Shown: positions 1 to 64,000 of the stretch, piece after piece
Position numbering within the stretch: position 1 is the first letter of the stretch
Layout of the letters: each line of letters opens with the position of its first letter
Assembly: GCA_913062605.1 (NCBI GenBank)
Contig: CAJXWQ010000002.1
Span: 130,761-194,760, forward strand
Length of the DNA: 64,000 nucleotides
Origin: an uncultured Cellvibrionales bacterium
Lineage (GTDB): Bacteria > Pseudomonadota > Gammaproteobacteria > Pseudomonadales > Porticoccaceae
Direction: 5' to 3'
The notes under the pieces: model-generated
Seen by the model: only the letters and a program-made list of their open reading frames with translations
Databases searched by the model: none
Told to the model about the DNA's origin: nothing
Position numbers and translations under genes: made by a program

Positions 1-256
1 CGATAGTTCTCAAGATTAGCCGCCTGAAATGCCTTTTCCTCAAACTTTTTCTTCAGCTGTATTTCTTTACCCTTAACCAAGTCAAGCTCTGCATCAAGCT
101 CCTTAATATGGAAGTAGTAGGCTCCTGACAAAACCAACACAAATGCCAGCGCAAATAAGAACAGCCTGATTGGCAATGGCCAAATGCCAATGCCATCATA
201 ATCCAGCTCACCAAACTCAAAATTCTTTACCTGCTGAAAGGATTCGGTCAATGACA

Positions 257-257
<1 letters not shown>
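1..257 (-). CDS. pilO: Type IV pilus assembly protein PilO (N-terminal part, runs off window start)
   Basis: Reverse-strand reading MSLTESFQQVKNFEFGELDYDGIGIWPLPIRLFLFALAFVL...; overlaps pilN in pilMNO order. Confidence 0.85.
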
Positions 258-1931
<1,674 letters not shown>

Positions 1932-2048
1932 TTACGCAAAGCAACTAATACAGCTTTAACCACTTCCTGCAAGTTTGCAAGTCTGCAAGCAGTGTATCGG
2001 CACTTCCTTTAATCCTATAATAGCACGCTGACAAAAACTGGCTAAACC

Positions 2049-4589
2049 ATGAATAGAACTCTTAAACTTTTTAGCTACACCCTTTGGACCGTTTTCGCGG
2101 CCTTAGGTGGCGCCCTCATTATCACTGGCAGCCTATACCTATACCTTAGTCCTAAATTACCCTCAGTTGAAAGTCTTCGTGAGACAAAACTTCAGACACC
2201 TTTGAGAATCTATTCACAAGATTCACAATTAATTGGAGAGTTTGGTGAAAAACGTCGAACGCCAATCAGCTTCAACGACATGCCTCCTTTATATATTAGC
2301 GCACTACTATCAGCAGAAGATGACCGGTTTTACCGCCATGGTGGCGTAGATATTGCGGGCCTACTGCGAGCAGCATCTCAACTCATCACCGCCGGTGAAA
2401 TAAAAACAGGCGGCAGTACTATCACCATGCAAGTTGCCCGCAATTTTTTTCTCTCCCGAAAACAAACCTTCACTAGGAAGTTTAATGAAATATTGCTGGC
2501 ATTGCGCATTGAAGACGAGCTCGATAAAGAAGAAATACTCACCCTCTATGCCAACAAGATCTACCAAGGCAATCGAGCCTATGGGATAGAGGCTGCGGCA
2601 CAGGTCTACTATGGAAAATCTATAAGGGATCTCAGTCTTGCCCAACTGGCAATGATTGCTGGGCTTCCAAAGGCTCCATCTGCCTACAACCCCATCGCCA
2701 ATCCAGATCGCGCACTGATTCGCCGCAACTGGATTCTTAAGCGCATGCTGGGCTTACACCATATCAATAATGAAACGTACACCTTAGCCAGGGCAGAGCC
2801 TGTAACGGCCAGTTATCATGGATATAATCTCGGGCTGAATGCACCTTACGTATCAGAAATTGCACGCAAGGAAATCTTGAAAATGGTCGGCCAAGGCGCT
2901 TACATGGATGGCTACCGCGTCTACACCACCATCAACAGCCAGCTTCAGCTTTCTGCCCAAAATGCTGTTCAGAGCGGCTTGATTGCTTATGACAGTCGTC
3001 ATGGATACCGTGGCCCCGAAAATCAGATTTTAGAAAAAGACCGCTGGCCATCAGTACTGGGCGAAGTACCTGCCTACGGCAACCTTATTCCGGCAATCGT
3101 CGCCCAGGTCAATAAACAATCTCTTGGCATTCAGCTCGCGTCAGGGGACTCGGTAGAAATAACATGGGAAAATGGGCTTAAAGGGCTGCGTCGGTTTAAC
3201 AGCCCCAATAGTCGCTCAGCGCCCATTCAATCTGCCGAAGAGTTATTTACCGCAGGCGACCTCATCAGGGTACGACAACTTGATGATCACTGGCTATTGG
3301 GCCAACTACCCAAGGCCCAAGCAGCTATTGTGGCGCTCAATCCACAAAATGGCGGCATTCAGGCTCTAGTAGGTGGCTTTGACTTTAACCAAAGCAACTT
3401 TAACCGTATCACCCAAGCAGAACGACAACCTGGCTCAAATTTCAAACCCTTTATTTACACCACCGCGTTAGAAAATGGTTTCACCACAGCAAGCATTATC
3501 AATGATGCTCCCGTCGTCTTTGATGACAAACTGCTGGAAAATACTTGGCGACCAGAAAATGATGGCGGCAAATTCTATGGTCCAACCCGTTTCCGTGAGG
3601 CGCTTTACAGGTCTCGCAACCTGATCTCAATACGGATACTGCGAAGCCTTGGCATCAATCAGGCGATTGACGGCTTACAACGCTTTGGTTTCGATGGATC
3701 TGTTTTGCCTCGAGACCTATCCCTTGCACTAGGCAGCCATGCTGTTACCCCTCTGAAAATTGCCACCGGCTATGCCATTCTCGCCAATGGAGGCTATCGG
3801 GTTGAACCCTACCTGATTGATCGGATCGAGGACACAGAAGGCAACATAGTCTATCAAGCAGCCCCTTTGACGGTTTGCCACACCTGCGACCAGGCTTTGG
3901 CGACCACGGGAAATAACAGCATAGCCAACAATGAAATGGCGCAACCAGAAAAAGGAATGACCGCACCAGAAGCGCTATCACAAATGGATGATCTAAATAC
4001 AGAACTCGGAGTAACACAGGCATCTCCAGCTCTACCAACTGACGAAGAGCAACCTACTGAATCATCCCTAGAAAAACTACAGCTACCCGTAGCACCAAGA
4101 ATCATTGAACCCCGGGTAGCTTATCTAATCGACTCCATTCTTAAGGATGTGATCCGAAAAGGAACAGGCAGGCGGGCCCGAGTCTTGGAGCGATCAGATA
4201 TCGGAGGGAAAACCGGCACAACCAATGGCCCAAGAGATGCCTGGTTCTCTGGCTACAGCCCTCATATCGCAGCCACTGCATGGTTAGGCTTTGATGAAAA
4301 CCAACTGCTTGGCCGTGGGGAATACGGCGGATCAGCCGCGCTCCCTATATGGATTGACTTTATGAGAACGGCTCTGGCTGGGAAACAGGAAATTATCAGG
4401 CCACAACCAGAGGGTATTGTTATGGTTCGAATCGACCCAAATACAGGCTTGAGAGTTGGCCCCGAACACGCCAATGCCATGTTTGAGATCTTCCGCAAGG
4501 AACATGTTCCCGCAATGGCCAGCAGCAACCCATTCACAACCAATAACAAAACTTCATCTGAAGGAACACGCCCCGAAGACTTGTTCTAG
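2049..4589 (+). CDS. mrcA: Penicillin-binding protein 1A (transglycosylase/transpeptidase)
   Basis: GT51 motifs EDDRFYRHGGVD, GGSTITMQVARN; transpeptidase SNFKPFIYTTALE, GKTGTTNGPRDAWF; divergent from pilM as is typical. Confidence 0.95.
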   Translation: MNRTLKLFSYTLWTVFAALGGALIITGSLYLYLSPKLPSVESLRETKLQTPLRIYSQDSQLIGEFGEKRRTPISFNDMPPLYISALLSAEDDRFYRHGGVDIAGLLRAASQLITAGEIKTGGSTITMQVARNFFLSRKQTFTRKFNEILLALRIEDELDKEEILTLYANKIYQGNRAYGIEAAAQVYYGKSIRDLSLAQLAMIAGLPKAPSAYNPIANPDRALIRRNWILKRMLGLHHINNETYTLARAEPVTASYHGYNLGLNAPYVSEIARKEILKMVGQGAYMDGYRVYTTINSQLQLSAQNAVQSGLIAYDSRHGYRGPENQILEKDRWPSVLGEVPAYGNLIPAIVAQVNKQSLGIQLASGDSVEITWENGLKGLRRFNSPNSRSAPIQSAEELFTAGDLIRVRQLDDHWLLGQLPKAQAAIVALNPQNGGIQALVGGFDFNQSNFNRITQAERQPGSNFKPFIYTTALENGFTTASIINDAPVVFDDKLLENTWRPENDGGKFYGPTRFREALYRSRNLISIRILRSLGINQAIDGLQRFGFDGSVLPRDLSLALGSHAVTPLKIATGYAILANGGYRVEPYLIDRIEDTEGNIVYQAAPLTVCHTCDQALATTGNNSIANNEMAQPEKGMTAPEALSQMDDLNTELGVTQASPALPTDEEQPTESSLEKLQLPVAPRIIEPRVAYLIDSILKDVIRKGTGRRARVLERSDIGGKTGTTNGPRDAWFSGYSPHIAATAWLGFDENQLLGRGEYGGSAALPIWIDFMRTALAGKQEIIRPQPEGIVMVRIDPNTGLRVGPEHANAMFEIFRKEHVPAMASSNPFTTNNKTSSEGTRPEDLF

Positions 4590-4753
4590 CGATGAAGGCC
4601 ATCTATGACAACTACTAAGAGATCAACCCTATAATAAGGGTCGCTCTCGATAAAGAACCACCGAGCTTTCTCGAGGCAGGTGTCGCTTCAATATAACGGT
4701 CTTTGTGGGCATACTTGATAACCCGGAAAAACGCTGATGCACTACCTATAACC

Positions 4754-5413
4754 GTGAAAATTGACTGGAATAACATAGACACCGTGCTGCTGGATATGGA
4801 TGGCACCCTGCTGGATTTACACTTTGACAATTTTTTCTGGCTCACCCACTTACCAAAGCGTTATGCCGAGCACCACAACCTCTGCCCAAACAAGGCGACA
4901 GGGGAACTCCATGGCCGCTTTAATGATAAACGAGGCACTCTAGACTGGTACTGTCTGGAATATTGGTCCAGAGAACTGTCTGTCAACATTCGTCAGTTAA
5001 AAGAAGAAATCGACCATCTAATTCAAGAACGTCCCTTTGTACTGGAATTTCTGCAACAACTTGGAGCCTCTGGCAAGCAACGTGTACTGGTCACTAATGC
5101 TCACCCCCTCAGCTTAGAACTAAAACTCTCTGCCACCAGTATTGGAGGGCTATTGGATCATGTCTACTCATCACACGAGTTTGGCCAACCCAAAGAATCG
5201 CAACTATTTTGGCAGGCGCTGGCCGAACAACAGCATTTTGATCCCCGTCGAACCTTGTTTATCGATGATTCAATCGATGTGCTCCATTCAGCACAACAAT
5301 ATGGCATTGCACACTTGCTTGGAATTAATCAGCCAGATAGCAAACAAGACCCAAGAACAATAGATGAGTTTCAATCCATCACCCATTTTGATGAGATTTT
5401 CCCCAATGGCTAA
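4754..5413 (+). CDS. yrfG: HAD-family GMP/IMP nucleotidase
   Basis: DMDGTLLDLHFDNFFW motif I and FIDDSIDVL motif; start chosen near the HAD motif inside ORF 4703-5413. Confidence 0.85.
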   Translation: MKIDWNNIDTVLLDMDGTLLDLHFDNFFWLTHLPKRYAEHHNLCPNKATGELHGRFNDKRGTLDWYCLEYWSRELSVNIRQLKEEIDHLIQERPFVLEFLQQLGASGKQRVLVTNAHPLSLELKLSATSIGGLLDHVYSSHEFGQPKESQLFWQALAEQQHFDPRRTLFIDDSIDVLHSAQQYGIAHLLGINQPDSKQDPRTIDEFQSITHFDEIFPNG

Positions 5414-5813
5414 ACGCGGCATTGATCATCAAAAGGTACGCCTGGATAAATGGCTGTGGGCAGCCCGGTTTTTTAAAACCCGCGCCCAGGCAAAAACTGC
5501 TATTGAAGGGGGGAAAATACACGTTGATGCTCAACGAGCCAAACCAAGCAAGGAAGCAATTCTGGGTGCAACCATTAAAATTCGTCAAGGGTGGGATGAA
5601 AAGACGATTGTAGTTGACAATATATCGGACCAACGCCGTGGCGCTACCGAAGCAGCTGTACTTTATACCGAGACGACCGAAAGTATCGCCCTGCGCGAGC
5701 AACGTACTGCCGAACGAAAGGCATCAAATCAATCCCTTTCATATCAAGACCAACGCCCAAACAAAAAGCAGCGGCGTCAGATTCACCGTTTCAAGGAGGA
5801 TAACCAATCATGA
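5406..5813 (+). CDS. hslR: Ribosome-associated heat shock protein Hsp15 (S4 domain)
   Basis: VRLDKWLWAARFFKTRAQAKTAIEGGKIHVDAQRAKPS. Confidence 0.92.
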   Translation: MAKRGIDHQKVRLDKWLWAARFFKTRAQAKTAIEGGKIHVDAQRAKPSKEAILGATIKIRQGWDEKTIVVDNISDQRRGATEAAVLYTETTESIALREQRTAERKASNQSLSYQDQRPNKKQRRQIHRFKEDNQS

Positions 5814-6247
5814 AGCTTGTTATTGCTATCGGCCTGCTCTTATTAATGCCGACAAGTTTTGCCGAAATCTATCGCTGGGTAGACAGTAATGGAAAGCTTC
5901 ATTTTTCAGATCAACCGCCAGAGGACTCAACCATTTCAGAAGAGGTATCTTCCAAGATGTCACCTATCAACCGCGACTCCAGTGCTGAAGAAACCGAAAA
6001 ATTGCAGCAGGTTTTTCAAGGGGAAACCCCTGAAGAGCAAGCCTTCCACCAGCAGCAAAAGACACAACAACAACGTCAGAATCAAAGTACAGAAAGGGCT
6101 TGCCAACAGGCCAACTATAACCTGCGAATACTTAAAGGTCGGGTGTATTTTGAAGACGCTGATGGCAATGAAATAATGGTCACTGAAGAACAACGTGAAC
6201 AGCGCGCAAATCAGCTGGCAGAAGAAATCAGGCGGCACTGCACGTAA
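5810..6247 (+). CDS. DUF4124 domain-containing secreted protein
   Basis: Signal peptide then EIYRWVDSNGKLHFSDQPP. Confidence 0.85.
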   Translation: MKLVIAIGLLLLMPTSFAEIYRWVDSNGKLHFSDQPPEDSTISEEVSSKMSPINRDSSAEETEKLQQVFQGETPEEQAFHQQQKTQQQRQNQSTERACQQANYNLRILKGRVYFEDADGNEIMVTEEQREQRANQLAEEIRRHCT

Positions 6248-6384
6248 CACCAAAACACTGGCTTCTAGAGGCCAAAAACCTAGAGAGAACAAGACTCATA
6301 TACAATTCTGGGTCCCGAAGCCTGCTGGACAAGCTTCCAAAAGTACCCTAAATTTCGCGCCCCGCGTTCACAGGAACAAAGACC

Positions 6385-7290
6385 ATGTCGCACACCGACC
6401 AGCTTCAGCGCTTTATCTTCGAGCACTCGGATATTCGCGGTGAAGTACTGACGCTAGAAAAAAGTTATCAGGATGTGCTTGCCAATGGTGACTACCCCGA
6501 AACAATTCAGCAGCTACTGGGCCAATTTCTTGCCGCCGCAGGGCTGCTCAGTGCCACATTAAAGTTTGATGGGGTTATAACCCTACAAGCTCAAGGCTCA
6601 GGGCCACTATCATTGATAATGGCCGACTGCACCCGCCATCACAACCTCAGAGCGATTGCCCAATTCGATCCCGACCGACTGTACGACAGTAGCGCCTCTC
6701 TTACTGACCTCATTGGCGAGGGCACACTGACACTGACCATTGACCCCAGCCAAGGAGAGCGCTATCAAGGGGTGGTTCCCCTAGAGTCAGATTCTCTGGC
6801 CACATGCCTAGAAGATTATTTTGAAAGATCAGAACAACTGGCCACACGCATCTGGCTAAGCGCTGATATTCAAAACAGCTCTATTCACAACACTGCGCCC
6901 AGAGCTGCAGGCTTACTGCTTCAGGCGCTACCAAATCAATTAGAGCTGAGCCCAGAAGAAAACCGACAACTGTGGGATCACGCCATCCAGCTGGCCGATA
7001 CCATTACAGAAGAAGAGCAGCTGACACTCAGCCATGAAGAGCAACTTTACCGCTTATTTCACCAGGATGAATTACGGCTATTTGAACCAAACCCGGTACA
7101 GTTTTTCTGTAGTTGCTCAGAGGGCCGATTTGCCAATGTGCTGCTCTCTCTCGGCCACGAAGAACTCGATAGCATCTTGGAAGAACAGGGTATTATTTCT
7201 ATTAATTGCCAATTCTGCCATCAACAATATCGCTTCAATGATAAAGATATAGCAGAACTCTTTGGTGAAAACCCACCAATGCTCCACTAG
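6385..7290 (+). CDS. hslO: Redox-regulated chaperone Hsp33
   Basis: C-terminal CSCS...[10 protein letters not shown] zinc motif. Confidence 0.95.
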
Positions 7291-7399
7291 TGGATATTTT
7301 TCTGGCATAATTGCCACCCTTTTTTGCCCAGCTGGGCATAGAAAGTCAACCGAACTAAACATAGAAAACGAACAGAACTACCCTGACAGGACAATACTG

Positions 7400-8959
7400 A
7401 TGACGCAAATCGAAGATTCTGCTGTGAATGTTTACACCGACTTGTGCTCTGCCGAGCTAATAGAGCTGGCACTACAAAATGGCGAAGGTCACCTTACTGA
7501 CACCGGCGCCCTCCTTTCTGTTACGGGTAAGCGCACTGGTCGCTCACCCGCCGACCGATTTATTGTAGAAGAGCCCAGCAGCCAGGATGATATCAACTGG
7601 GGACCTGTAAACCGCCCCTTTGCTCAAGATAAATTTAATGCTTTGTGGGAACGTGTAGCAACCCATTTGGCCGAACAAGACCGTTATGTTTCTCACCTTC
7701 ATGTTGGGCAGGATCCTGAACACTACCTGCCAGTAAAAGTGACCACTGAAACAGCTTGGCACAACCTGTTTGGCCGCAACATGTTTATTCGCCCGGAGAA
7801 ATACAACCCTTCCAACAAAGAGCCTTGGAAGATTCTCCATGCAGCTAACTTTGTCTGTGACCCAGAGAGAGATGGCACCAATAGTGAAGCTGTAGGCATC
7901 ATTAACTTTGCTCAACGCAAGGTACTGATCGCCGGTTTGAAATATGCGGGCGAAATGAAAAAAGCCATGTTTTCTGTACAAAATTTCTTACTACCAGAAA
8001 AAGACGTTATGCCCATGCATTGCGCCGCCAATGTTGGCGGTGCCGGTGACGTATGCCTATTCTTTGGCCTTTCTGGCACAGGTAAGACGACACTCTCTGC
8101 CGATCCTGAACGCTATCTGATCGGTGATGATGAACACGGCTGGTCAAAAGGTGCTGTGTTCAATATGGAAGGTGGGTGCTATGCAAAAACCATCAACCTG
8201 AGTCGAATAAATGAACCGGTTATCTGGGAAGCTATCCGTTTTGGTGCCATTGTAGAAAATGTTGCTACTGATGATAACCGCACCGCAGATTATGACGATA
8301 CCAGCCTGACTGAAAACGGACGCTGTAGCTACCCGCTTGAACATGTAGAAATGCGCTCTGAGCACAATCGTGCAGGTGAACCTAAAAATGTCATCTTCCT
8401 GACGTGCGATGTCTCTGGTGTTTTACCTCCCGTGTCCATCCTCTCTAAGGAAGCCGCGGCCTATCACTTCCTCAGTGGCTACACCGCCCGTGTTGGATCA
8501 ACTGAAATGGGTGCCGCTGCCGGTATTCAGCTGGCTTTTTCCACCTGTTTCGGTGCGCCCTTTATGCCTCGCCCCGCAAATGTTTATGCCGAATTGCTCA
8601 TGAAACAAATCGAGGACTTCGGTAGCCGTGTCTATCTGGTGAACACTGGCTGGACTGGTGGATCTGGTGCACCTGGTGCCGCCGGGTCACGATTCCCAAT
8701 TCCTGTGACACGGGGCATTGTCGCTGCTATTCAGAATGGTGATTTAGAAAATGTGGCAACAGAGCATCTATCAGGGCTCAACCTGGAAATACCAACTAGT
8801 GTTCCTGGCGTAGACAGTCGTTACCTTAACCCACGTGAAACCTGGGAAGACAAGTCTGCCTATGACGAACAAGCTGCCAAACTGGCAAAATTGTTTGTTG
8901 AAAACATTCAAAAATTTGATGTTTCAGAGAGTGTTCTCAACGCGGGCCCTCAACTTTAA
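7400..8959 (+). CDS. pckA: Phosphoenolpyruvate carboxykinase (ATP)
   Basis: [16 protein letters not shown]-loop, [12 protein letters not shown]; start chosen at [12 protein letters not shown]. Confidence 0.96.
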
Positions 8960-8991
8960 TTATTGAGCACGCCGCAAGTAAACACCCAATA

Positions 8992-9022
8992 AAAAAGGCG
9001 CCTTTACGGCGCCTTTTTTATT
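8992..9022 (+). terminator. Rho-independent terminator after pckA
   Basis: AAAAAAGGCGCCTTTACGGCGCCTTTTTTATT: GC stem with A/T flanks. Confidence 0.85.
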
Positions 9023-9042
9023 ACTCACTCATAATCTAGCTT

Positions 9043-10251
9043 TTAACCATGAGTGCTAAGCATTAAACCCTGCTGGTAATACTGAGCACTCTTTTCATGC
9101 TCACCCAACTGCACCATCAATCGAGCCAATTCTGCATAGGCGTCAGGCTGGGCCCTCAACACCAGAGCGCTTTCCAGATAATCCCTAGCCTTCCCCCATA
9201 ACTGATTACGCTGACTCAGACGCCCTAGCGCTAACATCAGCTCTGGGTCATTAGGGCGCTCACGAAGCCAGGCTTCTGCAATGATCAGTTGTTTCTGTGG
9301 GTCATCTCCACCCACAATGCCATACAGCCTCACCAAGGCATCATCCCAATTGGACTTCAACGCCTTGCGTAAAAGGCTTTCAGCCAAATTCGACTCACCC
9401 AACTGATGTAAGCTGGAAATATACGATAGAAGGACCTGTTTCTCTGCCCTAATACCTCCTGGCATTTCTTGCCATAATTGGACGAGTGCTTCAGTGTCTT
9501 CTGTTTTACCACTGCGTTTGGCTTGAGCAGCAAGCGCTACCATCAATGAAGAATAAACCTCAGACTCAACCCTTAACAAGTTCGGCTTGTCATACACCTT
9601 GAAGCGTCTAAGATCTGGCAACAGCTTTTCAAGACTTCGCCAATCTTTCAAACCACGATGAGTACTTTCCAGTAGACGCAACACCAACGGGTGGTCGGGC
9701 ACACTTTGATGAAGCCGCTGTAATATAGCGAGAGCTTCCTCATAACGCTTATCGTGCAAATACATTTTCGCCTGAGCCAGGCCGATAGCCAGCTCGCCAC
9801 CTGGTGCCACCTGTTCTGCTTTTACCAATAGGCGATTAGCATCTTCCTTATCACCCAATTCGTAGGCCGCATTGGCGGCAGCCAGATAATTGACCAAGGG
9901 CATATCTGAATATTTTGCTGCTCGCTTGAGGCTATTACGCGCCTGGCTCCAGCGGCCCTCAATAAACTGTAACAACCCTTTGGCTGTGCGCTTACGGTAT
10001 CGCCGCTCCCGGACAGAAACACGATTTCTAAAAAATTTCTGCCCTGGCTCAATCATAATCCGCAACAGATACTTTAATAACTGCACGAGAACCCACAACA
10101 CCAACACCAACAGCACCAGCGTCCAAAGGCTCATATCAATCGTGTAATTGCCAAAGGCAATCAGGACATAGCCACTACTTTCCAGCATCTGCCAAGCCAC
10201 AAAACCACCGATGAAGGTGATCAAGGCAACGATCAATAGCAACATTCTCAC
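9043..10251 (-). CDS. hemY: Heme biosynthesis HemY-like TPR protein
   Basis: Two N-terminal TMs, TPR-like repeats; adjacent to hemX-hemD-hemC. Confidence 0.9.
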   Translation of the reverse strand: MRMLLLIVALITFIGGFVAWQMLESSGYVLIAFGNYTIDMSLWTLVLLVLVLWVLVQLLKYLLRIMIEPGQKFFRNRVSVRERRYRKRTAKGLLQFIEGRWSQARNSLKRAAKYSDMPLVNYLAAANAAYELGDKEDANRLLVKAEQVAPGGELAIGLAQAKMYLHDKRYEEALAILQRLHQSVPDHPLVLRLLESTHRGLKDWRSLEKLLPDLRRFKVYDKPNLLRVESEVYSSLMVALAAQAKRSGKTEDTEALVQLWQEMPGGIRAEKQVLLSYISSLHQLGESNLAESLLRKALKSNWDDALVRLYGIVGGDDPQKQLIIAEAWLRERPNDPELMLALGRLSQRNQLWGKARDYLESALVLRAQPDAYAELARLMVQLGEHEKSAQYYQQGLMLSTHG

Positions 10252-11540
10252 TGCTGCTCTCCATTGGACTCTTCCGTGCCATCGACGGTGTGACGCTTAT
10301 GCCTGATATCAATATAGTCTCTCAGAGACTCGAGCCCACCTGAAATATCGGGCAATTGCTGAACGACATTTTGTTGTTCCAGTTGCGACAATTGTTCAAC
10401 TAGTTGGCTGGCCCCGTCGTTCAGCTCAAAGTAATCACCTAACCATTTTTTAGCCTTAGCCAAGCTGGTCCGATAAACAGCCTGCTCTTCCCTCAGCAAA
10501 GCCAACTGCGCCTGCTCCAGCATCATGCCAAGATTATGACGAAGGAACTGATTTTCCTCAGGAGACAACAATGGCTCAAGTGGCACATTCCTGCGTCTTA
10601 CCCGTATCAGCTCACTAACACCATCTACAGCCTGATAAAAGCCCTTCAATAACTGGCCCCGCCAGCTATCATCAATAACACTATCCGTCTCAACCGTTAC
10701 TCTGTCGCCCTCCAACAACTCAGGGGCAATCAGGGGCAACTGTACCAGCTGTTCAGATAGCGCATTTAGCCGCAGATAGAACCCTTCCCTATCTACGCCC
10801 GGTGCCATCCGCAATGAGGTGATACTTTTTGCCAGAGCCTCTCGAACTGCCAATAGATCTACTTCATCCAGATCTCTTAGAATTTCATCCGCAGTGATCA
10901 GCAGTACTGTGGCATTTTTTGTATTTCGTTCGGTGACCAGGCGCTGGTTAGCAAGGCGAATCAGATATTCAGCCTCAGCCAACAACCAGTCTGCTCGAGA
11001 AGTGGTGGAGAGCTCACGCAAACGCCGAGCGTGGCTATTAATGTTCAACTGCAACTCAGAGGCGGTCTGGCTCAATGCAGCCTGCTGATTTTGTCGCTCG
11101 CGCCGCTCCTCTGCCAATTGCTCCTCAAGGCGCTGAATATCTGCCTGCTGACTGGCCAGATTTTCCCAGACAAGCGGTTCCTTCTGTTGCAACTGATGTT
11201 GTAACTGATAGAACCACCAACCCGCCACACCCAAGCCAGAAATAGCCAGCAACAAAAATAGCACCATCAAAGACATCAAAATTGGTCGGCCACCTGATGA
11301 CTTCTTCCCAGTCAATGGCTTTTTCTGAGCCACTGGTTTCTCCGAGGATGGAGCATTTTTCTTTATGGGTGCTTTAGATTCTGATGTTGAGGCTTTGCTC
11401 GGGTTAGCAACCGCCTCGGGCTGAGACTCATTCTTATGCTGGGGTACTGATACAGGCTCAACTACTTCTTCCCCAGTACTTTTTTTATCTTCCGCACCAT
11501 TACCGGTACTGTTGTTACCACTACTCTTCTCGTTATCCAC
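10248..11540 (-). CDS. hemX: HemX-like uroporphyrinogen-III C-methyltransferase family protein
   Basis: Single TM plus coiled coil, position between hemY and hemD. Confidence 0.88.
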   Translation of the reverse strand: MDNEKSSGNNSTGNGAEDKKSTGEEVVEPVSVPQHKNESQPEAVANPSKASTSESKAPIKKNAPSSEKPVAQKKPLTGKKSSGGRPILMSLMVLFLLLAISGLGVAGWWFYQLQHQLQQKEPLVWENLASQQADIQRLEEQLAEERRERQNQQAALSQTASELQLNINSHARRLRELSTTSRADWLLAEAEYLIRLANQRLVTERNTKNATVLLITADEILRDLDEVDLLAVREALAKSITSLRMAPGVDREGFYLRLNALSEQLVQLPLIAPELLEGDRVTVETDSVIDDSWRGQLLKGFYQAVDGVSELIRVRRRNVPLEPLLSPEENQFLRHNLGMMLEQAQLALLREEQAVYRTSLAKAKKWLGDYFELNDGASQLVEQLSQLEQQNVVQQLPDISGGLESLRDYIDIRHKRHTVDGTEESNGEQQ

Positions 11541-11738
11541 TGACTCAATTCCTGCCGTTAGCTACACATGCCCCTGAATACTGTCCCTAAATCAGGAACT
11601 CCTGAAATTAGGAGCCCCAGATTAATTATCTTGTTCACCTGAAAGCTAAATCAATACTCTACCAATATTACGCCAAAAACCTCTCTTTCTAGGTGATAGA
11701 CACAAAAATCATGGTAGAGAAATTTCAATTATCCGGCT

Positions 11739-12521
11739 TTAACGCAGACTACTGTACCACCCCCGTAGGGCCGAAACCATGTCCTCAGGCAATGCTGAGT
11801 CAGCGCAAATGACTACCTGAAAACCTGTATTCCGCGCAATTTCAGCCACCCTTTCACTGGGCACCAATAGAGGCAGCTGCATCAGCGCAGGCCGCCGACT
11901 GCCCGGTACAAGAGACAATAGGTTTTTCAACAGTTCACCGCTATGGGCTATCACCAAATCGACCCCATCCGAAGCCAGCAACTCAATAATTTGGTCTGCA
12001 AACTCGACTGTTGGCTCCCGACGATAGAGCTCACATTCACTGACACTGGCACCGCGTTGGCTCAGGGTCTCAGCCAAGAGAGCTCGACCACCCTCCCCTG
12101 AAAAAATCAGTGCTTTTTCACCGGCCGCATTATGCAGGGATGACAGTGCAAGCAGCCCTTCACTATTAAACGCTTGCTTCGGCAGCTCCGCTTCTATCCC
12201 CTGCCCTCTCAGCAAGGCAGCAGTGCTTTTACCCACCGCGTAATAGCGAATACCTGCCGGCAATGTAGCCCAATAACGCGCCAGCCACTCCGTACCCAAA
12301 CGAGCCGCTGTCTTGCTAATAAAGATAGCTATCTGATACTGATCAAAATTAAGAATTTGGGATTTAATCTGATTTTCTTCAGGTGTCTCTGTAAAAGGTT
12401 TAATGAGCATAACAGGACAGCAATATAGCGTTGCTCCCGCCCCCATTAGCTGGTGAGCAAAAAGGTCATCACTCTGCTCTGGGCGCACCTGTAAAGCGCG
12501 CAGCCCTTTCAGTGCCGTCAC
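11739..12521 (-). CDS. hemD: Uroporphyrinogen-III synthase
   Basis: Position downstream of hemC; fold-typical sequence. Confidence 0.88.
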   Translation of the reverse strand: MTALKGLRALQVRPEQSDDLFAHQLMGAGATLYCCPVMLIKPFTETPEENQIKSQILNFDQYQIAIFISKTAARLGTEWLARYWATLPAGIRYYAVGKSTAALLRGQGIEAELPKQAFNSEGLLALSSLHNAAGEKALIFSGEGGRALLAETLSQRGASVSECELYRREPTVEFADQIIELLASDGVDLVIAHSGELLKNLLSLVPGSRRPALMQLPLLVPSERVAEIARNTGFQVVICADSALPEDMVSALRGWYSSLR

Positions 12522-12524
12522 AAA

Positions 12525-13460
12525 TCAACTATCTCCGTAGACATCTCTAAGAATTTCACCGGCACCCTGTTCTAGCAGTTTCTTAGCTAACTCGACACCC
12601 AAAGCCTCTGGGTTGCTGACATCACCAAGCAAATCATCCCGAATCACCTGCTTGCCATCGGGCGAGCCCACCAGACCTCTCAGCCAGATTTTCTCTTCGC
12701 CCTGATGGATGGCATAGCAAGCAATGGGGACTTGGCAACCGCCCTGTAAATGACGGTTCATTGCCCGCTCTGCAAGTACACACTGAGCCGTCGATAGATG
12801 GTGCAAGGGCTCAAGAAGTGACCTCACTCGCGTATCGCTGAGACGGCATTCAATACCCACCGCACCTTGGCCTCCTGCGGGCAAAGATTGCTCCGGTGCA
12901 ATTCGCTGACGAATACGGTCCGCCATGTCCAACCGGATCAATCCAGCTGTTGCCAGAATAATGGCGTCGTATTCTCCATTGTCGAGTTTGGCCAGCCGGG
13001 TATTCACATTACCCCGCAGTTCAAGAATTTTAAGCGACGGGAATCGCTCTCTAAGCTGAGTTTGTCTGCGCAGACTTGATGTACCAACGCGGCTTCCTGC
13101 CGGCAAATCTTCCAATCGATCAAAGTGGTTAGAGACGAAAGCATCTGTAGGATCTTCTCGTTCACAGATTGCTGTGAGCCCAAGCCTTTCTGGAAACTCC
13201 ATGGGTACATCCTTCATAGAATGCACCGCAATATCGGCATGCCCCTCCAGCAAAGCCACTTCCAGCTCCTTGACGAACAGCCCCTTTCCACCGACCTTAG
13301 CCAACGGAGTATCAAGAATTTTGTCACCTTTGGTGGTAATTCCAACCAATACTACTTCTAGCTCTGGATGAAGTTGTTGCAGGCGTGACTTAACGTCTTC
13401 AGCCTGCCAAAGGGCCAATGGACTTTTACGTGTTGCAATACGAAGTGAGGGAGTAGTCAT
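12525..13460 (-). CDS. hemC: Hydroxymethylbilane synthase
   Basis: [34 protein letters not shown]. Confidence 0.97.
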
Positions 13461-13586
13461 GAAAAATAATTGCCAGCTTTATAAAGGAATAATCATAGCA
13501 GATTGACGCTATGACACCCATGCTGACTCAGCAGTGTTGTGGATCTAAGAATATGGAAACTGAAGTGTTAATGGATTATCAAGCGA

Positions 13587-14324
13587 CTACATTTGCTCCA
13601 GCAACTTGCGCAGTGGCGATACATGGCGCCGACTCACCTGTGGGCGAACATCCAACCCCTGTAGACGAACGAAAAACTGGCCATCCACATTGCGCTCCAA
13701 CCCTTCAATATGAGGTATAGAAACTAATGCGTTGCGGTGAACCCTCACAAAACGGCCATCAAATTCAGTTTCCAAATCTTTCAGGGCTTCATCCAATAGC
13801 GCTTCGCCCTCTGAATGAAAGGCTGTCACATATTTATGATCAGCCTGAAAAAGGCGAATATCTGAGATGGAAACCAAGTCAATACCACGGCGATTCTTTG
13901 TCGCAATATGGCTTCGGCCATCCGTATGAAAGATGGGGGATTCCTGTAGTTCGGTCAACTGGGCTTTATTGATACGCTTGGTGCGTGAAATAGCGTGCTC
14001 CAAGTCCACCTGCTTTATAGGCTTCAACAGATACCCAATAGCCTGTGAAGAAAAAGCCTCCACTGCATAATCATCATAAGCCGTACAAAAAATTACTGCT
14101 GGAGGTGGTTCAACATGGGCAAGATACTGGGCCGCAGCCAGACCATCCATTCCCGGCATTCGCACATCCATAAATACCAGGTCAGGGCTCAGCTCTTCAG
14201 CCATACTAAGCGCTTGCTCACCATTGCCAGCCTCACCAACCACTCGGCACTCACCTATGCCTGACAACATTCTCTTCAGTCGGTCTCGCGCTAAAGGTTC
14301 ATCATCAACAATCAGTACTTTCAT
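13587..14324 (-). CDS. algR: LytTR-family response regulator (AlgR-like)
   Basis: Receiver MKVLIVDDEPLARDRLKRML and C-terminal LytTR domain; upstream of hemC. Confidence 0.9.
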   Translation of the reverse strand: MKVLIVDDEPLARDRLKRMLSGIGECRVVGEAGNGEQALSMAEELSPDLVFMDVRMPGMDGLAAAQYLAHVEPPPAVIFCTAYDDYAVEAFSSQAIGYLLKPIKQVDLEHAISRTKRINKAQLTELQESPIFHTDGRSHIATKNRRGIDLVSISDIRLFQADHKYVTAFHSEGEALLDEALKDLETEFDGRFVRVHRNALVSIPHIEGLERNVDGQFFVRLQGLDVRPQVSRRHVSPLRKLLEQM

Positions 14325-14333
14325 TGCCTAACC

Positions 14334-15407
14334 CTACCATCCTATGGGGTAGCTAATCCGGGTAATATAACAACTTTCATTGGGCTCCGCAGTGACCTTT
14401 GCACTTGGCCCAAAATGGGCCGTCAGCCGCTGACGAATATTATGCAACGCCATCTTATTACCCTTATGCTGCTGCAACGCTCGATGCAAAGGATTGGAAA
14501 CCACTATTTCTATCCGATCATTCACCCTCTTCACCGAAATAACTATCTCGCCACCTTCCTGCAACAATTGAATACCGTGGTAAATAGCATTTTCTAGAAC
14601 TGGCTGTAACGTCAAGCAGGGGATATGTACTCCCTCACCATAGTCACCAATCTCCCACTTGGCAGACAGTCGATCACCCAGGCGAAGTTTTTCCAGCGAC
14701 ATATAACGGCGACATAAAGATAACTCCTCACGCAGAGGCACCAGTGTTTGTGAATCAGTCAGGGCATAACGGAAAAGATCTGACATATCCTCCACCACCC
14801 GCTCCGCTTTCTCCGGGTCAGAGCCAATCAAGCTGGCAATCATATTCATACTATTAAATAGAAAATGAGGCCGAATACGTGATTGTAATGCCTGAATACG
14901 AGCTTCAAGTTCCGCCCGCTGGCGCACCCTCAGCTGTTGCTGCAAAAACAGATAACGCAACAGAATACCGGCCGGAATTGCTGCTAACAGCAGATACTCG
15001 AAAATATTCCAAACATTATATTCACGATTAACCAATGGAGCCGAATACCACCACATCACCGCTTCAGAGGTCGCACCGCAAAACAGCGTCACCAACAAGA
15101 TCAGGAAGAATGAAATAAACGCCGCGCTCACATGATGGATACCTGAGAGCAACCGGTTGGCAAAACACAATACAACGGCACTGAGCAGTGCAATCCACAA
15201 TGACAGCAGAGATACCTTGGCCAGCTTCACCCAGTCAAAATACTGCAGCCCGCTATCGGCCACCGTAATCAACAATGCCAATAATTCAGAAATAACAACC
15301 ACTGCCAGCAGTCCTTGCCCCCGGCAAAGGTCTGGCAAAAAAGAATCATCCTCACTGCCAAACAAATGCGCTGGCTTTGGTTTACCGAACGTCCAATTAA
15401 AAACCAT
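14334..15407 (-). CDS. algZ: LytS/AlgZ-family sensor histidine kinase
   Basis: RIRPHFLFNSMNMIASLI His-kinase motif; adjacent to algR. Confidence 0.88.
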   Translation of the reverse strand: MVFNWTFGKPKPAHLFGSEDDSFLPDLCRGQGLLAVVVISELLALLITVADSGLQYFDWVKLAKVSLLSLWIALLSAVVLCFANRLLSGIHHVSAAFISFFLILLVTLFCGATSEAVMWWYSAPLVNREYNVWNIFEYLLLAAIPAGILLRYLFLQQQLRVRQRAELEARIQALQSRIRPHFLFNSMNMIASLIGSDPEKAERVVEDMSDLFRYALTDSQTLVPLREELSLCRRYMSLEKLRLGDRLSAKWEIGDYGEGVHIPCLTLQPVLENAIYHGIQLLQEGGEIVISVKRVNDRIEIVVSNPLHRALQQHKGNKMALHNIRQRLTAHFGPSAKVTAEPNESCYITRISYPIGW

Positions 15408-15535
15408 CCCTTATAATCCCCAACTCATCCTTATGCATACGCGGAGCTTCACGCTTTGTTATAATCCCGCCTTATCCACCACACTGGCGACCCTAATGTA
15501 TCGTCAGCACACAGATAAAAAGAGCTAGTTTACCC

Positions 15536-16930
<1,395 letters not shown>

Positions 16931-16933
16931 CCA

Positions 16934-17347
16934 ATGAAACATCTAATACGTCTGACGGCATTGCTTACACCGCTACTACTAGCTGCTGCGCCTATAGCAG
17001 CCACCCCTATCAACGTTGCAGAAAACTGTAGCGAATGGGCTAAAGTTCGTCAGCAAAACACCGCCGAATCAACTATCTATTGGCTTCAAGGCTTTGTGGC
17101 CGCCTACGACCAATATGAATATACCGGCAAACACCCCAAGGGAGTGATGGGCAATGCCAAAGGAAACGATCTTGCCACATGGATGGATGATTACTGCCAA
17201 AAAAACAATCAGAGCAATCCACAGAAAGCGATTGAATCACTCATCGAAGAACGTAAACCCGCACAGAAAGCCTGCCCAGTAAGGCGCTCTGGCGGGCGCC
17301 CCTGCCCTAGAGCAAAAGAAGAAGAAATTCCTGAGATTGGAGAATAA
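16934..17347 (+). CDS. Small secreted hypothetical protein
   Basis: Signal peptide MKHLIRLTALLTPLLLAAAPIAA; Cys-containing mature region. Confidence 0.7.
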   Translation: MKHLIRLTALLTPLLLAAAPIAATPINVAENCSEWAKVRQQNTAESTIYWLQGFVAAYDQYEYTGKHPKGVMGNAKGNDLATWMDDYCQKNNQSNPQKAIESLIEERKPAQKACPVRRSGGRPCPRAKEEEIPEIGE

Positions 17348-17492
17348 TCATAATAAAAAATAAACAATTTCTTTTTTTGTTAAATTTCTATTTGAATCCG
17401 TAGAAAGACTTCACCCTTAACAATCACTTTAGAATGAACACGATAAATTACATTCAGGCCTGATATCAGAAACCCTTGGGTTAAAACTTGAC

Positions 17493-17813
17493 TCAACAAC
17501 CAAACACCACCCCCGCTTCACCCTGCTCATCACAAACTCGCCCTAACAACCCCTGCAATGTTTCACTGGTGGTGGTGCACACCCAATCATCATCACTGAG
17601 GTTAAAATAATACCCGCCCGATTTTGCTGCGACCCAAATCTGGGCCATGGCGGGTTGCCGAGAGATAATTACTTTAGAGCCATTGGCCTCAATGGTCAGA
17701 GTCATCACCCCCGCAGTATTTTCGTAGTCAATATCGGCGCCGCTATCATCGATAGATTCCTCGATAGAGAGCATTAACTCATCGGCCAATTGGTTAAATT
17801 CGGTTTCATTCAT
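17493..17813 (-). CDS. cyaY: Iron donor protein CyaY (frataxin)
   Basis: MNETEFNQLADELMLSIEESID; frataxin-like core; divergent from the lptM-lysA operon. Confidence 0.92.
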   Translation of the reverse strand: MNETEFNQLADELMLSIEESIDDSGADIDYENTAGVMTLTIEANGSKVIISRQPAMAQIWVAAKSGGYYFNLSDDDWVCTTTSETLQGLLGRVCDEQGEAGVVFGC

Positions 17814-17943
17814 AGCTTTTATTCATGGTGACAGGATCACATTGATATATTTAAGGTTGGTGTGGAGTATAGGCGATTGAGTGTTGTGGGTGTCAGCCGG
17901 TATACTCGCTGACATCTCAAGAATCAAAATACAGGTTTTTTTC

Positions 17944-18141
17944 ATGCAACGATTTTTAGCATTGATGCTGCTATTGGCAGCATCCACGATTGGTCTGGCC
18001 GGTTGCGGTAATAAGGGTCCTCTGTACCTTCCCCCTCCGCCTGTACAGGAAATAAGCTCGCCTGCGGAGGCGTCTGAGGAGGCAGAAGAATCCGAAGACA
18101 TTAAAGCAGCTGAAGAGCCCGAAACAACCGAAGCAGATTAA
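17944..18141 (+). CDS. lptM: Small LptM (YifL)-like lipoprotein
   Basis: Lipobox LAGCGNKGPLYLPPPP directly upstream of lysA. Confidence 0.88.
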   Translation: MQRFLALMLLLAASTIGLAGCGNKGPLYLPPPPVQEISSPAEASEEAEESEDIKAAEEPETTEAD

Positions 18142-18150
18142 AGACAGACC

Positions 18151-19398
18151 ATGACACATTTCCCCAACCGCAACGGCGAGCTATTTGCTGAAGATGTCGC
18201 GCTGTCCACCATAGCGGAACGTTATGGCACCCCCACCTACGTCTACAGCCGCGCCGCTCTGACAGAGCACTTTCTCGCCTATGAAAATGCCTTGGCCGAC
18301 TGCTCTCACCTGGTTTGCTATGCCGTAAAAGCAAACTCTAATATTGCCGTTCTTAATATACTGGCAAAACTGGGTGCAGGATTTGACATCGTCTCAGTGG
18401 GCGAGCTTGAGCGTGTTCTCGCGGCAGGTGGTGATCCGAAAAAAATTATCTTCTCTGGCGTCGGCAAACAATCCGTCGAAATGGAAAGAGCGCTTGATGT
18501 AGGCATTCATTGTTTTAATGTGGAATCTGAAGCTGAGCTTGATGTGCTCAATAGGGTAGCTGGTGCCTGCGGGAAAATAGCTGATATCTCCCTGCGGGTG
18601 AACCCGGATGTGGATGCCAATACTCACCCCTATATCTCCACGGGGTTGAAAGACAACAAGTTTGGTATCGATATTCATAAAGCTCATGAGGTCTACCTTC
18701 GCGCCAACGGTATGGACCACCTCAATATTGTTGGTGTGGACTGTCACATTGGATCACAGCTCACTGAAACAGCCCCCTTTATTGATGCGCTGGAGCGTGT
18801 TCTGTCACTGGTGGATCAACTGGAGCAGGATGGCATTACCTTAGAGCATCTGGATTTGGGTGGTGGCCTTGGTGTCTGTTACAAAGATGAACAGCCACCT
18901 CACCCTGCCGACTATATTGCAGAGCTTCGCCAGCACCTGAATGACCGTGACCTGACATTGATTCTGGAACCGGGACGATCCATTGCAGCCAACGCTGGGG
19001 TACTACTCACCCGTGTTGAATACCTGAAACGCGGTCAGGAGAAGAATTTCGCCATTGTTGATGTGGCCATGAATGACATGATTCGCCCTGCGTTATATCA
19101 GGCCTGGCTAACCATTGATCCCGTCACCCCAAGAACAGGGGTAAGCTTAACTTGGGATATCGTCGGCCCCGTTTGTGAAACCGGTGACTTTTTAGGCAAG
19201 GAACGAGAGCTGGTTATTGCTCAGGGTGACCTGCTCTGTATTGGCTCCTCCGGTGCCTATGGCTTTACCATGAGCTCCAACTACAACAGTAGAGGCCGAG
19301 CTGCAGAAATCATGGCCGATGGCGACACTGCCCACGAAGTCCGCCAACGAGAAACAGTTGAGGATTTAATGCGCGGGGAAACCGTATTACCTGATTAA
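18151..19398 (+). CDS. lysA: Diaminopimelate decarboxylase
   Basis: YAVKANSNIAVL PLP motif, HIGSQLTE, CETGDFL. Confidence 0.96.
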   Translation: MTHFPNRNGELFAEDVALSTIAERYGTPTYVYSRAALTEHFLAYENALADCSHLVCYAVKANSNIAVLNILAKLGAGFDIVSVGELERVLAAGGDPKKIIFSGVGKQSVEMERALDVGIHCFNVESEAELDVLNRVAGACGKIADISLRVNPDVDANTHPYISTGLKDNKFGIDIHKAHEVYLRANGMDHLNIVGVDCHIGSQLTETAPFIDALERVLSLVDQLEQDGITLEHLDLGGGLGVCYKDEQPPHPADYIAELRQHLNDRDLTLILEPGRSIAANAGVLLTRVEYLKRGQEKNFAIVDVAMNDMIRPALYQAWLTIDPVTPRTGVSLTWDIVGPVCETGDFLGKERELVIAQGDLLCIGSSGAYGFTMSSNYNSRGRAAEIMADGDTAHEVRQRETVEDLMRGETVLPD

Positions 19399-19468
19399 GT
19401 TTGGCAGTATTGTTTTCGGCGAATATGACTAAGAAAACAATCCACCACAGGAAAGTGATAAGTACGCA

Positions 19469-20299
19469 ATGCTAGTAAAGTTCACCAAAATGCACGGCCT
19501 GGGCAACGACTTTGTTGTTATTGATGCAGTGACCCAGGCAGTAAACCTCACCCCGGAACAAGCCCGTAAGTTGGGCGACCGGCGCTTTGGTGTGGGTTGC
19601 GATCAAATTTTGGTGGTAGAGCCACCCACACGACCTGACGTGGACTTCCGTTACCGGATTTTCAATCAGGATGGCAGCGAGGTGGAACAGTGCGGCAACG
19701 GTGCCCGCTGCTTTGCCAAATTTGTACGTGATCGCCGCCTGACGGGTAAAAGTACCATTCGAGTTGAAACGGCCAGTGGCATTATTGAGCTACGGGTTCG
19801 TCGCGACAACCAGATAGAGGTCAATATGGGTGTGCCCGTACTGGAACCGGCACAGATTCCTTTTACGGCTGGCGCAAGAGCCTACAGCTATCCGGTCGAA
19901 GCCAATGACGAACAGTTAATGATTGGGGCTGTCTCCATGGGTAACCCCCATGCAGTGCTACAGGTAACTGACATCGATACTGCTCCAGTCGCCACCTTGG
20001 GGCCTATTCTGGAAAATCACCCCAGCTTCCCCCAGCGAGTCAATGCCGGGTTTATGCAGGTGGTCAGCACCAATGAAATCAACTTGCGAGTCTACGAACG
20101 CGGTGCCGGGGAAACCCTGGCTTGCGGCACGGGGGCTTGTGCGGCGGTGGTGGCAGGCAGATTACAAGACCTGTTAGACTCCTCCGTGACCGTTAACCTC
20201 CCCGGTGGGAGTCTGACAATCGATTGGCCCGGCGAGGGGCAATCGGTCATCATGACCGGGCCTGCTACAACAGTATTTCATGGGCGAATAAAAATATGA
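19469..20299 (+). CDS. dapF: Diaminopimelate epimerase
   Basis: [39 protein letters not shown]. Confidence 0.97.
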
Positions 20300-21060
20300 C
20301 CACAGATAACAATAACCCTGTCGATGCTCTTGCCAATACTCTGGGTGACACTCTTATCGAGGCTGCCGACAATACTACCGGTGATAATACTGATAGCGAG
20401 TTATCTTCTGAGCAGATTAAAGCCTATCTACAAACCCACCCGGATTTTTTTGAAAACCATCCCGACCTACTGGAACTGATCAGCCTACCCCACGAAAGTG
20501 GCACCGCTGTATCATTGGTCGAACGCCAAATCTCTGTTTTAAGAGAACGCAATCTGGAAATGCGGCAACGAATTAGTGGCATGCTGGAAGCCGCTAAAAC
20601 TAACGACAAACTTTTTGATAAAACCAAGCGACTGGTTCTGGCCCTTCTTGATACCAAGGACCTCCCTTCCATTGTAGATACGTTGTCTGAAAGTCTCAGC
20701 AACGATTTCCAAGTAGAATTTCACAGTTTGACCCTATTTGGCGACCCACAATCTATCCCTACATGTAATGCCAAGATAGTTAGCCAGAGCCAAGCCAACA
20801 GTCAGGTTGGTACGTTACTGCGAACTAACCGTGCAATCTGCGGTGTCCTTGGTAGTGATGAGCTGAGTTTTCTATTTGGTGAAAAATCTGCCGAGGTGGG
20901 TTCTGTGGCAGCTGTGCCACTATCTTATGGCTCAGCCTTCGGTATTCTCGCTATCGGCCATTCTGATCCCAACTATTACCGCAGCAGTATGGGCACACTA
21001 TTCCTCAGCTATATTGCTGAAGTCTTAAACCGAATTACACCCAACCTGCTACAAAAGTAG
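20296..21060 (+). CDS. DUF484 family protein
   Basis: [46 protein letters not shown]; between dapF and xerC. Confidence 0.92.
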
Positions 21061-21074
21061 CTAGGCGCCAGCAC

Positions 21075-21983
21075 ATGAGCTCATCGCTCATCGAACGATT
21101 AGCAGAATTCGAACAACACCTTCGCACCGAGAGAAGGCTATCCAGCTACACGGTACAAAGCTATAACCGCGACCTCAACAAACTGGCTGGCTGGTGTAAA
21201 CAACAAAAAATCCAACACCCAGATCAGCTTGATCCACAACATATTCGTCAGTGCATGGCATCACTTCACCGAGGTGGACTCGGGGGCCGCAGCCTTCAAC
21301 GTTGGCTCTCTTCTCTACGCACATTTTTTAACTACGGCCTAAAACATCGCTGGGTAAAATCTAACCCAGCCAATGATATTGCCGCGCCAAAATCTCCCAA
21401 AAAGTTACCCAAAACTCTGGATGTCGACCAGGTTGCTCAATTTGTATCCTTGTCCGGCAACAGCTGGATCGACTGCCGCGACCACGCCATGATCGAGCTT
21501 CTTTACTCCTCCGGGTTAAGGCTCTCAGAACTGGCAGGATTAAACCTCACCGATATTGATTTCAGAGATGCCATCATCATTGTCACGGGTAAAGGCAATA
21601 AAACCAGGCAATTACCGGTAGGCCGACATGCGATTGATGCACTCAAAACTTGGTTGAAGAGTCGCCGTGAAGTAGCAGGCGCCGATCAAACCGCGCTATT
21701 TTTAAGCCAGCGGGGCAACCGCATATCACCGCGGACTATTCAGGATCGCCTCAAGCAAATTAGTATCAAACAAGGGATGCCCGGAAAAGTGCACCCACAT
21801 ATGCTGCGCCATTCTTTTGCCAGCCATCTACTGGAATCAAGTGGTGACCTGCGAGCTGTTCAAGAGCTATTGGGACACGCCAATATTTCTACTACCCAGA
21901 TCTATACACATCTGGACTTTCAACACCTTGCCAAGGTCTATGACAAGGCGCACCCTCGCGCCCAAAAAAAGAAAGATGATTAA
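21075..21983 (+). CDS. xerC: Tyrosine recombinase XerC
   Basis: HMLRHSFASHLLESSGDLRAVQELLGHANISTTQIYTHLDF; conserved dapF-DUF484-xerC context. Confidence 0.95.
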   Translation: MSSSLIERLAEFEQHLRTERRLSSYTVQSYNRDLNKLAGWCKQQKIQHPDQLDPQHIRQCMASLHRGGLGGRSLQRWLSSLRTFFNYGLKHRWVKSNPANDIAAPKSPKKLPKTLDVDQVAQFVSLSGNSWIDCRDHAMIELLYSSGLRLSELAGLNLTDIDFRDAIIIVTGKGNKTRQLPVGRHAIDALKTWLKSRREVAGADQTALFLSQRGNRISPRTIQDRLKQISIKQGMPGKVHPHMLRHSFASHLLESSGDLRAVQELLGHANISTTQIYTHLDFQHLAKVYDKAHPRAQKKKDD

Positions 21984-22136
21984 GCCCTAGCCGACTTAAT
22001 ACAGAGAATACACTCCACCAGCTACACCTTGACCGGCTCAGCAACATTTTTATCTATTAATATGAAAGTCGACTAAACTTTTTCGCTCATTAAGGCTCTA
22101 ACATTTTCATCATCACCAATACATGGAGTTGCCACC

Positions 22137-22853
22137 GTGCATAAGCTGTTAATCCTCCCTCTACTACTTCTCACTCTAGCCTGCCAGGCACATGACGATC
22201 CAAATAGACGACTGATTTCAACCAACGGTTATGGTGAAGTGAAGGTGAAACCGGATATTGCCATCGTCAACCTCAGCGTGCGTGCAATCCATAAATCTGG
22301 CAAAGCCGCAAAGCAGGATGTGGATGACAGGGTAAACAACTTCCTTGATGAACTTGAGAACATGAAAATTACGCAGGAGGATATTATCGCTTCATCCATC
22401 CGGCTCAACCCACGGTATGAACACCATAGCGGCACTCGACGTTTTACCGGCTATGAAGCTGTGCGAACACTCTCTGTCACACTGCACGACATGGGACAGC
22501 TCACCGGCATAATGGATCAGGCACTAGAACAGCGCCTGGAAGGTATCGACAACATTCGCTACGACAATAGCCAGATGGAGTCACATATTCAATCGGCTCA
22601 CCAACTGGCTATTTCAGACTCAAAAACCAAGGCAGCAGCACTGGCCAAAGCCTATGGTGCAGAACTGGGGCCAATTATTCGCATCGACTATCACCGCAAC
22701 ACCCCGGTTTATCGAGGTGTAGCAAAGGACTCTTCCATGGAAGGAGTTCAAATGATGCGGGCTGCCCCATCACGCCCAGGTACTTATCTGCCGGACCAAA
22801 TCACCTACACCGATAACATTCAGGTTCAGTTTGACTTGATTATTAACCCTTAA
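22137..22853 (+). CDS. SIMPL (DUF541) periplasmic protein
   Basis: ISTNGYGEVKVKPDIAIVNLSV; lipoprotein-like signal; GTG start. Confidence 0.85.
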   Translation: MHKLLILPLLLLTLACQAHDDPNRRLISTNGYGEVKVKPDIAIVNLSVRAIHKSGKAAKQDVDDRVNNFLDELENMKITQEDIIASSIRLNPRYEHHSGTRRFTGYEAVRTLSVTLHDMGQLTGIMDQALEQRLEGIDNIRYDNSQMESHIQSAHQLAISDSKTKAAALAKAYGAELGPIIRIDYHRNTPVYRGVAKDSSMEGVQMMRAAPSRPGTYLPDQITYTDNIQVQFDLIINP

Positions 22854-22906
22854 TCCGAGAGACCGCCCTTAATCAGAGAAATAGCCCTTCGATAAAGAGA
22901 TAACCC

Positions 22907-23455
22907 ATGAGCGACCTATCTTCGATTCACCTAACCAAGCAGCGCAACCAACAACCAAAGGTTGGTATCAGTGCCTGCTTGGTGGGCGATAACGTACGCT
23001 ATGACGGTGGAGACAAATACCACCAATTGATCAATAAGGAATTGTCCCCTTGGCTGGATTTACAAGTGATCTGCCCAGAAGTGGAAGCAGGGCTGGGCAT
23101 ACCACGCCCGCCCATTCACTTAGTGGAATATCAGGGGGGAACCCGTGCCCTCGGTGTAGAACACAAGGACCTTGATGTTACTGATAGATTAGAGGCTGCT
23201 GCTCAGCAGCTTACTAAATCCCAACCTCAGGACTTGTGTGCTTATATTGTGAAGTCGCGCTCACCCAGTTGTGGTGCAGGCTCTACCCCGAGTTATGACA
23301 TAACTAATAAGCAGGTCGGGAGTGGCGATGGTTTATTCGTGAGGGCACTCAAGACTGCCCACCCTAATATAGTGGTCATTGAGGAAAGCAGTCTCAGTGA
23401 TACTCAGAGGTGTAAAGAATTTCTGGAGCAGTGCTATCTGTTGAGTGAACTCTAG
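22907..23455 (+). CDS. DUF523 family protein
   Basis: VGISACLVGDNVRYDGGDK...CPEVEAGLGIPRPP. Confidence 0.9.
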   Translation: MSDLSSIHLTKQRNQQPKVGISACLVGDNVRYDGGDKYHQLINKELSPWLDLQVICPEVEAGLGIPRPPIHLVEYQGGTRALGVEHKDLDVTDRLEAAAQQLTKSQPQDLCAYIVKSRSPSCGAGSTPSYDITNKQVGSGDGLFVRALKTAHPNIVVIEESSLSDTQRCKEFLEQCYLLSEL

Positions 23456-23503
23456 CTCTAAGCTGGCTTTAAACGTACACAAACAGGGCTAAACTAGTAT
23501 AAA

Positions 23504-23863
<360 letters not shown>

Positions 23864-23971
23864 TTATGGTGAATCAATCTCTGGAAAAGATACACGTTCC
23901 GCTATTGAATTGCACCCTTGAATTGAGTTCTTGCGTTAAACCCACAGTCCAACTTTTTCATCAACAATAAA

Positions 23972-24000
23972 AAAAGGGACCGGCCTGAAAGACCGGTCCC
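23972..24000 (-). terminator. Hairpin downstream of amtB
   Basis: GGGACCGG...CCGGTCCC stem with a T-run on the minus strand; lies between amtB and the distal P-II gene. Confidence 0.7.
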
Positions 24001-24029
24001 CTAAAGTGGAGAAGCATAGTGGAGAAAAG

Positions 24030-25283
24030 TTACTTATTCGCGGAAAACTCCGGGTAGGCTTCAATGCCGCATTCCGACACATCTACACCTTCATACTCTT
24101 CCTGCTCACCTACTCGAATACCGAGAACAGCTTTCAGGATAGCCCAAACAATCAGGCTGGTAACAAAGGTCCAAGCGAAGATCACACCGATACCCGTGAG
24201 CTGCCCAATCAAGGTAGCGTCTTCATTTCCAGAGAGGCATACTGCCAACAATCCCCAGATACCAACCACACCGTGGACAGAGATGGCGCCTACAGGATCA
24301 TCAATTTTCAGCTTGTCCATGGTAGTTACCGAGAAGACAACGATGACACCACCGATGGCACCAATCAGCGAAGCGCCAAGGCCACCCCATGCAAGAGGTT
24401 CAGCGGTAATAGCAACCAACCCTGCCAACGCACCATTCACGGCCATGGTCAGATCCGCCTTACCAAACATAATATGAGCGAGAAGCAATGCTGCAAGTAA
24501 ACCACCGCAAGCTGCCGCATTGGTATTGACGAAGATATCTGCAACTGCATTGGCTTCACCAATATCAGATATTTTTAACTCCGAACCACCATTAAAGCCA
24601 AACCACCCCATCCAGAGAATAAACATACCAATGGCTGCCAGAGGCATATTGGCACCTGGAATCGCATTAACGCGCCCATCTTTGGTGTACTTGCCTTTAC
24701 GTGCGCCAAGTAACAACACACCAGCCAACGCCGCCGCGGCACCACACAGATGCACAACACCTGAACCCGCAAAATCCTGGAAGCCAGCAGCATCAAGGAA
24801 GCCGCCGCCCCATTTCCACATACCCTGCATGGGGTAGATGAAGCCAGTCATCGCAACAGCAAAAATCAGAAATGCCCATAATTTCATCCGCTCAGCTACT
24901 GCACCAGATACGATCGACATCGCCGTGGCAACAAATACCACCTGGAAGAAGAAGTCTGAAGCGCCGGAATAATAGGTCTCACCACCGCTGGCCAGCACAT
25001 CTTCCGCACTGGCGTTGGCAATATTATTACCAAACCAAAGATCAGGCAGAATACCGCCCTCACTACCGCCGTACATAATGGCGTAACCCATCACTAGATA
25101 CATGCTACAAGAAACGGCATAGAGCGCCACGTTTTTGGTCAGGATTTCAGCGGTGTTCTTGGCACGAACCATACCCGCCTCCAGCATGGTAAAACCCGCT
25201 GCCATCCACATAACCAGTGCGCCACACACAAGAAAATAAAATGTATCGAGCGCATATTTTACTTCAATAAGTTCAGGACTCAT
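24030..25283 (-). CDS. amtB: Ammonium transporter AmtB
   Basis: Polytopic; FAGSGVVHLCGAAAALAG, VHGVVGIWGLLAV motifs. Confidence 0.96.
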   Translation of the reverse strand: MSPELIEVKYALDTFYFLVCGALVMWMAAGFTMLEAGMVRAKNTAEILTKNVALYAVSCSMYLVMGYAIMYGGSEGGILPDLWFGNNIANASAEDVLASGGETYYSGASDFFFQVVFVATAMSIVSGAVAERMKLWAFLIFAVAMTGFIYPMQGMWKWGGGFLDAAGFQDFAGSGVVHLCGAAAALAGVLLLGARKGKYTKDGRVNAIPGANMPLAAIGMFILWMGWFGFNGGSELKISDIGEANAVADIFVNTNAAACGGLLAALLLAHIMFGKADLTMAVNGALAGLVAITAEPLAWGGLGASLIGAIGGVIVVFSVTTMDKLKIDDPVGAISVHGVVGIWGLLAVCLSGNEDATLIGQLTGIGVIFAWTFVTSLIVWAILKAVLGIRVGEQEEYEGVDVSECGIEAYPEFSANK

Positions 25284-25316
25284 TGTTGAAATCTCCCCTG
25301 TTTATACAATCTGAGG

Positions 25317-25679
<363 letters not shown>

Positions 25680-25689
25680 TTAGGTATTA

Positions 25690-25716
25690 CAGTGCTCCCT
25701 TCAACCGGGAGCACTG
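25690..25716. other. Perfect 10-bp-stem hairpin between porin and P-II gene
   Basis: CAGTGCTCCC-TTCAACC-GGGAGCACTG. Confidence 0.7.
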
Positions 25717-25725
25717 CCTGTTTAA

Positions 25726-26502
25726 TTACATAGATTTACTAATGGCAAAAACAACAGAGCTGTCACACCAATCGGTACCCCAGCACTCATCTTTATCAAG
25801 GTCTGTATCAACCCAGCTGAGACTGAAGTCCACACCCATATAAGATTTGTTCAGCGTAATGGAATAGTCGGAATAGCTATCTTCTCCATCACCTAAAAAG
25901 GCTTCTTCGCGATCTTTGAGATTACTGTCTTCACTATCGAACTCAAAGAAATTCATGCCGTAGTGGAGGTCGAGTGAAAACTCCTGCGGCAGACTGAAAC
26001 TGTAATCACCGTAGACATAGTAGAACTCACCTGTTTCTAACCAATAGTCATCGGAGTAAGCGGCTCCCAGAGTAAAATCTGAAAAAGAAACGCTAGCGTA
26101 GAATTCTTGGTAATCGAGATCACGTTTACCCGTAAGATCAAACTCGGTTTCGTCAGAGCCAGGGTAATCGTAATAGATGTACCCTACATCGTAAGAAACA
26201 TCTTCGGAGAAATTACCGCCATAGCCCACATAGTAATCAAGCTCAAAATCAGCATCGGAGCTATCGGGATCTTGGAAATCAACGACCGACCCCCAAGTCC
26301 CTACATAAATACCATTTTCAAAGGCAACGTCAAAGCCACCCTGAATAGCTGGACTTGTATCGTTTTGAGAAATACCGCGAAACTTGTAGTCAGTGGTCAA
26401 TGTCACATTGGCTGACACTTCAGCCGCACTAGCAACAGAAGCAACCATAGGCACAGTCAGTGCGAGAGTGGTTACAGCGAGGGTCTTCTTAAAAGCATTC
26501 AT
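25726..26502 (-). CDS. TorF family putative porin
   Basis: Signal peptide then EVSANVTLTTDYKFRGISQNDTSPAIQGGFDVAFENGIYVGTWGS; beta-rich; start chosen at MNAFKKTLA. Confidence 0.85.
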   Translation of the reverse strand: MNAFKKTLAVTTLALTVPMVASVASAAEVSANVTLTTDYKFRGISQNDTSPAIQGGFDVAFENGIYVGTWGSVVDFQDPDSSDADFELDYYVGYGGNFSEDVSYDVGYIYYDYPGSDETEFDLTGKRDLDYQEFYASVSFSDFTLGAAYSDDYWLETGEFYYVYGDYSFSLPQEFSLDLHYGMNFFEFDSEDSNLKDREEAFLGDGEDSYSDYSITLNKSYMGVDFSLSWVDTDLDKDECWGTDWCDSSVVFAISKSM

Positions 26503-26578
26503 GAGCTTCTCCAAAATAAAAACAACAGCAAATAATAAATTCGTAATAATAACCAACTAGATGGTTTCAAATAGAAGG

Positions 26579-26596
26579 ATGCATTTGGCATGCCAA
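26579..26596 (-). promoter_or_regulatory. Candidate sigma54 (-24/-12) promoter for the porin gene
   Basis: Minus strand TTGGCATGCCAAATGCAT: GG-N10-GC spacing, close to TGGCAC-N5-TTGCA. Confidence 0.55.
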
Positions 26597-26827
26597 TAAT
26601 GCTGAACCCCCTGTTATAACTGGTGCCTGAGAAATACGCACCAATACTGCGCTCCAAGTTGGTGCAAAAATTTAACGAGAGCTACCTGCTGTGCACCAAA
26701 AGAGGGTCGGCAAAAAGTGGGGATAAATACGCCTGATTATCTTCTGGTGCCCTAGGGGGTATGCTGGTGGTGTGCTGAAAATAGATTCAAGCTAGAATAG
26801 CTTCTGTTTTACGGGAGCCATCGATCA

Positions 26828-27079
26828 ATGAAGCCAGACGAACTACTCAACCAGTTTTTACATCAACTGAATAGCGTCATCACACCGGGTGCCGAAGCAC
26901 TAGGCAGTGAATTTCAGCAAAAGATGCGTACCGCCGCCCAGGCAGCCTTTGATAAACTGGACTTAGTCACTCGGGACGAGTTCGATGCACAGCGCGCAGT
27001 ATTGACCCGTACCAGAGAAAAACTGGAGGCACTGGAAAAACAACTGGCTGAGCTAGAAGCCGGCATCAGCGACAAATAA
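26828..27079 (+). CDS. ubiK: Ubiquinone biosynthesis accessory factor UbiK (BMFP/YqiC family)
   Basis: LDLVTRDEFDAQRAVLTRTREKLEALEKQLAELE. Confidence 0.9.
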   Translation: MKPDELLNQFLHQLNSVITPGAEALGSEFQQKMRTAAQAAFDKLDLVTRDEFDAQRAVLTRTREKLEALEKQLAELEAGISDK

Positions 27080-27251
27080 AATAACCAAGAAAACAGCTTG
27101 TTTAAATACTAGGTGATGAACAAGAGTGTCGTCACCCATCACCTAGAGACATAGATGCACTGAGAAGCTGATAATTTAAGAAACTGACCGCTCAGAGAAA
27201 CCAGATAACCCAGAGAAATGATTCTCTGCTCAAATACCACGGAGGGTATCA

Positions 27252-27914
27252 ATGGCACTTGCCATTATTCACACACGTGCCAAATCTGGCATTGACGCAC
27301 CACCTGTCGCGGTGGAGGTTCATCTTTCCAACGGACTACCAAGCCTCTCCATCGTTGGGATGCCAGAAACAGCGGTTAAAGAGAGCAAAGACCGAGTTCG
27401 AAGTGCACTGCTCAATGCCCATTTCGATTTCCCCGCCCGGCGAATCACTGTCAATTTAGCACCCGCCGATCTTCCCAAAGAAGGTGGACGCTTTGACCTT
27501 GCCATTGCCCTAGGAATTCTTGCTGCATCAGAACAGATCCCCTCTGACACACTTAATAACTATGAAGTCATCGGCGAACTGGCTCTTTCCGGCGAATTGC
27601 GTGCAGTGGATGGCGTTTTACCCACATCACTCGCCTGTGCCCGCGCCAAACGTGACCTTATTTTGCCCATAAAAAATGCTGATGAAGCCTCTCTGGCAAA
27701 TAATACGGGGGTTTACCCCGCCAACCACTTACTCACCGTCTGCGCACACCTCAATGGCAACCAGCCAATCGCGAAACATCAATGTCCCTCAAGCCCAAAA
27801 CACCCACCGCCAACGGCAGATATCAATGAAATAATCGGCCAACATCAAGCAAAACGAGCACTGGAAATAGCGGCAGCTGGAGGACACAACCTGCTAATTA
27901 GCCACCCACCATGA
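27252..27914 (+). pseudogene. comM: ComM (Mg chelatase-like helicase), 5' fragment
   Basis: ALAIIHTRAKSGIDAPPVAVEVHLSNGLPSLSIVGMPETAVKESKDRVRSAL...AGGHNLLISHPP then stop; interrupted at the Walker A region. Confidence 0.93.
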
Positions 27915-27915
27915 C
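27886..27915 (+). repeat. Candidate left-end repeat copy 1 at comM site 1
   Basis: ACAACCTGCTAATTAGCCACCCACCATGAC; 27/30 identical to 29102-29131; contains the palindrome GCTAATTAGC. Confidence 0.7.
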
Positions 27916-28017
27916 ATTTTGTTTCTCGACTAACTACCAGAATTTCCCCGCAAGGTATTGAAGGTCTTGCGAGAACCGCTGGAGTCCCGAGAGATAATGA
28001 TTTCCCGAATCAATGCA
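27906..28017 (+). repeat. Decayed 112-bp duplicate of a comM internal segment (copy A)
   Basis: About 9 mismatches over 112 bp against 31584-31695, mostly G-to-A type. Confidence 0.9.
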
Positions 28018-28143
28018 AAGGCCGCAGCTAAAGTCACAGGGGTAGACCGACTTATGGCTCTTGGTAAAAGCCTGAACGAGGCTACAAAAATAGTAGGAAT
28101 AGGCAAGAACACCTACAATAATTTCAAAAAGAAGCATCCATAA
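28018..28143 (+). pseudogene. Possible recombinase-like helix-turn-helix C-terminal tail fused in frame to comM copy A
   Basis: KAAAKVTGVDRLMALGKSLNEATKIVGIGKNTYNNFKKKHP, resembling HTH tails of serine recombinases; no catalytic domain found. Confidence 0.45.
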
Positions 28144-28290
28144 GTCAACAAATTAGTGGTTCATGATTAAGCGATTTTTATGAAACCTTAGCAACACACA
28201 AGGAAGGGAAAAGTGGCTATTGATATAGCATATAGTATTGAGGTGGATGATTTTTTAGACCCTGCCCAATATGTAAGTCTATGCTAATCT

Positions 28291-28695
28291 ATGGCTAAAA
28301 GGTTAAGGAGTATTGTGGTTGTGATAAAGCGTATTGCTATTTTACTTATTTTAGCGATTAGCGGTACAACCTATGCTGAAACACATATTTGTAAAAGTGA
28401 GGTTGGATTTCAGTTAGATGTCGTGAACGGTAAAGAGTTTAATTCTACCTTTACTGATTCGTCTGGTTGGGATTACGTCCAAACAGAAAAGGATGGAAAA
28501 TGGATTATAAAGAGGCTTGGTAGTGACGAAGTTATCTATGAATGCACCACGCAAAATAAGTGTGTGGATAATTCGGGCAATGGTAGCGGTTTTTACAAAG
28601 ATGATTCTGGAATCTTTAGATGGATATCTGTAATCTCAGTTGCGGAAGGGTCACAAATTGTTATGGTAAGCATGGGGCGTTGCACAAAAATCTGA
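28291..28695 (+). CDS. Small secreted hypothetical protein (island cargo)
   Basis: Signal-peptide-like N-terminus ILLILAISGTTYAE; 134 aa; AT-rich codons. Confidence 0.65.
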   Translation: MAKRLRSIVVVIKRIAILLILAISGTTYAETHICKSEVGFQLDVVNGKEFNSTFTDSSGWDYVQTEKDGKWIIKRLGSDEVIYECTTQNKCVDNSGNGSGFYKDDSGIFRWISVISVAEGSQIVMVSMGRCTKI

Positions 28696-28797
28696 CCAAC
28701 AATGGATTTTTGAAAACATTGAAATGTGCATTGATAACGAAGATCAGTTCTTAGAATGCTAAAGTTATAGAGGTCACTTATCCTTAAGTGAAGCAGC

Positions 28798-28977
28798 TCA
28801 TTCTTGATATCCCTGCGAATTAACCAGCTCCTCTCGTAGAATCTCTACAACATCTGGAGCATCTATAGAGATAGAGACTTGCCCTCCTGATTTTAGGGCT
28901 TTGATCGTAACCCTGACATCTCCATCTACAGTGTTGAGAATAATAGATTCACCATCTTTTCTTGATACAACTAGCAT
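28798..28977 (-). CDS. CsrA/RsmA-family regulator paralog (island cargo)
   Basis: MLVVSRKDGESIILNTVDGDVRVTIKALKSGGQVSISIDAPDVVEILREELV; retains R6, AP and REE positions. Confidence 0.85.
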   Translation of the reverse strand: MLVVSRKDGESIILNTVDGDVRVTIKALKSGGQVSISIDAPDVVEILREELVNSQGYQE

Positions 28978-29101
28978 CCTTGCCTTCCTCTTAGTTAGCA
29001 CCTACAACTCTGTTTATATTGCTTATCAAAGTCTACCATGGCAATTAATACCCTAGAGATTGTCATTAAGTGCTTTCTTTGCGTCCATGGGTTAATAGAT
29101 T

Positions 29102-29131
29102 ACAACATGCTAATTAGCCGCTCACCATGAC
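29102..29131 (+). repeat. Candidate left-end repeat copy 2 inside the site-1 island
   Basis: ACAACATGCTAATTAGCCGCTCACCATGAC; 27/30 match to 27886-27915. Confidence 0.7.
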
Positions 29132-29195
29132 GCCGCACTCTGCGGAAAATTTGCAGCGCAGCGAATAATTCGTCCGATAGCAGCGCCTTATCATG

Positions 29196-29822
29196 CTATT
29201 TTTCTGTCATACTTTTAATTGCTTGCGCAATTTCTATATCATTTCGCATTCTGGCTGCAAAATATGACATACAGCTTTGCATTACTTTTTTTATTAACTT
29301 CCCACTAGGCCATACATATGTTCTGTCCTCACAAGACGAACTAAAGACCTTTTTGACTTCATTGCCGGATAAACCTATTACGCTAACTTCAATTTTTGTC
29401 TTACCTATAATATCCCAGTACAATAGCGTCACGTCTGTACCCACCTCAAAAGCCAATACTCTGGCCGCAACATTTACCTTTTGCTCTTTGTCTAAGATGC
29501 TATGGCCTGCTTTTATTAATTCGGCAGCTATTAAGTCCTGTACAGCTACTGCAGCTGGAGGGTCGAATGTGACATTACCCATAGGGACGCCAAAGGCCGC
29601 TTCCCGCGACCCTTCTGCTCGACCAGGAGCACGAACATCCTGCACCTTTTTCAAATAAATATTTGCTGGGGGGATCAATGATAGCTGGCTTTTACCAGTT
29701 TCCGGGCTATGTGTCGGTGTTTGCACAGTAATATTTTGAGCACAACCGGCTAAGAACATTAACATTACAAAAAACAAAGAGAACTTAAAATAATTACGAA
29801 TATTCTGCATAACTCCCTCCAT
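29196..29822 (-). CDS. Lipoprotein of unknown function (island cargo)
   Basis: Lipobox LMFLAGCAQN; 208 aa. Confidence 0.75.
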   Translation of the reverse strand: MEGVMQNIRNYFKFSLFFVMLMFLAGCAQNITVQTPTHSPETGKSQLSLIPPANIYLKKVQDVRAPGRAEGSREAAFGVPMGNVTFDPPAAVAVQDLIAAELIKAGHSILDKEQKVNVAARVLAFEVGTDVTLLYWDIIGKTKIEVSVIGLSGNEVKKVFSSSCEDRTYVWPSGKLIKKVMQSCMSYFAARMRNDIEIAQAIKSMTEK

Positions 29823-30089
29823 GATTTTTCTTAGCAGAACAGCTTATTCAAAAGTCTATGGCCGCTGCCTATTAACATGTTAGTAACTAGCTGGATGCTT
29901 TTCTAGCCATTTCTGAAAACGTCCAACTGGCAGTGTGAAAGATTAAATAGGGCGGCGGTCTACAAGAAGAAGGTTATAGACTTTTGACTCGCTCCTCCCA
30001 CTGATCAGCTAACTGCTAATTAATAAGCCCAAAGGCATTATAACTAGGAGGCTCTGTATCAGAGGGTAGTTGATACTGAAAGTCGAAGG

Positions 30090-31175
30090 CTACTTTCTCT
30101 CTGGCAAAAGCTCAGACTCATTAAGAAGCTTACTTTGGATTTCTTCATGAGCTGCGCTCAGGTTCGTCCATCGCTCGGCTGTGGATGGATGACTCCCGTT
30201 GTAGTGTTCTTGAATCCCATCAGGATGCTCTATGGCCATCCTGCGCCAAAAACTTTTCACAATGGAAGTATCGATCCCAGAATTTACTAGGTAGTACATC
30301 CCTACATAGTCAGCTTCTCTCTCAAAATCCTGACTGTACAGGCCAGCAGTCATTTTGCCAAAAACACTTTGAGTGTCTACTCCATAGCCAGCGGCAATGA
30401 TATCCAGAATACTTCCTAGCAAGAAATTCCCAGTTTGTTTCTGGATGTGTCCTTCGCTGTTATGCGCAAACTCATGAGCTAGAACCGTTAAAAGTTCTTC
30501 GTCTGTTTCTGCAAAGCGATACATTCCAGTGGTGATATAAACAGAATCGCCGTCTGCAGAAGCATTCAGAATGTCATCTTTTAGGAGAACTGCGGGGAAC
30601 GAACAGGTATTTACTGGCTCAATTTCTAATTCTATTTGCTCATTAGAGCGCATAACCCCAAGCTGGACGTTCATGTTGGAATCAAACTTGGCTACATCCA
30701 CATAAGCCTTATCAAACACTTTTATCGCTTTCTTCTCTGGTATATCTTGCCCATTCACTGACAAAATAATGTCACCCTTTTGAAGACCAGAAATATGCGC
30801 AGGGCTGTCTGGCACAACGTGGCTTACGATAATACCTAAATGACTACCATATACTTTAGAGTAGACTTCTTTGTCAGCTGGCTTTAGGGACGAGGTATCC
30901 TTATAACCCATGCCGATAGCTCTGCTCTGATGATCAGGACACAGTTTTAACGATTGGGTTCTGAGTTTCCACGCTAATGCCTGAAGATGAGCATTTCTCT
31001 TTAGGTAGACCTTTTCTGCCTCAATCAGCTGCCAATTCCGCTCCTCTGATACCTCTTTACTAGTACTACGGGCAACTTGTGATGTTGGAGCGCAAGCAAC
31101 CAAACTCACCAACAGTAATATAAGTGTAATCAGATTCCATATGCTAGATAGTGTTGTACCCTTAGGATGTTTCAT
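30090..31175 (-). CDS. M48-family metalloprotease lipoprotein with PDZ domain (island cargo)
   Basis: Zinc motif LAHEFAHNSEGH, FEREADYVGMYYL; PDZ-like GIIVSHVVPDSPAHISGLQKGDIILSVNGQ; N-terminal SLVACAP lipobox. Confidence 0.88.
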   Translation of the reverse strand: MKHPKGTTLSSIWNLITLILLLVSLVACAPTSQVARSTSKEVSEERNWQLIEAEKVYLKRNAHLQALAWKLRTQSLKLCPDHQSRAIGMGYKDTSSLKPADKEVYSKVYGSHLGIIVSHVVPDSPAHISGLQKGDIILSVNGQDIPEKKAIKVFDKAYVDVAKFDSNMNVQLGVMRSNEQIELEIEPVNTCSFPAVLLKDDILNASADGDSVYITTGMYRFAETDEELLTVLAHEFAHNSEGHIQKQTGNFLLGSILDIIAAGYGVDTQSVFGKMTAGLYSQDFEREADYVGMYYLVNSGIDTSIVKSFWRRMAIEHPDGIQEHYNGSHPSTAERWTNLSAAHEEIQSKLLNESELLPERK

Positions 31176-31337
31176 TTTGGCTAGTTACGCCTCTAATCCT
31201 TAAGCGTTCATATAGTACTATTAGCCTAGCAGAACCCAATAATGATAATCAAAACCGACCCTCATTGTTTTATTACACCCATTAATACTGAGGCTACCTT
31301 AGTTTAACAATCCCCCTTACGTTAAGGGGTTATTGGT

Positions 31338-31720
31338 ACACAACATCCTCTTTAGTGGCCCGCCAGGAACGGGTAAAACTATGCTGGCCAGCCGCCTTCC
31401 TGGCATATTACCCCCACTTCAACCACAAGAGATGTTGGAGGTAGCAGCTATCTATTCAGTAGCAGGGAGGGGTCTTCGAGAACAGATGCGGCACCCTCCC
31501 TTTCGTGCTCCACATCACTCTGCGTCGGCCGTAGCACTAGTGGGTGGTGGAAGTCATCCCCGCCCCGGTGAAATCTCTCTGGCCCACCATGGCGTCTTGT
31601 TTCTCGATGAACTACCCGAGTTTCCCCGCAAGGTATTGGAGGTCTTGCGAGAACCGCTGGAGTCCCGAGAGATAATGATTTCCCGGATCAATGCACAGAT
31701 ACGCTACCCGGCATGCTTTC
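31338..31720 (+). pseudogene. comM: ComM, middle fragment (Walker A through FQ)
   Basis: [27 protein letters not shown]...[42 protein letters not shown]; flanked by non-comM sequence on both sides. Confidence 0.93.
31584..31695 (+). repeat. 112-bp comM internal segment (copy B, intact)
   Basis: Source-like copy of 27906-28017. Confidence 0.9.
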
Positions 31721-31743
31721 AGCAAGTATCTTTGAAGTATGAA
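31720..31743 (+). repeat. Candidate end repeat copy 1 at comM site 2
   Basis: CAGCAAGTATCTTTGAAGTATGAA; 22/24 match to 32634-32657. Confidence 0.75.
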
Positions 31744-31986
31744 TAACGAAACTGCTCCAAATGGCCCATACCGGCGGTGGGTTCAACTAGTCATCGCAAC
31801 ATTGATTTTAAATGTGTTAGGTTAGGTTAAATCAGTTAACCGTCGATGGAAAAATCTATCGCAATGATACAAATAATCAATTTTTATAATCGACCAGCAT
31901 TTATTAATATTCACCTCAACAAAACAACGGGGTTGTAGCACACAACAATAGAGCATGACCCACCTGATCAATAATGGAGAGATAAA

Positions 31987-32511
31987 ATGCAAAACCGTAT
32001 CCCTAGTGTCATTTTCAAAACCCGTGTACGTAATGAAGCTTTGGGTGGCCCGAACCCATTTGAGTGGAAAGATCTGAGCAGTGATGAAATCTTTAAAGGT
32101 AAAAATGTGGTTGTGTTCTCTTTGCCGGGTGCATTCACCCCGACCTGCTCCACCTCCCACCTTCCTCGTTATGAAGAACTCTACGAAGAGTTCAAAGCAC
32201 AAGGTGTAGACGCAGTGGTTTGTTTGTCAGTGAACGATGCTTTTGTCATGTTCCAATGGGGTAAAAGCCAAAATGCAGAAAACGTGTTTCTGTTACCGGA
32301 TGGCAATGCAGAATTCACTCGTAAAATGGGTATGCTGGTGGATAAGGACAACCTTGGTTTTGGTCAGCGTAGCTGGCGTTATTCCATGTATGTCGAAGAT
32401 GGTGAAATCAAACAACTTTTCTCCGAGCCGGGGTTCGAAGACAACTGCCCAACCGACCCGTTTGAAGTGTCGGACGCGGATACAATGATGGGCTATCTGA
32501 AAAGCCGCTAA
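31987..32511 (+). CDS. Prx5-type peroxiredoxin (island cargo)
   Basis: [34 protein letters not shown]. Confidence 0.92.
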
Positions 32512-32524
32512 CAAATAATATGAC

Positions 32525-32567
32525 AGGGGAAGTGAGGCTCGCGGGTTCCTTTCCCCTTTCGTTTTTT
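32525..32567 (+). terminator. Rho-independent terminator after the peroxiredoxin gene
   Basis: AGGGGAA...TTCCCCT stem followed by CGTTTTTT. Confidence 0.6.
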
Positions 32568-32633
32568 CTGAAATCTTACAAGGCAGAGGTGTCGCCATAA
32601 AATACGGGGCGAGCAAAGGCTCTCCTCCATATT

Positions 32634-32657
32634 CCGCAACTATCTTTGAAGTATGAA
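32634..32657 (+). repeat. Candidate end repeat copy 2 at comM site 2
   Basis: CCGCAACTATCTTTGAAGTATGAA. Confidence 0.75.
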
Positions 32658-32843
32658 CTCCTTTGCAACCTAAAATGAGCAATATAACGAAGGGGTTCTA
32701 TATTTCTGTATCAGTTTTATTCCTAGCGGTAAAATACTCAACGGACTCTTCAAGTGCCTCTATTCTTTCTTGGATTAAATCAGTATCGGTCATTGGTTTT
32801 TAAGGGCGGTACTGCCTTTGCTTGTCAAATGATAATATCTAAC

Positions 32844-33416
32844 TTATAAGCTTTTAACTAAACTGAATGCTCCACGTATTTGCCCTAAAGAATAACCCGT
32901 AGCAGCATCCTCTGGATAAAGTTTGCTAATCGCTTTCTTTACGTCAGGATGTATCGATTTTCCGTGGCAATTTAGACAGACACTCTCAACACCTTGCGCC
33001 TTCATAAATCTGAATTTATTGCCAACAATTTCAGAAAATGTGATAACGGAAGATGACTCTCCTTTTATTTGACGCTCATTAAATTGTTCAAGAACCTTTC
33101 GTTCAAAGGTATCTGGAACTGCGCTGCTGTTATTTCGCGGTTTTAAGCTTACTCGCTTAACACTCCAACCAGTTTCTTCACTAAGATTTTTAGCTATTCT
33201 TGGAGCCTCCATTGAGCAGATATTTATGGCATGCTTTAACCCACCAGTTTGAATAGCCTCCTTCAATTTCGGTTTCAACATACCACCAAAGGTCTTAACG
33301 ATATTAGTAGCTTCTGCTTCTAATTCTGACTTACTCATCAACTCTCCAGCTGTCGCTTGGAGCGAGAACACAACTAAAATAAATATAAGCGAAAAAGAAA
33401 TATTTATATTCTTCAT
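32844..33416 (-). CDS. DUF3365-type periplasmic c-heme-binding protein (island cargo)
   Basis: Signal peptide; single CLNCHG heme motif; SVKRVSLKPRNNSSAVPDTFE. Confidence 0.85.
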   Translation of the reverse strand: MKNINISFSLIFILVVFSLQATAGELMSKSELEAEATNIVKTFGGMLKPKLKEAIQTGGLKHAINICSMEAPRIAKNLSEETGWSVKRVSLKPRNNSSAVPDTFERKVLEQFNERQIKGESSSVITFSEIVGNKFRFMKAQGVESVCLNCHGKSIHPDVKKAISKLYPEDAATGYSLGQIRGAFSLVKSL

Positions 33417-33571
33417 TTTTATACGTCCTTAGAAGGCCTTCATTTAACAGCTGAGTATAAAGACTCGGGCACTATATCACTTTGGCACCCTATCTCAGGA
33501 TAGCCTACAGTATAAATCCAACCAGAGTCTTACTTAGATGGACCTAGAAAAGGCTACTACTTATACCCTCT

Positions 33572-34058
33572 CCGCTTCCAACTTGTGGCTGCAATGAATC
33601 CATGTCCCTGTGGCTTTCAGGGAAGCGATCGATGTCGATGCACCCCCGACCAAATTCGTCGCTATCGGGATAAAATTTCTGGCCCTCTACTGGACCGTAT
33701 TGATCTGCAGGTAGATGTACCCAACATACCCAGTGATAAGCTGGTAGAGGGTAAAACGGATGGTGATAGCAGCAACACTGTCTATCAGCGAGTGCAAACT
33801 GCACGTCAGCGTCAATTGGGGCGCGCCGGAAAGATCAATGCGAAAATGTCGAGCCGGGAAGTAGTCAAATACTGCGTACTCAGTGAACCTCAAAAAGCAC
33901 TCCTGCACCGTGCCATTACTCAGCTCGGTCTTTCTGCCAGGGCATTTCATCGAATTCTTAAAGTGACACGCACTATTGCCGATTTAGATGACAGTGCCAC
34001 ACTCAATATTGATCATCTGACGGAGGCTCTTGGCTATCGAATAACCCTATCCCGATAA
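33572..34058 (+). pseudogene. comM: ComM, 3' fragment
   Basis: FQLVAAMNPCPCGFQGSDRCRCTPDQIRRYRDKISGPLLDRIDLQVDVP...LSARAFHRILKVTRTIADLD. Confidence 0.93.
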
Positions 34059-34117
34059 CTCGCCATGAAAATGTAAAGGCACGAGTGTTATAGTCCGTTT
34101 ATAACGAGGATGCTTTT

Positions 34118-35935
34118 ATGGCCGATAATTCTACGACCGATACTGACACCAATACGGGCTCATCAGGCTTTATTCTTAAACTTGATAGTATGTTGGATAA
34201 CCTGCTAGACAAAATACCCAAACTGAATGATGAAACCGTAGAGAACATCGATTCACAACTACGCGCGAGTATTGGCAAACTCACCAATGGCATGTCACCC
34301 ATACAGTTGATCTTGGCTTACTCAGACTGGCTGGGACACTTAGCCATTGCTCCGGCCAGGCGCCTTCAACTGCTACAAAGCCTGGCAGAAAAAGTATTGC
34401 AATTATCCATCACCGCCGCAAAAACGGTGACGGAAAAAACCGATGAATCCCTGCCTCAAACATCATCTCTGTTCAAACATGAACTGTGGAAAAAACCACC
34501 GTTTAACATGCTGGCTCGTGGCCACTTGGCAACCATGGACTGGCTAAAAGAGCTGTCCACTGATATTCCCGGCATGGATCCTTCTAATACTGAATTAGTG
34601 GGTTTTATTAATGAGCAAATATTCCAAATACTATCCCCTTCCAACTTTCCACTGAGTAATCCTGAGGTTTTGAAAACCACTTGGGATGAAAAAGGAAAAA
34701 ATATTCTGAAAGGGATTAGTCACTTACAACGAGATATTCAAAAGTCACTACTCAAAAAAAACGAACCCGAAATGGGTGACTTTAAGGTAGGCGAAAATCT
34801 GGCGACCACACCCGGAAAAGTTATTTTTCAAAATGACTTAATTGAGCTCATCCAATACAGTCCGGCCACCAAGACTGTTATCAAGGAACCTGTATTAATC
34901 GTACCTGCCTGGATCATGAAGTATTACATTTTGGACCTTTCCCCCGAAAAATCGCTGGTGAAATATCTGGTCGATCAGGGGAAAACCGTGTTTATGATTT
35001 CCTGGAAAAACCCCGAGAAAGAAGACAAAGAACTCTGTCTGGACAACTACTTGAAATCGGGATTTCTCGCCGCACTGGATGCCGTCAAAGCCATTGCACC
35101 CAAAACAAAAATCAATGCGGTCGGTTACTGTATCGGTGGCACCCTTCTCTCCATTGGTGCAGCCACACTGGCCCGTCAAGATGACGACATTCTCAACAGT
35201 ATTACCCTACTTGCCGCTCAGGTAGACTTCACCGAACCCGGAGAGATTAAACGGTTTTTGGGCGCCAGCCAGATGGCGTTCCTTGATAGCCTGATGTGGA
35301 CCGATGGCTACCTCGAAGCCGCCAGTATGGGCGATGCCTTCAAGGCGCTGCGGGCCGAAGATATGATTCTCAACCCAGCAGTGGAGCGCTATTACCTTGG
35401 ACGGGAGTCCAAACCTAATGCATTAATGGCTTGGAATGCCGACGGCACGCGTATGCCGGCAAAGATGCATAGCCACTACCTTCAACAGCTATTCATGGAA
35501 AATCAGCTCGCCTCTTGCAAGTATGTGGTGGATGAAAAACCCATCGTATTACAAGATATCCGGGCACCCTTTTTCGTCATCGGCACCACCACTGACCATG
35601 TGGCGCCTTGGAAGTCCGTCTATAAAATCCACCACTTTGTTCGGTCAGAAGTGACTTTCCTACTGACGAATGGCGGACATAATGCAGGTATTGTCTGTGG
35701 CCCAGAGCACCCTAGGCGCCATTTTCAGCTGGCTACCCACGACCCCATGGGTAAATACATTGACCCGGATACCTGGGCGGAAACCACAGAAACCCAACAG
35801 GGTTCATGGTGGCCAGTGTGGAATGATTGGTTAGACGAACACAGTATTGGCGAAATATCCAAGCGGACCATGGGAGCCAGTAAAAAAGGCTATAAAGTGC
35901 TGCGTGATGCCCCAGGTGAGTATGTATTTGGTTGA
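34118..35935 (+). CDS. phaC: Class I poly(R)-hydroxyalkanoic acid synthase
   Basis: AVGYCIGGTLLS lipase-like box, SWKNPEKE, GGHNAGIV. Confidence 0.95.
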   Translation: MADNSTTDTDTNTGSSGFILKLDSMLDNLLDKIPKLNDETVENIDSQLRASIGKLTNGMSPIQLILAYSDWLGHLAIAPARRLQLLQSLAEKVLQLSITAAKTVTEKTDESLPQTSSLFKHELWKKPPFNMLARGHLATMDWLKELSTDIPGMDPSNTELVGFINEQIFQILSPSNFPLSNPEVLKTTWDEKGKNILKGISHLQRDIQKSLLKKNEPEMGDFKVGENLATTPGKVIFQNDLIELIQYSPATKTVIKEPVLIVPAWIMKYYILDLSPEKSLVKYLVDQGKTVFMISWKNPEKEDKELCLDNYLKSGFLAALDAVKAIAPKTKINAVGYCIGGTLLSIGAATLARQDDDILNSITLLAAQVDFTEPGEIKRFLGASQMAFLDSLMWTDGYLEAASMGDAFKALRAEDMILNPAVERYYLGRESKPNALMAWNADGTRMPAKMHSHYLQQLFMENQLASCKYVVDEKPIVLQDIRAPFFVIGTTTDHVAPWKSVYKIHHFVRSEVTFLLTNGGHNAGIVCGPEHPRRHFQLATHDPMGKYIDPDTWAETTETQQGSWWPVWNDWLDEHSIGEISKRTMGASKKGYKVLRDAPGEYVFG

Positions 35936-36034
35936 GCTAACCGTATTCTCAACTGAGTCATCGATAGCACTGGCAGTCATCAATTGCCCTGTTACAATCC
36001 GCCGCCTTTTTACAGTCCGGAATAACCAGCTCTC

Positions 36035-38077
36035 TTGAAAAACCTAAACCCGCAACAAAAAGCTGCTGTTAAATATATTGATGGGCCTCTACTGGTACTG
36101 GCCGGTGCTGGCAGCGGCAAAACCAGCGTGATTACCCAGAAAATTGCCTACCTGATCAACCAGTGCGGCATCAGTGCCCGACATATTGCTGCCGTCACAT
36201 TTACCAACAAAGCGGCCCGTGAAATGAAAGCGCGGTCGGGCAAGCTCATTAGTGGGCGTGAAGCCAGCGGCCTAACTGTATCCACCTTTCACAATTTAGG
36301 CCTCACTATTATCCGCCGAGAAAGTAAGCTCCTCGGTTTCAAACGCGGGTTTTCAATCTTCGATGCCGACGACGCAAAAAACCTGCTCAAGGAATTAATG
36401 CTAAGGGATTCCGATCTGGATGCAGATCATATCGACCTCGTACAACATCAGATTTCTCGCTGGAAGAACAATTTGCTCTCCCCCGCCCAAGCATTGTCTC
36501 AGGCAGAGAACGGTGATGAACAGGCCTTCGCCATCGTCTACGAACGTTATAGTCAGGCACTGCGTGCCTACAATGCCGTTGATTTTGACGATCTGATTCT
36601 AATCCCGGCCTGTCTGTTCCGGGATCACCCGGATGTTCTGGACAAATGGCAGAACCGGATTCGCTATCTATTGGTGGATGAATACCAGGATACCAACCAT
36701 GCCCAGTATCAACTGGTGAAGTTACTGGTAGGTTCTCGCCGTGCCCTGACCGTTGTAGGGGATGACGATCAGTCTATCTATGCCTGGCGTGGTGCCCGGC
36801 CAGAAAATCTGGCGCAATTGAACGAGGACTTCCCCGGGCTAAACGTGATCAAACTGGAGCAAAATTATCGCTCCACAGGCCATATTCTAAAAGCCGCCAA
36901 CCAGCTGATAGACAACAATCCCCATGTATTTAGCAAGTCCCTGTGGTGTGAAATGGGACCAGGTGATCCGCTGCGGTTAATCCGTACCGCTAATGAAGAA
37001 GTGGAAACCGAAAGAGTCGTCAACGAAATTCTTGATATGAGGCTGAGAAAACACTGTCACTTCAGAGATTTCGCTGTGCTCTATCGCAGTAACCACCAAG
37101 CCAAGCTGCTGGAGATGAAACTACAAACACAAGGCGTACCCTATCACCTCAGCGGTGGAACCTCGTTTTACGCCCGCACCGAAATCAAGGACATTATGGC
37201 CTACCTGCGACTGGTGGTGAATTCAGACGATGACAATGCCTTTCTCAGAATCATCAATACACCCCGGCGCCAGATTGGAACCACCACGCTGGAGAAGCTC
37301 GGCCACTACGCCAATGAGCGACATATCTCCATGATGGACGCCATTGATGAGATTGGACTGCAATCTCAAATCCCCGCTCAAAACTTGGAACGACTACAGC
37401 GATTCAAGCTGTGGCTTCAAAATGTGGAACGAAACTGCATCAATGGCAATGCAGTGGAGGCCATTCGTGAAATGGTGGACGACATCGATTACGAAGGCTG
37501 GCTACACCAAAATGCCAGCAGTGGTTCCGTGGCCGAAAAGCGCATAGGTAACGTCAATTTCCTGCTTGATCAGATCAAAAAATTACTGGAAAAAGACGAC
37601 ATGGCGGTGGCGGGCGAAGATGACGCTAATGGCGAGCAGGATGAAAGCCAGATGGAAGATGCCATCGCCAAACTGATATTGCGGGACTTGCTGGATCGAC
37701 AGGAGGAGGAATCTGCCGATGACAAAGTTCAGTTGATGACACTCCACGCAGCTAAGGGGCTGGAATTCCCCCACGTCTTTCTGATTGGCGTGGAAGAAGG
37801 CATCCTTCCTCACCGTAACAGCATCGATGAAGGCAATATCGAAGAGGAGCGACGGCTTGCTTATGTGGGTATTACCCGGGCTAGGCAAAGTCTCACCATG
37901 ACAATGGCCAGTAAACGCAAACAGTTCGGAGAAATTATCAATACCACCCCCAGCCGCTTTCTGGATGAGTTACCTCAGGATGACCTGGAGAGGGAAGGGT
38001 TTGGCGACAGCAGCCCCGAAGTCGCCAAAGAAAAAGGTCAGCAATCCCTAGATGCCCTTAAAGGGTTGTTTGCCTGA
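36035..38077 (+). CDS. rep: ATP-dependent DNA helicase Rep
   Basis: NPQQKAAVKYIDGPLLVLAGAGSGKTSVITQKIAYL; UvrD/Rep motifs; TTG start. Confidence 0.95.
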   Translation: MKNLNPQQKAAVKYIDGPLLVLAGAGSGKTSVITQKIAYLINQCGISARHIAAVTFTNKAAREMKARSGKLISGREASGLTVSTFHNLGLTIIRRESKLLGFKRGFSIFDADDAKNLLKELMLRDSDLDADHIDLVQHQISRWKNNLLSPAQALSQAENGDEQAFAIVYERYSQALRAYNAVDFDDLILIPACLFRDHPDVLDKWQNRIRYLLVDEYQDTNHAQYQLVKLLVGSRRALTVVGDDDQSIYAWRGARPENLAQLNEDFPGLNVIKLEQNYRSTGHILKAANQLIDNNPHVFSKSLWCEMGPGDPLRLIRTANEEVETERVVNEILDMRLRKHCHFRDFAVLYRSNHQAKLLEMKLQTQGVPYHLSGGTSFYARTEIKDIMAYLRLVVNSDDDNAFLRIINTPRRQIGTTTLEKLGHYANERHISMMDAIDEIGLQSQIPAQNLERLQRFKLWLQNVERNCINGNAVEAIREMVDDIDYEGWLHQNASSGSVAEKRIGNVNFLLDQIKKLLEKDDMAVAGEDDANGEQDESQMEDAIAKLILRDLLDRQEEESADDKVQLMTLHAAKGLEFPHVFLIGVEEGILPHRNSIDEGNIEEERRLAYVGITRARQSLTMTMASKRKQFGEIINTTPSRFLDELPQDDLEREGFGDSSPEVAKEKGQQSLDALKGLFA

Positions 38078-38117
38078 CCAGTATGAACTGGCTAATTATT
38101 GGGTATCCCCAATAACC

Positions 38118-38825
38118 TTACAAACAGTTAAACGGCAATCGCTGATTAATCACAATTTCTTCGGGCGTCAATTGACAACCGTAGGCCAATACTTCGACAC
38201 CTGTAGCCATGGCTTCCCGCAATGTTAAACCATAGGTGGGATCAATATCGTCGGCAGGACCAATGGATTTTGCTCCGGTGTGCTGCACACAAAATACCAA
38301 CACAGCACGATGCCCCTGCTGAACCATACTAATCAACTCACGAAGGTGCTTTGTACCCCGAGTCGTTACCGCGTCAGGAAACAGAACACGGCCACCTCCT
38401 GCCCCCAGCGTCGTATTCTTGACCTCAACGTAGCATTGCTGATCACCAGCACTTAACAACAGATCAATACGGCTATTTTCGTCACCATATTTCACTTCCG
38501 GGCGAATACTCTCATAACCCTGTAGTTCAACAATTGTGCCGTTTTCAATGGCTTCTCGTACTAATTTATTGGGGCGCTGGGTATTCACTCCCGCTAAAAA
38601 ACCATCCGGGGTAGTGGTTATCTCAAGGGTGCCAGGTAACTTGCGTTTCGGGTCGTTAGAGCGTGAAAACCAACAGGGCGTTTCTGGTACCCAACAATTT
38701 TTCATTGAACCGGTATTAGGACAGTGAATGGTGAATTCTTCGCCGTTGTCGAGTCGTATATCAGCCAGGAATCGTTTATAACGATTCAACAGCAGGGCTT
38801 TTTCAAAGGGAGGATTAATCTTCAT
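38118..38825 (-). CDS. sfsA: DNA/RNA nuclease SfsA
   Basis: RYKRFLADIRLDNGEEFTIHCPNTGSM...YVEVKNTTL...FPDAVTTRGTKHLREL. Confidence 0.95.
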   Translation of the reverse strand: MKINPPFEKALLLNRYKRFLADIRLDNGEEFTIHCPNTGSMKNCWVPETPCWFSRSNDPKRKLPGTLEITTTPDGFLAGVNTQRPNKLVREAIENGTIVELQGYESIRPEVKYGDENSRIDLLLSAGDQQCYVEVKNTTLGAGGGRVLFPDAVTTRGTKHLRELISMVQQGHRAVLVFCVQHTGAKSIGPADDIDPTYGLTLREAMATGVEVLAYGCQLTPEEIVINQRLPFNCL

Positions 38826-38896
38826 TTGAGGGTCTTATTTTTAAGAGCTTTATTTTAAAAAACCATGTTTTGACCGACCATATTTTAAATGCTTGG

Positions 38897-40063
38897 TTAA
38901 GCCGGTTGCACGAGAGCGTGCCTCATCCGTTCAACACCCAATTTAAGGCGATCCAGTGGCTCGGTGTAGGCAAACCTGACGTGATGACTGGATCGGTGAT
39001 GACCAAAATCTGTCCCCGGCGTACAGGCCACGCCATGCTCACGAAGTAATTGCCAGCAAAACGCTTCGCAATCGTCGGTAAATGCCTGCACATCGGCATA
39101 CACATAAAACGCCCCCTCTGGGACATGGCTGATACCAAACCCCAGCTCTCGCAGTGCTGGCACCAAAAAATCACGGCGTTTTTTGAATTCTTCACGACGA
39201 TTTTCAAGGATACTAATGGTTTCCGGGGCAAATGCTGATAGTGCTGCATATTGAGCAACAGTGGGGCTCGAGATATAGAAATTCTGAATCATCACGTTAA
39301 TGGTCTCAGCCAAGCCATCTGGTACCACCATCCACCCCAATCGCCAGCCGGTCATACCAAAGTATTTTGAAAAACTATTGACCACAAAGGCCTTATCGGT
39401 GATCTCCAGGATGGATGCTACCGGTTCATCACCATAAGTCAGGCCGTGATAGATTTCATCTACCACAAGACTTCCACCACGATCTGACACTTCCTGGTAC
39501 AGCGCACCCAGGTTTTCACGGCTAATAATTTCACCGGTAGGATTGCTGGGTGACGCCACCATCACCCCAACGGTATTTTCACGCCAGTGGGCAGCCACTA
39601 ATTCTGCCGTTAGTTGATAGTTGCCCTCAGGATCAACAGGTACAAACTGTGGTTCAGCGTCTAGGCGACGCACAAAGTTTGGGTTACAAGGGTAACCGGG
39701 GTCGGACATCAAAAAGCCATCACCGGGGTTCAGCAACAAATCACAAATCATACCCAGTGCAGCACTGCTCCCCGTTGTCACGATAATTCGCTGTGGATCA
39801 ATGGCCAGATCGTAACTATGTTTGTAATAGTCAGCGATGGCCTGTCGCAACTCGGGAATACCACAAGGAGGAGTATAGGAAGTCTTGCCTTCAGCGAGAG
39901 CCTTTATCGCCGACTCAACAATAGGTTCTGCAGTAACGAACCCCGGCTCCCCAATGGCCATACGTACGACATCCTGCCCTTGAGCCTGTAGCTCAACAGC
40001 GGCCTGAAGAAAATCTACCACTTTAAATGGTGTGAAATTGCGAGTTCTATCAGCTAACCGCAC
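38897..40063 (-). CDS. PLP-dependent class I/II aminotransferase
   Basis: VVNSFSKYFGMTGWRLGW PLP-lysine motif; SPSNPTGEI. Confidence 0.92.
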   Translation of the reverse strand: MRLADRTRNFTPFKVVDFLQAAVELQAQGQDVVRMAIGEPGFVTAEPIVESAIKALAEGKTSYTPPCGIPELRQAIADYYKHSYDLAIDPQRIIVTTGSSAALGMICDLLLNPGDGFLMSDPGYPCNPNFVRRLDAEPQFVPVDPEGNYQLTAELVAAHWRENTVGVMVASPSNPTGEIISRENLGALYQEVSDRGGSLVVDEIYHGLTYGDEPVASILEITDKAFVVNSFSKYFGMTGWRLGWMVVPDGLAETINVMIQNFYISSPTVAQYAALSAFAPETISILENRREEFKKRRDFLVPALRELGFGISHVPEGAFYVYADVQAFTDDCEAFCWQLLREHGVACTPGTDFGHHRSSHHVRFAYTEPLDRLKLGVERMRHALVQPA

Positions 40064-40343
40064 GTTGCCTTACTCCTGTAGTGGCTTGAATAGATGACTT
40101 GAATTTAACCAATAAGTGCTAAGCATTATGGCGCTATTGACCCTGTGATCAAATAGCTCATTCCCACAAGGTTACTGAACGGCATGCTGGCATCCACGTA
40201 AATTCATGCCCAATAGAGGCCTGAAAAATCACATAAAGAGGCCAATTGAGCAAATAACAAGAAAAATGGCATTTTTTTACTTGATAAATTTCTCCGCTGG
40301 CACTATAAACGCGGGTCTCGTAAATCACCGCGCGCTGGAACAC

Positions 40344-40790
40344 ATGCCAAAGAAAGCAGAAACCGCTATTGTTGCCTCACCCCATGGCTTCACTCCCTAC
40401 ACCGAAAAGAAAGGTGAGGAGTACATGAATGAGGCACAACAAGAACACTTCAAAAATATGCTGCTGTCCTGGAAACAGGAACTAATGGAAGAAGTGGATC
40501 GCACCGTATCCCACATGAAGGACGAAGCATCCAACTTTCCTGACCCCGCAGACCGAGCCACACAAGAAGAAGAATTCAGTCTTGAGCTTCGTACCCGTGA
40601 CCGTGAACGTAAGCTGATTAAGAAAATTGACAGCACTATGGAACGCATCGAAAACGATGACTACGGTTTCTGCGATCAGTGTGGTGTAGACATCGGTGTT
40701 CGTCGACTTGAAGCCCGCCCTACAGCCAGCCTTTGCGTTGACTGTAAGACCCTCGATGAAATCAAAGAAAAGCAGCTTACTGGCAGCTAA
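40344..40790 (+). CDS. dksA: RNA polymerase-binding transcription factor DksA
   Basis: DPADRATQEEEFSLELRTRDRERKLIKKID...CDQCGVDIGVRRLEARPTASLCVDCKT. Confidence 0.97.
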   Translation: MPKKAETAIVASPHGFTPYTEKKGEEYMNEAQQEHFKNMLLSWKQELMEEVDRTVSHMKDEASNFPDPADRATQEEEFSLELRTRDRERKLIKKIDSTMERIENDDYGFCDQCGVDIGVRRLEARPTASLCVDCKTLDEIKEKQLTGS

Positions 40791-40889
40791 TTCACTGATG
40801 TCTGACCTGTCGGCGACTGGCTTACCAGCGACCGACCTATCAATGATTAATTATTCATGGGAGCAGCATCAGCCGCTCCCAACATTACC

Positions 40890-41786
40890 ATGACAGCTCC
40901 CACGCCCAAATGCCCTTACATCGGGCGCTTTGCTCCCTCCCCTTCCGGCCCTCTACATTTTGGTTCCTTGGTCAGCGCTGTAGCCAGCTATCTGGATGCA
41001 AAAGCACACAATGGCACATGGCTGGTGCGCATGGACGATATCGACCCTCCACGGGAAATACCAGGAGCTGCTGATCTCATACTGCAACAGCTTCAGCAAC
41101 ATAGTCTGAACTGGGACGGTGAGGTTCTGTATCAAAGTAAACGCAGCGAAGCCTATCTTGCCACCCTTGAAAAGCTACAACATAAGGGTCTCGTCTACCC
41201 CTGCCAATGCAGCCGGCAACAACTAAAGAAACAGGGCGGTGTTCACCCTAGTCGCTGCCAATTAAAAGACCCCTCAGCCCCTGCAGCCCTTCGATTAGCA
41301 GCACCTGTTCAGAGCCAGATTGAATTCGAGGATATCTTTCAGGGTCAGCAGAGGCAGAATATCAAGCATGAGGTCGGCGATGTCGTATTGCATCGTAAAG
41401 ATGGTCTTTTTGCCTACCAATTAGCCGTAGTCGTTGATGATGCCTTTCAACAAATCAGCCATATTATCCGCGGCAGTGACTTATTGAGCTCCACTCCCAG
41501 GCAAATCTGTCTTCAGCAACTACTGGGGCTCCCCACACCCCGATACGGGCATATACCCGTAGTAATCAACCCGGATGGCCAGAAACTCAGCAAGCAGAAC
41601 CTAACCCCTTCGATTGACGCCAAAACAGCCTCAGCGAACCTAGTCTCTGCCCTGCGCTGGCTTGACCTGCCGTTACCCAAAGCACTCTACCCTGCAAGTA
41701 GTCGTGAATTATTGAATTGGGGTGTAGAGCACTGGCAACGTAAGCTGGTACCCCCAGTAATGAAGAAGGTGACATTCAACCGATAA
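40890..41786 (+). CDS. gluQ: Glutamyl-Q tRNA(Asp) synthetase
   Basis: YIGRFAPSPSGPLHFGSLVSAVASYLDAK; CQCSRQQL; downstream of dksA. Confidence 0.95.
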   Translation: MTAPTPKCPYIGRFAPSPSGPLHFGSLVSAVASYLDAKAHNGTWLVRMDDIDPPREIPGAADLILQQLQQHSLNWDGEVLYQSKRSEAYLATLEKLQHKGLVYPCQCSRQQLKKQGGVHPSRCQLKDPSAPAALRLAAPVQSQIEFEDIFQGQQRQNIKHEVGDVVLHRKDGLFAYQLAVVVDDAFQQISHIIRGSDLLSSTPRQICLQQLLGLPTPRYGHIPVVINPDGQKLSKQNLTPSIDAKTASANLVSALRWLDLPLPKALYPASSRELLNWGVEHWQRKLVPPVMKKVTFNR

Positions 41787-41910
41787 CTTAGGTAACGTTA
41801 TTTGTAGGTAGCGTCATTTTAAGTCAAGCCATAAGAAATATAGGGTGAGATATATAGCCTTATATTTTATATGGATTTTAGTTTTGACATACCTCTTACT
41901 CTATGTAAAA

Positions 41911-41922
41911 GTTGGCGCCAAC
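41911..41922. promoter_or_regulatory. Perfect 12-bp palindrome, operator-like
   Basis: GTTGGCGCCAAC next to a possible -10 element (TATGTA, 41902-41907). Confidence 0.4.
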
Positions 41923-42052
41923 AACGAAAACTAATAAAAATAAATAATAATAATAACGTTGGATGAATTGCTAGACTGGTTGATAAGGGGAAACAAGCCT
42001 CACGACTCGATAGCATATGGGATACGGAGGAAGCCTACGGGCTTCCTTTTTT
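41914..42052 (+). ncRNA. Candidate small RNA upstream of pcnB (CrcZ-like position and A-rich motif)
   Basis: No ORF; A-rich AACAACGAAAACTAATAAAAATAAATAATAATAATAACG tract; ends in a strong intrinsic terminator; start coordinate is a guess. Confidence 0.5.
42029..42052 (+). terminator. Intrinsic terminator with UACG tetraloop
   Basis: GGAAGCC-TACG-GGCTTCC-TTTTTT. Confidence 0.9.
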
Positions 42053-42186
42053 AATGCCTATTTGTTGTGGCACTCTGTCCCCCTAATACGCCCTACTAAC
42101 CACCTAAACCCAACCTACAAGTGCCAAAAGTCTTTTCAACTCCGCTGTGCTAGAATCGCCCCTTTCCCGGCACTTGCAGCATCGAC

Positions 42187-43539
42187 ATGCTAAAAAAACT
42201 CTCTAAAATTTTCAAGAGAAACAGCCCCCCCGCAACCAACGAACCTCATATTATTAGCGCCGGGCAGCATCCGCTTTCTCCCAAGCAAATAAGTGCTGGC
42301 GCTAGAAAAGTGGTTGAGCAACTCAGCAGTGATGGCTATGAAGCCTTTTTGGTTGGGGGCTGTGTTCGCGACCTCATGCTAGGGCTGACGCCTAAAGATT
42401 TTGATGTGGCAACCGACGCCACACCAGAACAAGTCAACCAACTCTTCAGACGTTCGCGCATTATTGGCCGTCGCTTCCAAATCGTCCATGTGCGAATGGG
42501 GCCGGAAATTATTGAAGTCACCACCTTTCGCGCTCATCACACTGATAAGAAAAGTAGCCGTAATGACTCGCGCCGCTCGTCCAAGGGACTTCTATTACGC
42601 GACAATATTTTTGGTTCAATCAACGAAGATGCCAGTCGCCGCGACTTCACCATGAACGCGCTCTATTATCACCCACAAGACAACAGTATCTACGACTATG
42701 CCGATGGCTTGCCTGATATTGAACAGCAGCTCATACACATTATTGGCATCCCAGCTGACCGCTATCGGGAAGACCCCGTAAGGATGCTGCGTGCTGTACG
42801 CTTTGCTGCCAAGCTGGGCTTTCAAATTGAAAACAACACGGCGGCGGCCATTATCAAAGTTCACCAATTACTGGCTGATATTCCCCCGGCACGCCTGTTT
42901 GATGAGGTTCTCAAACTGCTAATGCACGGCCATGCATTAGCCACATTTCATTTACTCCGCCAATACCAACTCTTTGGCATCCTGTTTCCGGCTACGGAAG
43001 CAGCACTGGCTGATGACCCAGGCTACTACCTGACATTTATCGAGCAGGCGCTCACCAACACAGATAAACGCATTCGTGGTGATCAGAGGGTAACCCCCGC
43101 ATTTCTGTTTGCAGCCTTGCTCTGGCCTGCACTGAAAGAACAAGAGAAAGTGTTTAGTCAGGGCGACGTCTCACCTATATACGCCCTGCATCAAGCCGCT
43201 GGAGAGGTCACCACCAGACAGTGCCAACGAGTAGCTATTCCACGTCGTTTCACCCTCCCCATGCGAGAGATTTGGGAACTCCAACTGCGCTTACCACGCA
43301 GGGCAGGTAGCCAGGCTTTCCGGTTGATGGAGAACAAACGCTTCCGTGCTGGCTATGACTTCCTGTTATTGCGTGAGGAAACTGGAGAAATCGAATCTGG
43401 CCTGGGTGATTGGTGGACCCGCTTCCAGGATGCAGATGAACACAAACGTCAGACGATGGTCGACGCTGTGCAGCAACCTAAAAACAAGCGCCGTCGTCGA
43501 CGCCGGAAGCCACCACCCAAAAACCCTGTTCATGACTGA
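42187..43539 (+). CDS. pcnB: Poly(A) polymerase I
   Basis: EAFLVGGCVRDLMLGLTPKDFDVATDATPEQV; basic C-terminal tail NKRRRRRRKPPPK. Confidence 0.96.
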   Translation: MLKKLSKIFKRNSPPATNEPHIISAGQHPLSPKQISAGARKVVEQLSSDGYEAFLVGGCVRDLMLGLTPKDFDVATDATPEQVNQLFRRSRIIGRRFQIVHVRMGPEIIEVTTFRAHHTDKKSSRNDSRRSSKGLLLRDNIFGSINEDASRRDFTMNALYYHPQDNSIYDYADGLPDIEQQLIHIIGIPADRYREDPVRMLRAVRFAAKLGFQIENNTAAAIIKVHQLLADIPPARLFDEVLKLLMHGHALATFHLLRQYQLFGILFPATEAALADDPGYYLTFIEQALTNTDKRIRGDQRVTPAFLFAALLWPALKEQEKVFSQGDVSPIYALHQAAGEVTTRQCQRVAIPRRFTLPMREIWELQLRLPRRAGSQAFRLMENKRFRAGYDFLLLREETGEIESGLGDWWTRFQDADEHKRQTMVDAVQQPKNKRRRRRRKPPPKNPVHD

Positions 43540-44041
43540 AACTGCCTACATCGCGCTGGGCAGCAACCTCAACAACCCACAGCAGCAGGTACTGCAAGCT
43601 ATCACTGAACTTGATGCACTGCCAGATACCCATATTATCGCTGTATCACCCTGGTATCGCAGCTCCCCGATGGGGCCATCGGCTCAGCCTGATTACATCA
43701 ATGGTGTTGCCGAACTGAAAACTGACTTAAGCCCGCTTCCCTTGTTGCAAGCATTGCAAGGCATCGAAGATGCCCATCAGCGCGTCAGGCAGGAACACTG
43801 GGGAGCCAGAACCCTTGATCTGGATATACTGCTCTATGGTGACCAAGTCATCGATCATCCCAAGTTACAGGTACCCCATCCGGGCATGTCCACACGTAAT
43901 TTTGTGTTATACCCGTTGGCCGATATTGCGGCGCAACTGGTGTTACCCAACAAAACCTCCTTGGCAGAGCTCTTGGAAAGTTGCCCCTCAGAAGGTATCG
44001 TTCGCCTCTCACTAGGAGGTATCTGTGGAACAACTGGCTAG
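43532..44041 (+). CDS. folK: HPPK (6-hydroxymethyl-7,8-dihydropterin pyrophosphokinase)
   Basis: AYIALGSNLNNPQQQV...RQEHWGARTLDLDILLYGD. Confidence 0.96.
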   Translation: MTETAYIALGSNLNNPQQQVLQAITELDALPDTHIIAVSPWYRSSPMGPSAQPDYINGVAELKTDLSPLPLLQALQGIEDAHQRVRQEHWGARTLDLDILLYGDQVIDHPKLQVPHPGMSTRNFVLYPLADIAAQLVLPNKTSLAELLESCPSEGIVRLSLGGICGTTG

Positions 44042-44708
44042 CGATCTGACTGTCGCTCTTCAAAGCGAGACATTCCCTCGCTTTATTGCCGTGGAGGGCC
44101 CTATTGGCGTAGGGAAGACCACACTGGCAAAGCGATTGGCAGCCAACTTTAACTATGAAACATTTCTGGAACAGGCGGATAAAAACCCTTTCCTGGAACG
44201 CTTTTATCAAGACCGTCGGGCCGGGGCACTGCCAGCTCAATTATATTTTTTGTTTCAACGTACCCGGCAAATTCAGGAAATTCGTCAAGGCGATATATTT
44301 CAGCAAGTTCGGGTCTCTGACTTTATGATTGAAAAGGATCAGGTTTTCGCTCAGGTAACGCTGGATGATGAAGAACTGAAACTCTATCAAATGGTCTATC
44401 AACAACTAACCATTGATGCCCCAAAACCTGATCTGGTGATCTACCTGCAAGCCTCCACTGAAGTATTGCTAGACCGTGTCCAGCGTCGGGGTATTCAGGC
44501 AGAGAAATCCATAGATGCCGATTACCTCAACCAACTCAATGAAGCCTATACTCGGTTTTTTTACTATTACGATGAAGCACCACTGTTGATTGTTAATTCC
44601 ACAGATATTGACCTGATCAACAGCAAACAGGATTACCAAAATCTGGTTGAATATATGCTCAACATTAAGTCGGGGCGTCACTACTACAACCCCCGCCCCC
44701 ACCTCTGA
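44025..44708 (+). CDS. Deoxynucleoside kinase family protein
   Basis: FIAVEGPIGVGKTTLAKRLA P-loop; DLVIYLQASTEVLLDRVQRRG; GTG start. Confidence 0.88.
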   Translation: MEQLASDLTVALQSETFPRFIAVEGPIGVGKTTLAKRLAANFNYETFLEQADKNPFLERFYQDRRAGALPAQLYFLFQRTRQIQEIRQGDIFQQVRVSDFMIEKDQVFAQVTLDDEELKLYQMVYQQLTIDAPKPDLVIYLQASTEVLLDRVQRRGIQAEKSIDADYLNQLNEAYTRFFYYYDEAPLLIVNSTDIDLINSKQDYQNLVEYMLNIKSGRHYYNPRPHL

Positions 44709-44722
44709 CAGGAATGCGGCTT

Positions 44723-45514
44723 ATGAAAACGGTCACTATTAACACCCTGAACACACTCAAGGAAGAGGGCGAAAAATTTCCGGTGATTACCGCCTACGAT
44801 GCCTCTTTTTCACGACTCATTGAGCACGCAGGTATTGAAGTCGTTCTGGTGGGAGACTCACTGGGCAATGTTATCCAAGGGCACGACAGTACGGTGCCCG
44901 TCACTATGGACGATATGGTTTACCATGTTGAGGCGGTGTGTCGCGGCAACAATAAATCACTGGTTATTGCCGACCTACCCTTCATGGCCTATGCCACCGA
45001 AGAGCAAACCATGGAAAATGCTGCTCTGCTGATGCAGGCCGGCGCTCACATGGTAAAACTGGAAGGTGGTGCCTGGCTTGAGGAAACCGTACTCATGCTC
45101 AGCGAACGAGGCATTCCTGTTTGCGGTCACCTCGGCCTTACCCCTCAGTCTGTTAACAAACTTGGCGGTTACAAAGTCCAGGGCCGCGACGACCAAACTG
45201 CTGAGAAAATGGTCCTCGACGCTCACTTACTGGAAGAAGCCGGTGTCGATATCCTGGTGCTTGAATGCGTACCTACAGCCCTCGCCCAACAAATCACCAA
45301 CGAGTTGAGCATTCCGGTCATTGGTATTGGTGCTGGCCCCAATACTGATGCTCAAGTATTGGTGATCTACGACATGCTGGGCATATCGCCCAGACTGCCA
45401 AAATTTTCCAAAAATTTCCTGACCGAAACAGGTGATGTGGAAACTGCGCTCAAGACCTATGCCAAAGAGGTGCGCTCAGGCGCTTTCCCACAACCTGAAC
45501 ATGGTTTTAAATAG
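44723..45514 (+). CDS. panB: 3-methyl-2-oxobutanoate hydroxymethyltransferase
   Basis: VVLVGDSLGNVIQGHDSTVPVTMDDMVYH; GHLGLTPQSVNKLGGYKVQGR. Confidence 0.97.
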   Translation: MKTVTINTLNTLKEEGEKFPVITAYDASFSRLIEHAGIEVVLVGDSLGNVIQGHDSTVPVTMDDMVYHVEAVCRGNNKSLVIADLPFMAYATEEQTMENAALLMQAGAHMVKLEGGAWLEETVLMLSERGIPVCGHLGLTPQSVNKLGGYKVQGRDDQTAEKMVLDAHLLEEAGVDILVLECVPTALAQQITNELSIPVIGIGAGPNTDAQVLVIYDMLGISPRLPKFSKNFLTETGDVETALKTYAKEVRSGAFPQPEHGFK

Positions 45515-45531
45515 CCTCAAACAATGGCTGC

Positions 45532-46197
45532 CTATTCTGGAAATAACTGTATAGCGGCCCCCTCTTGCCAAACGGGATACTTCGTCATCACAGACAGAAA
45601 TAAGTCTGAGGTTAAAAAATACGCTAGCCAGTTCTGTAAATTTGGGTATGGCGCCTGATCAAACCAGCTCTTATCTACAAAGGCGAACTGGCGAATAAAA
45701 GGGAATATGCCCACATCGGCAATGCTTATTTTCTCACCCAGTAAAAACTGACTAGTGGTTAACCGAGCCTCCAGGGTGTCAAGAAAACCCTCTGCCTGAG
45801 AACGATAATATTCCATGGTGTGTTGAGGGTTTTGTGGATCCTGAGAGTACCGATCTGCATATTTATAGTGATCCAGATGCACCTTGAATGAAAAATCATT
45901 CTGCTCGATCAACCCATCAATCTCTGAGGCCAATATTGGATCCCACCAGTAGTCTGAATCATTAACCCCTAATGCCCAGCGCATGACATCATAGCTTTCA
46001 TCAAAGACTGAACCATCAGGCAACACCAGCACGGGAACGGTACCCTTAATTGATACTGCCAACATTGAAGTCGGCTTCTCCCGCAATAGAATTTCTCGCA
46101 GCTCAACCTGCACACCGGCATACTTCAATGCCATCCGGGCGCGGATGGCATAGGGACAGCGGCGAAAAGAATAGAGTACCGGTAACATAGTATCCAA
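45532..46197 (-). CDS. Glutathione S-transferase family protein
   Basis: LYSFRRCPYAIRARMALKYAGV; C-terminal GST domain. Confidence 0.9.
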   Translation of the reverse strand: MDTMLPVLYSFRRCPYAIRARMALKYAGVQVELREILLREKPTSMLAVSIKGTVPVLVLPDGSVFDESYDVMRWALGVNDSDYWWDPILASEIDGLIEQNDFSFKVHLDHYKYADRYSQDPQNPQHTMEYYRSQAEGFLDTLEARLTTSQFLLGEKISIADVGIFPFIRQFAFVDKSWFDQAPYPNLQNWLAYFLTSDLFLSVMTKYPVWQEGAAIQLFPE

Positions 46198-46307
46198 GGC
46201 TGACTGACGAGCTTAAGAGGTTAACAAATTCCTTACTGCCCGTACTAGGTAGCCGATATAATCCATAGCTCCTATTCACAAGTTAAGTCACCGATAAGCC
46301 CCAGCCC

Positions 46308-46982
46308 ATGAATCTTCTGCCCTGTGTTGAAATCGAACCCTCCTCGCCAGACCATACCCTGCCAATTAACTCCTCGGTTATCTGGCTACACGGGCTGGGT
46401 GCCGATGGACACGATTTTGAACCGATAGTCCCGGAGCTGCACTTACCCGAACAGATGGCCGTTCGGTTTATTTTTCCCCATGCACCCAAGATTCCTGTGA
46501 CAATTAACGACGGCTATATCATGCCCGCCTGGTACGACATTCTTGAAATGGACATTGACCGCAAGGTAGATGAAACACAATTGTTGCACTCTGTCGCTTC
46601 GGTCCAAGCATTGATTGACCGGGAAATTGAACGGGGCATTGATAGCCGGAACATTGTTATCGCCGGTTTTTCTCAGGGCGGTGCCGTCGGTATTCACGCA
46701 GCATTGACCTACCCCAAGCCACTGGCTGGGTTACTGGCACTCTCGACCTATTTCGCCACCGTCGATTCGATTGATCTTCACCCTGCCAACCGGCAGTTGC
46801 CTATCCAGATATTCCATGGCACCAACGACCCTGTTGTTCAGGAAATTCACGGCCAAAATAGTGTGAAATATTTGACCGCGATGGGCTTTAAACCGGGTTA
46901 TGAGGCATTCCCCATGGAACACGCTGTCTGCATGGAAGAAATAAACGCCATTTCAGAATGGCTGCAAGCAATTCTGAACTAA
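46308..46982 (+). CDS. Carboxylesterase/phospholipase family serine hydrolase
   Basis: VIWLHGLGADGHDF, IAGFSQGGAVG, MEHAVCMEEI. Confidence 0.92.
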   Translation: MNLLPCVEIEPSSPDHTLPINSSVIWLHGLGADGHDFEPIVPELHLPEQMAVRFIFPHAPKIPVTINDGYIMPAWYDILEMDIDRKVDETQLLHSVASVQALIDREIERGIDSRNIVIAGFSQGGAVGIHAALTYPKPLAGLLALSTYFATVDSIDLHPANRQLPIQIFHGTNDPVVQEIHGQNSVKYLTAMGFKPGYEAFPMEHAVCMEEINAISEWLQAILN

Positions 46983-46996
46983 CGGTAAATAAATCA

Positions 46997-48028
46997 ATGA
47001 CTAGCTCCAAGCCAGAATATCCCTATTCCCAGCCCTCCGAACCAGGAGAGCTTATCGAAGTGGCTGACAGGGTTTACTGGTTGCGGATGCCTCTACCCTT
47101 CAGGCTCGACCACATCAACCTGTGGGTGCTGGAAGAAGATGACGGCTGGACCATTGTCGATACCGGGCTGGCCACAGAAGCCACCACCGATATATGGGAA
47201 ACGCTTTACCACCAAATGACCGATAAAAAGCCCATCAAGCGCATTATCGGCACCCATATGCACCCCGACCATATCGGGCTAGCCGCCTGGCTTTGTCGCC
47301 GTAGTGGTGCGGTGCTATGGATGTCACGCAGTGAATATATGCACTGTCGAATCTTATTGGAGGACAGCAATCGAGAGGCACCCGATGCGGCCATAGCGTT
47401 CTACCAAGCCGCAGGATTTAATGAAGAACAGTTAAATTACTACCGCTCAAAATTTGGTGCCTTTGGCAGCCTGATTCGTGGCATGCCAAACAGTTATCAC
47501 CGGCTGAAGGACAACGACGGATTCATTGTTAACAACCGACAATGGCGGGTGGTGATGGGTGAAGGGCATTCACCCGAACACGCGTGCCTGTTCTGCCCAG
47601 AACTGGAATTGTTTATCTCTGGGGACCAACTGTTGCCCACTATCTCATCCAATGTAAGTGTCTGGCCTATTGAGCCTACCGGGAACCCCCTGAAAGCCTG
47701 GATTGATTCCTGTCACAAGCTGAAGTCCGTTCTTCCCGAAAACACCTTAATACTGCCGTCCCATGGGTTACCTTTCAGGGGAGCCGCGCAGCGTTTACAA
47801 AAACTCACCGATGACCACGAAAGAGACCTTCAAGTAATCTACGAAAACGCTGACACACCAAAACGTGTGGTTGATTTTTTCCCGCTGATTTTTAAATCAA
47901 AAATCACCCATACCTCCCTCGTGCTTGCCACAGGTGAAAGCTATGCACACCTGAACTGCTTGATAGAGCAGGGAATGATGGTGGTCAAAAAAGATGCCGA
48001 GGGTGTTAACTGGTATCAACGAGTGTAA
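46997..48028 (+). CDS. MBL-fold metallohydrolase
   Basis: GTHMHPDHIGLAAW; GEGHSPEHACLF; ISGDQLLPTIS. Confidence 0.92.
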   Translation: MTSSKPEYPYSQPSEPGELIEVADRVYWLRMPLPFRLDHINLWVLEEDDGWTIVDTGLATEATTDIWETLYHQMTDKKPIKRIIGTHMHPDHIGLAAWLCRRSGAVLWMSRSEYMHCRILLEDSNREAPDAAIAFYQAAGFNEEQLNYYRSKFGAFGSLIRGMPNSYHRLKDNDGFIVNNRQWRVVMGEGHSPEHACLFCPELELFISGDQLLPTISSNVSVWPIEPTGNPLKAWIDSCHKLKSVLPENTLILPSHGLPFRGAAQRLQKLTDDHERDLQVIYENADTPKRVVDFFPLIFKSKITHTSLVLATGESYAHLNCLIEQGMMVVKKDAEGVNWYQRV

Positions 48029-48104
48029 ATGCAGGTTCAGAGGCACCGATTCAGATAAAGAAAGCGTAATGAATTAAGCGGCATCAAATTAAGTAGCCTA
48101 AAAA

Positions 48105-48746
48105 TTAATTCACTTCCAACATTTGACGGTGGTGCCATTTACCCAATAACAACTGGGCCGTCACAGCACCAATCAATGCCAACATCATGTCCCACTGTGC
48201 ATCCCAAACATCACCCTGTGTACCAAGAAATTCCAAAGAGCCATCACCACCAATCACCGCAGTCCACCACTCAAGCAACTCATAAAATGCGCTGAAAGCC
48301 AGACAGAAACAGGTGACCAAAAAAAATAGCCAGCCTCTACCTTGGTGACTTGATGATGAGCCATGATAATCCAGCGTCAAAACCCGTTTACGCCACAAAA
48401 TTTCACGAGCCAAAATAGCAGGAATAAAACCCTGGGCAATATGACCAATCCGGTCGTAAGGGTTGCGTGAAAAATCAAACCAGTCTTGTACCCAGAACCC
48501 CAGCGGCACCCTGGCGTATGTATAGTGCGCCCCCACCACTAAAATAATGGCGTGGAGAAATATCAGGTAATAACTTATACGAGTGAGAGGGAAGCTCTCT
48601 CGGGTGTACCAGAGAACAGGTAAGGCAATAATGACGGGAATGGCTTCAAGCCACCAAGTCGCCCTGTCGTAAGGTGTGACCCATGACCACAACATCACAA
48701 CCAGCAATAGTATCAGCAGGACAACAAGTTCTTTGGTATTTGCCAT
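48105..48746 (-). CDS. DUF2238/YjdF-like membrane protein
   Basis: RNPYDRIGHIAQGFIPAILAREILWRK; GTQGDVWDAQWDMMLALIGA. Confidence 0.88.
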   Translation of the reverse strand: MANTKELVVLLILLLVVMLWSWVTPYDRATWWLEAIPVIIALPVLWYTRESFPLTRISYYLIFLHAIILVVGAHYTYARVPLGFWVQDWFDFSRNPYDRIGHIAQGFIPAILAREILWRKRVLTLDYHGSSSSHQGRGWLFFLVTCFCLAFSAFYELLEWWTAVIGGDGSLEFLGTQGDVWDAQWDMMLALIGAVTAQLLLGKWHHRQMLEVN

Positions 48747-48793
48747 GAAACGCCTCCTTAACTAACGTCGCCCTTATGCCAATACCCTAAGTG

Positions 48794-49411
48794 TTAGCTT
48801 CCCCAGCGGGGTAATAAAGTTTGCTCAATACCCAGATGATCGAGAAGCCGAGCCACCACGAAGTCCACCAGGTCTTCGATGGTTTCAGGGTTTTGATAGA
48901 AACCGGGCATCGCCGGTAATATCGTGACACCCAGCCGCGATAGCTTCAGCATATTTTCCAGATGAATTTCTGACAGGGGCGTTTCACGAGGCACAACGAT
49001 CAGCTGGCGTTTTTCCTTAATAGCCACATCAGCAGCTCGCTCAATCAGGTTATTACTCGCTCCACAGGAAATAGCAGAAAGCGTGCCGCCGCTCGCGGGA
49101 CAAATCACCATAGAACTTGGACAGGCAGAGCCGGAAGCTACAGATGAAAACCAATCCCGAGAACTGTTAACCACAATTTGTCCCGGTTCAGCATCAAAAT
49201 TCAGTGTAAGAAAATCTTCCAGGTTATCGTCATTCGGTAATTCCAGCTCAGTCTCTGTTTCCACCACAACCCGAGCGGCATCAGAAATCATAAACTGCAC
49301 CTGACAGTTGGCCTGCACCAAACAATCTAGCAACCTCAAACCATACTGGGCACCAGATGCACCCGTCATCGCCAGTGTAATCGTACGGTTAAAATCAGCC
49401 ATTAAAGTCAA
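48794..49411 (-). CDS. ubiX: Flavin prenyltransferase UbiX
   Basis: [39 protein letters not shown]. Confidence 0.96.
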
Positions 49412-49420
49412 CCATTAGAA

Positions 49421-50785
49421 TTAACCATTAGCCCGCTCCTCCAGAGCACCCACCAGCCTGTCATGAAAACCGGCAAAACCGCCGTTACTCATGATCACTA
49501 TATGTGCCGAGTTTCCAGCCTGTTTAAGTGTGTGCTCAATCAGTATATCAATATCATCCAACACCTCGGCAGGGACGGGACCTGCACTGACCACATCCGC
49601 CAGGGACCAATCGATATTATCAGGTTGATACCACAATACCTGATCTGCCAATTTGGTGGACTCTGCAAGCTGACTTTTGTGAACACCCAGTTTCATCGTA
49701 TTAGAGCGCGGCTCAATAACCGCAATAATTTTTTCAGTGCCTACCTTGTTACGTAGCCCCTCCAGCGTTGTAGCAATGGCTGTTGGATGATGGGCAAAAT
49801 CATCATATACAGAGACGCCATTGATAGAAGCCAGCTTTTCCATACGCCGCTTCACACCACTGAACTGGCAAAGCGCCTCACAAGCCACCACCGGCTTCAC
49901 ACCCACATGACGGGCCGCAGCAATAGCGGCTAAGCCATTGGCGGCATTGTGTGCCCCAGTTTGCCCCCAACGAACCGTACCCTGCCTTTTACCCTGAAAA
50001 CTGACAGCAAAGGCAGAACCGTCGCTCTCAGTAAGAGTCATTGACCAATCACTATTGTCACCAAGGCCCTGTAATTCTGACCAGCAACCCCGGTCCAATA
50101 CTTCTTGTAGGTTTGCATCACCCGCTGGCGCCACAATCATCCCCTGTCGCGGAATAGTCCGCACAAAGTGGTGGAACTGAGTTTGAATGGCATTGAGGTC
50201 AGCAAAGATATCTGCGTGATCAAATTCCAAATTATTAAAAATAGCCGTGCGGGGGCGGTAATGAACAAACTTGGAGCGCTTATCGAAAAAGGCACTGTCG
50301 TATTCATCCGCCTCCACCACAAAAAAAGGCGAACTACCCAAGCGGGCTGAAACATCAAAGTTTGATGGCACCCCACCGATCAAGAACCCAGGCTTCATAC
50401 CGGCATATTCTAAAATCCAGGCCAGCATACTGGAGGTAGTGGTTTTGCCATGAGTACCAGCCACCGCCAATACCCACTTCTCTCTAAGGAAATAGTCCCC
50501 CAACCACTGAGGACCCGAGGTATAGGGGATTCGGTTATCCAGCACATATTCCACCGCAGAATTGCCACGAGACAATGCATTACCGATAACCACTAAATCA
50601 GGTATTGGGTTGAATTGTGCAGGGTCATACCCCTCGGTCAGTTCGATACCGGCTTTCTCTAATTGAGTACTCATGGGAGGGTAGACATTCGTATCACTAC
50701 CAGATACCTGATGCCCCGCGGCCTTGGCCAGCTGGGCAAGAGACCCCATAAAAGTGCCACAAATACCTAAAATATGAATATGCAT
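49421..50785 (-). CDS. mpl: UDP-MurNAc:L-alanyl-gamma-D-glutamyl-meso-DAP ligase
   Basis: MHIHILGICGTFMGSLAQLAKAAGHQVSGSDTNVYPPMSTQLE; AGTHGKTTTSSM. Confidence 0.96.
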   Translation of the reverse strand: MHIHILGICGTFMGSLAQLAKAAGHQVSGSDTNVYPPMSTQLEKAGIELTEGYDPAQFNPIPDLVVIGNALSRGNSAVEYVLDNRIPYTSGPQWLGDYFLREKWVLAVAGTHGKTTTSSMLAWILEYAGMKPGFLIGGVPSNFDVSARLGSSPFFVVEADEYDSAFFDKRSKFVHYRPRTAIFNNLEFDHADIFADLNAIQTQFHHFVRTIPRQGMIVAPAGDANLQEVLDRGCWSELQGLGDNSDWSMTLTESDGSAFAVSFQGKRQGTVRWGQTGAHNAANGLAAIAAARHVGVKPVVACEALCQFSGVKRRMEKLASINGVSVYDDFAHHPTAIATTLEGLRNKVGTEKIIAVIEPRSNTMKLGVHKSQLAESTKLADQVLWYQPDNIDWSLADVVSAGPVPAEVLDDIDILIEHTLKQAGNSAHIVIMSNGGFAGFHDRLVGALEERANG

Positions 50786-51058
50786 ATCGCGATTAATGAC
50801 CTGTTAAATCTGTTCTTGGTAACTATTTAATTCTGGTCTTGGTAACCATGTGCCTTGAAAACCTGTGCCGAGAACAACATAGCCTAATTTCACCGCCATG
50901 CAACCCCTAGTGTTGAATAGTTTTGAAAACCATAGCCTCAAAAGCACAGTTTCTAAAATAGCTCTGAAAAATACAAAAATATGACATAAAAATGAAATCT
51001 GGAGAACTTTCCAGTATCATTCGCGCACTTCAAAAAGGGTCGCAAGTCGAGATAAACC

Positions 51059-52336
51059 ATGCCTAGTAGCACCGCGCCAAAAAAGAATGCATTTTATGCC
51101 CAGTCCGGTGGCGTCACCGCAGTTATTAATGCCAGCGCCTGCGGTGTCATTGAAGCTGCGCGCGAAAACAAAGATAAGATTGGCAAGGTATACGCTGGTC
51201 ACAATGGCATTATCGGTGCACTGCGCGAAGACCTGATCGACACCAGTAAAGAATCCGCCAGCGCCATTGCAGCTCTGCGCCACACACCCTCTGGGGCTTT
51301 TGGCTCCTGCCGTCACAAGCTGCAAGATTACAATGAAAACAATGCGGAATATGAGCGCCTGATCGAAGTATTCAAAGCACACAACATAGGCTATTTCTTC
51401 TATAACGGTGGTGGCGATTCTGCTGACACCTGCCTGAAAATTTCCCAGTTATCGAAAAAAATGGGCTACCCCATTCAGGCCATCCATATTCCAAAAACCG
51501 TGGATAATGATTTACCTTTCACAGACAACTGTCCTGGCTTTGGCTCTGTCGCCAAATACGTCGCTGTATCGACCAAGGAAGCCAGTCTTGATATCGCCTC
51601 CATGTGCGAAACCTCCACCAAAGTATTTATTCTTGAGGTGATGGGCCGTCATGCCGGTTGGATTGCAGCAGCCAGTGCCTTGGCCTCTGAAAAAGCGGGT
51701 GATCCACCCCATATTATCCTATTCCCAGAAATACCTTTCGTACGGGAAGAATTTATCGCTCGGGTAGAAAAAGTCGTCGATCAGCATGGTTACTGCGTGG
51801 TTGTCGCTTCCGAGGGTGCTCAATATCCAGATGGTGCATTGATCTCTGGCTCCATGAGCACCGATGCCTTCGGCCACCAACAACTCGGTGGCGTTGCCCC
51901 GACACTGGCCAGCATGGTGAAACACGCACTGGGCTATAAATACCACTGGGCTCTGGCTGATTATCTACAACGCTCTGCACGTCATATTGCCTCGGCTACT
52001 GATGTGGAGCAGGCCTATGCCGTGGGTCGCGCTGCGGTGGAGTATGCACTGGAAGGTAAAAATTCAGTGATGGTGACCATTGAACGCAACAAAGGGAAAA
52101 CCTATTCCTGGAGCCTCGGTGAAGCACCTCTGGATAAAGTGGCCAATATAGAAAAGAAAATGGGCCGTAGCTTTATTACTCGCGACGGCTACGGTATTAC
52201 TCAGAAAGCCCGGGACTACCTGGAACCATTAATTCAAGGTGAGGACTACCCTCCTTACAAAAATGGTATTCCCCAGTATGTGCAGCTCGCCAAGGTACCG
52301 GTGAAGAAAAAGCTGGACACCCCCTTTGAGATTTAA
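51059..52336 (+). CDS. 6-phosphofructokinase, probably PPi-dependent type
   Basis: YAQSGGVTAVINASACGVIEAA; GGGDSADTCLKIS; HIPKTVDNDLPFTDNCPGFGS; EVMGRHAGWIAAAS. Confidence 0.92.
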   Translation: MPSSTAPKKNAFYAQSGGVTAVINASACGVIEAARENKDKIGKVYAGHNGIIGALREDLIDTSKESASAIAALRHTPSGAFGSCRHKLQDYNENNAEYERLIEVFKAHNIGYFFYNGGGDSADTCLKISQLSKKMGYPIQAIHIPKTVDNDLPFTDNCPGFGSVAKYVAVSTKEASLDIASMCETSTKVFILEVMGRHAGWIAAASALASEKAGDPPHIILFPEIPFVREEFIARVEKVVDQHGYCVVVASEGAQYPDGALISGSMSTDAFGHQQLGGVAPTLASMVKHALGYKYHWALADYLQRSARHIASATDVEQAYAVGRAAVEYALEGKNSVMVTIERNKGKTYSWSLGEAPLDKVANIEKKMGRSFITRDGYGITQKARDYLEPLIQGEDYPPYKNGIPQYVQLAKVPVKKKLDTPFEI

Positions 52337-52400
52337 ATCCGAAGGGCTTTGTTAACTATAAATAAACAGAGCCCTCAGTCTTCCCCATAAAGAGAACCAT

Positions 52401-52856
52401 CTAACTCTCCAGCATAAACGTGACGGGCCCATCATTGCACAGGGTGACCTGCATCTTGGCGCCAAAAACACCTGTTGCTACAAAGGTAGCAACGGAACCC
52501 CCCTCTGAACCCTGATTCGCTTGGGAAACAAAATAGTCATATAGCATTTCTGCCACATCTGGCGATGCTGAAGAGGTAAAGCTTGGTCTCAACCCTTTTC
52601 GGGTATCCGCAGCCAAGGTAAATTGAGGAACAATCAGTAAACTACCCTCTATCTGCTGCACATTGAGGTTCATTTTCCCTTCATCATCAGGGAATATTCG
52701 ATAATTAAGAACTTTGCGCAATAACTTATCAGCAGCGCCCTCAGTATCTTCCCGCTCTACACCCAGCAACAACAGAATGCCCTGATTGATTTCTCCGACA
52801 GTCTCACCACCTACGTCAACTTTGGCGTTACTAACACGCTGAATCAGCCCCAACAT
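52401..52856 (-). CDS. dtd: D-aminoacyl-tRNA deacylase
   Basis: [55 protein letters not shown]. Confidence 0.96.
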
Positions 52857-52887
52857 AACAAATCCTCTGCCCTGGAGCCTGTTAACA

Positions 52888-53853
52888 TTAATCTAACGCC
52901 TCTACTACATTGCGGGGCTTACCCGCCAGAAATGCCTGAATATTCTCAGCCACTTGATCAATTAATCGCTGACGAGACTCTTGAGCCACCCACGCACTGT
53001 GTGGTGTCACAATCAGATTCGGAATTTCTGGGTTCAGCAGAGGATTTCCGTTGACCGGTGGCTCCTCTGACAGCACATCAATACCGGCACCACCAATAAC
53101 TCTATCCTCCAACGCGTCAACTAACGCCTGCTCATCCACAATACCTCCGCGAGCACAGTTAATCAGCAGAGCAGTGCTTTTCATCTTCGCCAACTCACGG
53201 TGGCCGATCAAATGACGGGTTTCCTCGGTCAGAGGGCAATGCAAACTCATCACATCGGCTTGATTGATCAGACTATCGAAAGGGGTTCGCCCTGGTTCAT
53301 CACCATGTCTCCAGGGCAACGAAGCAATCTTTACATCCATACCAAATGCCTGACCAACCGCGGCGACACCCCGGCCCAATTCTCCATAGCCCACAATACC
53401 TAGTACTTTTCCGGCCAGCTCTTTAACCGGGAAATCCTGTAGACAGAAAAAGGGGCTTTCCGCCCAACGCCCATCAAGCGCCGCTACATTATAATCGGGC
53501 AACCGCGTCGCCAACGCTAGAATTAAAGCCCAAGTGTGTTGCACCACCGATGCAGAGCCATAACCCAGCACATTGCTGACCACCACCTTGCTCGCGCTAG
53601 CTGCCGCAAGATCGATCACATTAGTGCCCGTGGCCAACACACCGATATAGCGCAGCCCTTGAGCAGCCGATAATTCTTTTTCCCCAATAGGTGCCTTATT
53701 GGTCAACACCAGTTCAGCATCAGCGATACGCTCAGCAACTTGTTCCGGCCGACAAGTACTATAAATAGTCCATTCAATTGGCAGCCCGGTGATCGGCCCG
53801 AGATCCACATCCTCGGGGCCTAGGCTATCAATATCGAGAATTACGCCTTTCAT
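52888..53853 (-). CDS. D-2-hydroxyacid dehydrogenase
   Basis: [58 protein letters not shown]. Confidence 0.93.
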
Positions 53854-53966
53854 ATTTTTTGCCTGAAAGCTATCTTTGGGGCTATTGAACAGGGCGCCGT
53901 GAACCGATTCAGCGTTTCCCCGAACCCTGTTAATATTATTTTATGTCTGATCTGGAAGTGTACATT

Positions 53967-54248
53967 ATGTTATCAAAACCTCGCATTTCTATCCTCTACT
54001 GCCCCCGCTGTAATTGGCTGTTACGTTCTGCCTGGCTGGCCCAAGAGTTACTCACAACCTTCTCTGATGATCTGAGTGAAGTGGCACTCAAACCAGCAGA
54101 AAAAGGGGGTACCTTTGAAATCACTCTGGACAATACAGTCATCTGGGATCGTAATCAGGAAGGAGGGTTCCCCGAAGCAAAAGTATTAAAACAACGGGTA
54201 CGAGACTGCGTTGCCCCCGACCGAACTCTGGGTCACATAGACAGATAA
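53967..54248 (+). CDS. SelT/SelW/SelH (Rdx) family protein, cysteine form
   Basis: ISILYCPRCNWLLRSAWLAQELLTTF; CxxC with no in-frame TGA. Confidence 0.9.
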   Translation: MLSKPRISILYCPRCNWLLRSAWLAQELLTTFSDDLSEVALKPAEKGGTFEITLDNTVIWDRNQEGGFPEAKVLKQRVRDCVAPDRTLGHIDR

Positions 54249-54357
54249 GAGGGTCACATTGGCCGCTAAATAGCTTAAGTATTATCAGTGTGGTACTGCC
54301 CTCTTCTCTTCTGTCATAATGCGCCGCTTCATAATAGAAAATTAGAGGGATAACCAG

Positions 54358-56970
54358 ATGTCCGAGCGGTTGTTAGGAATTTATGAAAAACTAATCCTGC
54401 GTCGCCCTGTCGCCTCAATAGTGGCGGTATTATTGCTTGCCGTAGGTATGGCCTTTGGCCTGCCAAACTTCAAGCTTGATGCATCAGCAGACTCCCTGAC
54501 ACTTGAAAATGACAACAGCCTGACTTATTTCCGTGAATCATTGCTTCGCTACGGTAGCAGTGATTTCCTCGTCGTTACCTACACGCCCTACGAAGGTGAC
54601 CTGTTTGATGACAATTCGCTGAACGCCCTCAATGAGATGCACGAGGAATTAGCAAAAATTGATGGTGTTGCCAGCGTCACCTCCATACTCAATGTGCCTT
54701 TGCTGTACAGCCCAAAAATTTCTGTCCCACAGCTCAAGGAAGCGCCACGCACACTACTGCTGCCAGACACTGACCGGAAGCTGGCTCGCAAGGAGTTCCT
54801 CGAAAGCCCGATCTACCGCGACCTAATTCTCAGCAAAGATGGCCAAACTACGGCCATGCTGGCAACCATGGAGCTGGATGAGAAATATCTGGAGCTCGTT
54901 AATGCACGGGATACCTTGCGGATTAAACGAGATACCGAGGGATTGTCTCCCGAAGGAGTCATCGAGCTTGAAAAAATAAGTAAAGAATTCTTGGACTACC
55001 GCACCCTTCGCGCTGCCGAGGAGCACCAAAGAGTCGCAGAAATACGTAAAAAAATGTCCCGTTTCAAAGGGCAGGCTGAAGTATTTCTGGGTGGCCCCAG
55101 TATGATTACCGCCGATATGGTCGATTTTATCAAAAGCGACCTGAACATTTTTGGCACCGGCATTCTGCTGTTTATTATCATTACCCTGGCGGTAATTTTT
55201 CGTCAGCTCCGCTGGGTGATGTTGCCCCTGGCCACCTGTGTTCTGTCCGTAGAAATCATACTCGGCTATCTCAGCTGGATTGACTGGCGTCTCACTGTCA
55301 TTTCTTCCAACTTTGTTTCACTACTATTGATTATCACCCTAGCACTGACCATTCACCTGATTGTTCGCTACCGCGAATTTCACCGCGAATCGCCCGACAG
55401 CAGCCAGTTGGATTTGGTACGAAATACCGTGATGTATATGGCACGGCCCTGCCTCTATACGGTACTGACCACCGTCGTCGCCTTTGTTTCTCTAGTGGTC
55501 AGTGATATACGCCCGGTCATCGACTTCGGCTGGATGATGACCATTGGTATTTTGTTGGCGCTTGTCCTGTCATTTATCATTATCCCGGCCGGAATGATGA
55601 TTTGGGGCAAGGGAGAAAACACCGACAAAGGTGACAACTCTGCCGTGTTCACCCTCTACTTTTCACGCTTCACGGAGAAACACGGCGGACTAGTACTCGG
55701 CTTGGCGCTCCTGGCTGCGCTCACCAGTGCCTGGGGTATTTCCCAGTTACAGGTAGAAAACCGCTTTATCGATTACTTCCGCTCCCACACCGAAATCTAC
55801 CAGGGGTTATCCGTGATTGATGCCAAGCTTGGCGGCACCACACCACTTGATATTATCCTCGATGCACCTGCCGTTGATCACGACTCTATGAGCTCTGAAA
55901 ACTCCCAGGCTGACAAAGGTGGCAATACCGCAGCGGTTAATCATCTCAATAGCGACCCTTTCGCAGGAGCGTATGGAGATAGTGATGAGAGTGAAGCTGG
56001 TTCTTATGATGACCCTTTTGCCGATGATGCCTTTGATGACCCCTTTGCCGATGACGACTTTGCTGATGACACATCAGAAGGTATTGAGCGTAGCTACTGG
56101 TTGACCGGCGCCGGTATTGAAGATCTGAGAAAACTACATGTCTATCTTGAATCCTTACCAGAAATTGGCAAGGTAAGCTCACTGATCACCGTTACCGATG
56201 TAGCCTCTGACTTGTCAGGCCACAAGTTCAATGATCTGGAACTGGCATTAATGCCGCAGATGCTGTCGGAAGAAAATGCCGAGCTTCTCCTCAACCCCTA
56301 TATTAATGAGAAACATAATCAGGCCCGGATCACCCTGCGGGTCAATGAAACTCAAGGCGAACTGAACCGTAACGACCTACTGGCCAAAATTCATCAGTTT
56401 GCCATCACAGAGGCAGGCTTTGAAGAAGACCAAGTAAATTTCACCGGACTGCTAGTGCTTTATAACAACATGCTTCAGAGCCTCTTCCGCTCTCAGATCA
56501 TGACCTTGGGTACTGTATTTCTTGGGATTATGGCGATGTTTTTGGTGCTATTCCGGTCAGTGTCCATTTCCCTGATCGCTATTCTCCCTAACTTTTTAGC
56601 GGCAGGTGTCGTACTAGGCGGCATGGGTATTGCCGGTATTCCACTCGACATGATGACCATCACTATTGCCGCCATCACCGTGGGTATCGGTGTCGACCAC
56701 GCCATCCACTACATCACCCGCTTCAAACGGGAGTTTGAAGTCGACCGTAATTACGTTGCATCCATGCACCGGGCTCATGCCAGCATAGGACGGGCACTCT
56801 TCTATACAGCAATCACCATTATCGTGGGCTTCTCTATTCTGGCACTATCCAACTTTATTCCGTCGGTCTATTTTGGGCTGCTCACATCACTTGCCATGCT
56901 AGCAGCACTACTGGGTTCCATGACATTACTACCCAAGCTGATCCTGATTCTCAAGCCACTGGGAAAATAA
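54358..56970 (+). CDS. RND/MMPL superfamily membrane protein
   Basis: Two blocks of TMs with GIGVDHAIHYITRFKRE motif; large periplasmic loops; acidic DPFADD-repeat loop. Confidence 0.9.
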   Translation: MSERLLGIYEKLILRRPVASIVAVLLLAVGMAFGLPNFKLDASADSLTLENDNSLTYFRESLLRYGSSDFLVVTYTPYEGDLFDDNSLNALNEMHEELAKIDGVASVTSILNVPLLYSPKISVPQLKEAPRTLLLPDTDRKLARKEFLESPIYRDLILSKDGQTTAMLATMELDEKYLELVNARDTLRIKRDTEGLSPEGVIELEKISKEFLDYRTLRAAEEHQRVAEIRKKMSRFKGQAEVFLGGPSMITADMVDFIKSDLNIFGTGILLFIIITLAVIFRQLRWVMLPLATCVLSVEIILGYLSWIDWRLTVISSNFVSLLLIITLALTIHLIVRYREFHRESPDSSQLDLVRNTVMYMARPCLYTVLTTVVAFVSLVVSDIRPVIDFGWMMTIGILLALVLSFIIIPAGMMIWGKGENTDKGDNSAVFTLYFSRFTEKHGGLVLGLALLAALTSAWGISQLQVENRFIDYFRSHTEIYQGLSVIDAKLGGTTPLDIILDAPAVDHDSMSSENSQADKGGNTAAVNHLNSDPFAGAYGDSDESEAGSYDDPFADDAFDDPFADDDFADDTSEGIERSYWLTGAGIEDLRKLHVYLESLPEIGKVSSLITVTDVASDLSGHKFNDLELALMPQMLSEENAELLLNPYINEKHNQARITLRVNETQGELNRNDLLAKIHQFAITEAGFEEDQVNFTGLLVLYNNMLQSLFRSQIMTLGTVFLGIMAMFLVLFRSVSISLIAILPNFLAAGVVLGGMGIAGIPLDMMTITIAAITVGIGVDHAIHYITRFKREFEVDRNYVASMHRAHASIGRALFYTAITIIVGFSILALSNFIPSVYFGLLTSLAMLAALLGSMTLLPKLILILKPLGK

Positions 56971-56977
56971 TACCAAC

Positions 56978-57016
56978 TGACCATACCGGGGCCTCGCTGG
57001 GGCTCCTGTATGGTCA
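56978..57016 (+). terminator. Strong hairpin after the RND gene (no clear T-run)
   Basis: TGACCATAC-CGGGGCC ... GGCTCCT-GTATGGTCA. Confidence 0.55.
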
Positions 57017-57043
57017 GCCTTCCCAACTAGTGACAGAAATGTA

Positions 57044-59245
57044 ATGAGCAACCAACATAACCTGTCTACACCAAATCACCTTATTGGCGGCGGAACCAAG
57101 AAGGTGCTTTATACGCTTAACACTGTCCGAAAAATTGGCCTTAAAAATTCATCCAAAGCGCTGACATCAAAAAACACATGTAAAGCCTGTGGGCTGGGCA
57201 TGGGGGGGCAACAGGGTGGCATGACCAATGAGCTGGGTGATTTCCCTGCCGTCTGCAACAAAAGTATTCAGGCGCAATCAACCGATATCCAACCTGCTAT
57301 CCCGTCAGAGATATTTCAGCATTCACTTTCTGAACTACGTGAATTAAGTAGCTACGAGCTCGAACATCTCGGCAGGCTTGGCAATCCACTTTTCAAGGAA
57401 AAAAAGGCCAACCACTTTCGGGAAGTCAGTTGGGCATGGGCGCTGACCTATGCCGCTGAAAAATTCTCGACGACTGACCCGTCTCGATCTTTCTTCTACT
57501 CTTCTGGCAGATCCTCTAACGAAGCCGGTTTTGTCTTTCAATTATTAGCGCGCCTTTACGGCACCAATAACGTCAACAACTGCTCCTATTATTGCCACCA
57601 AGCGACCAGTGAAGCGTTGGATTCCACCATCGGCACGGGCACGGCCACCGTGGGGCTGGAAGACTTGTCACACTGCGACATGGTCTTTGTGATCGGTGCC
57701 AACCCCGCGTCCAATCATCCACGCTTTATTCACCAGCTCAAGGGTGTGCGTGACCGCGATGGCAAAGTGATCATCATCAACCCCGCCAAAGAACCTGGGC
57801 TGGTTCGTTTTGCCGTACCCAAAAGTGCCAAATCCATGATCACTGGTGGCACCTGGATTGCCAGTGAATACCTGCAACCGGCTATTGGTAGCGATATCGC
57901 CCTATTTAAGGGTATTGCCAAATCGGTGCTGGAAAAACAGGGCGAAAACATTGACTTTATTACCCAACATACCGAGCAATTTGATGCTTTCAGGCAGGAT
58001 ATTGAAAACACCCACTGGGAAACCATTGAGCGAACCACGGGTATTTCCCAGCAACGTATTAACAACATCGCCGACCAGTATATTGCATCAAATAATGTCG
58101 TGTTTGCCTGGGGTATGGGGATGACCCACCACCAACACGGCGTTGAAAATATCGAATATATTTCTAACCTGGCCCTATTGCGGGGCATGATTGGAAAACC
58201 CGGCGCAGGACTCCTTCCCCTCCGCGGCCACAGTAATGTTCAGGGCATTGGTACCATTGGCGTCAAACCCGTATTGGCTGAAGATATCTTTCATAACATT
58301 GAGTCTGAACTTGGCACTCAACTACCCACCTCTAAAGGCATGGATACACTGGCCTGTATTGAGGCCGCCCATAAGGGTGAGATAGATACCGCCCTGATGA
58401 TGGGAGGTAACCTCTATGGAGCCACCCCGAATTCCATCTGGGCAGAAAAATCATTGGACAACATCGGCTTCAAGCTATTTTTAACCACCACACTGAACCC
58501 CGGGCATATTCATGGCTGTGACACCAGCGAAAGCATGATCCTCCCTGTCACTGCTCGTGATGAAGAGTGGCAGCCCACCACGCAGGAATCTATGTTCAAT
58601 TATGTACGGCTCAGTGACGGGGGTATCGAGCGCCATGAAAACACCCGCCCCGAAGTGGCGGTACTTAGTGATTTAGCACAGCAGTTATTAGTAGATTGCC
58701 CGATAGATTTCAGTCAATTCAAACAGCACAAAAATATTCGTGAAACCATCGCCAAGGTTATTCCCGGCATGGAACAACTAGCCGATATTGATGTGGAAAA
58801 ACAGGAATTTCACATCGGAGGCCGGTTAAAACACGGGCCGAAATTTAATATGCCAAGCGGTCGGGCGTGCTTTACCGTACAACCCATACCACCCCAACCA
58901 CAAACCTCAGAATACCCCTTCACCCTAATGACCGTGCGTAGCGAAGGTCAATTCAACACCATTATTTATGAGGAAACAGACAGCTACCGCAACACCCAAG
59001 AGCGATGGTCAGTATTGATGAACCCCACCACTATCCAGCATTTGGGTATTCAAAATAATGTGGTCAATTTGGTTTCTGCCTACGGCCGAATGGATCACGT
59101 TCGAGTCTATCCTTTCGATTTACCCGACAATAATCTGATGGCTTATTTTCCTGAAGCGAATGTGCTGATAGGCTGTGAACGTGACCCCCGCAGTAAAACA
59201 CCCGCGTTTAAATCTGTACCAGTGAATATTGAAATTATTACTTGA
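57044..59245 (+). CDS. FdhF/YdeP-type molybdopterin oxidoreductase alpha subunit
   Basis: NTCKACGLGMGGQQGG Cys region, SSGRSSNEAGFVFQLLARLYGTNNVNNCSYYCHQAT, GMGMTHHQHGVENI. Confidence 0.9.
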   Translation: MSNQHNLSTPNHLIGGGTKKVLYTLNTVRKIGLKNSSKALTSKNTCKACGLGMGGQQGGMTNELGDFPAVCNKSIQAQSTDIQPAIPSEIFQHSLSELRELSSYELEHLGRLGNPLFKEKKANHFREVSWAWALTYAAEKFSTTDPSRSFFYSSGRSSNEAGFVFQLLARLYGTNNVNNCSYYCHQATSEALDSTIGTGTATVGLEDLSHCDMVFVIGANPASNHPRFIHQLKGVRDRDGKVIIINPAKEPGLVRFAVPKSAKSMITGGTWIASEYLQPAIGSDIALFKGIAKSVLEKQGENIDFITQHTEQFDAFRQDIENTHWETIERTTGISQQRINNIADQYIASNNVVFAWGMGMTHHQHGVENIEYISNLALLRGMIGKPGAGLLPLRGHSNVQGIGTIGVKPVLAEDIFHNIESELGTQLPTSKGMDTLACIEAAHKGEIDTALMMGGNLYGATPNSIWAEKSLDNIGFKLFLTTTLNPGHIHGCDTSESMILPVTARDEEWQPTTQESMFNYVRLSDGGIERHENTRPEVAVLSDLAQQLLVDCPIDFSQFKQHKNIRETIAKVIPGMEQLADIDVEKQEFHIGGRLKHGPKFNMPSGRACFTVQPIPPQPQTSEYPFTLMTVRSEGQFNTIIYEETDSYRNTQERWSVLMNPTTIQHLGIQNNVVNLVSAYGRMDHVRVYPFDLPDNNLMAYFPEANVLIGCERDPRSKTPAFKSVPVNIEIIT

Positions 59246-59308
59246 AAGCGCGAGATCCCTTTTAACGCTCTAGCATAGTTATCTATTTTCAGAACACCCC
59301 ACCTTGAA

Positions 59309-59328
59309 TACTGTTTATATATACAGTA
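59309..59328. promoter_or_regulatory. LexA (SOS) box upstream of umuDC
   Basis: TACTGTTTATATATACAGTA, perfect palindrome, CTGT-N8-ACAG. Confidence 0.92.
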
Positions 59329-59339
59329 TATTTATAAAA

Positions 59340-59771
59340 ATGAAAGCCTCCCTCTTACCACTGTCAACCTTTACTCAACCTGTACACCTTCCCTTATTTA
59401 GCGTGGCTGTCCGTGCAGGATTTCCAAGTCCCGCTGATGATTTTATAGAGACACCACTGGATCTCAGAGAACACCTAATCAAGCACCCTTCGGCCACATT
59501 TTTTGCCCGAGCTGAGGGTGACTCGATGACCGGCTTCGGTATTTTCAGTGGCGACCTACTGATTGTAGATCGTGCCTTACAACCACAGCATGGTGATGTG
59601 GTGATCGCCGCTATTGATGGTGAGCTCACCTGCAAGGTGCTGGATCTTCACGACAAACTACTGCGCTCTGGCAACGTCCGTTACCCACCCATTGAATTGC
59701 ACGATAATGCTGAACTGTTGATAGAGGGCATCGTTATCCACTCCGTTCGACATCACCGATGTTCGCGTTAG
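59340..59771 (+). CDS. umuD: Error-prone DNA polymerase V subunit UmuD
   Basis: AVRAGFPSPADDFIETPLDLREHLIKHPSATFFARAEGDSMTGFGIFSGDLLIVDR; A-G autocleavage site. Confidence 0.96.
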   Translation: MKASLLPLSTFTQPVHLPLFSVAVRAGFPSPADDFIETPLDLREHLIKHPSATFFARAEGDSMTGFGIFSGDLLIVDRALQPQHGDVVIAAIDGELTCKVLDLHDKLLRSGNVRYPPIELHDNAELLIEGIVIHSVRHHRCSR

Positions 59772-61012
59772 TGGACTGCAACAGCTGCTATGCCAGCTGT
59801 GAACAAATTTTTCGCCCTGATCTCCGCAATAAACCAGTGATCGTACTAAGTAACAACGATGGCTGTATCATCGCCCGATCTAAAGAGGCCAAGGCGCTGG
59901 GTATTCCCGACCTTCACGCCTACTTCAAAGTACGTCACCTGGTCGAACGTCATCGGGTGACAGTATTTTCCAGCAACTTCCGTCTCTACGGCGATATCTC
60001 CCATCGAGTAATGGATACCCTGCGCCACTTCAGTCCCGATATTGAAATTTACAGTATCGATGAAATGTTCCTTGAGTTGTCCGGCATTAACCAAGAGTTC
60101 AATCACTACGGTCAGAAAATGAAGCAGGCCATTTGGCAACAAGTACGGATGCCCGTAAGCGTAGGCATCGCTCCCAGTAAAACCCTATCCAAACTGGCCA
60201 ACCACGCAGCCAAGATCATTCCCAGCTGTGAGGGTATCTGCCTACTCGACAGCCCTCATAAATGGCAATGGTTGTTGCGCCGGGTTCCGGTAACAAAAGT
60301 GTGGGGCATTGGTTCCCGTCTTGGGCGACGGCTAGCGGATATGTCGATTCATACAGCCTGGGAGCTGGCCAGCAGCAACCCAAAAACTATTCGCCGCCAA
60401 TTTAATGTCTGCGTAGAGCGAACCGTCGAAGAGCTCAATGGTAGCCCCTGCCTGATGCTGGAAGACATTCCTCCCGATAAAAAACAGATTTACTGCACCC
60501 GCTCTTTTGGTGAAAAGCCCACCGAAATCACACCTCTGTTACAAGCGGTGAGCCTCTATGCCAATCGAGCAGCTGAGAAATTAAGAAAGCAACAACACTT
60601 GGTGCTGACTATTCATGTTTTTATCCATACCTCACCCCATCAACCCAACTATTACAGCAACAGCACGGTGGTAAAACTACCCTATCCCACCGATGACAGC
60701 CGAGTTATCTCCGCCTACGCCAAACAAGCTCTTCGCTCGATTTACCGACCCGGTCACGCCTACCTCAAGACGGGTGTTGGCCTGATAGAACTGACTACCA
60801 GAAAGTATCACCAACAGGATATTTTTCAGACACATCAAAGCAAAAGGACAGATGAACTAATGAATACACTGGATAACATCAATCAGCGCTATGGCCGAGG
60901 CACCGCCTTCATCGCCGGAGAGGGGGTAAAAAAACGCTGGTCCATGCATCAGAAACACTGCTCACCCCACTACACTACTAACTGGAATCAGCTACCAATA
61001 GTGAGCACCTAA
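59759..61012 (+). CDS. umuC: Error-prone DNA polymerase V subunit UmuC
   Basis: MFALVDCNSCYASCEQIFRPDLRNKPVIVLSNNDGCIIARS; YSIDEMFLEL. Confidence 0.97.
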   Translation: MFALVDCNSCYASCEQIFRPDLRNKPVIVLSNNDGCIIARSKEAKALGIPDLHAYFKVRHLVERHRVTVFSSNFRLYGDISHRVMDTLRHFSPDIEIYSIDEMFLELSGINQEFNHYGQKMKQAIWQQVRMPVSVGIAPSKTLSKLANHAAKIIPSCEGICLLDSPHKWQWLLRRVPVTKVWGIGSRLGRRLADMSIHTAWELASSNPKTIRRQFNVCVERTVEELNGSPCLMLEDIPPDKKQIYCTRSFGEKPTEITPLLQAVSLYANRAAEKLRKQQHLVLTIHVFIHTSPHQPNYYSNSTVVKLPYPTDDSRVISAYAKQALRSIYRPGHAYLKTGVGLIELTTRKYHQQDIFQTHQSKRTDELMNTLDNINQRYGRGTAFIAGEGVKKRWSMHQKHCSPHYTTNWNQLPIVST

Positions 61013-61130
61013 AAGCATCCACCACTGGGATACAAAAAACGACAACTTGGTAGGCACCATCCCGTCAACAACTTTGTAGCTGCTATAGTGTCAAAGAAGC
61101 TAACTATCATAGCCAAAATGGAGAGAGGGT

Positions 61131-61616
61131 GTGCGGCTAATCATTATATTGTTGGCCCTGATAGCAACCAGCGTACAAGGGCAAACAGTTTATAAATCCA
61201 TCAATGCTGACGGCACTATTACCTACAGTGATGAACCTGTAGAGAATAGCGTGCTGGTAGAAACACTGAGCCTCAAGAATAGCAGCGATGCCGAACAAGC
61301 CTCTGCTGAATCAGCAGCAAGAATAGAACAGATGTCACAGGTGAGCGACCGTCTTAAGCAGGACCGCCTGGAAAGGGATAGGGTCCGCCAAGCTCAAGAA
61401 GAACTGGCACTGGCCAGACAGCAGCTCTCTCCACCTCTGATTTATAGAGAGGAATATTACCGCTCACACTATCCTTATCGTGGGCGACACCACTACCGCC
61501 CACGACCACCGAACCATCATAAGCCACGACTCACCCCTCATAGTGGTGACTACCTGAACAACAAATCAGTACTCGTGCCAAAATCCAAGCTTTTGACGCC
61601 CATGAACTCTCGGTAA
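61131..61616 (+). CDS. DUF4124 domain-containing secreted protein
   Basis: Signal peptide then QTVYKSINADGTITYSDEPVEN; GTG start. Confidence 0.85.
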   Translation: MRLIIILLALIATSVQGQTVYKSINADGTITYSDEPVENSVLVETLSLKNSSDAEQASAESAARIEQMSQVSDRLKQDRLERDRVRQAQEELALARQQLSPPLIYREEYYRSHYPYRGRHHYRPRPPNHHKPRLTPHSGDYLNNKSVLVPKSKLLTPMNSR

Positions 61617-61758
61617 GCACAGCAGGCCAACAATCGCATACATATGGAAAAGCAGTGTCATTCACGGGTAATTGCAACCCTGATCAACAGTCATTCAGGA
61701 CTTATGTATCACTCGGCGATATAATGCCCTGTTTCAGAATTTGAACACGTTGGATCTC

Positions 61759-63012
61759 ATGGATATTAAGTCATATATGCAAACATTGGGTCAGCAAGCC
61801 CGTGCGGCGTCACGAGTTATTGCTGCTGCCGGTAGCGAAGCCAAAAATGCTGCTCTGCTGGCTATTGCTGATGCCCTGAACACCAACCGCGAAAAGGTAC
61901 TAGCGGCCAATGCCAACGATTTAAAAAACGGTCAAGCCAAAGGGCTTGATGCCGCACTACTGGATCGACTTGAGCTGAATAATGCCCGGGTCGACGCCAT
62001 GATAGAAGGTTTACATCAGGTGGCTGCGTTGCCTGACCCCATTGGTGAAATTACTGACTTGGCCAAACGACCAAGTGGTATTGAGCTGGGTAAAATGCGG
62101 GTTCCCCTCGGCGTGGTTGGCATTATTTATGAGTCGCGGCCCAACGTGACCATCGATGCAGCAAGCCTGTGCCTGAAATCGGGTAATTCCACCATCCTGC
62201 GTGGTGGTAGCGAAGCCATTCTTTCAAACCAGGCTATCGCCGACTGTATTAAGCAAGGGCTGGCAGCTACCGGACTACCCGAGGCATCGGTGCAGGTTGT
62301 TGAAACCACTGACCGCGCTGCCGTGGGCGAGTTAATCACCCTGTCAGAATACGTGGATGTGATTGTACCCCGTGGCGGCAAGAGCCTAATTGAACGCATC
62401 AGTAATGATGCTCGCATCCCCGTCATTAAACATCTGGATGGTATCTGTCATGTCTATATTGATGACAAGGCCGATCTGGATATGGCATTCAATATTGCCT
62501 TCAATGCCAAAACCCACCGTTATGGTGTCTGCAATGCCATGGAGACCTTGTTGGTGGCCGAAGGGGTTGCTGCAGAAATTCTACCCCGTCTGGCCAAGGC
62601 CTATGAAGTAGAAGGTGTCGAATTAAGAGGTTGTGAAAAAACCCGCGAGATCATCAATTGCGCTGCTGCCTCTGAAAAAGACTGGGGCACTGAATATCTT
62701 GCACCTATTCTCTCCATCAAAATCGTGGCAGATATGGATGATGCAATGGCACATATTGCCCAATACAGCTCACAACATACTGAAGCTATCGTCACCAATG
62801 ATGAAGCTAGAAGCCGTCGTTTTATCGCGGAAGTGGACTCAAGCTCAGTGATGCACAATGCCTCTACCCGGTTTGCTGATGGTTTTGAATACGGGCTTGG
62901 TGCAGAGATTGGCATTTCCACCGACAAGATTCACGCCCGTGGCCCCGTGGGACTGGAAGGACTAACCTCTCAAAAATGGATCGTATTTGGTCATGGCGAA
63001 ATTAGGAAGTGA
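61759..63012 (+). CDS. proA: Gamma-glutamyl phosphate reductase
   Basis: [52 protein letters not shown]. Confidence 0.97.
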
Positions 63013-63036
63013 CTCGTCAGTACAAGGTGGTAAAAC

Positions 63037-63696
63037 ATGTCGCTGAAGACTGATCATTCAAAAGGAGTTGGCATCTTTGGTGGCACCTTTGATCCAGTAC
63101 ATATTGGCCATCTCAGAACATCGGTGGAGCTGAGAAAGATACTCGGACTCAGTGAGATGCGACTGATCCCCAATGCCAATCCACCACACAGGGTGCAACC
63201 TGAGGCTAGTGCTAAGCATCGCCTCGCGATGCTACAGCTCGCACTGGCGAATGAACCAGGATTGGTGGCCGACGATAGAGAGTTACGACGTCAAGGTCCC
63301 TCTTATACACTGGATACACTGACAGAAATTCGTACCGAAATCGGCACAGAAACACCACTGTGCCTCTGTATCGGCATGGACTCACTGGTCAATCTCAAGC
63401 AGTGGCACCGTTGGTGTGAATTAACAGACCTCACCCATATCGTCGCTGTAGCAAGGCCGGGGTGGCATCTCCCCCAAAGTGGAGAAGTACTGGAGTTTGT
63501 CCACGCACACCGAGCCACCAGTGAAGAACAATTGCAGGGGCAACCTGCAGGCAAGGTATTAATTAGAGAAATAACACTGTTACCCGTATCGGCAACAGGT
63601 ATTCGTCAGGCACTACAGCGAGGAGAATCCATTCGCTATCTGGTACCCGATAAGGTTATTGACTACATTAGACAGCATCAGCTGTACTCAGATTAA
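63037..63696 (+). CDS. nadD: Nicotinate-nucleotide adenylyltransferase
   Basis: [34 protein letters not shown]. Confidence 0.97.
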
Positions 63697-63721
63697 AAAG
63701 ACAAACACGACAGGCTATTCA

Positions 63722-64000
63722 ATGAGTAAAAATCTAAAAGACATCGTGGTTAACGCCCTTGAAGATGTTAAGGGTAAAGATATCGTCACACTCGATGTCA
63801 GTGACCTTACCGACGTCATGGACACCATCATCGTCGCCACAGGCACCTCAAACCGGCAGGTCAAAGGACTCGCCAACAACGCCATGGACGATGGTAAAAA
63901 AGCTGGCTTCCGCCCAATAGGCATCGAGGGTATGGAGTCTGGTGAATGGGTTTTGGTGGACTATGGTGACATAGTGCTCCACGTCATGCTGCCCACCACT
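63722..64000 (+). CDS. rsfS: Ribosomal silencing factor RsfS (runs off window end)
   Basis: MSKNLKDIVVNALEDVKGKDIVTLDVSDLTDVMDTIIVATGTSNRQVKGLANN...GEWVLVDYGDIVLHVM. Confidence 0.95.
   Translation, partial: MSKNLKDIVVNALEDVKGKDIVTLDVSDLTDVMDTIIVATGTSNRQVKGLANNAMDDGKKAGFRPIGIEGMESGEWVLVDYGDIVLHVMLPTT

Follow-up and report, generated by a model that had tools for sequence, protein, structure and literature searches.

CrcZ, CrcY and CrcX of Pseudomonas and Azotobacter are the closest described counterparts of the RNA reported here. The CrcZ of P. aeruginosa has six (ARN)n motifs with n≥4; it attaches to the distal face of Hfq and keeps the protein sequestered (PMC4063720). The CbrB subsites TGTTAC and GTAACA have been mapped in P. 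putida (PMC6296734), and according to reviews only Pseudomonas and Azotobacter have the CbrAB system (PMC8871633, PMC6296734). The stated restriction is contradicted by complete cbrA-cbrB-pcnB loci that we observed in Halomonadaceae and Cellvibrionaceae (L093, L096, L089, L090, L095); most of these loci have a long A-rich RNA ahead of pcnB.

The stretch of DNA analysed here (the window, 64,000 nt; positions 130761-194760 of contig 2) belongs to a 2.17 Mb draft genome (G000) that is 91% complete. In the window, dksA lies upstream of gluQ, which is followed by a gap and pcnB (Table 1). The first-pass annotation had described this gap as roughly 400 bp long and without an ORF, and had suggested that, with cbrAB absent, the crcZ position is taken by an Hfq-sponge RNA that is shortened or diverged. 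The gap is as described (41786 to 42187, no ORF of at least 60 aa). The reading is supported, since in close relatives the same RNA directly follows an intact cbrB and is equipped with a sigma54 promoter and CbrB subsites, since the corresponding box in the window has decayed in place, and since Crc and Hfq are present. We consider that the locus quite probably encodes an Hfq decoy of the CrcZ type, compact and diverged, that has escaped control by CbrB and sigma54. This reading is backed at the sequence level by conservation, structure, synteny, association with sigma54 promoters and CbrB sites, promoter decay, and the presence of Crc and Hfq.

Table 1. Features of the gluQ-pcnB locus in window coordinates.
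Feature	Position	Strand	Basis or remark
gluQ (glutamyl-Q tRNA(Asp) synthetase)	40857..41786	+	Pfam PF00749 tRNA-synt_1c, E 3.5e-49; upstream neighbour
Possible decayed CbrB subsites	41792..41813	+	GTAACG 41792-41797, GTAGCG 41808-41813; align with the R subsite region GGTAACA of cbrB-positive relatives
Decayed sigma54 promoter TTGACATACCTCTTACT	41884..41900	+	Homologous to TTGGCATACTTCCTGCT of G005; blastn homology from 41850
Weak candidate -10 TAAAAG	41906..41911	+	16 nt from TTGACA; TAAAGG in G010
Small RNA, about 135-142 nt	41912..42053	+	CM R1 134.7 bits (not independent, as the training set included the window sequence itself); blastn conservation in genus; 5' end approximate
A-rich 5' tract	41920..41958	+	Two (A-R-N)4 motifs, 41933-41944 and 41946-41957; presumed Hfq distal-face sites
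Conserved structured domain GGATGAATTGCTA...TAGCATATGGGATAC	41961..42028	+	Alignment A2, covariation
Intrinsic terminator GGAAGCC-TACG-GGCTTCC-TTTTTT	42029..42052	+	Strong
Extended -10 TGCTAGAAT	42148..42156	+	Likely separate pcnB promoter, 3' of terminator
pcnB (poly(A) polymerase)	42187..43539	+	Pfam PF01743, PF12627, PF12626 (PolyA_pol domains); downstream neighbour

The A-rich run and the terminator on which the earlier reading had relied are both present. The element holds five matches to AANAANAA against a mean of 0.27 in shuffles (p about 0.001), and thus the density of A-rich motifs is not due to chance; at least five matches occur in only 6 of 6386 sliding segments of element length along the 64 kb (step 20, some of which may overlap the element itself). 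Using the (ARN)n definition of PMC4063720, we counted two (ARN)4 motifs in the window RNA, one in that of the sister genome G010 and one or two among relatives, with a script that reproduces the published six in a Pseudomonas CrcZ. The structured domain consists of an outer helix GCTA/TAGC (41970-41973 with 42011-42014) and two inner helices, and the RNA folds better than shuffles (z -2.7). In the terminator helix (helix 4), 99% of cells are paired and both-side changes occur in 8 of 9 pairs. Our promoter/terminator scan missed this obvious terminator, presumably because stem extension swallows the T-run, and its terminator negative was disregarded.

The palindrome GTTGGCGCCAAC, also pointed out in the first-pass annotation, does lie at 41911-41922, but its conservation fails: it is absent even from G010 (GTTGCTGCCAAC) and from other relatives, and was rejected as a functional site.

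Conservation in close relatives was the decisive test of the earlier reading, and the RNA is conserved there. Thirteen of the 17 genomes of the genus carry it beside pcnB, among them every one of the 12 that have Crc, and it adjoins pcnB at each examined locus that carries it. Twelve of the 17 were recovered by blastn; the thirteenth (G015) was spotted by inspecting its cbrB-pcnB gap. Two small genomes without Crc or CbrB (G006, G013) have a short gluQ-pcnB gap that lacks the RNA, and two others (G008, G012) yielded no pcnB locus, so that their missing RNA is uninformative. Across the family, model R1, built from 12 sequences, detects the RNA in at least 46 of 112 genomes. A search of 392 genomes of the wider order with model R2, under strict and insensitive filters, gave matches only within the present family, and at the sensitivity used the compact form of the RNA appears to be limited to this family.

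The structure is backed by covariation among homologous gluQ-pcnB gaps, a check proposed with the earlier reading, in two alignments. In the model-aligned set (34 distinct sequences, biased towards the structure), both-side changes occur in 15 of 21 pairs versus 6.6 in shuffles, and slid controls drop to 5-7 pairs. An independent MAFFT alignment of 11 distinct sequences shows 6 covarying pairs versus 2.2 in shuffles. Most of the covariation comes from the terminator helix, with a smaller share from the middle helices. Conservation of the middle domain (GGAUGGAUUGCUA..., with GGGUGGGUUAGAUCC in genera g5 and g11) is strong and extends to genera that lost cbrB. A plain sponge does not need such conservation, which leaves room for a second function.

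Most genomes of genus g11 (L185 of G091, L072-L079) carry the RNA twice in the gluQ-pcnB gap, as tandem copies spaced by about 300 nt. These genomes have Crc and no CbrB ortholog, and the arrangement resembles a CrcY/CrcZ-like duplication.

In nine genomes of the genus, the RNA is immediately preceded by a gene for a sigma54-type response regulator. These regulators are at least 76% identical to that of G001, which in turn is 57-64% identical to the regulator of the cbrAB loci in Gilvimarinus, Pseudomonas, Litchfieldella and Halomonas. Both this identity and the gene order (gluQ - regulator - RNA - pcnB) mark the regulator as CbrB. Throughout the family, a sigma54 -24/-12 box accompanies 15 of 15 loci with a close CbrB ortholog versus none of 17 loci without CbrB. 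The boxes are near-perfect (12.5-13.5 out of 14 points, a score reached by 0 of 300 shuffles) and lie 22-52 nt upstream of the modelled RNA. Moreover, at least one exact TGTTAC or GTAACA occurs 105-165 nt upstream in all 15 cbrB-positive genomes. The count of 15 among 112 genomes is a lower bound, as the strict cut-off misses CbrB-like genes beside cbrA or pcnB in G020, G028 and other members of genus g6.

In the window, the sigma54 promoter has decayed, and the CbrB subsites have probably done so too. The box TTGGCAT..CTGCT has become TTGACAT..TTACT, with both invariant dinucleotides changed (-24 GG to GA at 41886-41887, -12 GC to AC at 41898-41899). The decayed box is alignable in the window and in G010, and a perfect -35 TTGACA, common to the two genomes, has arisen within it. 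Together with the candidate -10 downstream, it makes a new sigma70-type promoter for the window RNA plausible; TTGACA with a four-of-six -10 arises in 1.3% of shuffles. A consensus scan upstream of the RNA found no strong sigma70 promoter and did not recover the proposed -10. Beyond the terminator, the extended -10 TGCTAGAAT, or its variant TGTTAGAAT, is retained in 12 of 12 aligned loci of the genus, and TGCTAGAAT also precedes pcnB in Pseudomonas (L091). It is likely to be pcnB's own promoter, separate from the small RNA.

As the first-pass annotation had claimed for the locus, cbrAB is absent: the whole G000 assembly (91% complete) contains no ortholog-level cbrA or cbrB of the CbrAB two-component system. 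The best CbrB paralog in G000 has 38% identity. At E 1e-70, a Gilvimarinus CbrA query (an SLC5-kinase) matched nothing in the 17 genomes of the genus, G000 included. Other genera of the family do have CbrA, next to cbrB wherever the positions were compared. In the pcnB tree, G000 and G010, both without cbrB, are nested within the cbrB-positive G004 and G005 (support 99/96, 95/86, 92/85) and are separate from G009 and G011, which also lack cbrB. This topology implies no fewer than two losses of cbrB within the genus. The loss of cbrAB is best read as one late step of a stepwise dismantling, which corrects the first-pass annotation. In the nine cbrB-positive genomes of the genus (e.g. L015, 6099-7466), CbrB is an orphan regulator, with no CbrA found.

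The genome was also to be checked for crc; crc is present, and hfq too. Crc occurs in 12 of 17 genomes of the genus, with 40-48% identity to P. aeruginosa Crc (window genome: 44% identity, E 2e-62); the query matched PDB 4jg3 over its full length. These orthologs are ExoIII-family proteins with altered catalytic letters, as Crc should have, GNWN and SSH versus GDMN and SDH in the ExoIII paralogs, and share LQD with P. aeruginosa Crc. Hfq is encoded in all 17 genomes (E 6e-30 in the window genome). The Hfq of the window genome (L047) reads SIFLVNG against SIYLVNG in E. coli, which places F at the distal-face Y25 position, a conservative change in the A-rich RNA pocket.

The RNA accompanies Crc in 36 of 38 genomes of the family that have Crc, weakly so in G020 (E 0.05); the other two (G025, G085) yielded no pcnB locus. 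The RNA also occurs without detectable Crc in the draft G011 and in members of genera g6 and g14, indicating that Crc is not strictly required. In genus g6 (L194, L195, L186), cbrA and a diverged CbrB are kept and Crc was not found; the RNA is retained at the site in L085 and L087, and L194 and L195 have no room for it.

We propose that the locus produces a trans-acting small RNA of about 140 nt, an ortholog by position and descent of the CbrB/sigma54-driven RNA of the genus, which would be functionally equivalent to CrcZ of Pseudomonas. Once transcribed, its A-rich (ARN)n tract would occupy the distal face of Hfq together with Crc, and this occupation would relieve the Hfq/Crc translational repression of catabolic mRNAs with A-rich motifs. 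The 3' stem-loop and U-tail would terminate the RNA and offer a site for the proximal face of Hfq. In this lineage, cbrA may have been lost first and cbrB next, followed by decay of the sigma54 promoter. The RNA may now be driven by a sigma70-type promoter or by read-through from gluQ, in which case its level would be uncoupled from the CbrAB signal. Several points count against a decoy. Two (ARN)4 motifs against six in CrcZ imply a lower Hfq-binding capacity per molecule; to this are added the missing match to the Rfam CrcZ model, the genomes with the RNA and no Crc, the conserved middle domain and the weak -10.

We also entertain, as a tentative extension, a dual-function RNA in which the 5' tract acts as Hfq decoy and the middle domain has a second activity. 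Such an RNA could have moved from CbrB/sigma54 to a new promoter through mutation of the -24/-12 box to a sigma70 -35, while the carbon catabolite control circuit was taken apart starting at its top, with cbrA going first, then cbrB, and finally crc and the RNA together. If this is true, the genus displays intermediate stages in the loss of a global regulatory circuit.

The best-surviving alternative, which we nevertheless regard as unlikely, is an Hfq-dependent base-pairing sRNA whose A-rich tract merely recruits Hfq and whose GGAUGGAUUGCUA / GGGUGGGUUAGAUCC domain pairs with mRNA targets, the crcZ site then reflecting shared ancestry with changed or dual function. Conservation of the middle domain also in genera without cbrB, retention of the RNA in genus g6 and G011 despite no detectable Crc, and a U-tail and terminator typical of Hfq-bound sRNAs would all suit such a molecule. 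However, CrcZ is matched both by the A-rich tract and by the control through CbrB and sigma54 that relatives show, and the middle domain is partly base-paired with covariation, leaving fewer free letters for pairing. Less probable still is a decaying relic, in which expression of the RNA ceased once CbrB was lost and the sigma54 box was gone. The sigma54 promoter is indeed dead in the window lineage and the scan recognised no strong sigma70 promoter upstream of the RNA, but the A-rich tract, helices and terminator are intact in four cbrB-lacking genomes of the genus that represent at least two separate losses, genera where CbrB was not found (g5, g7, g11) likewise keep an intact RNA, and TTGACA is shared with the sister genome. 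Finally, we give hardly any credence to a cis-acting pcnB leader or attenuator, or a mere gluQ terminator with A-rich spacer and no independent RNA function: the element always lies just upstream of pcnB, and with gluQ ending only some 66 nt short of the conserved core in G009 and G011 it could there be a 3' UTR product, but pcnB has its own conserved extended -10 3' of the terminator, a dedicated sigma54 promoter directly precedes the RNA in relatives, genus g11 carries two tandem copies, and the internal domain is conserved and covarying.

The CrcZ-type decoy remains our preferred reading. A further gammaproteobacterial family keeps CbrB, Crc and a CrcZ-like RNA together as a conserved unit. 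Should the proposed function be borne out, carbon catabolite control would have an RNA arm that is older and more durable than its two-component input. A single genus would then offer natural experiments (CbrB without CbrA, RNA without CbrB, neither RNA nor Crc), and an RNA of about 140 nt with two Hfq motifs could serve as a minimal sponge for testing what a CrcZ requires. No earlier report of this RNA was found in the literature searched, a scope outside which most subscription papers fall.

How does the RNA compare with known systems? The whole window has no Rfam match at gathering thresholds, and a permissive search of the gap left CrcZ (RF01675) unmatched even at E 10, returning only chance-level families; Pseudomonas loci score 350 and 272 bits against the CrcZ model. 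With CrcZ, CrcY and CrcX of Pseudomonas and Azotobacter, the RNA shares (ARN)n≥4 motifs, a strong terminator and a genome that encodes Crc and Hfq, and with CrcZ the position upstream of pcnB, between gluQ and pcnB as in close relatives ordered gluQ-cbrB-RNA-pcnB; the relatives of the window also share the sigma54 -24/-12 box and CbrB subsites. It differs from CrcZ in length (about 140 versus 407 nt), in its distinct conserved middle domain, and in lacking CbrA, CbrB and a sigma54 promoter.

Uncurated A-rich RNAs also lie between cbrB and pcnB in Cellvibrionaceae (Gilvimarinus L089/L090, L095) and Halomonadaceae (Litchfieldella L093). They resemble the present RNA in site, CbrB subsite-like letters, (ARN)4 motifs (six to eight of them) and terminator, but are 300-500 nt long and have adjacent cbrA and cbrB. 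The RNA of Gilvimarinus gilvus scores 36 bits against the CrcZ model, under the cut-off of 95, and that of G. agarilyticus weakly matches the present RNA model. CsrB, RsmY and RsmZ likewise titrate a translational repressor, a comparison made for CrcZ in PMC4063720, but their protein is CsrA/RsmA and their motif is GGA hairpins. Judged by Rfam membership and by the CbrB/sigma54 promoter, the window RNA is not CrcZ proper; by descent and design, as far as these can be read from sequence, it is CrcZ-like.
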